DNA from: Pseudorhodobacter sp.
GTDB lineage: Bacteria; Pseudomonadota; Alphaproteobacteria; Rhodobacterales; Rhodobacteraceae
Assembly: GCA_029254215.1 (NCBI GenBank)
Contig: JAQWYA010000136.1
Span: 1 to 45,518, forward strand
Direction: 5' to 3'
DNA: 45,518 bases
The stretch's first letter is position 1, and each line of letters opens with the position of its first letter. Positions 1 through 45,518 of this stretch are shown here, piece by piece. Position numbers and translations under genes: made by a program. The notes under the pieces are model-generated. The model was not told the DNA's origin. It saw only the letters and a program-made list of their open reading frames with translations, and did no database searches.

Positions 1-179
1 TCGGCCCGCGTGATGTCAGTCTGGGTGATGGCAATGGCGGCAAAGCCTGCGGCAAGACTGGCGGCGCTGACCCGTTGGCCGCCGCCTTTCCCCTCACGGA
101 TCAGCCACGGCCCTTCGCGCCTGAGGCTTGCAGCGGGCCAAGTCGCCTCCAGCAGGTCAAATTGGCGGGTAATGGTCAT
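1..179 (-). CDS. GNAT family N-acetyltransferase (partial, C-terminus outside window)
   Basis: Manual minus-strand translation from ATG at 179: MTITRQFDLLEATWPAASLRREGPWLIREGKGGGQRVSAASLAAGFAAIAITQTDITRA; ATGA-type overlap with the upstream cinA-like stop; resembles small GNAT proteins with a GGG(K/Q)RVSAA segment. Confidence 0.6.
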   Translation of the reverse strand, partial: MTITRQFDLLEATWPAASLRREGPWLIREGKGGGQRVSAASLAAGFAAIAITQTDITRA

Positions 180-898
180 GCCGGAAACAGTGCGGCAAGC
201 CGGGTCATTGCGGCGTCAATGCGGGCGGCATCGCTGCCGCGGATGACAAGGTTCGTGCCATGCGCGCCGTTCACCGTGAAGGGATAGGACCCCATCGACA
301 GATCGGGATACTCGGCGGCCAGTGCGCCAAAGGGGGCCGCGACCTCTCCCTCCCCCCGATGAACCCGCAAGGATTGCGACAAAAGCGGCGCGCCTCCCGT
401 CAGCGTCGGAAGAACCGTGGCCACCATGGCCTGAAATACCGAAGGCACGCCCGCCATCACATGCACATTGCCAAGGATGAAGCCGGGGGCCGTGGACACC
501 GGATTGTCGATCAGCTTTGCACCATCGGGAATGCGGGCCATCCGTTTGCGCGCGTCGTTGAATTCCATGCCCGAGCGTTCGTAATGCGCGGCCAGCAGCG
601 CCATCGCATCGGCGCGGTGACTGATGCCAACCCCAAAAGCCGCCGCAATCGCATCGGCGGTAATGTCGTCATGGGTCGGCCCGATTCCGCCCGAGGTGAA
701 AACGCTGTCATATTGCCCGCGCAGCGCATTCACGGCGGCGATGATCGCGGGGGCTTCATCCGCCACGACTCGCGCTTCGGCAAGGGTGATGCCCTGTTGT
801 GTCAACTGGCCCGCAAGGTAATGGGTGTTGCCGTCGCGGGTGCGCCCGGACAAGATTTCATCGCCAATCACCAGCATGGCGGCGGTCGGGTTGGGCAT
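176..898 (-). CDS. CinA N-terminal-like molybdopterin-binding (MoaB/Mog fold) protein; no CinA C-terminal amidase domain
   Basis: MPNPTAAMLVIGDEILSGRTRDGN...FTSGGIGPTHDDITADAIA...NPVSTAPGF: COG1058-like signature. Start set at MPNP rather than the longer ORF. Confidence 0.88.
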   Translation of the reverse strand: MPNPTAAMLVIGDEILSGRTRDGNTHYLAGQLTQQGITLAEARVVADEAPAIIAAVNALRGQYDSVFTSGGIGPTHDDITADAIAAAFGVGISHRADAMALLAAHYERSGMEFNDARKRMARIPDGAKLIDNPVSTAPGFILGNVHVMAGVPSVFQAMVATVLPTLTGGAPLLSQSLRVHRGEGEVAAPFGALAAEYPDLSMGSYPFTVNGAHGTNLVIRGSDAARIDAAMTRLAALFPA

Positions 899-1048
899 CG
901 GATATCTCCTGTCTGAACCACTTGAAACGGTATAGGGCGGGGCGACGGCGGTTTCAAACGCCAAGCGTGATTGGGCAAAGGGTCGGGTCTGGCCATTTTA
1001 CGGCCCGGTTGCTATATTTGACTGAACTCACATTGCGGAGCCTGACTG

Positions 1049-1855
1049 GTGGACGTTACGCGCGGACGAATAACAAAAGATGGCATTCGCCTTTACGAGG
1101 ATGCGGATTTCGCCGGGATGCACGCGGCGGGCCGGGTCGCGGCTGAGATTCTGGATGCTGTCGGGCCGTTGGTGGTGCCGGGTGTCTCCACCGCGGCGCT
1201 TGATGATTTCATCACCGCCGAAGTGGAGCGCCGGGGCGTCACCTCGGCCACAATTGGCTACCGGGGGTATCAGCATGCCTCCTGTATTTCGGTCAATCAT
1301 GTGGTCTGTCACGGTATTCCGGGGCCAAAGACCATCAAGGACGGCGATATCCTGAACATCGATGTGACGGTGATCGTCGATGGCTGGTTTGGCGATACCA
1401 GCCGGATGTATGTGGCCGGAAACCTGCCGCGCAAGGCCGCGCGCCTGATCGAAGTGACGCATGATGCCCTGATGAAGGGGATCGAGGCGGTAAAGCCCGG
1501 CAATACCTTTGGCGACATCGGCTATGCCATTCAGGCCTATGTGGAATCAAACCGCATGAGCGTGGTGCGCGATTTCTGCGGCCATGGCCTTGGCCGTGTG
1601 TTCCACGCGCCGCCGAATGTGCTGCATTACGGGCGGCCCGGAACGGGAGCAATGCTGGAAGAAGGTATGTTCTTCACGATTGAGCCGATGGTCAATCTGG
1701 GGCGTCCGGAAACCAAAGTGTTGGCCGATGACTGGACAGCCGTGACGCGCGACAAATCGCTTAGCGCGCAGTTCGAGCATTCGATCGGCGTGACCGCCAC
1801 AGGGGCCGAGATTTTCACCCTCTCGCCGGCTGGGCTGTTTCTGACCGGGCTTTAA
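1049..1855 (+). CDS. map: type I methionyl aminopeptidase
   Basis: GYRGYQHASCISVNHVVCHGIPG, DGDILNIDVTVIVDGWFGDTSRMY, CGHGLGRVFHAPPNVLHYG, GMFFTIEPM; GTG start. Confidence 0.95.
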   Translation: MDVTRGRITKDGIRLYEDADFAGMHAAGRVAAEILDAVGPLVVPGVSTAALDDFITAEVERRGVTSATIGYRGYQHASCISVNHVVCHGIPGPKTIKDGDILNIDVTVIVDGWFGDTSRMYVAGNLPRKAARLIEVTHDALMKGIEAVKPGNTFGDIGYAIQAYVESNRMSVVRDFCGHGLGRVFHAPPNVLHYGRPGTGAMLEEGMFFTIEPMVNLGRPETKVLADDWTAVTRDKSLSAQFEHSIGVTATGAEIFTLSPAGLFLTGL

Positions 1856-1860
1856 AGCCC
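1847..1860. other. 14-bp perfect palindrome GGGCTTTAAAGCCC spanning the overlapping stop codons of map (+) and the HAD gene (-)
   Basis: Read directly: ...ctgaccGGGCTTTAAAGCCCgatctgg; both strands read Gly-Leu-stop (GGG CTT TAA). Confidence 0.95.
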
Positions 1861-2505
1861 GATCTGGCCTGCAACTTCATCAAGGTGGTGGATCACCGTC
1901 GCCCCGGCCTGCTGCAAGCTGGCCCCGTCATGATGTTCGGCCAGGCCAAGGCACCGCATTCCGGCGCGCGCCGCCCCGGTACAGCCGGACACGCTATCAT
2001 CAATCACCACGCAGTCTTCGGGGGCGACCCCAAGCGCGCGGGCGGCGTGAAGCCAAAGCCCCGGTGCGGGTTTGGGGCAGCCAAGGGCTTGGCCCGAATA
2101 AAGATGCCCATTGAAACGCGATAGAATTTCCGGGTGTTGGCCCAGCGTGATCTGCATCTTGCGGTCCGACCCGTTGGACCCCACGGCATAGCGGATGCCT
2201 GCCGCATCCAGTTTGTCCAAGAGTGCCGTGACCCCAGCGATCAGTTCGGTCCCCTCGGAGAGACGGGCATAAAGCTGGTCATAGAACGTCTCCACCCAGT
2301 TATCAGGCAGGGCCACGCCATCGGCCCGCATCCCGGTGAAAATCCCGGCAATCGTTCCGCCCAGAAAACGACGCTCCATTTCAGGCCGGGTCATGACGAC
2401 GCCATAGCGCGCGAAGTCGGTCGCGAGCAGGTCAAAGCTGATCGCCTCACTATCGACGAGAACCCCGTCGCAATCAAAGAGAATGGCTTTTGGGGGCATG
2501 GTCAT
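1852..2505 (-). CDS. HAD family hydrolase (phosphoglycolate phosphatase / beta-PGM-like)
   Basis: MPPKAILFDCDGVLVDSEA (DxD motif), GSNGSDRK, GCPKPAPGLW, VIDDSVSGCTGAARAGM. Confidence 0.88.
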   Translation of the reverse strand: MTMPPKAILFDCDGVLVDSEAISFDLLATDFARYGVVMTRPEMERRFLGGTIAGIFTGMRADGVALPDNWVETFYDQLYARLSEGTELIAGVTALLDKLDAAGIRYAVGSNGSDRKMQITLGQHPEILSRFNGHLYSGQALGCPKPAPGLWLHAARALGVAPEDCVVIDDSVSGCTGAARAGMRCLGLAEHHDGASLQQAGATVIHHLDEVAGQIGL

Positions 2506-3101
2506 TGGCTTTCGCTCGAAGATTTCTGTGCGCTGGGGGCACGCAGCAGCGTGATAACGGTATCGCCGTATTTGCGCTGATCGATCGTCGTGAAACTTGG
2601 CGGAACCTGCGGCGGGTGCCTTTCCTCCCAGACGATCACGGCGTCGGGCGCAATCCAGCCGCCTTGCAAGGCTGCCTCCAGCGCCTTTTCCCCCAGCGAT
2701 TTGCCATAGGGCGGATCGAGGAACAAAAGCGTGAAGCCCGCGCCGGGATTGCGCCCCAAGGCGCAGGCATTGCCGCGCTGGACATGTGTGCGACCCTCCA
2801 GCCGCATCAAGCTGATATTGCGCTGCAACAGGGCCAGGGCGGCTTTGCCATCATCGACAAAGACGGCATCGGCGGCCCCCCGTGACAAGGCCTCCAGCCC
2901 CAAGGCCCCGGTTCCGGCGAACAAATCCAGCACCCGCGCGCCGGGAACGGCAGCTGGCCCGCCATCCAGCTTGCCGTTGATCAGCAGGTTGAAGATCGCC
3001 TCGCGCACCCGGTCCGAGGTGGGGCGCAGATGTGCTGCGGCATCGCCCAAGCCGACATCGGCCAGATGGGTGCCGCGATGGGTGCCGCCAATGATCCGCA
3101 T
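2502..3101 (-). CDS. rsmD: 16S rRNA (guanine(966)-N(2))-methyltransferase RsmD
   Basis: MRIIGGTHRGTHL, RPTSDRVREAIFNLL, VLDLFAGTGALGLEALSRGA, LLFLDPPYG motifs. Confidence 0.93.
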   Translation of the reverse strand: MRIIGGTHRGTHLADVGLGDAAAHLRPTSDRVREAIFNLLINGKLDGGPAAVPGARVLDLFAGTGALGLEALSRGAADAVFVDDGKAALALLQRNISLMRLEGRTHVQRGNACALGRNPGAGFTLLFLDPPYGKSLGEKALEAALQGGWIAPDAVIVWEERHPPQVPPSFTTIDQRKYGDTVITLLRAPSAQKSSSESQ

Positions 3102-4309
3102 TACTTGAGCAAGGTTTTCAGATCGACCGCCGGGTCCGCCACCGCTGTGGCGCTTGGGCTGCGCCCGGCCTCCAGCAGGCGTTTGGCCACCATGAAGGCG
3201 CGCGGATCATTCATCGCATCGACCGCCAGCAGGCTGTCGCCCTGATAGTACCAGAAGGAAACGCTTCCCTCCCCCTGACGGGTGACGATCTGGTCATAGC
3301 CTGTGTTCAATCCGGCAATCTGCAGCTTGGTGTCATATTGATCCGACCAGAACCACGGCTGCGGCTGATAGGCCTGTTCAGCCCCCAGCATGTTGCGCGC
3401 CACGCATTCGGCCTGATCAATTGCGTTCTGCACCGATTCCAGCCGAAGCCGCCCCCCCCGCCACGGGAAAGAGGCGCAATCCCCGGCAGCCCAGATATTC
3501 GGCGCAGAGCTGCGGCCAAATTCATCCGTCTCAATCCCGTTGTTCAGCGTTAGGCCCGCCCCTTCAGCCAGCGCGGTTTCAGGGGTGATTCCCACGCCGA
3601 CAATCACGAAATCGGCGGCAATCTCGGACCCGTCGGTCAGGCGGGCGGCGGTGACATGAGGCGCGCCCAGCAGCCTTTCCAGCCCGGTGGCTTCCCGGAT
3701 TTTGACACCGTGGGACTGGTGCAGCGCCCGGAAGTAATCTGAGGTTTCGGGGGCGGCCACGCGACCCAGAATGCGCGGAGACATCTCTAACACCGTCACG
3801 TCTAGGCCAAGCTGGGCGGCGACGGCGGCCCCTTCCAGCCCGATATAGCCTCCGCCCACGATCACCACCCGCGCGCCGGGTTTGAAATAGGGGCGCATCG
3901 CATCCACATCGCCAAGATCGCGCAGCGTAAAGACACCGCCCAAAGCGCCGCCAATTGCGGCGGGCAAACGGCGCGGGGCAGAGCCCGTGGACAGCGCAAG
4001 CGCGTCATAGGGCAGCACCTCCGCCCCCAGCGTGACCGTTTGCGCGACAGGATCAATCGCCGTTACGGCCTGCCCTGTGCGCAGATCAATCCGATGATCG
4101 CTGTAGAATTCGGCCGGGCGCAGAAACAGGCGTTCGGCAGGCATTTCACCCTTCAGATAGGCCTTTGACAAAGGCGGGCGCTGGTAGGGTGGCGCGCTTT
4201 CAGCCCCGACCAGGGTTATGCTGCCTTCATGCCCTTCGGTCCGCAGTTTGGCCACAAGCGATGCCCCGGCCTGTCCCGCCCCGATGACGACTATATTTTT
4301 CATCTGCAT
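3101..4309 (-). CDS. NAD(P)/FAD-dependent oxidoreductase, ferredoxin reductase (rhodocoxin/putidaredoxin reductase-like)
   Basis: NIVVIGAGQAGASLVAKLRTEG, PYQRPPLSKAYL, VVIVGGGYIGLEGAAVAAQLG, IWAAGDCASFPW; C-terminal reductase domain. Confidence 0.9.
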   Translation of the reverse strand: MQMKNIVVIGAGQAGASLVAKLRTEGHEGSITLVGAESAPPYQRPPLSKAYLKGEMPAERLFLRPAEFYSDHRIDLRTGQAVTAIDPVAQTVTLGAEVLPYDALALSTGSAPRRLPAAIGGALGGVFTLRDLGDVDAMRPYFKPGARVVIVGGGYIGLEGAAVAAQLGLDVTVLEMSPRILGRVAAPETSDYFRALHQSHGVKIREATGLERLLGAPHVTAARLTDGSEIAADFVIVGVGITPETALAEGAGLTLNNGIETDEFGRSSAPNIWAAGDCASFPWRGGRLRLESVQNAIDQAECVARNMLGAEQAYQPQPWFWSDQYDTKLQIAGLNTGYDQIVTRQGEGSVSFWYYQGDSLLAVDAMNDPRAFMVAKRLLEAGRSPSATAVADPAVDLKTLLK

Positions 4310-4420
4310 TGCCTTTGCTGCGTCACAGGATAAATCTTACGGACAATTGTACCTTGGCCCGATCTACGGCCAGAGCGTATAACCCGCCCTGAACCAAACG
4401 CAATCGACGAAGGACGACAT

Positions 4421-4909
4421 ATGACAATTTCTGTTGGGGATACACTGCCGGAAGCAGATCTGGTGAAACTCGGTGAAAAAGGCCCGGAGCAGATCAGCGT
4501 CTCGTCGCTGACCAAAGGCCGCAAAGTCGTGATCTTTGCTGTGCCGGGGGCGTTTACGCCAACCTGCCATTCGGCCCATGTACCAAGCTTCATCCGAACC
4601 AAAGACGCGTTTGCGGCGAAGGGCGTGGATGAGATCATCTGCGTTTCGGTAAACGACCCATTTGTGATGAAAGCATGGGGGGCCGCAACGGGTGCTGATG
4701 CTGCAGGGCTGAACCTGCTGGCAGATGGCACAAGCGCCTTCACCACCGCCATGGGCATGACCTTTGATGCCCCCCCGGTTGGTTTGATGGCCCGGTCCAA
4801 GCGCTATGCGCTTTATGCCGAAGATGGTGTGGTCAAGGTTTTCCACGCCGAAGAAGCGCCCGGCACCTGCGAAATCTCGGGTGGTGAAGCGCTTTTGGCC
4901 GCGATCTGA
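4421..4909 (+). CDS. peroxiredoxin (Prx5/AhpE-like, redoxin family)
   Basis: VVIFAVPGAFTPTCHSAHVPSF with peroxidatic Cys in PxxxTxxC. Confidence 0.93.
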   Translation: MTISVGDTLPEADLVKLGEKGPEQISVSSLTKGRKVVIFAVPGAFTPTCHSAHVPSFIRTKDAFAAKGVDEIICVSVNDPFVMKAWGAATGADAAGLNLLADGTSAFTTAMGMTFDAPPVGLMARSKRYALYAEDGVVKVFHAEEAPGTCEISGGEALLAAI

Positions 4910-4976
4910 CTCTGCCTTGGCCTCAGGGGAAAACCTTGAGGCCGTTAGGACAAACAAAAGGCGGGAATGCCGCTGG

Positions 4977-5008
4977 CCCCGCTTGGTTTCCAAGCGGGGC
5001 TTTCTTTT
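4977..5008 (+). terminator. intrinsic terminator downstream of peroxiredoxin
   Basis: 10-bp perfect stem CCCCGCTTGG-TTT-CCAAGCGGGG followed by CTTTCTTTT. Confidence 0.88.
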
Positions 5009-5088
5009 GCAGGCTCTGACGCCTATAGCGGAGCGGTGGGATGACCCCGCGCTATTGTTGCCCGCCTCTCTGTTGAACGCAGGACCTG

Positions 5089-6249
5089 ATGCAGACCATT
5101 ACGACAACGACCGAGCTTGCCGCCTTTTGTGAAGCTGCCAAAACCCAGCCCTATGTCACAATCGACACTGAATTTCTGCGTGAGAGGACCTATTGGTCCA
5201 AACTCTGCCTGATCCAATTGGCTTTGCCCGGAAAAGACGGGGATGCGGTGTTGGTTGACCCGGTTCTGGGAACCGATCTGTCACTGGAACCGCTTTACGA
5301 TCTGTTCCGGCATGAGGCGACGGTCAAGGTGTTCCACGCGGCGCGTCAGGACCTTGAGATTTTCTTTGTCGAGGGCGGCGGCGTCTTTCCCTCCCCACTG
5401 TTTGACACACAAGTTGCCGCGATGGTCTGCGGCTTTGGCGAGCAGGTTGGCTATGAAACGCTGGTCCGCAAGATCGCGCATCAGCCGCTCGACAAGACGT
5501 CGCGTTTTACCGACTGGTCGCGCCGTCCCTTGAGCGATGCGCAGAAAACCTATGCGCTGGCCGATGTCACCCATTTGCGGGTGATCTATGAAAGCCTTTC
5601 AGCGCAGATCGCCAAGAATGGTCGCCAGAAATGGGTGGAGGAGGAACTCGCCGTTCTGACGGACCCCGCGACTTACACGGTGCATCCCGAAGAGGCTTGG
5701 CTCAGGGTGAAAACCCGCACCACATCGGGGCGCTTCCTGTCCATCGTGAAAGAGCTGGCGCGGTTTCGCGAAAGCTATGCCCAAAGCAACAACGTCCCCC
5801 GGTCGCGGGTGATCAAGGATGATGCCTTGCTGGAACTCGCGTCGACCAAGCCCACCAATATCGAAGAATTGGGGCGATCCCGGCTTTTGCTGCGCGATGC
5901 GCGACGCGGCGATATTGCCGAAGGGTTGCTGGCTGCCGTGAAGGCGGGCGTGGAGACCAAGGCCGAGAATATGCCAAAGCCGGACACCTCGCGCGATCAG
6001 TTGCAGGTCAACCCGGCGCTGGCGGATCTTTTGCGGGTGCTTCTTAAGGCCAAGGCCGAAGAGCTTGGCGTTGCGTCCAAGCTGATCGCATCCTCCAGCG
6101 ATCTGGATGAGATTGCGGCAGGCGAACGTGGAGGGGCTGCCCTGAAAGGCTGGCGCCGTGAGGCCTTCGGCGAAGACGCGCTGCGCCTTTGCAAGGGTGA
6201 GATTGCCCTGTCGGCAAAGGGCACGCAGGTCAAGATCCTTCGGCTGTAG
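5089..6249 (+). CDS. rnd: ribonuclease D
   Basis: VTIDTEFLRERTYWSKLCLIQLA (DEDD exonuclease I), FHAARQDLEIFF, YALADVTHLRVIYE; HRDC-like C-terminus. Confidence 0.94.
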   Translation: MQTITTTTELAAFCEAAKTQPYVTIDTEFLRERTYWSKLCLIQLALPGKDGDAVLVDPVLGTDLSLEPLYDLFRHEATVKVFHAARQDLEIFFVEGGGVFPSPLFDTQVAAMVCGFGEQVGYETLVRKIAHQPLDKTSRFTDWSRRPLSDAQKTYALADVTHLRVIYESLSAQIAKNGRQKWVEEELAVLTDPATYTVHPEEAWLRVKTRTTSGRFLSIVKELARFRESYAQSNNVPRSRVIKDDALLELASTKPTNIEELGRSRLLLRDARRGDIAEGLLAAVKAGVETKAENMPKPDTSRDQLQVNPALADLLRVLLKAKAEELGVASKLIASSSDLDEIAAGERGGAALKGWRREAFGEDALRLCKGEIALSAKGTQVKILRL

Positions 6250-6252
6250 CGA

Positions 6253-6546
6253 TCAATCGGCGGCCAAAGCGTTCAGCTTGGTCGCCAGTTTGATGTCCAG
6301 ATCCGACAGCCCATCGACATCATGGGTCGTCAGCGTGACATTGACGGTCTTGTAGACATTGCTCCATTCGGGGTGATGGTTCCATTTCTCGGCCCAGAGG
6401 GCGGCACGGGTCATGAAGCCAAACGCTTCGATGAAATTGCGAAAGACGAAGGTTTTGGCGATTGCATCGCGCCCCGGCGTCTTTGCCCAGCCGGTGGTCA
6501 GCAGGGGGTCCAGCAGGCTTTGGTCTGTCAGCTTTTCGGCGGGCAT
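6253..6546 (-). CDS. phhB: 4a-hydroxytetrahydrobiopterin dehydratase (PCD/DCoH family)
   Basis: [63 protein letters not shown] signature. Confidence 0.94.
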
Positions 6547-6549
6547 GGT

Positions 6550-7155
6550 TTATTCCTTTGGCACGAGGGCATTGTCGGCGGCATCGGCTTTCAGGCGGGC
6601 GGGCCTGTCTTTGATCCGCGCCCAGTAGCGGGCCAGCGCCTCGGTTTCAGGCAGGGTGCCGAATTGCAAACCCCATCCGACCTGAGAACCGACATAGACA
6701 TCCGCCGCGCTAAAGCTGTCGCCCGCAATGAACGGGGCTTGAGACACGGCAAAATCCAGAGCCTTGCAGGCCAGATCATAATTGCCATAGCCCAGCATTT
6801 GCCGACGCTCCGCAGGGGCCTCCAGCCCAACCGCTTTATTCGTCACGGCAGCTTCTAGCGGACCTGCCGCGAAGAACAGCCACCGAAAATAGGCTGAACG
6901 GTCATCCGGCAACAGGCCCGCCTGCGGAAAGGCATCTGCCAGATAGGCGCAGATCGCGGCGCATTCCGAAACGACGCGCCCGTCGTGAACCAGAACCGGC
7001 ACTTTGCCCATCGGGTTGATCGCAAGATAGTCCGGCGTCTGCATTGCGGGGCCGTAATCAAGCACAATGGTTTCATAGGGTTGCCCGATCTCCTCCAGCA
7101 TCCAGCGCGCAATGCGGCCGCGTGACATCGGGTTGGTGTAAAGGGTCAGGGCCAT
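6550..7155 (-). CDS. glutathione S-transferase family protein
   Basis: MALTLYTNPMSRGRIARWMLEEIGQPYE, INPMGKVPVLVHDGRVVSECAAICAYLAD: GST thioredoxin-like N-domain. Confidence 0.9.
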   Translation of the reverse strand: MALTLYTNPMSRGRIARWMLEEIGQPYETIVLDYGPAMQTPDYLAINPMGKVPVLVHDGRVVSECAAICAYLADAFPQAGLLPDDRSAYFRWLFFAAGPLEAAVTNKAVGLEAPAERRQMLGYGNYDLACKALDFAVSQAPFIAGDSFSAADVYVGSQVGWGLQFGTLPETEALARYWARIKDRPARLKADAADNALVPKE

Positions 7156-7221
7156 GATTGGTCTCCGCAAGGGTGCCGAAAGTTGGGGTCAGAAGGAGTA
7201 TGGCACAGCGATGCGCCAGCG

Positions 7222-8403
7222 TCATTCCTCGGATGCGGTGCGCCGGAAGGGGCCGTAGCTGGTCAGCACCTCGATATCCTCCGACACCGCTTTGCGTTCT
7301 TCCTCAAGGTAATTGGCGACCGCGTTGGAAAAGCCTTCCTCGGCGATCCAATGCAGCGAGTGGATTTGTACGGGAAGGTAGCCCCGCGCCAGTTTATGTT
7401 CGCCCTGCGCCCCCGCCTCGACCCGTTTGAGCCCATGCGCGATGGCGAAATCAATCGCCTGATAGTAGCACAGTTCGAAATGCAGGCAGGGGTGGTCTTC
7501 CGTGCAGCCCCAGTAGCGCCCGAACAACACCTCGCGCCCGATGAAGTTCAGCGCCCCTGCAACGGGCCTTGCGCCGTCAAAGGCCAGAACCAGCAGGATA
7601 TCGTCGCGCATGGTTGCGTGGAATTCCCGAAAGGCTTGCCGGGTCAGATAGGGCGTGCCCCATTTGCGCGCGCCGGTGTTCTGGTAAAACTCCCAAAAGG
7701 CATCCCAATGTTCGGGCTGAATAGCCTCCCCCGTCAGGTTTTCGATCCGAAGGCCCGAGGCTTGCGCCGTCTGACGCTCTTTGCGAATGGCCTTGCGCTT
7801 GCGCGAGGAAAGCTGCGCCAGAAACGCATCAAAGCTGTCGTAGCCGTTGTTTTCCCAGTGATATTGCTGGGTGATCCGGTGCAAAAGCCCCATCGCCTTA
7901 CCGGCAAGCGCCTCCGCCTCGGTGCAAAAGGTGATATGCAGGGAAGACAGGCGGTTGCGTTCGGCCACCTGAATGGCCCCCGCCATCAGCGCCTGCCGCC
8001 CATCGTCTTCCTGCCCCGGCGCGGTCAGAAAGCGCCGTCCCGTTGCGGGCGTGAAGGGCACCGCGATCTGAAGTTTCGGGTAATAGCGCCCGCCCGCGCG
8101 CTCATAGGCATTGGCCCAGCTGTGATCAAAGATGTATTCGCCCTGAGAATGGCTTTTGGCATACATCGCCGTCGCGGCAATCGCGCGCCCGTCCTTCCGG
8201 GCGACAAGCGGGCGCGGCTGCCAGCCCGTCCCCGTCCCGGTGGAGCCTGACCGCTCCAGTGCGGTCAGGAAGCGATGCGTCGTGAACGGGTCAAGCGGGC
8301 GTCCGCCGCAGGCGGTCTCGGGGCAGGCCAAGCCATCCCATTCCGCTTCGGGGATCTCTGACACAGCCGAGTGAAGCGTGATTTCAACCAATGGGTCTGT
8401 CAT
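7222..8403 (-). CDS. FemAB-like GNAT family protein (peptidoglycan biosynthesis/recognition-like family)
   Basis: FAQLSSRKRKAIRKERQ-type segment (AQLSSRKRKAIRKERQTA), GRYWGCTEDHPCLHFELCYYQAIDFAIAHGLKRVEAGAQGEHKLARGYLP. Confidence 0.82.
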   Translation of the reverse strand: MTDPLVEITLHSAVSEIPEAEWDGLACPETACGGRPLDPFTTHRFLTALERSGSTGTGTGWQPRPLVARKDGRAIAATAMYAKSHSQGEYIFDHSWANAYERAGGRYYPKLQIAVPFTPATGRRFLTAPGQEDDGRQALMAGAIQVAERNRLSSLHITFCTEAEALAGKAMGLLHRITQQYHWENNGYDSFDAFLAQLSSRKRKAIRKERQTAQASGLRIENLTGEAIQPEHWDAFWEFYQNTGARKWGTPYLTRQAFREFHATMRDDILLVLAFDGARPVAGALNFIGREVLFGRYWGCTEDHPCLHFELCYYQAIDFAIAHGLKRVEAGAQGEHKLARGYLPVQIHSLHWIAEEGFSNAVANYLEEERKAVSEDIEVLTSYGPFRRTASEE

Positions 8404-8499
8404 AGCACGTCAAAGGCCTTTTGCCGCTTGCGCCGCGTCGCGATCCGAAAGACCGACCAGCGCTTTTCTGCTGCACAGGTGGGGCGGAGCGCTGCGCCG

Positions 8500-9267
8500 T
8501 CAAGCCGGGATGGGGGCCATGTACCCCTCGAATGTCACATTATCCGCGATGCGGCGGGCCTTGGTTTCGGCGGCTTGGCTGGTGATCGTCCAGCACAGAA
8601 CCGGGGCCTTGGCCTTGATTTCGGCGACGCGCGGGCTGTCCAGATCCGCCGCCTCATGCGAGATGAAGCTGGCCCCGACCCGGTCAAAATCCCCGATCTC
8701 GCGCAGGGCGGCGCAGCGGTCGGCGGGAACAGGTGCCCATTCCTCGGGATCGAAGGCCGAGGTTGTCAGCCCGCGCGGAATGCCGGGGCAAAGCCGCGCC
8801 ATCTCGGCGATGGAATGCGGGTTGAAGGACATCAGCGCCACGGGGCCGTCGTAACCCGCAAGGGCGGCTGCGGTGGCGGCTTCAAGCTGTCCATCGGTTG
8901 GCCCAAGGGTTCCGTGCTGATCCTTTATCTCCAGCAGCAGGGGAACGCGGCCTGCCACGAGTTTCAGGACCATGGCCAGCGTCGGAATGCCTTCGGCCCC
9001 ATGCCTCAGGCCGATGGACATCAGGGTCAGCGCATCCTTTGCCCGGACCGGGCCGGTTTCTTCGGTCAGACGGTCCAAGTCCTCATCATGAAAAACCATC
9101 GCAACCCCGTCCGAGGAGATCTGCAAATCCAGCTCAATCCCATAGCCTGCGCTGCTTGCGGCGAGGATCGCGGCCAGCGAATTTTCGGGCCGGCCCTTGG
9201 TTTTGTCATGCAAGGCGCGATGGGCGATCGGTGCGGTCAGAAAGGCGGGGGGAAGGGGCGCGCGCAT
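8500..9267 (-). CDS. glycerophosphodiester phosphodiesterase family protein
   Basis: IAHRALHDKTKGRPENSLAAILAASSAGYGIELDLQISSDGVAMVFHDEDLDRLT: GDPD HR...EN...ExD...HD motifs. Confidence 0.9.
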   Translation of the reverse strand: MRAPLPPAFLTAPIAHRALHDKTKGRPENSLAAILAASSAGYGIELDLQISSDGVAMVFHDEDLDRLTEETGPVRAKDALTLMSIGLRHGAEGIPTLAMVLKLVAGRVPLLLEIKDQHGTLGPTDGQLEAATAAALAGYDGPVALMSFNPHSIAEMARLCPGIPRGLTTSAFDPEEWAPVPADRCAALREIGDFDRVGASFISHEAADLDSPRVAEIKAKAPVLCWTITSQAAETKARRIADNVTFEGYMAPIPA

Positions 9268-9342
9268 AAGGTTTTCCGCAGTGAAGATAGCCCAAAGCCG
9301 GGCAGGGCCAGCTTTGGCTTAAGGGTTGTTCAGGGCCGGTGC

Positions 9343-9804
9343 TTAAGCTTTGATCTCAAAGATGCCTTCGATTTCCACAGCCACGCCAAAGGGCAAAGAG
9401 GCAGCGGACACGGCGGAACGGGCGTGACGGCCCGCATCGCCCAAGGCGGCAACCATGAAATCGGATGCGCCATTGATGACTTTCGGCTGGTCGAGGAATT
9501 CTGGCGTTGAATTCACGAAGCCCGTCAGCTTGATGACGCGGACAAGCTTGGAAAGATCGCCACCACAGGCCTTTTTCACCTGCGCAAGCAGGCTGATCGC
9601 GCAGCGTTTTGCGGCCTCTGCCCCGGCCTCGGTGGCCATATCTGCGCCGAGTTTGCCTTTGATCATTCCCGCCTCGTTCTGGCTGATCTGGCCTGACACA
9701 TGCACGATATTGCCCGTGACAACGAAGGGCACATAATTTGCGGCAGGGGCGGGGGCGTCTGGCAGGGTCACGCCGAGTTCTGCAAGGCGGGCGTCAATGG
9801 TCAT
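9343..9804 (-). CDS. RidA family protein (YjgF/YER057c/UK114)
   Basis: ANYVPFVVTGNIVHVSGQISQNEAG, VIKLTGFVNSTPEFLDQPKVINGASDFMVAALGDAGRHARSAVSAASLPFGVAVEIEGIFEI. Confidence 0.92.
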   Translation of the reverse strand: MTIDARLAELGVTLPDAPAPAANYVPFVVTGNIVHVSGQISQNEAGMIKGKLGADMATEAGAEAAKRCAISLLAQVKKACGGDLSKLVRVIKLTGFVNSTPEFLDQPKVINGASDFMVAALGDAGRHARSAVSAASLPFGVAVEIEGIFEIKA

Positions 9805-9970
9805 GGGGTTCTCCGGTTTGATGAGGGAAGGCTAGCGGCGACAGGCCAAAGCTGCAAGGCACTGTCGGCCCTTGGGTCGGGCCGGGACGCGTTTATCGGC
9901 GCGCGGGGCATGGCCTTTTCGCCTTTCCGCGCAAGTCGGCGCTCTGACGGGTTCGAAACGGGCATTGACC

Positions 9971-12157
9971 TCAGTTTCCGCCCAAAATCCCCAGAACTTC
10001 GCGCAGGATTCGGTTCGCCAGATCATCCTCCAGCGAAGTTCCCGACCCCGAGGGCTGACCCTGTTGATCCACGGGCCTTGGCCCTGGCTCCTGATTGGGG
10101 GAGGGCGGAAGGCGCGGCGCGGGCACATCCATGGGCAGGGCATGGGCGGGAAGATCGCGGTGCACCCGAATCATCACCTCGCGCCAGATTTCGGCGGGCA
10201 GTCCGCCGCCGGTCACGCCGGTTAACGGGGTGTTGTCGTCATAGCCCATCCAGACGCCCGCAACGTAATCGGCGGTAAAGCCCACGAACCACGCATCCCG
10301 CGCGGCCTGCGTCGTGCCGGTCTTGCCCGCGGCGTCACGGTCCGGAAGGCGGGCGCGCTGGCCTGTGCCAACCTCGATCACCTGATTCATCATATAGGTC
10401 AGGTAGCGGGCGGATTGTTCGGTGATCACCCGCTCTCCGATGCCGGTGTCCTGCGAAAAAAGCGGCACCTCATCACCCTTCAGACGCAGGTCGATCAGTC
10501 CGAAAGGCCGCACCGAGGAGCCGCCGTTCAGAATGCCCGCATAGGCCCCCGTCATTTCCAGCAAGGTCGATTCCGAAACCCCAAGCGCCAGTGCAGGCCC
10601 TGCGGCCAGATCGCTTTCAATTCCGAAATCCGAAGCGACTTTGCGCACGATGTCCCGCCCTGCGGCCTCTGAAATCTTGACGGCGGGGATGTTCAGCGAT
10701 TCGGCAAGCGCCTTGGTCAGGGTCACGATCCCCAGATAGCGATTGCTGTAATTCTTGGGCGACCATGCCCCCGATCCGGGGATGTTCATCGTGAAGGGCG
10801 CGTCCTCGACGTAATCAGCGGGGGTGTAGCCAAGATCCATCGCGGCGGCATAGACGAAAGGCTTGAACGCCGAACCCGTCTGCCGTTTTGCCATCGTGGC
10901 GCGGTTGAAACTGCCCGCAGGCTGCGGCGTGCGCCCGCCCACCATCGCCCGCACCGCGCCATCCGCAGACATCACCACCACGGCGGCCTGCGCCTTGGAC
11001 CCTTCGCGCAGCTTGGTCTTGAGAACATCCGCCAAGGCCGTTTCGGCGGCACTTTGTAGCCGCTGATCCAGCGTTGTGCGCATGATGACGTCTTCTGTCG
11101 TGCTTTTGGTCAGGAAATCCGGGCCCTCGCTCATCACCCAATCGGCAAAGAAGCCGCCTGCCTTGGCCTCTGCCGCCTCCGAGAGGGTGGCGGGGTTGCG
11201 CCTTGCGGCTTCCGCCTCGGCCAGCGTCAGATAGCCCTGTTCCTGCATCAGACCGATGATCAGATTGGCCCGTTCCTGCGCGCGTTCAAGGTTATTGGTG
11301 GGCGCGAAATAAGAGGGTGCCTTGAGAAGCCCGGCCAGCATGGCGCTTTCGGTTGCGTTGACCTGATTGGCGGATTTGCCGAAATAGCGTTGGGCGGCGG
11401 CCTCAAAGCCCCGCGCGCCCGCGCCCAGATAAGCGCGGTTGAGATAGATCGTAAGGATTTCCTCTTTGGTGTATTTCAGTTCCAAAGCAAGGGCATAGGG
11501 AACTTCGCGGATCTTGCGCCAGATGCCGCCGCGCCGGCAATCCGTCTCATAGGCGGCCTCTGATTTCCACTCGGCGGGATCATAGGGCGTTCCGAGGCAC
11601 AGCAATTTTGCCACCTGCTGCGTGATGGTCGACCCACCGTTACCTTCCAGCGGGCCGCGCCCCTCGCGCAGGTTGATCCGGATGGCTGACGCGATGCCGC
11701 GCGGGCTTAACCCGAAATGGCTGTAAAAGCGTTTGTCCTCGGTGGCGATGACGGCATCATGCAGGGTGGGGGAAACGGTTTCGGCCGTGATCTGCCCGCC
11801 GAAGGTTTCCCCGCGCCATGCAAAAACCCGGTCATAGCGGTCAAGAAGGGTCACAGACCCGCGCGCCCGCGCATCGAGCATATCGGTGACAGGTGGAAGC
11901 TGCGCGTAAAAGAAGAAGACCACGCAAGCCAGCACAAGGGCCCCCAGTGCTGAGACCCGCCACGTGATGCCCCATATCAGGCGCAGCACAAAGCGCCACA
12001 AGGCCGCGATCCAACCCAAAGGCCCCCCCCGGCGGGGAGAGCGTTTGCGGGGTGCTGATTTGCGTGGTTTGGACGTGCCGCCCCGACCAGAGCTTGCCGC
12101 CGCCTTGTACCGCCGATCCGCGACAAGCGACGGCCGATTGTTTCCCGATCTGCTCAT
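9971..12157 (-). CDS. class A penicillin-binding protein (PBP1A family transglycosylase/transpeptidase)
   Basis: IATEDKRFYSHFGLSPRGI, GGSTITQQVAKLL, TGSAFKPFVYAAA (SxxK), AGKTGTTQAARDAWFVGFTADYVAGVWMGYD; basic cytoplasmic N-tail and TM segment. Confidence 0.95.
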   Translation of the reverse strand: MSRSGNNRPSLVADRRYKAAASSGRGGTSKPRKSAPRKRSPRRGGPLGWIAALWRFVLRLIWGITWRVSALGALVLACVVFFFYAQLPPVTDMLDARARGSVTLLDRYDRVFAWRGETFGGQITAETVSPTLHDAVIATEDKRFYSHFGLSPRGIASAIRINLREGRGPLEGNGGSTITQQVAKLLCLGTPYDPAEWKSEAAYETDCRRGGIWRKIREVPYALALELKYTKEEILTIYLNRAYLGAGARGFEAAAQRYFGKSANQVNATESAMLAGLLKAPSYFAPTNNLERAQERANLIIGLMQEQGYLTLAEAEAARRNPATLSEAAEAKAGGFFADWVMSEGPDFLTKSTTEDVIMRTTLDQRLQSAAETALADVLKTKLREGSKAQAAVVVMSADGAVRAMVGGRTPQPAGSFNRATMAKRQTGSAFKPFVYAAAMDLGYTPADYVEDAPFTMNIPGSGAWSPKNYSNRYLGIVTLTKALAESLNIPAVKISEAAGRDIVRKVASDFGIESDLAAGPALALGVSESTLLEMTGAYAGILNGGSSVRPFGLIDLRLKGDEVPLFSQDTGIGERVITEQSARYLTYMMNQVIEVGTGQRARLPDRDAAGKTGTTQAARDAWFVGFTADYVAGVWMGYDDNTPLTGVTGGGLPAEIWREVMIRVHRDLPAHALPMDVPAPRLPPSPNQEPGPRPVDQQGQPSGSGTSLEDDLANRILREVLGILGGN

Positions 12158-12420
12158 GCCGGTTGCCTGTGCTTTGCTTGGCTTATTGGCGTCACATTAC
12201 CGCGCCGAAACCGGAATGTGGAGCGCTATGAAAGCCGATTCGCGTTGCCGGTGTGCTTAAAAAATGTGCGTAGCGCTGAAAAAGTATAAAAATTGAGCAT
12301 AAACTCCGTCAGTGGCTCTGCCCCAAGGCCCCGTTTCCTTGTGATCCCCGGCTGAAAACCGCTTCTTGTCCTTGCAGGCCCAGTGTGTCGGGCCGTCAGC
12401 TACACACAAAGGGGATCAAT

Positions 12421-12759
12421 GTGAAACTGATCATCGCAGCAATCAAACCGTTCAAGCTGGAGGAGGTCCGTGAGGCCCTCACCGCCATTGGCGTGCGCGG
12501 AATGATGGTAACAGAAATCAAAGGCTTCGGCTCTCAGTCCGGGCATACGGAAATCTATCGCGGCGCGGAATACGCCGTGAATTTCGTGCCGAAGGTTCGG
12601 CTTGAAATCGTGGTGCCGGACAACCTGTCTGACTCGGTTGTCGAGACCATCGCGAAGACCGCGAAAACCGACAAGATCGGGGATGGCAAGATTTTCGTGC
12701 TCGACGTGGGCCATGCCGTGCGCGTGCGCACCGGTGAAATCAATGACGACGCGCTTTGA
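12421..12759 (+). CDS. glnK: P-II family nitrogen regulatory protein
   Basis: MKLIIAAIKPFKLEEVREAL...GHTEIYRGAEYAVNFVPK (T-loop Tyr) ...GDGKIFVLDVGHAVRVRTGE; GTG start at 12421; located directly upstream of amtB. Confidence 0.93.
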   Translation: MKLIIAAIKPFKLEEVREALTAIGVRGMMVTEIKGFGSQSGHTEIYRGAEYAVNFVPKVRLEIVVPDNLSDSVVETIAKTAKTDKIGDGKIFVLDVGHAVRVRTGEINDDAL

Positions 12760-12786
12760 CGCGGACGGGAAGGGGAAACGGAAATC

Positions 12787-14100
12787 ATGAAAACTCTCTT
12801 GAAAATCTCGGGCTTGGTTGCGCTTGGCGCAACGGTCGCCCTACCTGTCTTCGCGCAGGAAGCCGCCGCCGAGGCCGCACCTGCTGTGGATAACGCGTTT
12901 ATCTTCAACACCTTGCTGTTCCTCATTGGCGGCTTTCTGGTGTTCTTCATGGCTGCGGGCTTTGCGATGCTCGAAGCGGGGCTTGTACGCTCCAAGAACG
13001 TCACAATGCAGCTGACCAAGAACATCGCGCTCTTTGCCATCGCGTCGATCATGTATTGGCTGGTTGGCTATAACCTGATGTATCCGGGCGACGGTTGGGC
13101 TGTTACCGGCATCATCGGGGCCTTCTCGGCGGCGTCCATTCAGGGCGATCCGGCACTGGAGTCCGGCTATGCGACCGGTTCGGACTTCTTCTTCCAGTTG
13201 ATGTTCTGCGCCACCACGGCGTCCATCGTTTCGGGCACCTTGGCCGAGCGTATCAAGCTCTGGCCCTTCCTGATCTTCACGGCGCTGCTGACCGGGCTTT
13301 TGTACCCGATCGAAGCGTCCTGGCAGTGGGGCGGTGGTTTCCTGTCCGAAGCCGGGTTCTCTGACTTCGCAGGCTCCACGCTGGTGCATGCTGCAGGTGG
13401 TTTCGCCGCTTTGGCTGGTGCGTTGATCCTTGGGCCGCGTATCGGCAAGTTTGGCAAGGACGGCCGGGTCAACCCGATGCCGGGTTCCAACCTCGCCCTT
13501 GCAACGCTGGGTACGTTCGTTCTGTGGCTGGGCTGGTTTGGCTTCAACGGCGGCTCTCAGCTTGCGCTGGGCACCGAGGCTGACGCCAACGCTGTTGCGA
13601 TCATCTTTGCCAACACCAACATGGCCGCTGCGGCTGGTGCGGTTGCTGCGATGATCATGACGCAAGTGCTGTACAAGAAGGTCGACCTGACGATGGTTCT
13701 GAACGGCGCGCTTGCTGGTCTGGTGTCCATCACGGCTGGCCCGCTTGATCCGTCGCTCTTCGGTGCGCTCTGGATCGGTGCTATCGGTGGTATCATCGCA
13801 GTGATCGTCGTCCCGATGCTCGACAAGATGAAGATCGACGACGTTGTCGGCGCGATCCCGGTTCACCTTGTGGCTGGTTTCTGGGGCACGATGGCGGTTC
13901 CGTTCTACACCGAGGGCACCAGCTTTGGCACACAGCTTTACGGTTTTGCCGCGATCGGGGTCTTTATGTTCCTCGCTTCCGGTGTGATCTGGGCGGTGCT
14001 CAAGATGGTCATGGGCCTGCGTCCCAGCGAGGAAGACGAGATCATGGGTCTCGACAAGGCCGAGCTTGGGATGGAAGCCTATCCTGAATTCAAAGCCTGA
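12787..14100 (+). CDS. amtB: ammonium transporter
   Basis: Signal peptide plus multi-TM protein; AGFAMLEAGLVRSKN, DFAGSTLVHAAGGFAALAGALILGPR, LGWFGFNGGSQLAL, NTNMAAAAGAVAAM. Confidence 0.96.
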   Translation: MKTLLKISGLVALGATVALPVFAQEAAAEAAPAVDNAFIFNTLLFLIGGFLVFFMAAGFAMLEAGLVRSKNVTMQLTKNIALFAIASIMYWLVGYNLMYPGDGWAVTGIIGAFSAASIQGDPALESGYATGSDFFFQLMFCATTASIVSGTLAERIKLWPFLIFTALLTGLLYPIEASWQWGGGFLSEAGFSDFAGSTLVHAAGGFAALAGALILGPRIGKFGKDGRVNPMPGSNLALATLGTFVLWLGWFGFNGGSQLALGTEADANAVAIIFANTNMAAAAGAVAAMIMTQVLYKKVDLTMVLNGALAGLVSITAGPLDPSLFGALWIGAIGGIIAVIVVPMLDKMKIDDVVGAIPVHLVAGFWGTMAVPFYTEGTSFGTQLYGFAAIGVFMFLASGVIWAVLKMVMGLRPSEEDEIMGLDKAELGMEAYPEFKA

Positions 14101-14127
14101 TCTTTCCTCCCGCAGATCAAGCAATTG

Positions 14128-14153
14128 CCCGGGCGTTCGCGCCCGGGTTTTTT
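14128..14153 (+). terminator. intrinsic terminator downstream of amtB
   Basis: CCCGGGCG-TTCG-CGCCCGGG then TTTTTT: 8-bp stem with UUCG loop and U-tract. Confidence 0.92.
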
Positions 14154-14252
14154 CATGCGCGGCACTGGCAGCCGGGCGGCAACGGGATGGATCTTTTGCC
14201 CCAGCCCAGAGTTTCCCCACTATGATGGGCGCAAGCGATCAAAGGGGCGGCA

Positions 14253-14591
14253 ATGCAGCGGAAATATCGGTTGATGGTCGGATATCTTGGGGCGGTTGCC
14301 ATTGGCGTCTTTGCCGTCCCCGCAACGGCTGCCTTTATCATCGGGCGGTTCGACAGCTATGACGGGTTCCTCACCGCGATCTATGACATCGGGATCATCA
14401 TGCCGTTCCGGCTCATGATCTTTGTGCCGCTGGTCGCGGTTGTGATCGCCCCGATCAGTGCTTTTTTCTGGACTGGGATTTGGTTGGGGCGGGGCCAGCC
14501 CGCATCCCCCGCCGACGCCTTCCACAGGCGTCTGTCCGCCGTGGCTGCCGGAGTGTTGTCTTTGGCGATGGCGGGGGCTTTGTTTGGTTAG
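14253..14591 (+). CDS. small integral membrane protein of unknown function
   Basis: 112 aa with three hydrophobic segments; no family recognised. Confidence 0.65.
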   Translation: MQRKYRLMVGYLGAVAIGVFAVPATAAFIIGRFDSYDGFLTAIYDIGIIMPFRLMIFVPLVAVVIAPISAFFWTGIWLGRGQPASPADAFHRRLSAVAAGVLSLAMAGALFG

Positions 14592-14623
14592 GCAGGGCAG
14601 CGCGTGGGCCGCCCTGCATCCTG

Positions 14624-15808
14624 TCAGGCCCCGACGTCGATAATCGCCTTGGCCAGAATCGGAACCGTCTGCGCATTCAGCCCTGCGATATTCATGCGGC
14701 TGTCACCGACCATATAGATCCCGTGCTTTTCGCGTAGCGCCTCGACCTGTTCAGGCGTTGCCCCAAGCCGCGAGAACATGCCGCGATGCGCTGCCAGAAA
14801 GCCAAACCGATCCGAGCCGGAAAGCCTCCGCAATTCTTCGGCCAGGTGCTGACGCAGGCCCAGCATACCAAGCCTCACCTCTTCCAGCTCTGCCTTCCAA
14901 TCCGCGCGCAGGGCGTCATCGGTCAGGATCATCGTCACAAGGCGCGCGCCATGATCGGGCGGGAAGGAAAAGTTCTGCCGGTTGAGGAAAGCCAGATTGC
15001 CCTGAACCGTGGCCCGCATCGCCGCTGTCGGCGAGATGGCGATCAGCAAGCCTGTCCGCTCACGGTAGATCCCGAAATTCTTGGAGCAGGAAGCCGCGAT
15101 CAGCACTTCCGGCATACGGGAGGCGATCAGCCGTGTTCCGGCGGCATCTTCCTCCAGCCCGTCGCCAAAACCCTGATAGGCGATGTCGATAAACGGGATC
15201 GCCCCGGTCTTTTCCAGCAGATCGGCGACTGCGCCCCATTGCGCCAGCGTCAGATTGGCCCCGGTCGGGTTGTGGCAGCAGCCGTGCAACAAGACCACAT
15301 CACCGGGCTTTGCACGGCCCAGATCCGCGATCATCCCGTCAAAATCCACACCCCGCGTTTCGGCATCGAAATAGCGATACTCGGCCATTTTCATCCCAAG
15401 ATAGCGGATGATCGACGGGTGGTTCGGCCATGTCGGGTTTGAAATCCAGACCGTCGCCTCGGGCGAGGCGAGGCGGATCAGCTCCAGCGCCTGACGGATG
15501 GCACCAGTGCCGCCGGGTGTGGCCACGGCAGACAGGCGGTCAGCAGGCACGGTATCCCCAAGGATCAGCGATTGCAGCGCAGTGGCATAGGCCGGATCGC
15601 CCGCAAGGCCGGTATAGGTCTTGGTGGTCTCAGCCTCCCACAACTGCTTTTCAGCGGTCTTGACTGCCCGCATCACCGGGGTCAGCCCGGTTGCATCCTT
15701 ATAGACCCCGACCCCAAGGTCGATCTTGGTGCTGCGCGGGTCATCCTTGTACATCTGGATGAGTTGCAGGATCTTGTCTTGCGGCTGCGGGTTCAGGGCA
15801 TTGAGCAT
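14624..15808 (-). CDS. aromatic amino acid / aspartate aminotransferase
   Basis: PQDKILQLIQMYKDDPRSTKIDLGVGVYKDATGLTPVMRAVKTAE, LLHGCCHNPTGANLT, AASCSKNFGIYRERTGLL (PLP lysine): AspC/TyrB family. Confidence 0.94.
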   Translation of the reverse strand: MLNALNPQPQDKILQLIQMYKDDPRSTKIDLGVGVYKDATGLTPVMRAVKTAEKQLWEAETTKTYTGLAGDPAYATALQSLILGDTVPADRLSAVATPGGTGAIRQALELIRLASPEATVWISNPTWPNHPSIIRYLGMKMAEYRYFDAETRGVDFDGMIADLGRAKPGDVVLLHGCCHNPTGANLTLAQWGAVADLLEKTGAIPFIDIAYQGFGDGLEEDAAGTRLIASRMPEVLIAASCSKNFGIYRERTGLLIAISPTAAMRATVQGNLAFLNRQNFSFPPDHGARLVTMILTDDALRADWKAELEEVRLGMLGLRQHLAEELRRLSGSDRFGFLAAHRGMFSRLGATPEQVEALREKHGIYMVGDSRMNIAGLNAQTVPILAKAIIDVGA

Positions 15809-15832
15809 GGGAAAAGGGCCTTTGCAGAAGGG

Positions 15833-16702
15833 TCAGGCAGTATCGCCGGTCGAGACGCGCAAATCGGGGTACATGCCCCATTCCGACCAGGAGCCATCGT
15901 AAAGCGCGTGCTGGCGGTGGCCGATCCGTTCCAGCCCAAGGCTGAGGATCGCCGCTGTCACGCCCGACCCGCAGGTGGTGATTGCGGGTTTTGACAGGTC
16001 CACCCCGGCCTCGGTAAAGGCGGTTTTCAGATCGGCGGGGTCTTTCATCGTGCCATTGGGGTTCAGCAGCGTGCCGAAGGGCAGGGATTTGGAGTTCGGG
16101 ATATGACCCGCGCGCAGACCGGGGCGCGGTTCGGCCACCTCGCCGCGAAAGCGGGGGGCTGCGCGGGCGTCGATGATCTCTGCCTCCCCCAGTTTGGAGG
16201 CATGGGCCACTTGCGTCACATCCTTGACCAACCCGGATTGGCGCTGAACCGTGATATGGCGGTCGCGCACGACCGGGGCCATGTCTTCGACCTCGCGCCC
16301 TTCGGCCTGCCATTTCGGCAAGCCACCATCCAGAACGGCGATATCCATCTTGCCCATCAGGCGGAACAACCACCACACACGGGCCGCCGAGAACAGGCCC
16401 GAGGCGTCATAGACCACAACCTGATGGCCATCGCCCACGCCCATGGCCCGCATCCGCGAGATGAACTTTTCAACCGGCGGCGCCATATGCGGCAAATCGG
16501 ACCGATGATCTGAAATCTCGTCAATATCGAAGAACCGCGCGCCGGGGATGTGGCAGGCGTCATATTCGGCCTTGGCATCGCGCCCTGCCGCCGGCATGTG
16601 CCAAGAGGCATCCAATATCCGCAGATCCGGGTCTTTGAGATGCTGGGCAAGCCAGTCCGTTGAGACCAGCGTTCTGGGATCATCCGATGGCGAAGGGGTC
16701 AT
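15833..16702 (-). CDS. sseA: 3-mercaptopyruvate sulfurtransferase / rhodanese
   Basis: MTPSPSDDPRTLVSTDWLAQHLKDPDLRILDASWHMP, two rhodanese domains, active loop TTCGSGVTAAILSLGLERIG. Confidence 0.93.
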   Translation of the reverse strand: MTPSPSDDPRTLVSTDWLAQHLKDPDLRILDASWHMPAAGRDAKAEYDACHIPGARFFDIDEISDHRSDLPHMAPPVEKFISRMRAMGVGDGHQVVVYDASGLFSAARVWWLFRLMGKMDIAVLDGGLPKWQAEGREVEDMAPVVRDRHITVQRQSGLVKDVTQVAHASKLGEAEIIDARAAPRFRGEVAEPRPGLRAGHIPNSKSLPFGTLLNPNGTMKDPADLKTAFTEAGVDLSKPAITTCGSGVTAAILSLGLERIGHRQHALYDGSWSEWGMYPDLRVSTGDTA

Positions 16703-16805
16703 CTCTGGCTCCGGTCTGGGGCAATACTGCGGCTGTTTCGGGTATATCGGATGCGGCGCGTGAGGCAAGTCCAGTCGGCGCAAGCGGGGCAAACCGAGGC
16801 GGGAC

Positions 16806-17279
16806 TTAGCGGTTTTGCTTCAAAAGACGCGCCTTTTGGCGGCCCCAATCCCGTTTGGCAGAGGTTTCGCGCTTGTCGGCAAGCTTCTTGCCCTTGGCGA
16901 TGCCCAGCTTGATCTTCACCATGCCGCGATCGTTGAAATACATTTTCAGCGGCACAATCGTCATGCCTTCGCGGGCGGTCGCGTTCCACAGGCGTACCAG
17001 CTCTTTCCGGCTGACCAGAAGCTTGCGGCGGCGGCGTTCCTCATGCCCCCAGGTTTTGGCCTGAAGATAGGGCGCAATATAGCCGTTGATCAGCCAAAGT
17101 TCCCCGTCTTCAACGCTCGCATAGCTTTCCGCGATGTTGGAGCCGCCCTGCCGCAGGGATTTCACTTCGGAGCCGAACAGCATGATGCCCGCCTCGATAT
17201 CGTCGGAAATCGCGAAATCGAACCGCGCGCGGCGGTTTTCGGCAATCAGCTTGGAGTTGGGATCAGATAGTTTTGCCAT
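16806..17279 (-). CDS. smpB: SsrA-binding protein SmpB
   Basis: [60 protein letters not shown]. Confidence 0.96.
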
Positions 17280-17366
17280 GATCCCTCGCAGATAAGCGTT
17301 GCAAGGGCGACTGTCCAGATGCGGGCGAATTGGCTATAGCAGTCGGGGCTTTGACGAGGAGCGGAA

Positions 17367-17813
17367 ATGATCCTTCAAATCATGATCGGAACCGGGGTGA
17401 TTTTTCTGTCGGTCCTGTTCGGGGGCGTCGGCGTTCTGCTGATGGAGATCGGCTTTCTTCGGTCGCATAAATGGCTGATGCGGGAACCGCATGGCCCCAA
17501 GCTGCTGGTTTTCATGTGTGCGATGGCGGTGATGATTCTGTCGATCATCACGCTGGGCGTCTGGACTTGGGCGATGACCTTCTGGCTGCTGGGGCTGTTC
17601 GCAACGCTGGAAGAGGCGGTGTATTTCGCGCTGGTCAGCTATACCACGCTGGGCTTCGGCGATGTCCTGCTGGAGCGGGAGTGGAGACTTCTGAGCGGGA
17701 TGGCGGCGGCCAACGGGCTTTTGAACTTCGGCCTTTTGACCGCCGTGATGGTAGAGGCATTGCGCCAGATCCGTCTTGGTCAGGCCGAAACCCGCCGCAA
17801 ACACCGACCGTAA
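17367..17813 (+). CDS. small ion channel / two-TM potassium-channel-like protein
   Basis: Hydrophobic segments flanking pore-like FALVSYTTLGFGDVLL (compare T[VI]G[YF]GD filter); RBS GAGGAG upstream of ATG. Confidence 0.78.
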   Translation: MILQIMIGTGVIFLSVLFGGVGVLLMEIGFLRSHKWLMREPHGPKLLVFMCAMAVMILSIITLGVWTWAMTFWLLGLFATLEEAVYFALVSYTTLGFGDVLLEREWRLLSGMAAANGLLNFGLLTAVMVEALRQIRLGQAETRRKHRP

Positions 17814-17817
17814 GCCG

Positions 17818-18681
17818 TCATCCTCGCGTGACTTTGCGCCCGCGCAGCAGCGTGTAGATGCCGGATGCCACGATGATAGCGCTGCCCAGAAGGGTGGTGG
17901 CATCCGGGCTTTCGCCAAAGACCATCACGCCAAGGATCAGGGCAAACACCAGTCTTGTATAGCGAAACGGCGTCACGACCGAAACTTCGCCAACCCGCAT
18001 GGCAGCGGTCAGGGCATAGTATCCCGCAACACCGAACAGGGTCGCCGCCGCCAGAAACAGGACCGTGGTCTGGTCGGGCATCACCGCCCCTCCGGTATAG
18101 GCCAGCAAAAGCGCGCCCGTTGGCACCATCATCGCAAAGCCATAGACGCCGAGCACCATGTTTGACAGCGTTTTGGGGGCTGCGCGTGTGGCCAGATCGC
18201 GCCCGGCAAACCCGATCATCCCCAATAGCGCCAGGATTGACAGGGCGCTGAACCCCTCCAGCCCTGGCCGCAGGATGATCAAGACGCCCAGAAAGCCGAC
18301 GCCGATTGCCGACCATCGCCGCCAGCCCACGGTTTCCCCAAAGAACAGCGCCGCCCCTGCGACCACGACCAAGGGCGTTGCCTGCAAGATCGCGGAAGCC
18401 GAAGACAACGGCGTCAGGGCGATGGCGAGCGTATAGAAAAGCCGCCCCCCCACCTCAAAACCTGCCCGGATCAAAACGGGGCGCGACAGCATCGCAGGCT
18501 GGATCAGCCGCGCGCCCTGCCATTTTGCCAGAAGGATGAAGCAAATCATCCCCGCAGTGCCAAAGATCATCAGGATCTGCCCAACCGGAAGCGCTCCCGC
18601 CGCCGATTTCAGGAACATATCCTCCACCGCGAAGCCGGCCATGGAGGCAATCATCAAAAGGCTTCCGCGCAGATTATCCAT
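17818..18681 (-). CDS. DMT superfamily transporter (EamA family)
   Basis: Multi-TM EamA-like repeats; GETVGWRRWSAIGVGFLGVLIILRPG; start set at MDNLRGSLL with RBS GGAAAG upstream. Confidence 0.85.
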   Translation of the reverse strand: MDNLRGSLLMIASMAGFAVEDMFLKSAAGALPVGQILMIFGTAGMICFILLAKWQGARLIQPAMLSRPVLIRAGFEVGGRLFYTLAIALTPLSSASAILQATPLVVVAGAALFFGETVGWRRWSAIGVGFLGVLIILRPGLEGFSALSILALLGMIGFAGRDLATRAAPKTLSNMVLGVYGFAMMVPTGALLLAYTGGAVMPDQTTVLFLAAATLFGVAGYYALTAAMRVGEVSVVTPFRYTRLVFALILGVMVFGESPDATTLLGSAIIVASGIYTLLRGRKVTRG

Positions 18682-18735
18682 TCCGGTCTTTCCGTCTAAA
18701 GCCACAGCCCCCGCGTTTGGCATCGGGCCGGGATG

Positions 18736-18770
18736 AAAAAGGCCCACAAAGCCGGTCGCTTTGCGGGCCT
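18736..18770 (-). terminator. intrinsic terminator downstream of dapA
   Basis: On minus strand: AGGCCCGCAAAGC...GCTTTGTGGGCCT (one wobble in 13 bp) followed by TTTTTC. Confidence 0.85.
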
Positions 18771-18799
18771 TCAGGCATCTTAGAAAGCGCCTTGGCTGC

Positions 18800-19675
18800 T
18801 TAGGCCAAAAGACCTGCATGACGCATGGCCGCATCAATCTTGGCCATGGTCCCGTCGGTCAACGGCGTCAGCGGCAAGCGCACCTCGTCCGAAGTTATGC
18901 CAAGCCGCGACAAGGCATATTTCGCGCCGACAAGGCCCGGCTCGATGAAGATGGCCTCGTGCAAGGGCATCAGCTTGTCCTGATAGGCCAGTGCCTTGGC
19001 GTAGTCGCCCGCCAGAGTTGCCTCCTGGAATTCGGAGCACAGGCGCGGGGCCACGTTTGCCGTAACCGAAATACACCCCGTGCCGCCATGAGCGTTAAAG
19101 CCAAGCGCTGTCGCATCCTCGCCCGAAAGCTGGATGAAATCGGCACCACAGCTTGCCCGCTGCATAGAGACACGCTCGATCTTGCCGGTGGCATCCTTGA
19201 CGCCGATGATCCGGGGCAGCTTTGCCAGAACGCCCATGGTTTCGGGCGTCATATCCACGACCGAGCGGCCCGGAATATTGTAAATGATGATCGGCAGGGT
19301 GCAGCAATCATGCAGCGCCGTGAAATGCGCAATCAGCCCGGCTTGCGTCGGCTTGTTGTAATAGGGGGTCACGACAAGGGCCGCATCTGCGCCCACCCGC
19401 TCGGCGTGCTGGATCAGGCGAATGCCTTCCAGCGTGTTGTTCGATCCGGCCCCAGCAATCACCGGGACGCGCCCCGCAGCGGCCTTCACGACCACTTCGA
19501 TGACGGCTTCATGTTCATCATGGCTAAGCGTGGGGCTTTCGCCAGTGGTGCCGACCGGAACGATCCCGTGGCTGCCTTCTGCGATATGCCACTCCACGAG
19601 TTTTTTCAGCGTGTCCAGATCCAGCTGGCCGTTCTTGAACGGCGTTACCAGGGCAGGCATTGACCCTCTGATCAT
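18800..19675 (-). CDS. dapA: 4-hydroxy-tetrahydrodipicolinate synthase
   Basis: [82 protein letters not shown]. Start placed at MIRGS (RBS GGAG 9 nt upstream); 19684 is an alternative. Confidence 0.95.
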
Positions 19676-19897
19676 GGTACGCATCTCCTCTATCCGGGCG
19701 CTGGTGTTGAGTCGCCCTGTTTCATAACCGCGTCTTCCTAGCGCTGTGCGCGGGTCTTGCCAAGTATTGCCTGTCTGAACGGTGCGATGGGCCCATTGCT
19801 GGCAGGCCTCACGCTGTCAGGCCCCACGCTGTCAGGGATGTGAGTTGCGAACCCCGGTCGCCAAAGGCAAGATGCCCGCAGACAGAAGGAGTTCCCG

Positions 19898-21844
19898 TTG
19901 AGACAGTTTGGTTCCCGCTTCCGGCAAGGTCTTTTGGCCGCCCTGATTGGCCTGATGGCCACCCTGCCCGCCATGGCGGACGAGGTTGCGGCCCTGCGCG
20001 AGGCGATGGCGGCCGTGATGGCAAAGGATTGGCCGCGCGCGCAGGCTCTCGCGCCAAAGGGCGTCGGGGCCGATATTGTCGAATGGCACCGGCTGCGCGA
20101 TGGGGACGGTTTTTTGGGCGATTATGAGGCGTTTCAGGCCCGTAACCCGGATTGGCCTGGCATGCCCTATTTACATCAACAGGGCGAAACGGCTGTTGTC
20201 CGATCATCCACCCCGTCGCGGGTGATCGCCTATTTTGAAAAGGATGCGCCCTCTACCGCCGAAGGGGCCGTGGCTTTTGTGCAGGCGTTGACGCATGCGG
20301 GCCGCACAGCAGAGGCGGCGGCGGCAGCCCAACGCGTCTGGCTAAGCCTGCGCCTTGATGCGCCAAGCGAGGATGCCTTGCTGTCCCTCCAAGGGGGCGC
20401 TTTGGCACAGGTGCATGAAAAGCGGCTGGACTGGTTGCTGTGGGATGGCCGCCTCACAGAGTCGCGCCGGATGCTGGGCCGGGTTTCAGCGCCTTGGCGC
20501 GCCTTGGGCGAGGCTCGTATCGCTTTGCGCGCGGATGAGGCAAGGGTGAATGCGCTGATCGACCGGGTGCCGCAGTCGGTGTCCGGCGATGCGGGAATGG
20601 CCTATGAGCGGTTCTTGTGGCGTCTTCGCAAGGGCTATCGCGACAGCGCGCTTGATCTGTTGTTGGAACGCTCGGCCTCTGCGGCGCTGCTCGGGGATCC
20701 AGAGAAATGGGCAGATCGCCGGATCCGGCTCGCGCGGGATCTGGAGGATGACGGCAAGCTGGATCTGGCCTACCGCGTTGCAGCCTCGCATCATCTGGAA
20801 AGCGGCGGCGACTATGCCGAGTTGGAATTTCTGGCGGGCTTTATCGCGCTGCGGAAGCTGAACAAGCCGGAGGTTGCCCTGACGCATTTCCGGCATCTCA
20901 AGACAGGGGTTTCGACCCCGATCAGCCTGTCGCGGGCCGATTACTGGGAAGGTCGCGCGCAAGAGGCGCTGGGCAATGCCACGGCAGCGGCAGCGGCTTT
21001 TCGGGCGGGCGCGGTTCATCAGACCGCCTATTACGGTTTGCTGAGTGCGGAAAAGCTGGGCTTGTCGCTGGATCCGGCCCTGTTATCCGAGACACGGCCC
21101 GCAGATTGGCGCGGTGCAGGATTTGCGCGCAGCAGCGTTTTGGGCGCGGCGCGGCTGCTGGTCGCGGCGGGAGAGCGGTCTTTGGCCAAGCGGTTCTTCC
21201 TGCATCTGGGCGAAAGCCTGAACGCGACCGAACTGGACCAGCTTGCCGATCTCGCCCTGACCCTGAACGAGCCGCATATCGCCGTTCTGATCGGGAAACA
21301 GGCGGCGGGGCAGGGGATCATCCTGCCGCGCGCGTATTTCCCCGTGGTGCCTTTGGTGCCCGATGGTCTCGCCGTCAGCCGGGCGCTGGCCCTGTCGATT
21401 GCCCGCCGGGAAAGTGAATTTGACCCCGCCGTCATCAGCCCTGCAGGGGCGCGCGGCCTGATGCAGGTGATGCCCGGCACCGCCAAACTGATGGCCCCGA
21501 AAACCGGCCAAAGCTATGAGCTTGCTGCGCTGACGCAAAAGCCTGCCTATAACGTCTCGCTGGGTGCGGCCTATCTTGCGCAGCTGGTCGAAGAGTTCGG
21601 CCCCGCCGTGGCGCTGATCGCTTCGGGCTATAACGCCGGGCCGGGCCGCCCACGCCGCTGGATCGAGCAATATGGCGACCCGCGCCAACCGTCCGTCGAT
21701 GTGGTGGATTGGGTGGAGACGATCCCCTTCGGTGAAACGCGCACCTATGTGATGCGGGTCGTCGAATCGCTGGTGATCTATCGTGCCAAGCTGCGCGGGT
21801 CGGTTGGGCCGGTCAATGTGATCTCGGAACTGACGGGGCGGTAG
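19898..21844 (+). CDS. soluble lytic murein transglycosylase (Slt family)
   Basis: N-terminal signal peptide; C-terminal SIARRESEFDPAVISPAGARGLMQVMPGTAKLM and ASGYNAGPGRPRRWIEQYG (SLT domain). TTG start. Confidence 0.92.
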   Translation: MRQFGSRFRQGLLAALIGLMATLPAMADEVAALREAMAAVMAKDWPRAQALAPKGVGADIVEWHRLRDGDGFLGDYEAFQARNPDWPGMPYLHQQGETAVVRSSTPSRVIAYFEKDAPSTAEGAVAFVQALTHAGRTAEAAAAAQRVWLSLRLDAPSEDALLSLQGGALAQVHEKRLDWLLWDGRLTESRRMLGRVSAPWRALGEARIALRADEARVNALIDRVPQSVSGDAGMAYERFLWRLRKGYRDSALDLLLERSASAALLGDPEKWADRRIRLARDLEDDGKLDLAYRVAASHHLESGGDYAELEFLAGFIALRKLNKPEVALTHFRHLKTGVSTPISLSRADYWEGRAQEALGNATAAAAAFRAGAVHQTAYYGLLSAEKLGLSLDPALLSETRPADWRGAGFARSSVLGAARLLVAAGERSLAKRFFLHLGESLNATELDQLADLALTLNEPHIAVLIGKQAAGQGIILPRAYFPVVPLVPDGLAVSRALALSIARRESEFDPAVISPAGARGLMQVMPGTAKLMAPKTGQSYELAALTQKPAYNVSLGAAYLAQLVEEFGPAVALIASGYNAGPGRPRRWIEQYGDPRQPSVDVVDWVETIPFGETRTYVMRVVESLVIYRAKLRGSVGPVNVISELTGR

Positions 21845-21935
21845 CAGCCCTGCCGGGGCCGTCTTGCGCTGTCTTTGGTCTTGTCTGGAAGTGTTCAAGC
21901 CTTACCTGACGCGGGCAAGCAGGAAAGGAATTTGA

Positions 21936-22487
21936 ATGTCAGGCTACACTGTGTTGGGGATATGCGGAGCCTTGCGCGCCGGTTCGACCAATCGGATGCT
22001 GTTGAACGAGGCTGTCCGCCTCTTCGCACCGCAAGCCTATAGTGAGGCCAACCTGCGCCTGCCGCTCTATGATGGCGATCTGGAGGATCAGTCCGGCATC
22101 CCCGCCGAGGTTCAAACGCTTGCCGATCAGATCCGGGCGGCGAATGCGGTGATCATCGCGACCCCGGAATATAACAAGGCGCTGCCCGGCGTTCTGAAAA
22201 ACGCGCTCGATTGGGTCAGCCGTGTGCCGGGCGGGGCATGGGCCGGAAAGCCCGTTGCCATCGTTTCCGCTGCAGCGGGTCGTGCCGGGGGGGAGCGTTC
22301 GCAATACTCGCTGCGCCATTGCATGACACCGTTTCGGCCCCGGATCTTGCAAGGGCCAGAGGTGATGATCGCGCAGTCCGGAAAAGCCTTTGACGCCTCC
22401 GGCCATCTGATCGACGCAAAATCCCAAGAGGTTCTGGGGGCCTTGATGGAGGCGCTTCGGGCTGAAGTCGCCCTGACGAAGGCGTAG
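21936..22487 (+). CDS. NADPH-dependent FMN reductase family protein
   Basis: GICGALRAGSTNRMLLNEAVRLF, ATPEYNKALPGVLKNALDWVSR. Confidence 0.92.
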   Translation: MSGYTVLGICGALRAGSTNRMLLNEAVRLFAPQAYSEANLRLPLYDGDLEDQSGIPAEVQTLADQIRAANAVIIATPEYNKALPGVLKNALDWVSRVPGGAWAGKPVAIVSAAAGRAGGERSQYSLRHCMTPFRPRILQGPEVMIAQSGKAFDASGHLIDAKSQEVLGALMEALRAEVALTKA

Positions 22488-22505
22488 CGGATACAGGGGG
22501 CAGGA

Positions 22506-23546
22506 TTAAAGGCTTGCCTCCACCCGGAACGCTTCGGGGATCGTATCGACCCCGTCCAGCGCCAGATCGGCCATAAGCCCGGCTATTTTTGGGGCCATGC
22601 CAAAGCCGATCTTGAAGCCGCCATTGGCGATGTAATGGCCCGGCCGGCCCGGCCAAGCGCCGAGCATTGGCGCGCGGCTGCGGGCGCGGGGGCGGATACC
22701 GGCCCAGCGGTCCACCACCGGCGCATCGGTCAGGGCGGGGATCGCAAGCCGCGCCTTGGCGATCAACGCGTCAAGCTGGCTGTCGGTTGTCTCGGCGCTG
22801 TCCCAGTCACGTTCGGAAGTTGACCCAATCGCGACAGTGCCATCCGCATGGGGAACGATGTGCAACCCGTCGACAAAAAGCTGCGGGTGGTTGCGGGCCT
22901 CAAACCGCAGGGTTGCGGCTTGGCCCTTGACGCCCCCACCCATGGGGCGGCTACGCCCCTCTGACAGCGCCAAAAGCCCGTCATAGCCCGTGGCCCAGAT
23001 CTGTGGTGCCGCGCTGTCAGACGCCTCATGCGAAATCTGCCCGCCCTTGGCCTCGATCGCGCGGACAAGGGCCTTGAGCGCGAGTTGCGGGTGCAAACGG
23101 GCCGTCAGGCTGTCGCGGATCAACCAGCCCGAGGGGCTTTGCGGCTCCCAATCCGCGCCGGTGGCGGGGATGACCTCCCACACCGCATGATCTTGCCAAA
23201 GGCTGCGGGCAGAGACGGCGCGGGATTGTGCAAGGGCTATGGCGGCCTCATCGGCCAGCGGTTGCAAGCGGCCCGTCCGCCCATATCCCGAAGCAACAGA
23301 GGCCGCAGCCTCAACTCCCGCCCACCACGGGCCCGCCATCAAAAGACTGTCGAGCTGAAACGCCTTCTTGCTGTTCCACTGTTCGGGCACATGCGGGGCC
23401 AAAGCCCCGACCAGCCCGCCCGAGGATCCGGCCCCGACATGGCGCTTTTCCACCACATGAACCCGCGCGCCGCGCAGGGTTGCCGCCCAAGCAATGGAAA
23501 GGCCAAAAATCCCCGCGCCATGCACCGTCAGATCGGGCGTTGCCAT
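22506..23546 (-). CDS. FAD-dependent oxidoreductase (DAO family), MnmC1/ThiO-like
   Basis: DLTVHGAGIFGLSIAWAATLRGARVHVVEKRHVGAGSSGGLVGALAPHVPE (dinucleotide-binding fold), GHYIANGGFKIGFGMAPKIAGLMADL. Confidence 0.85.
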   Translation of the reverse strand: MATPDLTVHGAGIFGLSIAWAATLRGARVHVVEKRHVGAGSSGGLVGALAPHVPEQWNSKKAFQLDSLLMAGPWWAGVEAAASVASGYGRTGRLQPLADEAAIALAQSRAVSARSLWQDHAVWEVIPATGADWEPQSPSGWLIRDSLTARLHPQLALKALVRAIEAKGGQISHEASDSAAPQIWATGYDGLLALSEGRSRPMGGGVKGQAATLRFEARNHPQLFVDGLHIVPHADGTVAIGSTSERDWDSAETTDSQLDALIAKARLAIPALTDAPVVDRWAGIRPRARSRAPMLGAWPGRPGHYIANGGFKIGFGMAPKIAGLMADLALDGVDTIPEAFRVEASL

Positions 23547-23600
23547 TTCCTGCTCCTTTGCCCATTGTGGCCTCTCTCAATCGCTTTAGGCCAATTCCGC

Positions 23601-24275
23601 GTGACCGACCAGCCCAGCCCCGATACCGCAGTTCTGGAATGGCGCGATGGCGGGTTGCCGGTATCGCGGCAGTTTGATGATCCCTATTTCAGCCTGACGG
23701 ATGGCCTCGCTGAAACCCGCCATGTGTTTCTGGCGGGGAATGATTTGCCGGGCCGCTTTGTGCCGGGCTTTCAGATTGCCGAACTGGGCTTTGGCACCGG
23801 GTTGAACCTGCTGGCCACAGCCCTTGCCAGCGGGGGCGTTCCGCTGCGATATACCTCGTTCGAGGCGTTTCCGATGGCCGCTGATGATATCGCCCGCGCC
23901 TTGCTTGCCTTCCCCGAGGTGGCCCCCATGACCCCGGCCTTTCTGACGGCGTGTGCGGCAGGCGCGCGCCGGTTCGCCCTTGGCTCGCTAGAGGTGGAGG
24001 TGATTATCGGTGACGCGCGCCACACCCTGCCGCGCTGGGCCGGGGCCGCAGATGCCTGGTATCTGGACGGGTTCTCTCCGGCCAAGAACCCGGAACTCTG
24101 GGGGGCCGATCTGATGGCCGAAGTGGCAGCGCATACCGCGACGGGGGGAAGCTTTGCGACCTATACCGCAGCAGGGTTTGTGCGTCGTGGCCTGCAAGAC
24201 GCCGGGTTCGAGGTGGAGCGCCGCAAAGGCCATGGCCACAAACGCCACATGTCAGTCGGAGTAAAGCGGCCATGA
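23601..24275 (+). CDS. mnmD: tRNA (5-methylaminomethyl-2-thiouridine)(34)-methyltransferase MnmD (MnmC N-domain-like)
   Basis: LEWRDGGLPVSRQFDDPYFSLTDGLAETRHVFLAGNDLP, IAELGFGTGLNLLAT, WYLDGFSPAKNPELW, GGSFATYTAAGFVRRGLQDAGFEVERRKGHGHKRHM; GTG start at 23601. Confidence 0.92.
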   Translation: MTDQPSPDTAVLEWRDGGLPVSRQFDDPYFSLTDGLAETRHVFLAGNDLPGRFVPGFQIAELGFGTGLNLLATALASGGVPLRYTSFEAFPMAADDIARALLAFPEVAPMTPAFLTACAAGARRFALGSLEVEVIIGDARHTLPRWAGAADAWYLDGFSPAKNPELWGADLMAEVAAHTATGGSFATYTAAGFVRRGLQDAGFEVERRKGHGHKRHMSVGVKRP

Positions 24276-25150
24276 CCGTTCAGAATACGCGCCTCGGGAT
24301 CTGGCTGATGATTGCCACGACCTTTGTTTTTGCTGTGCAGGACGGGCTGTCGCGGCATCTGGCCTCGGAATACAATGTTCTGATGGTGGTGATGATCCGC
24401 TATTGGTTCTTTGCTGCTTTCGTGACGGCCGTGGCCGCGCGGGCAAAGGGAGGGCTGCGGGCCGCCATCAAAACGCACCATCCGGTTTTGCAACCCTTGC
24501 GCGGCCTTCTGCTGGCGACCGAGATCTGCGTGATGGTGATGGGGTTTGTGCTGCTTGGCCTCGTGGAAAGCCATGCGGTCTTTGCGGCTTATCCGCTGCT
24601 CGTGGCCGCGCTGTCAGGCCCGGTTCTGGGCGAGGCTGTTGGCTGGCGGCGCTGGGCCGCGATCGGTGTGGGCTTTGTCGGCGTGCTGATCATTCTGCAA
24701 CCGGGGATAAAGGTCTTTGCCCCGGCGGCCCTCGTGCCGCTGATCGCCGCCTTGATGTTCGCGCTTTACGGGCTTTTGACCCGCTATGTCGGGCGCAAGG
24801 ACGCGGCCTCGGTCTCCTTCTTCTGGACGGGGGTGACGGGGGCGGTCTGCATGACGCTTGTCGGGGTCTGGCATTGGGAACCCATGAGCCAGAGTGATTG
24901 GGGATATATGGCGATCCTTTGCTGTACCGGGGCGTTGGGGCATTACCTGCTGATCCGCGCCTATGAGGTGGCCGAGGCCAGTGCCGTGCAGCCCTTCGCC
25001 TATCTGCAACTGGTTTTTGCAGCGATGATCGGGATCTCGGTCTTTGGCGAAGTGCTGGAACCGAATGTCGCGGTGGGCGCCTGTGTGGTGATCGCGGCGG
25101 GGCTGTTCACGCTTTGGCGCCAAAGGGTCAAGGCCGCGCGGCAGGGCTAG
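24272..25150 (+). CDS. DMT superfamily transporter (EamA family)
   Basis: About 10 hydrophobic segments, two EamA repeats; GEAVGWRRWAAIGVGFVGVLIILQPG; 4-bp overlap with mnmD. Confidence 0.87.
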   Translation: MTVQNTRLGIWLMIATTFVFAVQDGLSRHLASEYNVLMVVMIRYWFFAAFVTAVAARAKGGLRAAIKTHHPVLQPLRGLLLATEICVMVMGFVLLGLVESHAVFAAYPLLVAALSGPVLGEAVGWRRWAAIGVGFVGVLIILQPGIKVFAPAALVPLIAALMFALYGLLTRYVGRKDAASVSFFWTGVTGAVCMTLVGVWHWEPMSQSDWGYMAILCCTGALGHYLLIRAYEVAEASAVQPFAYLQLVFAAMIGISVFGEVLEPNVAVGACVVIAAGLFTLWRQRVKAARQG

Positions 25151-25172
25151 GCGTTGGGTCTTTAGGCCCTGC

Positions 25173-25889
25173 CTATTGAAACAGATGCAGCACGGCAGGC
25201 GCTAGAAACGCCGTCAGGACCGCGTTCAGGCCCATGCCAAGCCCAGCAAAGGCCCCCGCCACGGGATGCACCTGAAAGGCACGAGCGGTGCCGATCCCAT
25301 GGGCCGCCACGCCGACCGCAAGCCCTCGTGCGCGCCAATCGCGAACGCCAAGCAAGTTCAAAAGCGGTGTCGCCACGATGGCCCCGATGATCCCGGTCAG
25401 GATCACCAGAACCGCCGTCAATGTCGGTGAGCCGCCCATCTGCTCCGAGATCCCCAGCGCCACCGGGGCCGTGGCCGATTTCGGCGCGAGGGAGATCAGC
25501 ACCTCGCCCGAAATCCCGAAACTATGGGCAATGGCCAAGGCCGACAGGACAGCCGTCAGCGATCCGGCGAACAGCGCGGCCAGAATGGGCAGGGCGGCGC
25601 GGCGCACATGATGACGCGTCTCCCATAGCGGAAGGGCGAGGGCGACCGTGGCCGGACCCAGCAGAAAATGCACGAATTTCGCGCCCTCGAAATAGGTGGC
25701 ATAGCGGGTGCCGCTGGCCCAAAGAATGCCAGCCAGCAGCACGACGGAAATCAGAACCGGGTTGACCCATGGCTTGCGCCCCGAGGCGCGAAAGGCTGCG
25801 TCACCGATGCTATAGGCCAGCAAGGTTGCCGTGAGCCACAACAGCGGCTCGCGTGACAGATAGCTCCAGACTTCGGTGAACTCAGTCAT
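25173..25889 (-). CDS. lrgB: LrgB/CidB family protein
   Basis: LLGPATVALALPLW, SLAPKSATAPVALGISEQMGG, GVAAHGIGTARAFQ: LrgB signature. Confidence 0.93.
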   Translation of the reverse strand: MTEFTEVWSYLSREPLLWLTATLLAYSIGDAAFRASGRKPWVNPVLISVVLLAGILWASGTRYATYFEGAKFVHFLLGPATVALALPLWETRHHVRRAALPILAALFAGSLTAVLSALAIAHSFGISGEVLISLAPKSATAPVALGISEQMGGSPTLTAVLVILTGIIGAIVATPLLNLLGVRDWRARGLAVGVAAHGIGTARAFQVHPVAGAFAGLGMGLNAVLTAFLAPAVLHLFQ

Positions 25890-26235
25890 CTGTGTTCCCC
25901 GTCAGCCGGGCGACCAAGGCAAAGCTGAGGCTGCCCACTGCGATCGCGAGGATGGTTGATCCGACCAACGCCAGAAAAAGGCCCACGCCCTGCCCTCCAA
26001 GCGCATCAAGATGGCCGACAACGCCCACCCCGGCAGGAACGAACAGCAAGGAAAGATGCCCCAGAATGCCTTGGGCAAGCGGGCGCATCAGGTCCACCAG
26101 CTTGGGGAAAACTGCAAACCCCGCCAGCAGTAGCAAAAGCCCCAGAACCGGGCCGGGCAGCGGCAGGCCCAAAGCCCGAGAGCTGACCTCGCCCAGCAAT
26201 TGGCACATCAGCAGGATCAGCAAGGCATGGACCAT
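25882..26235 (-). CDS. lrgA: CidA/LrgA family protein
   Basis: GLPLPGPVLGLLLLLAGF, LLFVPAGVGVVGHLD; 8-bp overlap with lrgB. Confidence 0.92.
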   Translation of the reverse strand: MVHALLILLMCQLLGEVSSRALGLPLPGPVLGLLLLLAGFAVFPKLVDLMRPLAQGILGHLSLLFVPAGVGVVGHLDALGGQGVGLFLALVGSTILAIAVGSLSFALVARLTGNTDD

Positions 26236-26463
26236 GGAACGGCTCCTTTGGCGGTTGTTGCCCGTAGGCTAGGCCAGCCAGCGGGTCCCGGAAAGCGATT
26301 TCGGCCCAAAAAAACGCGCCGTTTTGCAGCGGTGGCCTTGCCAGACTGTTGCAACATATTGTGGGCGGAGGGGCGGCCGCCCCCATGATGCTGCGCAAGA
26401 GTTGACTCTGCGCCCCTGCAGCCCGACGATAAGCCTTGCTAAAGAATCATCACGGGCCAGATC

Positions 26464-29400
26464 TTGCGTTTCAACCGCCTCCGCCTCAATGGCTTCAAAA
26501 GCTTTGTGGACCCTACGGATCTTGTGATCCATGAGGGGCTGACAGGCGTGGTTGGCCCCAATGGCTGCGGCAAATCCAACCTGCTGGAAGCTTTGCGCTG
26601 GGTCATGGGCGAAAACCGCCCCACCGCGATGAGGGGCGGCGGGATGGAAGACGTGATCTTTGCGGGCACGGCCAGCCGGACGGCCCGTAACTTTGCCGAA
26701 GTGGCCTTGGTGATCGACAACGCCGACCGGCTTGCGCCCTCGGGGTTCAATGATGCCGACAGTCTGGAAATCGTCCGCCGGATCACCCGCGATGCCGGGT
26801 CGGCCTATAAGGCCAACACCCGCGATGTGCGGGCGCGCGATATTCAGATGCTGTTTGCGGATGCGTCCACCGGGGCGCATTCCCCAGCCCTTGTGCGGCA
26901 AGGCCAGATTGCCGAGCTGATCAATGCCAAGCCCAAATCCCGCCGCCGCATCCTAGAGGAGGCCGCCGGGATTTCCGGCCTTTATCAGCGGCGGCACGAG
27001 GCGGAATTGCGGCTTGCGGCCACCGAAACCAACCTGACCCGCGTCGATGATGTGGTCGAGGCGCTTGCGGGTCAGTTGGCGACATTGGCCCGGCAGGCCC
27101 GGCAGGCGGCGCGCTATCGCGAAATCGGGACGGACCTGCGCCGCGCGGAAGGGATGCTGTTGTTCCGGCGCTGGCGCGAGGCTGATCTTGCGCTGCTGGA
27201 GGCGCAGCAGGTCTTGCGCGACAAGCTGATGACCGCGGGGCAGGCCGAAACCGCGGCGCGCAAGGCCGCCGATATCCGGGCTTTGGCCGAAGACGCGCTG
27301 CCGCCCAAGCGCGAGGAAGAGGCAATCGCCGGCGCCATCCTTCAGCGCCTGTCCGTGCAGCGCGATGCATTGAACGATCAGGAAGACCGCGCCCGCCAGA
27401 CGATTGAAACCCTGCGCGCCCGGATCGAACAGCTTGTGCGCGACATGGAGCGGGAGGCGGGCCTCAATCGCGACGCGCAGGAAACCATCTCTCGGCTGGA
27501 TTGGGAGGCGTCGCAGCTTGCCAAGGCCGCCGAAGGTCAGGACGAAAAGCTGGCCGACGCGGCGGAGTTGGCCCGAACGGCCGCAGCCCTTTTGTCGGAA
27601 CGCGAAACGAGCATGTCCGAGATGACCGAGGATGCAGCCCGGCTATCGGCCCGCCATCAATCGGCGCAACGTCTCTTGGGCGAAAGCCAAAGCGCGTTGG
27701 AAAAGGCGCAGGGTGAGGCGCAGCGCTCTCGTCAGGTGGCGGCACTTGCTCTTGAGGCGCAGGGCCTTGCCAGCGAGGCGTTTGAGGCCGCGGAAGTCGC
27801 GCAGGAAGACGCGCTTGCCTTGGCCGAAGAAACCGAAGAAGCGTTGTCGCTTGCCGAAGAGGCCCGCGCCGATGCCCAAAGCCGCGAAGCTGACGCCCGC
27901 GCCATGCGCTCTGAGGCGGAGGGGGAGGCGAACGCCTTGCGCGCCGAAGTCGCCGCCCTTGCGCGTCTGGTCGAACGCGAATCCAGCGCGGGCAGTCAGG
28001 TGCTGGATCTGGTGCAGGTGGTGCCGGGCTATGAGGCGGCGCTGGGGGCGGCTCTTGCCGATGATTTGCGCGCCCCGGCGATTGGCGATGACGGACGCTC
28101 TGGCTGGGCGAAATTGCCTGATTATGACGCGATAGACCCGCTGCCGGGCCATGTGACGCCGCTTTCGACATGGGTGGAGGTGCCGGATGTCCTGCGGCGG
28201 CGGCTGGCGCAGATCGGCTTTGTGGATCGGGCCACGGGCGCGCGGTTGCAATCGGCTTTGCGCCCCGGCCAGCGCCTTGTCAGCGCCGAAGGGGATCTGT
28301 GGCGCTGGGACGGGTTCCGGGCGGGGGCTGAAGATGCGCCCTCGGCGGCGGCGCTTCGGCTCAAGCAGCTCAACCGTCTGGTGCAGTTGAAGCGCGATCT
28401 GGAGGATGTCTCGGCCCGCGCGGATGGGGCGCGGCTGGCACATGAAGCCTTGCAGAACCGGCTCGCGGAACTCGCGCGGATGGACCAGCTGGCGAGGGAT
28501 GCGCGCCGTGCGGCCGACGCCCGTGTGACCGAGGCAAACCGCGCCCTTGCCCGCGCAGAGGCTGATAAATCCATTGCGGGTGGCAAATATGAGGCCGCAC
28601 AATTGGCCGTTGCCCGCTATGAGGCGGAGGCGATGGAGGCGCAGGCCCGTCTGCGCGAGGCCGAGCAGGCACGGGCCACGCTGCCCGATCTTGACGCCGC
28701 GCGCTCTCAGGTCGAGGCGTTGAAAACGACCGTTGAGGCGGCGCGCATCACCATGATGTCGCGCCGGTCCGCCCATGATGAATTGCGCCGGGAAGGCGAA
28801 GCGCGGCTGCGGCGCAAGCAAGAGGTGGCCAAGGAAATCTCGGGCTGGAAGCACCGGTTGGAAACCGCTGAAAAGCGGAACCTCGAACTGTCGGATCGCA
28901 AGGCCATGACCGAGGAAGAGCTGCAAGACGCCCTTGCCGCCCCCGAGGAAATCGCCATCCAGCGCGAAGATCTGGCCGATGCCATCGCCGCCGCCGAGGC
29001 CCGCCGCGCCGCCGCGGCCGAGGCTCTGGCGCAGGCAGAAGCCGCCCTGCGCGAGGCTACGATGGCCGAAAGGGATGCCGAACGCATCGCAGGCGATTTG
29101 CGCGAAGCGCGTGCACGGGCCGAAGCCCGCTGCGATGCCGCAAAGGAAACGCGCGCTTTGGCCGCTGCCCGCATTCTGGAGGCGCAGGATTGCTCCCCCG
29201 AAGACCTGCTCCGCAAGCTGGACGCCGACCCCGATAAAATGCCCGATGCCGAGGCGCTGGAAACCGATGTCAGCCGCCTGAAGCGTCAGCGTGAAGCGCT
29301 GGGGGCCGTGAACCTGCGCGCCGAAGAAGATGCCAAAGCCGTTCAGACCGAACATGACACGCTTGCAGGCGAAAAGCTGGATCTGGAAGAGGCGATCAAA

Positions 29401-29919
29401 AAGCTGCGCGCCGGGATCGCCAGCTTGAACCGCGAAGGCCGCGAGCGGCTTTTGACCGCTTTTGAACAGGTCAACAGCAGCTTTGCCACGCTTTTCACCC
29501 ATCTTTTCGGTGGCGGAGAGGCGCGCCTCGTTCTGGTCGAATCCGATGATCCACTGGAAGCCGGGCTGGAAATCATGTGCCAACCGCCGGGCAAAAAGCT
29601 GGCGACCCTGTCGCTTTTGTCCGGGGGGGAACAGACCCTGACCGCGATGGCCCTGATTTTTGCGGTGTTTTTGGCGAATCCGGCCCCGATCTGCGTGCTG
29701 GACGAGGTGGACGCCCCGCTGGATGACGCCAATGTCACCCGCTTCTGTGATCTTCTGGACGAGATGACGCGGCGTACCGAAACGCGGTTCCTGATCATCA
29801 CCCATCACGCGGTTACCATGGCGCGGATGGATCGCTTGTTCGGGGTCACGATGGCCGAACAGGGCGTCAGCCAGCTTGTCAGCGTTGATCTTAAAAAAGC
29901 GGCGGCCTTGGTCGCCTGA
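26464..29919 (+). CDS. smc: chromosome segregation protein SMC
   Basis: [44 protein letters not shown], long coiled coils with hinge, [37 protein letters not shown] start. Confidence 0.97.
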   Translation: [1151 protein letters not shown]

Positions 29920-29989
29920 GCCTGCGGCCTGCTTGCCCTTTGACGCGCCGCACCGCATAAGCCGCCGACACTTCCTTCCCGAGAACCCC

Positions 29990-31021
29990 ATGCCTGCTTT
30001 GACGCGCGTTGATCAGCTTTTGCACGAGGGCCTTGCGCGGCCCGAGGATGCCCCGGCGTTGGATGCCGTGGCCGAGGCTTTCCGGATCCGGATTTCTGCC
30101 GAAATGCGCGGCGCGATCACCTCGGCGGCGGACCCGATTGGCCTGCAATTCGTCCCGTCAGACCGGGAACTGGGCGAACGCCCGGAAGAGCTTCACGACC
30201 CGATTGGCGACAGGGCGCACGCCCCGGTTCCGGGCCTGACGCACCGCTACCAAGACCGGGTTATTCTGCACGCGACCCAAACCTGCGAGGTTTATTGCCG
30301 TTTTTGCTTTCGTCGCGAAACCGTGGGGGCAACTGGCACGCTGCCTGATGAAGATCTTGACGCGGCCTTGGCCTATATCGCGGACACGCCTCAGATCTGG
30401 GAGGTGATCCTGACGGGCGGTGACCCGCTGGTTTTGTCTCCGCGCAGGCTGAAGGCGATGCTGCAACGGCTGGCGGCGATCCCGCATGTCGGGGTCGTGC
30501 GGTTTCACACGCGCGTCCCGGTGGTTGCGCCCGAAAAGATCACGGCAGCGCTGCTTGAGGCGTTGCAAAGCGACCTGTCCGTGTTTGTCGTCCTTCACAC
30601 CAACCATGTTCAGGAGCTTACCCCTGCGGCCCGTGCGGCGCTGGATCGGCTGAACAAGGCCGGGATCGGGCTTTTGTCGCAAAGCGTTTTGCTGCGGGGG
30701 ATCAACGATTCTGCGGAGGCTTTGGCAGATCTGTTCCGGGCTTTGATCAGGTGCAAGGTCAAACCCTATTACCTGCATCATTGCGATCTTGCGCGCGGAA
30801 CAAGCCATTTCCGCACCACGATTGCGGAAGGTCAGGCGCTGATGGCGGCGTTGCGCGGCAAGCTGTCTGGGATATGCCTGCCAAGCTATGTACTGGATAT
30901 TCCGGGCGGCTTCGGGAAGGTGCCAATCGGGCCGGGCTATTTGCAGGCGCAGGAAAACGGGCTGTGGCAGGTGACCGACCCCAAGGGTCAAACCCACCTT
31001 TATCAGGATCCTGACCGCTAG
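29990..31021 (+). CDS. lysine-2,3-aminomutase-like radical SAM protein (EpmB/KamA family)
   Basis: QTCEVYCRFCFRRE (CxxxCxxC cluster), EVILTGGDPLVLSPRRL, RFHTRVPVV, VKPYYLHHCDLARGTSHFR; 343 aa. Confidence 0.92.
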   Translation: MPALTRVDQLLHEGLARPEDAPALDAVAEAFRIRISAEMRGAITSAADPIGLQFVPSDRELGERPEELHDPIGDRAHAPVPGLTHRYQDRVILHATQTCEVYCRFCFRRETVGATGTLPDEDLDAALAYIADTPQIWEVILTGGDPLVLSPRRLKAMLQRLAAIPHVGVVRFHTRVPVVAPEKITAALLEALQSDLSVFVVLHTNHVQELTPAARAALDRLNKAGIGLLSQSVLLRGINDSAEALADLFRALIRCKVKPYYLHHCDLARGTSHFRTTIAEGQALMAALRGKLSGICLPSYVLDIPGGFGKVPIGPGYLQAQENGLWQVTDPKGQTHLYQDPDR

Positions 31022-31566
31022 ACCGTCAGTTTGGTGATTGGGTCCCCGAGGGCGATAAGCCCGTCCTTTTCAATCGAACACAGGACGCCGCGCAGCCGCA
31101 AGGGGGGATGCCCTTCAGCGGTGATCCAGTTGCGGGCGGCTTCGCCATAGCGGGCTTTCCATTTCACGCAGCCATCGTTGAACACGCCCGAGACGCGCAA
31201 CACCGCGGCCCCCACCTGCAAAAGCTGCCCCTCGGGCAGATTGGCCTCGCTTGTGTCCAGATCGGCGATGATCGTGTCGCCCGGATGCGGTGACGCTGCG
31301 CGATCCTGCCAGACCAGATCCAGAACCCGCAACGGCAGGATCGAGACCTGAATGGCCGGGTCCGGGCTGCCATCAGGCAGGCGCAACCAAGGCGTGGTCA
31401 GCCAGCGGTCCCCCTCCACCCCCGCCGCGCGCGTCAGGCGGAGGGACTCCGGGAAGGCCCGTTGATTGAACGCAGGGCGCAGGCAGAGGCTTTCGACGCG
31501 GCTGTGATGCTTCGGGGCAGCCAGCACCGAGGGAAGGGCCGCGGCAAGGGCGGAAGCAGAGATCAT
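31018..31566 (-). CDS. MOSC domain-containing protein
   Basis: GVEGDRWLTTPWLRLPDG, VLRVSGVFNDGCVKWKARYGEAARNWI, LRGVLCSIEKDGLIALGDPI. Confidence 0.82.
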   Translation of the reverse strand: MISASALAAALPSVLAAPKHHSRVESLCLRPAFNQRAFPESLRLTRAAGVEGDRWLTTPWLRLPDGSPDPAIQVSILPLRVLDLVWQDRAASPHPGDTIIADLDTSEANLPEGQLLQVGAAVLRVSGVFNDGCVKWKARYGEAARNWITAEGHPPLRLRGVLCSIEKDGLIALGDPITKLTV

Positions 31567-32471
31567 GGGGCGGACTTTCTTAGCAGGGTTTCCACCTGTT
31601 GGCGCAGATGCAGGTGAGTTTCGCGCAGAATTGTCTCTTTGCGCAGGCGTTGCAACAGATCATCGCTGGCAGTTTGAACGGCATCGTAGAACTGATCAAT
31701 CTCTGGCGCGGAGGCATTTGAAAGCCAGTCCTGTAGCGGAGGATTGTACTGGTAAGCCCCTTTGGTCAGCCGGAAATGCAGGCGGTCTTTCCAGCGGATC
31801 GGGTCCTCGGCATGGAAATGCAGCAAGGCGATGTCGGGGCAAAAGGCTCCGCCCGCCACCCGCGCGCCCGCGCGAAATGCCCCATGAAGGCGGGGTTCGA
31901 ACCGGGACAACCCTGTCCGGAAAAAGCATTTTCCGGCGGAATGGCTCAGAACGCCAAAGGGCAAGAGCGGCGCATAGATGCCAAAGACGCGGGCACGGGC
32001 GGCCTCATCCGCGTTGCCGCGCAGGGCTGCCCGAAAATAGCGCGAGGTGAAGATGTCATCGGGCGCTGCCGGGTCGTGCAACGCCTCATAGGGGGGGAGG
32101 CGCAGCAGGTTTTGATCTTGGGGCAACGCGCTCAGCACGCGATCAATCGGGTGGGTCGGGTGAAGGAACTCATCCACATCGATATGCGCGACCCATGGCA
32201 GGTGGGTCTGGGCATAGACGCGCTGCATATTGCGGGATTGGCGGTTTTGATGTTTGCCGGGGCGGCGGCCCATCAGGGCTGTCCAATACGCCTCGTCGCA
32301 GCGGGTAGCCTCTACCCCGGCAAGCCCTGAGGCGGCCTCAAAGGCCAGGTCATCGGGGTCGTCAAAATGCAGCCAGACCTGTGACGCGCCCAACCCGAGG
32401 TGATGCGCGACAAAGGCCAGAACCTGATCGGGTGTGGCCTTTACAGTCGCGCAGATTCCCCAGTCTGTCAC
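31563..32471 (-). CDS. glycosyltransferase family 2 protein (Glyco_tranf_2_4-like)
   Basis: ATVKATPDQVLAFVAHHLGLGASQVWLHFDDPDD, HLPWVAHIDVDEFLHP (DxD). Confidence 0.85.
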   Translation of the reverse strand: MTDWGICATVKATPDQVLAFVAHHLGLGASQVWLHFDDPDDLAFEAASGLAGVEATRCDEAYWTALMGRRPGKHQNRQSRNMQRVYAQTHLPWVAHIDVDEFLHPTHPIDRVLSALPQDQNLLRLPPYEALHDPAAPDDIFTSRYFRAALRGNADEAARARVFGIYAPLLPFGVLSHSAGKCFFRTGLSRFEPRLHGAFRAGARVAGGAFCPDIALLHFHAEDPIRWKDRLHFRLTKGAYQYNPPLQDWLSNASAPEIDQFYDAVQTASDDLLQRLRKETILRETHLHLRQQVETLLRKSAP

Positions 32472-33649
32472 AGCTTGCCCAAAAGCGCCGCTGTGGGCCA
32501 GGCATCGGCAGGAAGGCCAAGTCGTGCTTGCTCTTTCTGGACAGCGGCGCGGGTCAGCGCCCCCAGAATGCCGTCGATCTTGCCGACATCATGGCCCCGG
32601 TCGCGCAGCTTTTCCTGCAAGCGCTTCATGTCGCGGTCAGACAGCTGCGGATCAGGTTTGCCTGCGTCAAAGACAGGCGCGCCCTCCAGCCGGGTGGCAA
32701 AATAGGCCGCGGTCGAGACATAGACAAAGCTGCGGTTCCATTCGAACAGGACCGAATAATTCGGATAGGCGATAAAGGCCGGGCCCTTGCGCCCCTCCGG
32801 CAGCAGGATAGAGCCGGGAAGATTGTTGTTCAGTGACCCCCAGCGCGGTTTGACGCCCATTTTCGCCCATTGCGCGGCGGGCAGGGTGGTGTTCAGCCCG
32901 GTTTTGGACCAATCCAGATCGGCGGGGACTGTCACCTCTTGAAGCCATGGCTCGCCCTTGCGCCAGCCGAGTTCCTGAAGCATCCGCGCGCCTGACAGGA
33001 TCGCATCCGGGGCCGAGGTTTTCAGCGTCACGCGCCCGTCGCCATCGCCATCGACACCGCGTTCCAGAATATCCTCGGGCAGCATCTGAACCATGCCGAT
33101 TTCGCCTGCCCAAGCGCCTGTCGTGCTGGCCGGGTCAAACATTCCACGCTTGGCCAATTGCATGGCCGCATGGATCTGAGGTTGGAAAAGTTCGGGCCGC
33201 CGACAGTCATGGCCAAGTGTCATCAGCGCGTTCAGCGTGTTGAAATTCCCCTGAACCGCGCCGAAATCCGTCTCGAACGCCCAAAAGGCCAGCAAAATCC
33301 CGCGGGAAACGCCGTAATCGCGTGCGGCCTTGTCAAACACCGCGTTGAATTTCTTGCTGTTGGCCGCGCCGTTGTTGATCCGGTTTTGTGAGATCAGCGC
33401 GCGGGAAAACTCGGTGAAGCTTTTGCGAAAAACGCCCTGACTGCGGTCGGCTTTCAGAACATTCGGGTCCTGACGCGCGGTCCGAAAGAAGGCATCCGCC
33501 TCGGCCCGGCTAAAGCCTTTGGCCTGTGCTTCGGATTTCATCGCATCGACAAAGCTTGAAAAACTGCCGCCGCAAGGGGCGGCCAGACCGGGGCTGGCCA
33601 AAAGACCAAGACAAAGGCCAAAAATCGCAGGGAAACGGGAAACGCGCAT
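32468..33649 (-). CDS. lytic murein transglycosylase (MltB-like) with C-terminal peptidoglycan-binding domain
   Basis: Signal peptide; GVSRGILLAFWAFETDFGAVQGNFNTLNALMTLGHDCRRPELF, AWAGEIGMVQMLPEDI; C-terminal RDMKRLQEKLRDRGHDVGKIDGILGALTRAAV. Confidence 0.93.
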   Translation of the reverse strand: MRVSRFPAIFGLCLGLLASPGLAAPCGGSFSSFVDAMKSEAQAKGFSRAEADAFFRTARQDPNVLKADRSQGVFRKSFTEFSRALISQNRINNGAANSKKFNAVFDKAARDYGVSRGILLAFWAFETDFGAVQGNFNTLNALMTLGHDCRRPELFQPQIHAAMQLAKRGMFDPASTTGAWAGEIGMVQMLPEDILERGVDGDGDGRVTLKTSAPDAILSGARMLQELGWRKGEPWLQEVTVPADLDWSKTGLNTTLPAAQWAKMGVKPRWGSLNNNLPGSILLPEGRKGPAFIAYPNYSVLFEWNRSFVYVSTAAYFATRLEGAPVFDAGKPDPQLSDRDMKRLQEKLRDRGHDVGKIDGILGALTRAAVQKEQARLGLPADAWPTAALLGKL

Positions 33650-33718
33650 AATGATAACTCCGTATGACTATGGGGGCAGAGTATCAGGGTGCGCGCCTCA
33701 GGCAACTGCTCTGTCCGG

Positions 33719-34624
33719 TCAGGCTGCCACCAGAAGGACGAGAACCAGCAACAGCCCCCAGGCCCGCCAAAGCGCATGGACCGCAGCGTCGATCTGGGCG
33801 GGGCCCGCATCGCGCCGCCCCTCGGGCCAGACCCAAGGGAAATCCTGCAACTGCCCGCCATAGCTGCGCGGGCCGGACAGGGCGGTGTTGAGGATGACGG
33901 CCATGGCAGCCTCAGGCCAGCCCGCATTAGGAGAGCGGTGCAGCGGCGCATCCCGCAGGATCGGGGCCGGTTTGAACATCGCGTGACTGATGGCAATCAA
34001 CGCTGCGGTAAGCCGCGCGGGCACCCAGTTCAGCACATCGTCGAACCGGGCGGCGGCCCAGCCGAACGCCTCATGCCGGGGTGTCCGGTGGCCGATCATG
34101 CTGTCGGCGGTATTGGTGATCTTGTAGATCAGCAAGCCCGGCAGGCCCGCGATCAGAAACCAGAACGCCGGGGCAATCACCCCATCGGACAGGTTTTCGG
34201 CGGCACTTTCAATGGCGGCACGGGCCACGGCGGGTTGATCCATCGCCGAGGTGTCCCGGCCCACGATCCGCGCGACCATCCGGCGCCCATCCCCCAGACT
34301 GAGGCGGAGCGCATCCCCCACGGCCTGAACATGCTCCACAAGCGATTTCTGCGCCAAAAGGATCGCACAGACGATGATCTCCAGCAGGCCGAAATCCGGG
34401 ATGGCGGCGATAATCCAGCCAAGAGCCCCGGCAAGGCTGGCAAGGGCGGCCATCGCGACAACACCTTTAGCCCGCCGATAGGGGCCTTCGTTCAGACGGC
34501 GGTCAAACCAAGCGACGGCGCGCCCCATGACCACGGCGGGGTGCGAGAACCTGTCCCACAGCCAGCGCGGTTCGCCCAAGGCCGCGTCCAGCAACATGGC
34601 TCCGGCAAGCAAAGACGCGCTCAT
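33719..34624 (-). CDS. cobD: adenosylcobinamide-phosphate synthase CbiB/CobD
   Basis: LLDAALGEPRWLWDRFSHPAVVMGRAVAWFD, SAAENLSDGVIAPAFWFLIAGLPGLLIYKITNTADSMIGHRTPRHEAFGWAAARFDDVLNWVPARLTA. Confidence 0.94.
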   Translation of the reverse strand: MSASLLAGAMLLDAALGEPRWLWDRFSHPAVVMGRAVAWFDRRLNEGPYRRAKGVVAMAALASLAGALGWIIAAIPDFGLLEIIVCAILLAQKSLVEHVQAVGDALRLSLGDGRRMVARIVGRDTSAMDQPAVARAAIESAAENLSDGVIAPAFWFLIAGLPGLLIYKITNTADSMIGHRTPRHEAFGWAAARFDDVLNWVPARLTAALIAISHAMFKPAPILRDAPLHRSPNAGWPEAAMAVILNTALSGPRSYGGQLQDFPWVWPEGRRDAGPAQIDAAVHALWRAWGLLLVLVLLVAA

Positions 34625-35559
34625 CCCGGCACCCGTTCGAGGGCTGTCTGCAGACGGTGCCAGTCGGCCTCTGTTCCTGGCAGGCCAAGCCGAACCCAGC
34701 GGCTGGAATAGGGGAAGATGCGGCTCCAGATATGGGCCTTTGCGAGGCGGTCCTGAAAGGCGGCTGCGTCGCCAACGTCATAAAGCCGAAAAAGCGAGGT
34801 GCCCCCGACCACAGGCGCGCCGATCATCTGATCCAGACGCGCGGCATCCTGTGCAAGCCGGGCGCGGGTGGTCGTGGCCCAAGCGTCATCGGCCAAAGCC
34901 CGTGCGCCGATCTCCAGCGCTGGGCCGCTGACGGCCCAAGGCCCGATCATCTGCGCCAATCGGCTGATCAGGGCCGGGTCACCAATGGCAAAGCCCAGCC
35001 GCAGCCCCGCAAGACCCCAGAACTTGCCAAAACTTTTCAGGATCAGCGTGCCGGGGCGGCCCGCCAGATGGCAGAGCGAGGCATCTGGCGTCACGTCGCA
35101 GAAACTCTCGTCAATAATTTGCAGGGCGCGGGCCGGGGGGGCTTGCCACAAACGCCCATCGGGATTGTTGGGGTGAACGATCACTTGTGCCTGCGCGCCG
35201 TCCTCTGCCAGCGTCCAGCCGGCGGCCCGGAAAGCCCGCCCGTGTTCGTTGTAAGTCGGCCCCGGAACAAAGGCCGTTGCGGGGGCCAGCAGCGTGGGAA
35301 TGCGGGCAATCAGCGCAGATGCGCCGGGTGCCGCCAGAACCGCCGCCCCTGTTGGGACAGACCAGAAACGGCGAGCTGCGGCCTCGATCCGCGCGAAGGC
35401 AGCGGCATCGGGCAAGGTGGCCCAAGCATCGGCACTAACAGCGCCCAGCGGATAGGGGACTGGGTTGATCCCGGTTGACAGATCAAGCCAATCGGCGCGC
35501 CTGCCACCATAGGCCAACGCCGCCGCATCAATGCCGCCGCCGTGATCTGCTGCTTCCAC
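34621..35559 (-). CDS. cobC: threonine-phosphate decarboxylase / CobC-type aminotransferase
   Basis: WLDLSTGINPVPYP, HPNNPDGRLW, LILKSFGKFWGLAGLRLGFAIGDP; adjacent to cobD. Confidence 0.93.
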   Translation of the reverse strand: MEAADHGGGIDAAALAYGGRRADWLDLSTGINPVPYPLGAVSADAWATLPDAAAFARIEAAARRFWSVPTGAAVLAAPGASALIARIPTLLAPATAFVPGPTYNEHGRAFRAAGWTLAEDGAQAQVIVHPNNPDGRLWQAPPARALQIIDESFCDVTPDASLCHLAGRPGTLILKSFGKFWGLAGLRLGFAIGDPALISRLAQMIGPWAVSGPALEIGARALADDAWATTTRARLAQDAARLDQMIGAPVVGGTSLFRLYDVGDAAAFQDRLAKAHIWSRIFPYSSRWVRLGLPGTEADWHRLQTALERVPG

Positions 35560-35734
35560 CCTCGTGCTCCTTAGCCGGACGGCCCCAGAAACATGATTCG
35601 AGGCCCCTTGGCAACCACCTGCGCAAGCGTGGCAATTCGGCCCCGCCCGGTGAGGAATCCTGTCCCTGCGCGGGCTTCACTTGATTTAAACGATTTTGCG
35701 CCCAGTATTAATGGCAGGAATGGGGGGCGTCACG

Positions 35735-36085
35735 ATGTTGGAACACTTACCACCAGAGATTGAGGCCGGGTTGCGCCTTGCTCAGAAGCGCGATTTGAAA
35801 CGGAAGTCGCGCCTGCGGGTTCACATCGGGGGGCAGGTGTTTCCGATTCTGCGTTTGTGGGAGGACGGGCTGGCGCTTGATGCAAGTCAGGCAGAACATC
35901 TGCGCGGCCTTGTTGATGTCTATGATGGCGCTGTTCATCTTTGCCAGTGCTTGATCATCGCCTCCAGCGTCGAGAATGGCGAATTGGTTTGCGATTTCAA
36001 ACGCTCCACCAATGTGGTTTCAACGCCTGCGCTGGATTTCTGGAAGGATGAAAACGCCCCGGTTGCTTATCTGACGAAAAGCTGA
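35735..36085 (+). CDS. conserved hypothetical protein, possibly PilZ-like small beta domain
   Basis: MLEHLPPEIEAGLRLAQKRDLKRKSRLRVHIGGQVFPILRLWEDGLALDASQAEHLRGLVDVYDGAVHLCQCLIIASS...FKRST. Start uncertain (35696, 35711, 35720 or 35735); PilZ assignment is by impression only. Confidence 0.6.
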   Translation: MLEHLPPEIEAGLRLAQKRDLKRKSRLRVHIGGQVFPILRLWEDGLALDASQAEHLRGLVDVYDGAVHLCQCLIIASSVENGELVCDFKRSTNVVSTPALDFWKDENAPVAYLTKS

Positions 36086-36107
36086 ACGGGGCGCTGGGGC
36101 ATCCGGG

Positions 36108-37289
36108 TTATTGCAGGTCGCCAAAGGCTTTCTGAAGCCAGGAAACGGCCTCGACGATTCGGGCGCGCGGGGTTGCAATGTTGAACCGAAGGTAGGTTTC
36201 CCCGCCTTTTCCGAAGCTTGCGCCATGGTTTGCCGCGATTTTCGCGTCTTTCTCGACGCGGGCCTGAACCTCTTGGGCGCTCATCCCTGTACCCGAGAAA
36301 TCGACCCAGCACAGATAAGTGGCCTCCATTGGCATCGGCTTTACGCCCGGAATGGCCGCCAATCCCTTGATCAGAATGTCCCGGTTGCCTTCCAGATAGG
36401 TCAGCAACGCCTCCAGCCATTCCACCCCTTCGGGTGTATAGGCCGCCGTTGCGACGATCAGGCCGAAGCTTGACGAAGAAATCCCCAAAGCCGACAGCCG
36501 CGCGCCAAAACGCGCCCGCAGGGCCGGGTCAGAGATGATCACATTGCCGCAATGCGGTCCGGCAAGGTTGAAGGTCTTGGAGCAGGCCGTCATCACGATC
36601 AAACGGTCCAGCATGTTGGGCATGGCAAGCGGGGCCACGGTGTGTTTATGCCCCGGATAAGCCAGATCATGGTGAATCTCGTCCGAGACGAGAATCAGAT
36701 CGTGCCGGATGCAGAAGGCGGCGACAGCCTCCAGTTCCGCCAGCGTCCAGACCTGCCCCCCCGGATTATGCGGAGAGCAGAGGATCAACATCCGCTCGTT
36801 CCCGGTCATCTGCGCGTCCCAGGCGTCGAAATCCATGACATAGCGGTCGTCCTGCAGGGCCAGCGGGCATTCCACGACGTCGCGCTCTGCCGCTTTGATG
36901 ACCCGCGCGAAAGCGTGATAGACGGGCGTCATCAGCACCACGCCATCCCCGGCTTTGGTAAAGGCATCGATGCAGACGGCTACGCCATTCACCAGCCCGA
37001 AGGTGGTAAAGATGCTGTCGGCCTCCACCTCCCAGTTGTGGCGGGTGCGCATCCACCACCGGATTGCATCCTTGTAGGCCCCGCCATCACCGCCGTAATA
37101 GCCGAAGATGCCCTCGCTCAGATGCTTTTCCAGCGCTTTTTGAACCGAGACCGGCGGACGGAAATCCATATCCGCGACCCACATCGGCAGTCCTTCGGTG
37201 GGAGAGACGCCGTAGAAACGCTCCATCTCATCCCATTTGTTCGATCTGGTACCGATCCGGTTGATCTCTTCATCGAAATTCATCTGCAT
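36108..37289 (-). CDS. MalY/PatB family PLP-dependent C-S lyase (cystathionine beta-lyase-like aminotransferase)
   Basis: GTRSNKWDEMERFYGVSPTEGLPMWVADMDFRPP, FGYYGGDGGAYKDAIRWWMRTRHNWEV, LCSPHNPGGQVW, MTACSKTFNLAGPHCGNVII. Confidence 0.93.
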   Translation of the reverse strand: MQMNFDEEINRIGTRSNKWDEMERFYGVSPTEGLPMWVADMDFRPPVSVQKALEKHLSEGIFGYYGGDGGAYKDAIRWWMRTRHNWEVEADSIFTTFGLVNGVAVCIDAFTKAGDGVVLMTPVYHAFARVIKAAERDVVECPLALQDDRYVMDFDAWDAQMTGNERMLILCSPHNPGGQVWTLAELEAVAAFCIRHDLILVSDEIHHDLAYPGHKHTVAPLAMPNMLDRLIVMTACSKTFNLAGPHCGNVIISDPALRARFGARLSALGISSSSFGLIVATAAYTPEGVEWLEALLTYLEGNRDILIKGLAAIPGVKPMPMEATYLCWVDFSGTGMSAQEVQARVEKDAKIAANHGASFGKGGETYLRFNIATPRARIVEAVSWLQKAFGDLQ

Positions 37290-37354
37290 TCCCTTCGGTT
37301 TTTCTTGTCATATCGCTGAAACGAAAGCCGTTCCAGCCTGCAGAAAAACGAAAA

Positions 37355-37367
37355 TGTACCCGGTACA
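37355..37367. promoter_or_regulatory. inverted repeat TGTACC-C-GGTACA, candidate operator in the patB-like/def divergent intergenic region
   Basis: Perfect 6-bp arms around a central C, with A/T-rich flanks, between divergent genes. Confidence 0.45.
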
Positions 37368-37429
37368 ATTGGCCGTCGCAGCAAGAGCGGAGCATTGCGC
37401 GCCGCCGTTTGATCGCTTAAATCACCCTT

Positions 37430-37951
37430 ATGAAACGCCATATCCTGCTCCATCCCGACCCGCGCCTGAAAAAGCTGTGCGAGCCCGTTGCCGAGATTTC
37501 GTCTGAAATCGGCAAACTGGCCGAAGACATGCTGGAAACCATGTATGATGCGCCCGGCATCGGCCTGGCCGCGCCGCAGGTCGGTGTGCTCAAGCGCGTG
37601 CTTGTGATGGATTGCGTCAAAGAGGCCGGCGCCGCCCCACGGCCGATGGTCATGGTCAACCCGTCGGTGCTTTGGTCGTCCGAAGATACCTCTGTTTATG
37701 ATGAAGGCTGTCTGTCGATCCCGGAGCATTATGCCGAAGTGCGCCGCCCGGCAGAGGTTCGTGTCAGCTGGACCGGTCTGGACGGCAAACTGCAGGAAGA
37801 GCAGTTTTCAGGGCTTTGGGCGACTTGTGTTCAGCATGAAATCGACCATCTGGATGGCAAGCTGTTCGTAGATTATCTTGGCCCGCTCAAGCGTCAGATG
37901 ATCACCCGCAAGATGCAAAAGCTGAAGCGCGAACTGGCACGGGGCGGCTGA
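37430..37951 (+). CDS. def: peptide deformylase (canonical)
   Basis: GIGLAAPQVG, DEGCLSIPE, CVQHEIDHLDGKLF: all three PDF motifs intact. Confidence 0.97.
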   Translation: MKRHILLHPDPRLKKLCEPVAEISSEIGKLAEDMLETMYDAPGIGLAAPQVGVLKRVLVMDCVKEAGAAPRPMVMVNPSVLWSSEDTSVYDEGCLSIPEHYAEVRRPAEVRVSWTGLDGKLQEEQFSGLWATCVQHEIDHLDGKLFVDYLGPLKRQMITRKMQKLKRELARGG

Positions 37952-38442
37952 TGGCGCTTTTGCCCATTTTGCGCTGGCCGGATCCGCGCCTTTCGGCCCG
38001 CTGTGCGGCCATTTCAGCAGATGAGGATGTGTCTGCCCTTGTGGCTGATATGCTGGAGACGATGTATGACGCCCCCGGCCGTGGCCTTGCAGCCCCGCAG
38101 GTGGGCGTTCTCAAACGGCTTTTCGTCATGGACCCCGGCTGGAAAGAGGGGACGCCTGATCCCTATATCTGCATCAACCCGGTTCTGAGCGACTTTTCCG
38201 ACGAGCTGAAAAGCGGCCCCGAAGGCTGTCTTTCCATTCCGGGGATCACGACAGAGATTTCCCGCGCCGCCTCGGTCACGCTGGCCTGGACCGATCTGAA
38301 CGGGATCACCCGGCAAGACCGTCTGACGGGATTTGCGGCGATCTGTGCGCAGCATGAATACGACCATCTGGATGGGATCGTGACTTTTGACCGGCTTTCA
38401 GGCGAAGCCCGCGCCCTTGCCGAAAGCAGCTATCAACCATGA
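37951..38442 (+). CDS. def: peptide deformylase paralogue 2 (active-site motifs intact)
   Basis: GRGLAAPQVG, PEGCLSIPG, CAQHEYDHLDG; start codon shares one base with the previous stop (TGATG). Confidence 0.93.
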   Translation: MALLPILRWPDPRLSARCAAISADEDVSALVADMLETMYDAPGRGLAAPQVGVLKRLFVMDPGWKEGTPDPYICINPVLSDFSDELKSGPEGCLSIPGITTEISRAASVTLAWTDLNGITRQDRLTGFAAICAQHEYDHLDGIVTFDRLSGEARALAESSYQP

Positions 38443-38942
38443 CAATCCGCAAATGCATCCCCTATCCGGACCCACGGCTCAAGACGCCCGCCGCCGAAGT
38501 TGCCGAAATCACCGATGAGGTGCGCGCAATCTGGGCCGATATGGTGGACACGATGGAGGCGATGCCCGGCTATGGCCTTGGGGCGCCACAAATCGGGGTG
38601 ATGCAGCGGCTGGCGGTTGTTGATTGCTCTGCCGAGCGCGGGCAGGCGGTTTTGATGGCCAATCCGGTGGTGCTGCATGCCTCTGCGCAACTGCGCGACC
38701 ATGATGAGGCCAGCCCCAATCTGCCCGGCGTTTTTGCCAAGATCTCACGCCCAAGGGCCGTGACAGTGCGGTTTCTGAATGCACAGGGAGAGATGGAAGA
38801 TCGGGATTTCGTGCATCTTTGGGCCACCTCGGTGCAGCATCAGATCGACCATCTGAATGGCAGGATGTATTTCGACCATCTCAAACCGCTCAAACGCAAG
38901 ATGCTGATCGCAAAGGCGGAAAAGCTGCGCGCCAGAGGATGA
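38439..38942 (+). CDS. peptide deformylase paralogue 3, predicted catalytically dead (pseudo-deformylase)
   Basis: [10 protein letters not shown] retained; EGCLS replaced by EASPN (DEASPNLPG); HExDH replaced by HQIDH ([10 protein letters not shown]); intact ORF, ATGA overlap with paralogue 2. Confidence 0.93.
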
Positions 38943-38955
38943 AAAGGGGCTTTCC

Positions 38956-39861
38956 ATGCCGAGAATGAAGATTGTCTTCATGGGAACACCGGCATTTTCG
39001 GTTCCCGTTCTACAGGCGCTGGCGGCAGAGCATGAGATTGTGGCCGTTTATTGTCAGCCGCCCCGGCCTGCGGGGCGCGGAAAAAAGCCTCGCCCTAGCC
39101 CCGTGCAAGACTGCGCCGAGGCTTTGGGCTTGGTGGTGCGCCACCCGGTCTCCCTGCGTTCTGAGGCGGCAGCGGCAGAGTTTGCGGCGCTGGGCGCGGA
39201 TGTTGCTGTGGTTGTGGCCTATGGGCTGATCTTGCCGCAGCCTATTCTGGATGCGCCGAAATGGGGTTGTCTGAATATTCACGCCTCTTTGCTGCCGCGC
39301 TGGCGGGGCGCTGCACCAATTCACCGCGCCATCATGGCCGGGGATGCCGAAACCGGGGTCTGCATCATGCAGATGGAGGCGGGCTTGGATACCGGCCCGG
39401 TCCTGCTGCGCCAAGCCACCCCGATTGGCCCCGAAGAAACCACCGCAGGCTTGCATGACCGTCTGTCCCAGATGGGGGCGGGTTTGATCGGGCAGGCGCT
39501 GGCGGAATTGCCGTCGCTTTCGCCCGTGCCGCAACCAGATGCGGGCGTGACCTATGCTGCCAAGATCGACAAGGCCGAAGCGCGGCTGGACTGGTCGGAA
39601 CCCGCCGAAGTCGTGGATCGGAAAATCCGGGGCCTTTCGCCCTTTCCGGGGGCCTGGTGTCTGTGGGAGGGAGAGCGGGTGAAGCTTTTGGCCAGCAGGC
39701 TGGGTCAGGGGGAGGGCGCGCCGGGGCAGATCCTGCCGGGCCTGAGGGTCGCTTGCGGCAGCGGCGCGGTGGAAATCCTGACACTTCAGCGCGAAGGCAA
39801 GCGCCCGATGCAGGTTGATGATTTTCTGCGTGGTGCCGTCGTGCCGGACCGGCTGGAATAA
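38956..39861 (+). CDS. fmt: methionyl-tRNA formyltransferase
   Basis: [81 protein letters not shown]. Confidence 0.97.
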
Positions 39862-39924
39862 CTGCCCGTTTCAATTTTCTTCAAACTCCCCATATTGAGG
39901 GGAGGTTTCAGGAAAGGTGGGGCA

Positions 39925-40164
39925 ATGCCGGGAATTTTGTTGATCGTCATCATCGGGGCCGCGGCGGGGTTTCTGGCGACGCGCTTCATGCGTGTTCAGG
40001 CGGATGTTCCAACCACCGTAGCGATTGGGGTTTTCGGGGCCGTTGTCGGCTGGCTGGTGCTACGGATTTTGGTGGCGGTGACGGGCTGGCTTGCCATGTT
40101 CATCGGCGCGGTTCTGGGGGCCATGCTGTTGCTCTGGCTCTGGCAGAGGTTCCGCTCTAAGTGA
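39925..40164 (+). CDS. GlsB/YeaQ/YmgE-like small membrane protein
   Basis: MPGILLIVIIGAAAGFLATRFMR...AIGVFGAVVGWLVLRIL: glycine-rich TM segments; start placed at internal ATG. Confidence 0.65.
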   Translation: MPGILLIVIIGAAAGFLATRFMRVQADVPTTVAIGVFGAVVGWLVLRILVAVTGWLAMFIGAVLGAMLLLWLWQRFRSK

Positions 40165-40645
40165 TGGATTTCAGGGCTTCTTTCCATTTGAAACCCTTGG
40201 GGCCAATGTCCTTCCATTGGGCCTGAGCAGCCCAAAGGGCGAATACAAGTGGCGCGGCCTTGTCTTGCTCAAGCCGCAGGGCCAGCCCCGCTTCGGCCCG
40301 TTGCCGCCAAGCGAAAGCCTGATCGCGCAGGTCCGGATTGCGCAGGCTGGGGGCCAGAAGAACCGTGACGTCGGGCAGGGACTTGAGGAAGGGCAGCGCC
40401 CCTTTGGGGCCAAGTTCAACCGCTTCCGCGCTTTCCAACTCTGCCTCTGCCTGCTGCCAGCCCGCGATCAGGGCAGAAACCAACATGCCGTCGAGGCTTC
40501 CAAAACGCTGAACCAGTGTCGCGGGCGCAAGGCCGGTAGCCCTTGAGAGCGCCGAAAACGTGATCGCCTTTTCCCCTTCATTGCGAAGAAGGGAAAGCAG
40601 AGCAGCGTGAATATCGCTATCCGGGATGAGTTTCGTTCTTGGCAC
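40157..40645 (-). CDS. TetR family transcriptional regulator
   Basis: N-terminal HTH-like IHAALLSLLRNEGEKAITFSALSRATGLAPATLVQRFGSLDGMLVSAL. Confidence 0.82.
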   Translation of the reverse strand: MPRTKLIPDSDIHAALLSLLRNEGEKAITFSALSRATGLAPATLVQRFGSLDGMLVSALIAGWQQAEAELESAEAVELGPKGALPFLKSLPDVTVLLAPSLRNPDLRDQAFAWRQRAEAGLALRLEQDKAAPLVFALWAAQAQWKDIGPKGFKWKEALKSIT

Positions 40646-40686
40646 CCGATCAGACTACGGAAAAAAGTCACGTTGTCAAAGGAGTG

Positions 40687-41325
40687 TTAGCGTTTGGGTG
40701 CCTCTGGCCGGGGTGGCTTGTTCTTGTAAATCGGCAAGCGCCAGCCAAAGGCGATGCTGCCCGCGCGCAACACAAAGGTTACCGCCCCGCAGCCCAACAA
40801 GGCGTAGCCCGTTTGCACTCCCCAATGGCTGGCCAGAACGGCCGTCAAAGCGCCGGCAAAGGCGGCCGAGGCGTAAAGTTCCCCTTGTTTGAGGACAAGC
40901 GGCACCTCATTGCACACAACATCCCGCAAAAGCCCGCCCAGACAGCCCGTGATCATCCCCATGACCAGAAGAATGGGCCAGCCCTGCCCAAGCCCCAAGG
41001 CCACGCCGACCCCTGCCGGAACGGCCACGGCCAGCGCAAAGGCATCCAGCCACAGAATCGCCCTATAGCGGCTTTCCAGAAGATGCGCGGTGAAAAAAAC
41101 CAAAATGGCGGCCCCGACCGCTGCCAGCAGAATGGAGGGATCTTCCACCCACAGCACAAAGTCGCGGTTCAACAGCAGATCGCGGAAGGTGCCGCCCCCC
41201 ACAGCCGTGAGGCAGGCGACAAAGATGAACCCAACGATATCCAATTGCGACCGGCTGGCAACAAGCGCCCCGGTCAGCGCGAAGATCGCGACCGAAACAT
41301 AGTCGAGGGTCGCAAGCAGCGTCAT
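40687..41325 (-). CDS. trimeric intracellular cation channel (TRIC/UPF0126) family protein
   Basis: [40 protein letters not shown] and repeat [23 protein letters not shown]. Confidence 0.93.
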
Positions 41326-41789
41326 TTGGCGGCTTTTTCGGGTTTGAAGGGGGCCATTCCGGCGCGGGCCAGTTCATCCGCACGCTCATTCTCTGCATGG
41401 CCCGCGTGGCCTTTGATCCAGCGCCACGTCACTTCGTGACGGGCTTGCGCCGCATCCAGTCGCTGCCACAGATCGACATTCTTGACGGGCGGGCCAGCGG
41501 CCGTGCGCCAGCCTTTGCGCTTCCATCCGGCCATCCATTCCGTAATGCCATTTTTGACATAGGCACTGTCGGTGACGATCGTGATTTCGGACGCGCGGGC
41601 CAAAGCCTCCAGCGCCGAGATAGCGGCCATCAACTCCATCCGGTTGTTGGTCGTGTCGGCCTCTCCGCCTTGCAGGGTGCGTTCCTTCACAACGGTTGCG
41701 CCGTCGCGCGCCAGCATCAGCACACCCCAGCCACCGGGGCCGGGATTGCCAGAACAAGCGCCATCCGTATAGGCGAAAAGATCAGCCAT
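41322..41789 (-). CDS. rnhA: ribonuclease HI
   Basis: [86 protein letters not shown]. Confidence 0.97.
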
Positions 41790-41801
41790 AAACGCCGCCG
41801 A

Positions 41802-44291
<2,490 letters not shown>

Positions 44292-44315
44292 TTAGCGGTT
44301 ATGCGGGGCTTTTGA

Positions 44316-44942
44316 TCAGGACGGCGTTATCGCGATCACCAGCCCGACCCCGATCAACAAAAAGCCGGAAACCGTGTTCATCCGGTTCAGCGCCTTGGGC
44401 GAGGATAAAAGCCGACGGGCGCGGTCCAGAAAGACCGCAAGGGCAAGGTTGCCCAAGGCCGGGATCACGGCCGAAACCAGCAGGATTGCCGCGATGTCAT
44501 AGCCGTTCACGCGGCTCAGATCGAAAAAGCCGGGAAGCACCCCCATGTAGAAGAGGATCGCTTTCGGGTTTCCGATCACGGCCGCGACCCCCACCAGGAA
44601 GCCCGCCATCGCGCCGGGCTTGGTCATCCGGCTATCTGTTGTGGGGCGGTTTGCGGTGTTCTTGACCAACAAGAAGCCCATGACAATGAAGGTTGCCGCC
44701 GCCACCCATTTCAGCCCGTCCAGAAATCCGCCATAGACGGAGAGGATCCATGTCAGGCCAAAGATCGCGCAAAAGGGCCACAGAAGATCGCCAAGCGCCA
44801 CGCCGATCGCCAAGGGCCAAGCGGAGGCAAATCCCCCCGACAGCGCCCGCGCCGTCAGCGCCACCCAGACCGGGCCGGGGACGGCCCATAAAAGCGCCAT
44901 GCCGCCTGCATAAAGCAGAAGGTCGAAGAAGGTGATGGTCAT
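44316..44942 (-). CDS. LysE family translocator
   Basis: AVPGPVWVALTARALSGGFASAWPLAIGVALGDLLWPFCAIFG...GVAAVIGNPKAILFYMGVLPGFFDL. Confidence 0.92.
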   Translation of the reverse strand: MTITFFDLLLYAGGMALLWAVPGPVWVALTARALSGGFASAWPLAIGVALGDLLWPFCAIFGLTWILSVYGGFLDGLKWVAAATFIVMGFLLVKNTANRPTTDSRMTKPGAMAGFLVGVAAVIGNPKAILFYMGVLPGFFDLSRVNGYDIAAILLVSAVIPALGNLALAVFLDRARRLLSSPKALNRMNTVSGFLLIGVGLVIAITPS

Positions 44943-44943
44943 C

Positions 44944-45372
44944 TCAATCCGGCAGTGTCAGGCTGCCGTCCTCTGCCAAGGGCCAAAACGGGTTCATGGC
45001 GACTTCCCAGATGTGATCGTCCGGGTCTGCCCAATAGCCGGAATACCCGCCCCAGAATACTTTTTCGGGGCGCTTCACGGCCTTGGCACCTGCCAGCAGG
45101 GCGGCGTCAAAGGCGGCGTCTACCTCGGCTTCGGTGGGGAAATTCTGGGCCAGAGTGATAGCGCCTGTCCCCAGAACGGCATCCGGGCGGCCTTGATCCT
45201 TGGCCAGTTCATCCAGCGGAAACAGACCCAAAGCCGCACCATGCATTTGAAAAAAGGCAACGGTTGGCTGGCTTTGCGCCGATTCCACCCAACCCAAGGC
45301 CGCATAAAACGCGCGCGCGCGGGGCAGATCTTGTACCCCCAAGGTGATCAGGGTGACGCGTTGCTGTGTCAT
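44944..45372 (-). CDS. VOC family protein (glyoxalase/bleomycin-resistance fold)
   Basis: RVTLITLGVQDLPRARAFYAALGW...VFWGGYSGYWADPDDHIWEVAMNPFW. Confidence 0.92.
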   Translation of the reverse strand: MTQQRVTLITLGVQDLPRARAFYAALGWVESAQSQPTVAFFQMHGAALGLFPLDELAKDQGRPDAVLGTGAITLAQNFPTEAEVDAAFDAALLAGAKAVKRPEKVFWGGYSGYWADPDDHIWEVAMNPFWPLAEDGSLTLPD

Positions 45373-45518
45373 GGCTGTCCTTCCCGGATCACAGATCGGC
45401 CCCTGTCGTCGCTGATCTCAAAATACTGCGCCCGGTGCCCCAGCGTTTCAAAAAGCTCTGCCCCTGTTCCGGTCATGATGGCTTGCGCGCGAAGGGCGGC
45501 AAGCTCGTCATAAAGCGC
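45369..45518 (-). CDS. recF: DNA replication and repair protein RecF (partial, C-terminal end)
   Basis: Manual translation: ALYDELAALRAQAIMTGTGAELFETLGHRAQYFEISDDRGRSVIREGQP*; typical RecF C-terminus; ATGA overlap with the VOC gene. Confidence 0.75.
   Translation of the reverse strand, partial: ALYDELAALRAQAIMTGTGAELFETLGHRAQYFEISDDRGRSVIREGQP

Follow-up and report, generated by a model that had tools for sequence, protein, structure and literature searches.

In Rhodobacteraceae, the third of the clustered peptide deformylase (PDF) paralogues, Def3, is very probably a dead but functional protein. In the analysed window, the whole stretch of 45,518 nucleotides from Pseudorhodobacter sp., Def3 is encoded between the intact-motif paralogues Def1 and Def2 and the methionyl-tRNA formyltransferase gene fmt. 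The following features of the cluster are relevant here.

37430..37951, + strand: def1, PDF (PF01327) with intact motifs GIGLAAPQ / EGCLS / QHEIDH and a basic C-terminal helix
37951..38442, + strand: def2, PDF (PF01327) with intact motifs GRGLAAPQ / EGCLS / QHEYDH, an Arg in motif I and no basic docking tail
38439..38942, + strand: def3, predicted catalytically dead PDF (pseudo-deformylase) of 167 aa, PF01327
38439..38442, + strand: ATGA overlap of the def3 start codon and the def2 stop codon, read directly
38568..38591, + strand: Def3 motif I, GYGLGAPQ, kept, including the Gln50 equivalent
38706..38720, + strand: Def3 motif II, EASPN replacing EGCLS, with Cys90 (metal ligand) changed to Ser and Leu91 to Pro
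38829..38852, + strand: Def3 motif III region, SVQHQIDH, with Cys129 changed to Ser and the catalytic Glu133 to Gln, both His kept
38886..38936, + strand: Def3 C-terminal basic helix, residues 150-166, corresponding to the helix by which E. coli PDF docks on the ribosome (AlphaFold2 model, charge and residue counts)
38956..39861, + strand: fmt (methionyl-tRNA formyltransferase), Formyl_trans domain, closing the cluster

All four genes lie on the same strand (+) with overlapping or close ends, and the ATGA overlap suggests translational coupling of def2 and def3. A search of the whole 3.4-Mb assembly recovered Def1, Def2 and Def3 as its only PDFs. The coordinates and the description agree with the sequence-only reading, which had reported three tandem PDF homologues 5' of fmt, canonical motifs in Def1 and Def2, the motifs GYGLGAPQ / EASPN / HQIDH in Def3, and a full-length Def3 ORF (167 aa) starting on an ATGA overlap with Def2. 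Further to that description, the Leu91 to Pro and Cys129 to Ser changes (E. coli PDF numbering, used throughout) are also fixed in Def3, and the basic C-terminal ribosome-docking tail is gone from Def2 and retained in Def3.

The catalytic residues were compared across an alignment of 109 Def3, 109 Def1, 56 Def2 and 24 single PDFs, in which a few genomes were reached twice and the sequences are thus not all independent. The position of the metal ligand Cys90 is Ser, and that of Leu91 is Pro, in 109/109 Def3 sequences; one Def3 is cut, and in the 108 complete sequences the catalytic Glu133 is always Gln and Cys129 always Ser. Cys90, Leu91 and Glu133 are retained in all 133 Def1 and single PDFs. 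Gly45 and Gln50 of motif I are present in every Def3 (109/109), the window copy having one Ala to Gly change, and the alignment shows that Glu88, Arg102, His132 and His136 are kept as well. Compared with a catalytic PDF, Def3 thus matches motif I (G-phi-G-phi-A-A-x-Q), lacks motif II (EGCLS with the metal-ligand Cys) and lacks motif III (HExxH with the catalytic Glu), of which both His are kept. An orthologue with intact EGCLS/HExxH, which the sequence-only reading had named as a sign of recent decay, was not found among the 109 sequences. Because identical changes are fixed in every orthologue found, the motif substitutions represent more than chance.

In active PDFs, the formyl oxygen is held by the backbone NH of Leu91 together with the side chain of Gln50, and Pro is unable to donate that bond. 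In the Salmonella PDF, Cys90 is needed for activity and replacement of the second cysteine by Ser halves it (PMC7683392), and the E133A mutation abolishes the deformylase activity of B. subtilis DefA (PMC11194573). From these residues, Def3 is predicted to be catalytically inactive.

The evidence from descent and selection indicates that the losses are old and that the protein is constrained. In a maximum-likelihood tree, all Def3 sequences form one clade (100/100), which branches next to other Rhodobacteraceae PDFs on a long stem of 1.27 changes per site and stands apart within the alphaproteobacterial type 1B group, and Def2 forms a second clade (100/98). The deepest Def3 members (G009 and G012) still have the Gly of EGCLS and already carry Ser, Pro and Gln, which places the catalytic losses on the stem of the Def3 clade. 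Codon-model omega was about 0.067 for Def3 among 8 genomes of the genus and 0.070 among 18 of the family, compared with 0.108 and 0.083 for Def1 and 0.105 and 0.112 for Def2 in the genus and family sets, respectively, all of these being rough values as synonymous sites are partly saturated. Nei-Gojobori pairs also gave Def3 the lowest values of the three paralogues. Relaxed selection had been raised as a possible objection, and the Def3 value of about 0.07, below that of Def1, indicates purifying selection instead. Clade-wide loss of catalytic residues and purifying selection (omega about 0.07, with dS partly saturated) are both features of a pseudoenzyme. The earlier proposal of a dead PDF retained for a non-deformylase role is therefore supported by the 109/109 substitutions, the dN/dS of about 0.07 and the single old clade, with inactivity read from the residues.

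A phage or plasmid origin of Def3 was considered and rejected: the best-ranked phage matches were below 40% identity, and the plasmid collection yielded a single close match, the def cluster of Pseudorhodobacter turbinis, which lies on a 1.58-Mb replicon. In that species, these translation genes reside on an extrachromosomal replicon (G007 / NZ_CP039965.1, about 1085151-1086624).

Def3 orthologues were present in nearly all members of the same family in a first genome sample. A census of 200 Rhodobacteraceae genomes, one per genus, with Def3 identified by profile score (E at most 8e-72), found a clear Def3 in 169 genera. Of these, 89 have three PDF matches and 80 have two at E <= 1e-20, a threshold that a very divergent Def2 could escape. 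The function of Def3 is not essential to the whole family, because 27/200 genera manage with a single PDF match. Among the loci fetched from GTDB genomes, 75/80 were taken as Def3 and one further locus was cut by a contig end. The gene order is def1-def2-def3-fmt in 48 fetched loci and def1-def3-fmt in 50, and fmt lies downstream of the def genes in the 98 fetched loci containing both. A Pfam search likewise gave a total of two PDFs for each of several near-complete genomes, including a single-contig one (G011). An intact-motif Def1 accompanies Def3 in all loci that cover Def1. Individual genomes vary: one has a divergent Def3 that retains Ser and Gln (G090), one has Def1 and Def2 only (G160), and the search of another found no PDF (G027). 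The PDFs read outside Rhodobacteraceae were canonical, with no Def3-like protein found among them. Similarly, when 382 alphaproteobacterial genomes from beyond the family were scanned for the HQxDHL signature, no PDF was among the 18 matches; the pattern recovered 4/5 family genomes and is less than fully sensitive.

Def2 is the variable third copy. About half of the genomes that carry Def3 also have Def2, which is lost far more often; Def3 is the better retained of the two, as about half of the Def3 loci and genera show only two PDFs. Def2 has an Arg in motif I (GRG) and an invariant Trp after the V62 region in 56/56 sequences, and its Cys and Glu are intact in 55/56. Its tail has a net charge of -2 and the docking-helix residues are absent. 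Def2 has the look of a PDF with intact motifs that has given up ribosome docking. Some Def2 copies appear degraded in motif II (ENALS in L065; AACIC in L107), in agreement with Def2 being the dispensable member. At one locus, a 402-aa ORF resembling an MFS-type transporter occupies the place of def2 between def1 and def3 (L049 2198-3403, genome G034). A role of Def3 as a helper of Def2 was rejected as a general rule, since 80 of the 169 Def3 genera have two PDF matches and the pair read there is Def1 and Def3. Because Def2 is missing from about half of the Def3 genomes, a Def2-dependent role of Def3 is unlikely.

All three Def proteins span the PF01327 domain in full, Def3 with its residues 4-153 (128.6 bits, cut-off 22.8). 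Its AlphaFold2 model (pLDDT 96.2, pTM 0.91) has the PDF fold with a terminal helix at 150-166, and the top PDB matches of the model are all PDFs, with TM of about 0.9. The former active site varies almost as little as the active site of Def1, and Def3 has a mean entropy of 0.30-0.40 bits over its three motif regions versus 1.16 elsewhere. Such a nearly frozen pocket is expected if the pocket still binds something and is not expected of an inert scaffold. In the S1' pocket, Def3 differs from Def1 in that the Ile86 position carries His where Def1 has Tyr, and the Arg97 position carries Ser where Def1 has Tyr or Phe. The median net charge of the tail is +7 in Def3, +8 in Def1 and -2 in Def2, and almost every Def3 has basic residues at the equivalents of K150, K157 and K160. 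By model and sequence, the Def3 tail is thus an alpha-helix with basic docking residues, as in type 1B PDFs. Going by sequence, the parts are divided such that Def1 has the catalytic residues and the docking tail, Def2 the catalytic residues only and Def3 the tail only.

Through its C-terminal helix, E. coli PDF attaches to uL22 at about 2 uM; most of the enzyme is ribosome-bound, and it competes with methionine aminopeptidase (MAP) (PMC8712518). The reading that we favour, tentatively and at a little less than an even chance, is that Def3 docks on the ribosome as a non-catalytic protein, binds nascent chains bearing N-formyl-Met and in this way tunes Def1. Def3 would dock by its basic C-terminal helix next to uL22 at the tunnel exit and would accept N-formyl-Met nascent chains without hydrolysis. 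With Cys90 and Glu133 lost, and with Pro at Leu91 removing a backbone NH from the pocket, it would be unable to cleave them. By sharing the site with Def1 (and MAP), Def3 may tune the timing of deformylation or the choice of chain. The retained basic helix lends indirect support to ribosome docking, and the frozen pocket lends indirect support to binding of formyl-Met ends. The helix residues are common to Def3 and Def1 and could be retained for folding instead of docking. It is possible, if rather doubtful, that Def3 is a dedicated Rhodobacteraceae ribosome-associated antagonist or gatekeeper of deformylation, choosing which chains lose formyl, or when. Competition of Def3 with Def1 for ribosomes would be a growth cost, absent an offsetting benefit.

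Other explanations account for part of these observations. That Def3 is a decaying duplicate, a pseudogene in the making, is exceedingly improbable: an omega of about 0.07, full-length ORFs and identical substitutions family-wide refute it for the family as a whole, and recent decay or assembly error in the window copy is ruled out by the same family-wide conservation and omega. The one relative that fits this explanation has a single decayed-looking Def3 (SVGLAAPQ, QHQANH) next to an intact Def1 (G233, L137), a natural loss that could help to date the function or put it to the test. Another alternative is a heteromer in which Def3, as a dead subunit, stabilises, positions or allosterically controls Def1. 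The two share an operon in all complete loci, and 16 positions, several of them outside the motifs, are fixed in Def3 and different in Def1. However, type 1B PDFs are known as monomers, and a protein serving only as a scaffold would have no need to keep its pocket nearly invariant, so we consider this structural role unlikely.

Def3 might also have remained a hydrolase, with its metal bound at a changed site by two His and Ser and with perhaps a different substrate. Both His ligands, Gln50 and the conserved motif II Glu are kept, and exact motifs are not always required for activity according to the authors of a recent survey, in its main text (PMC12690207). Nevertheless, replacement of the metal-ligand Cys, of Leu91 and of the Glu that serves as general base is without exception, and Def3 is never the sole PDF in the loci read, which makes residual hydrolysis very unlikely. 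Finally, Def3 could be a sensor or signalling partner that binds N-formyl peptides piling up on oxidation of the Def1 iron and then acts on another protein, as inactive B. subtilis DefA acts on the kinase PtkA. This has the best precedent: although DefA E133A is devoid of deformylase activity, the mutant protein continues to confer protection against H2O2 and to inhibit PtkA, the latter more strongly when formyl peptides are present (PMC11194573). The absence of both active-site cysteines and the catalytic Glu from every Def3, as if it were locked inactive, is also in line with sensing. The cluster, however, consists of def1-(def2)-def3-fmt with no conserved kinase or other partner gene found there, and the retained ribosome-type helix is left unexplained; signalling of this kind is therefore improbable.

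The clusters reported in the main text of PMC12690207 (Mol Biol Evol 2025, msaf311) are the same gene cluster as def1-def2-def3-fmt here. Clustered PDFs were found in 98.1% and three PDFs in 62.5% of Rhodobacterales reference species; the rationale for clustering was called 'elusive', and all members are counted as PDFs in that main text. Loss of catalytic residues in one cluster member was not found in the main-text passages searched, and a literature search combining 'peptide deformylase' and 'pseudoenzyme' found no paper in the collection covered. Clustering and inactive accessory PDFs of type 3 were already known. A literature search for def gene essentiality in Rhodobacter or Ruegeria found no usable data.

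Relative to canonical type 1B PDFs (E. coli Def; Def1), Def3 shares the fold (TM 0.92-0.94, 32-33% identity to E. coli entries), motif I, both His ligands and the basic C-terminal helix, but has Ser, Pro, Ser and Gln for Cys90, Leu91, Cys129 and Glu133. It resembles the type 3 PDFs, the low-activity or inactive accessory proteins of S. aureus, S. pneumoniae and trypanosomes, in being an accessory PDF with substituted motifs beside an active one. However, type 3 is defined in the main text of PMC12690207 by substitutions in motifs I and II, whereas Def3 keeps motif I, is changed in II and III, and forms its own clade within the alphaproteobacterial type 1B PDFs; it therefore falls outside type 3. 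B. subtilis DefA is similarly a PDF protein with a role independent of deformylase activity (PMC11194573), but DefA has this role in addition to its enzymatic activity, while the catalytic residues of Def3 are permanently lost.

These results bear on annotation and on the biology of the family. The NCBIfam equivalog TIGR00079 (peptide deformylase) scores Def3 at 114.2 with a cut-off of 103.95, and a probable non-enzyme is thereby counted as 'peptide deformylase' by automated annotation. Members of the Rhodobacteraceae are common marine bacteria, and standard laboratory models are among them. In this family, the constant partner of active Def1 is a dead copy under strict conservation, which is retained more reliably than the other paralogue with intact motifs. 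Unexplained PDF clustering thereby becomes a testable question on the control of N-terminal formylation. Most Rhodobacteraceae maintain this PDF, with its catalytic residues uniformly replaced, beside the active one and as strictly as a working enzyme, so that it probably has a non-enzymatic job where new proteins exit the ribosome.
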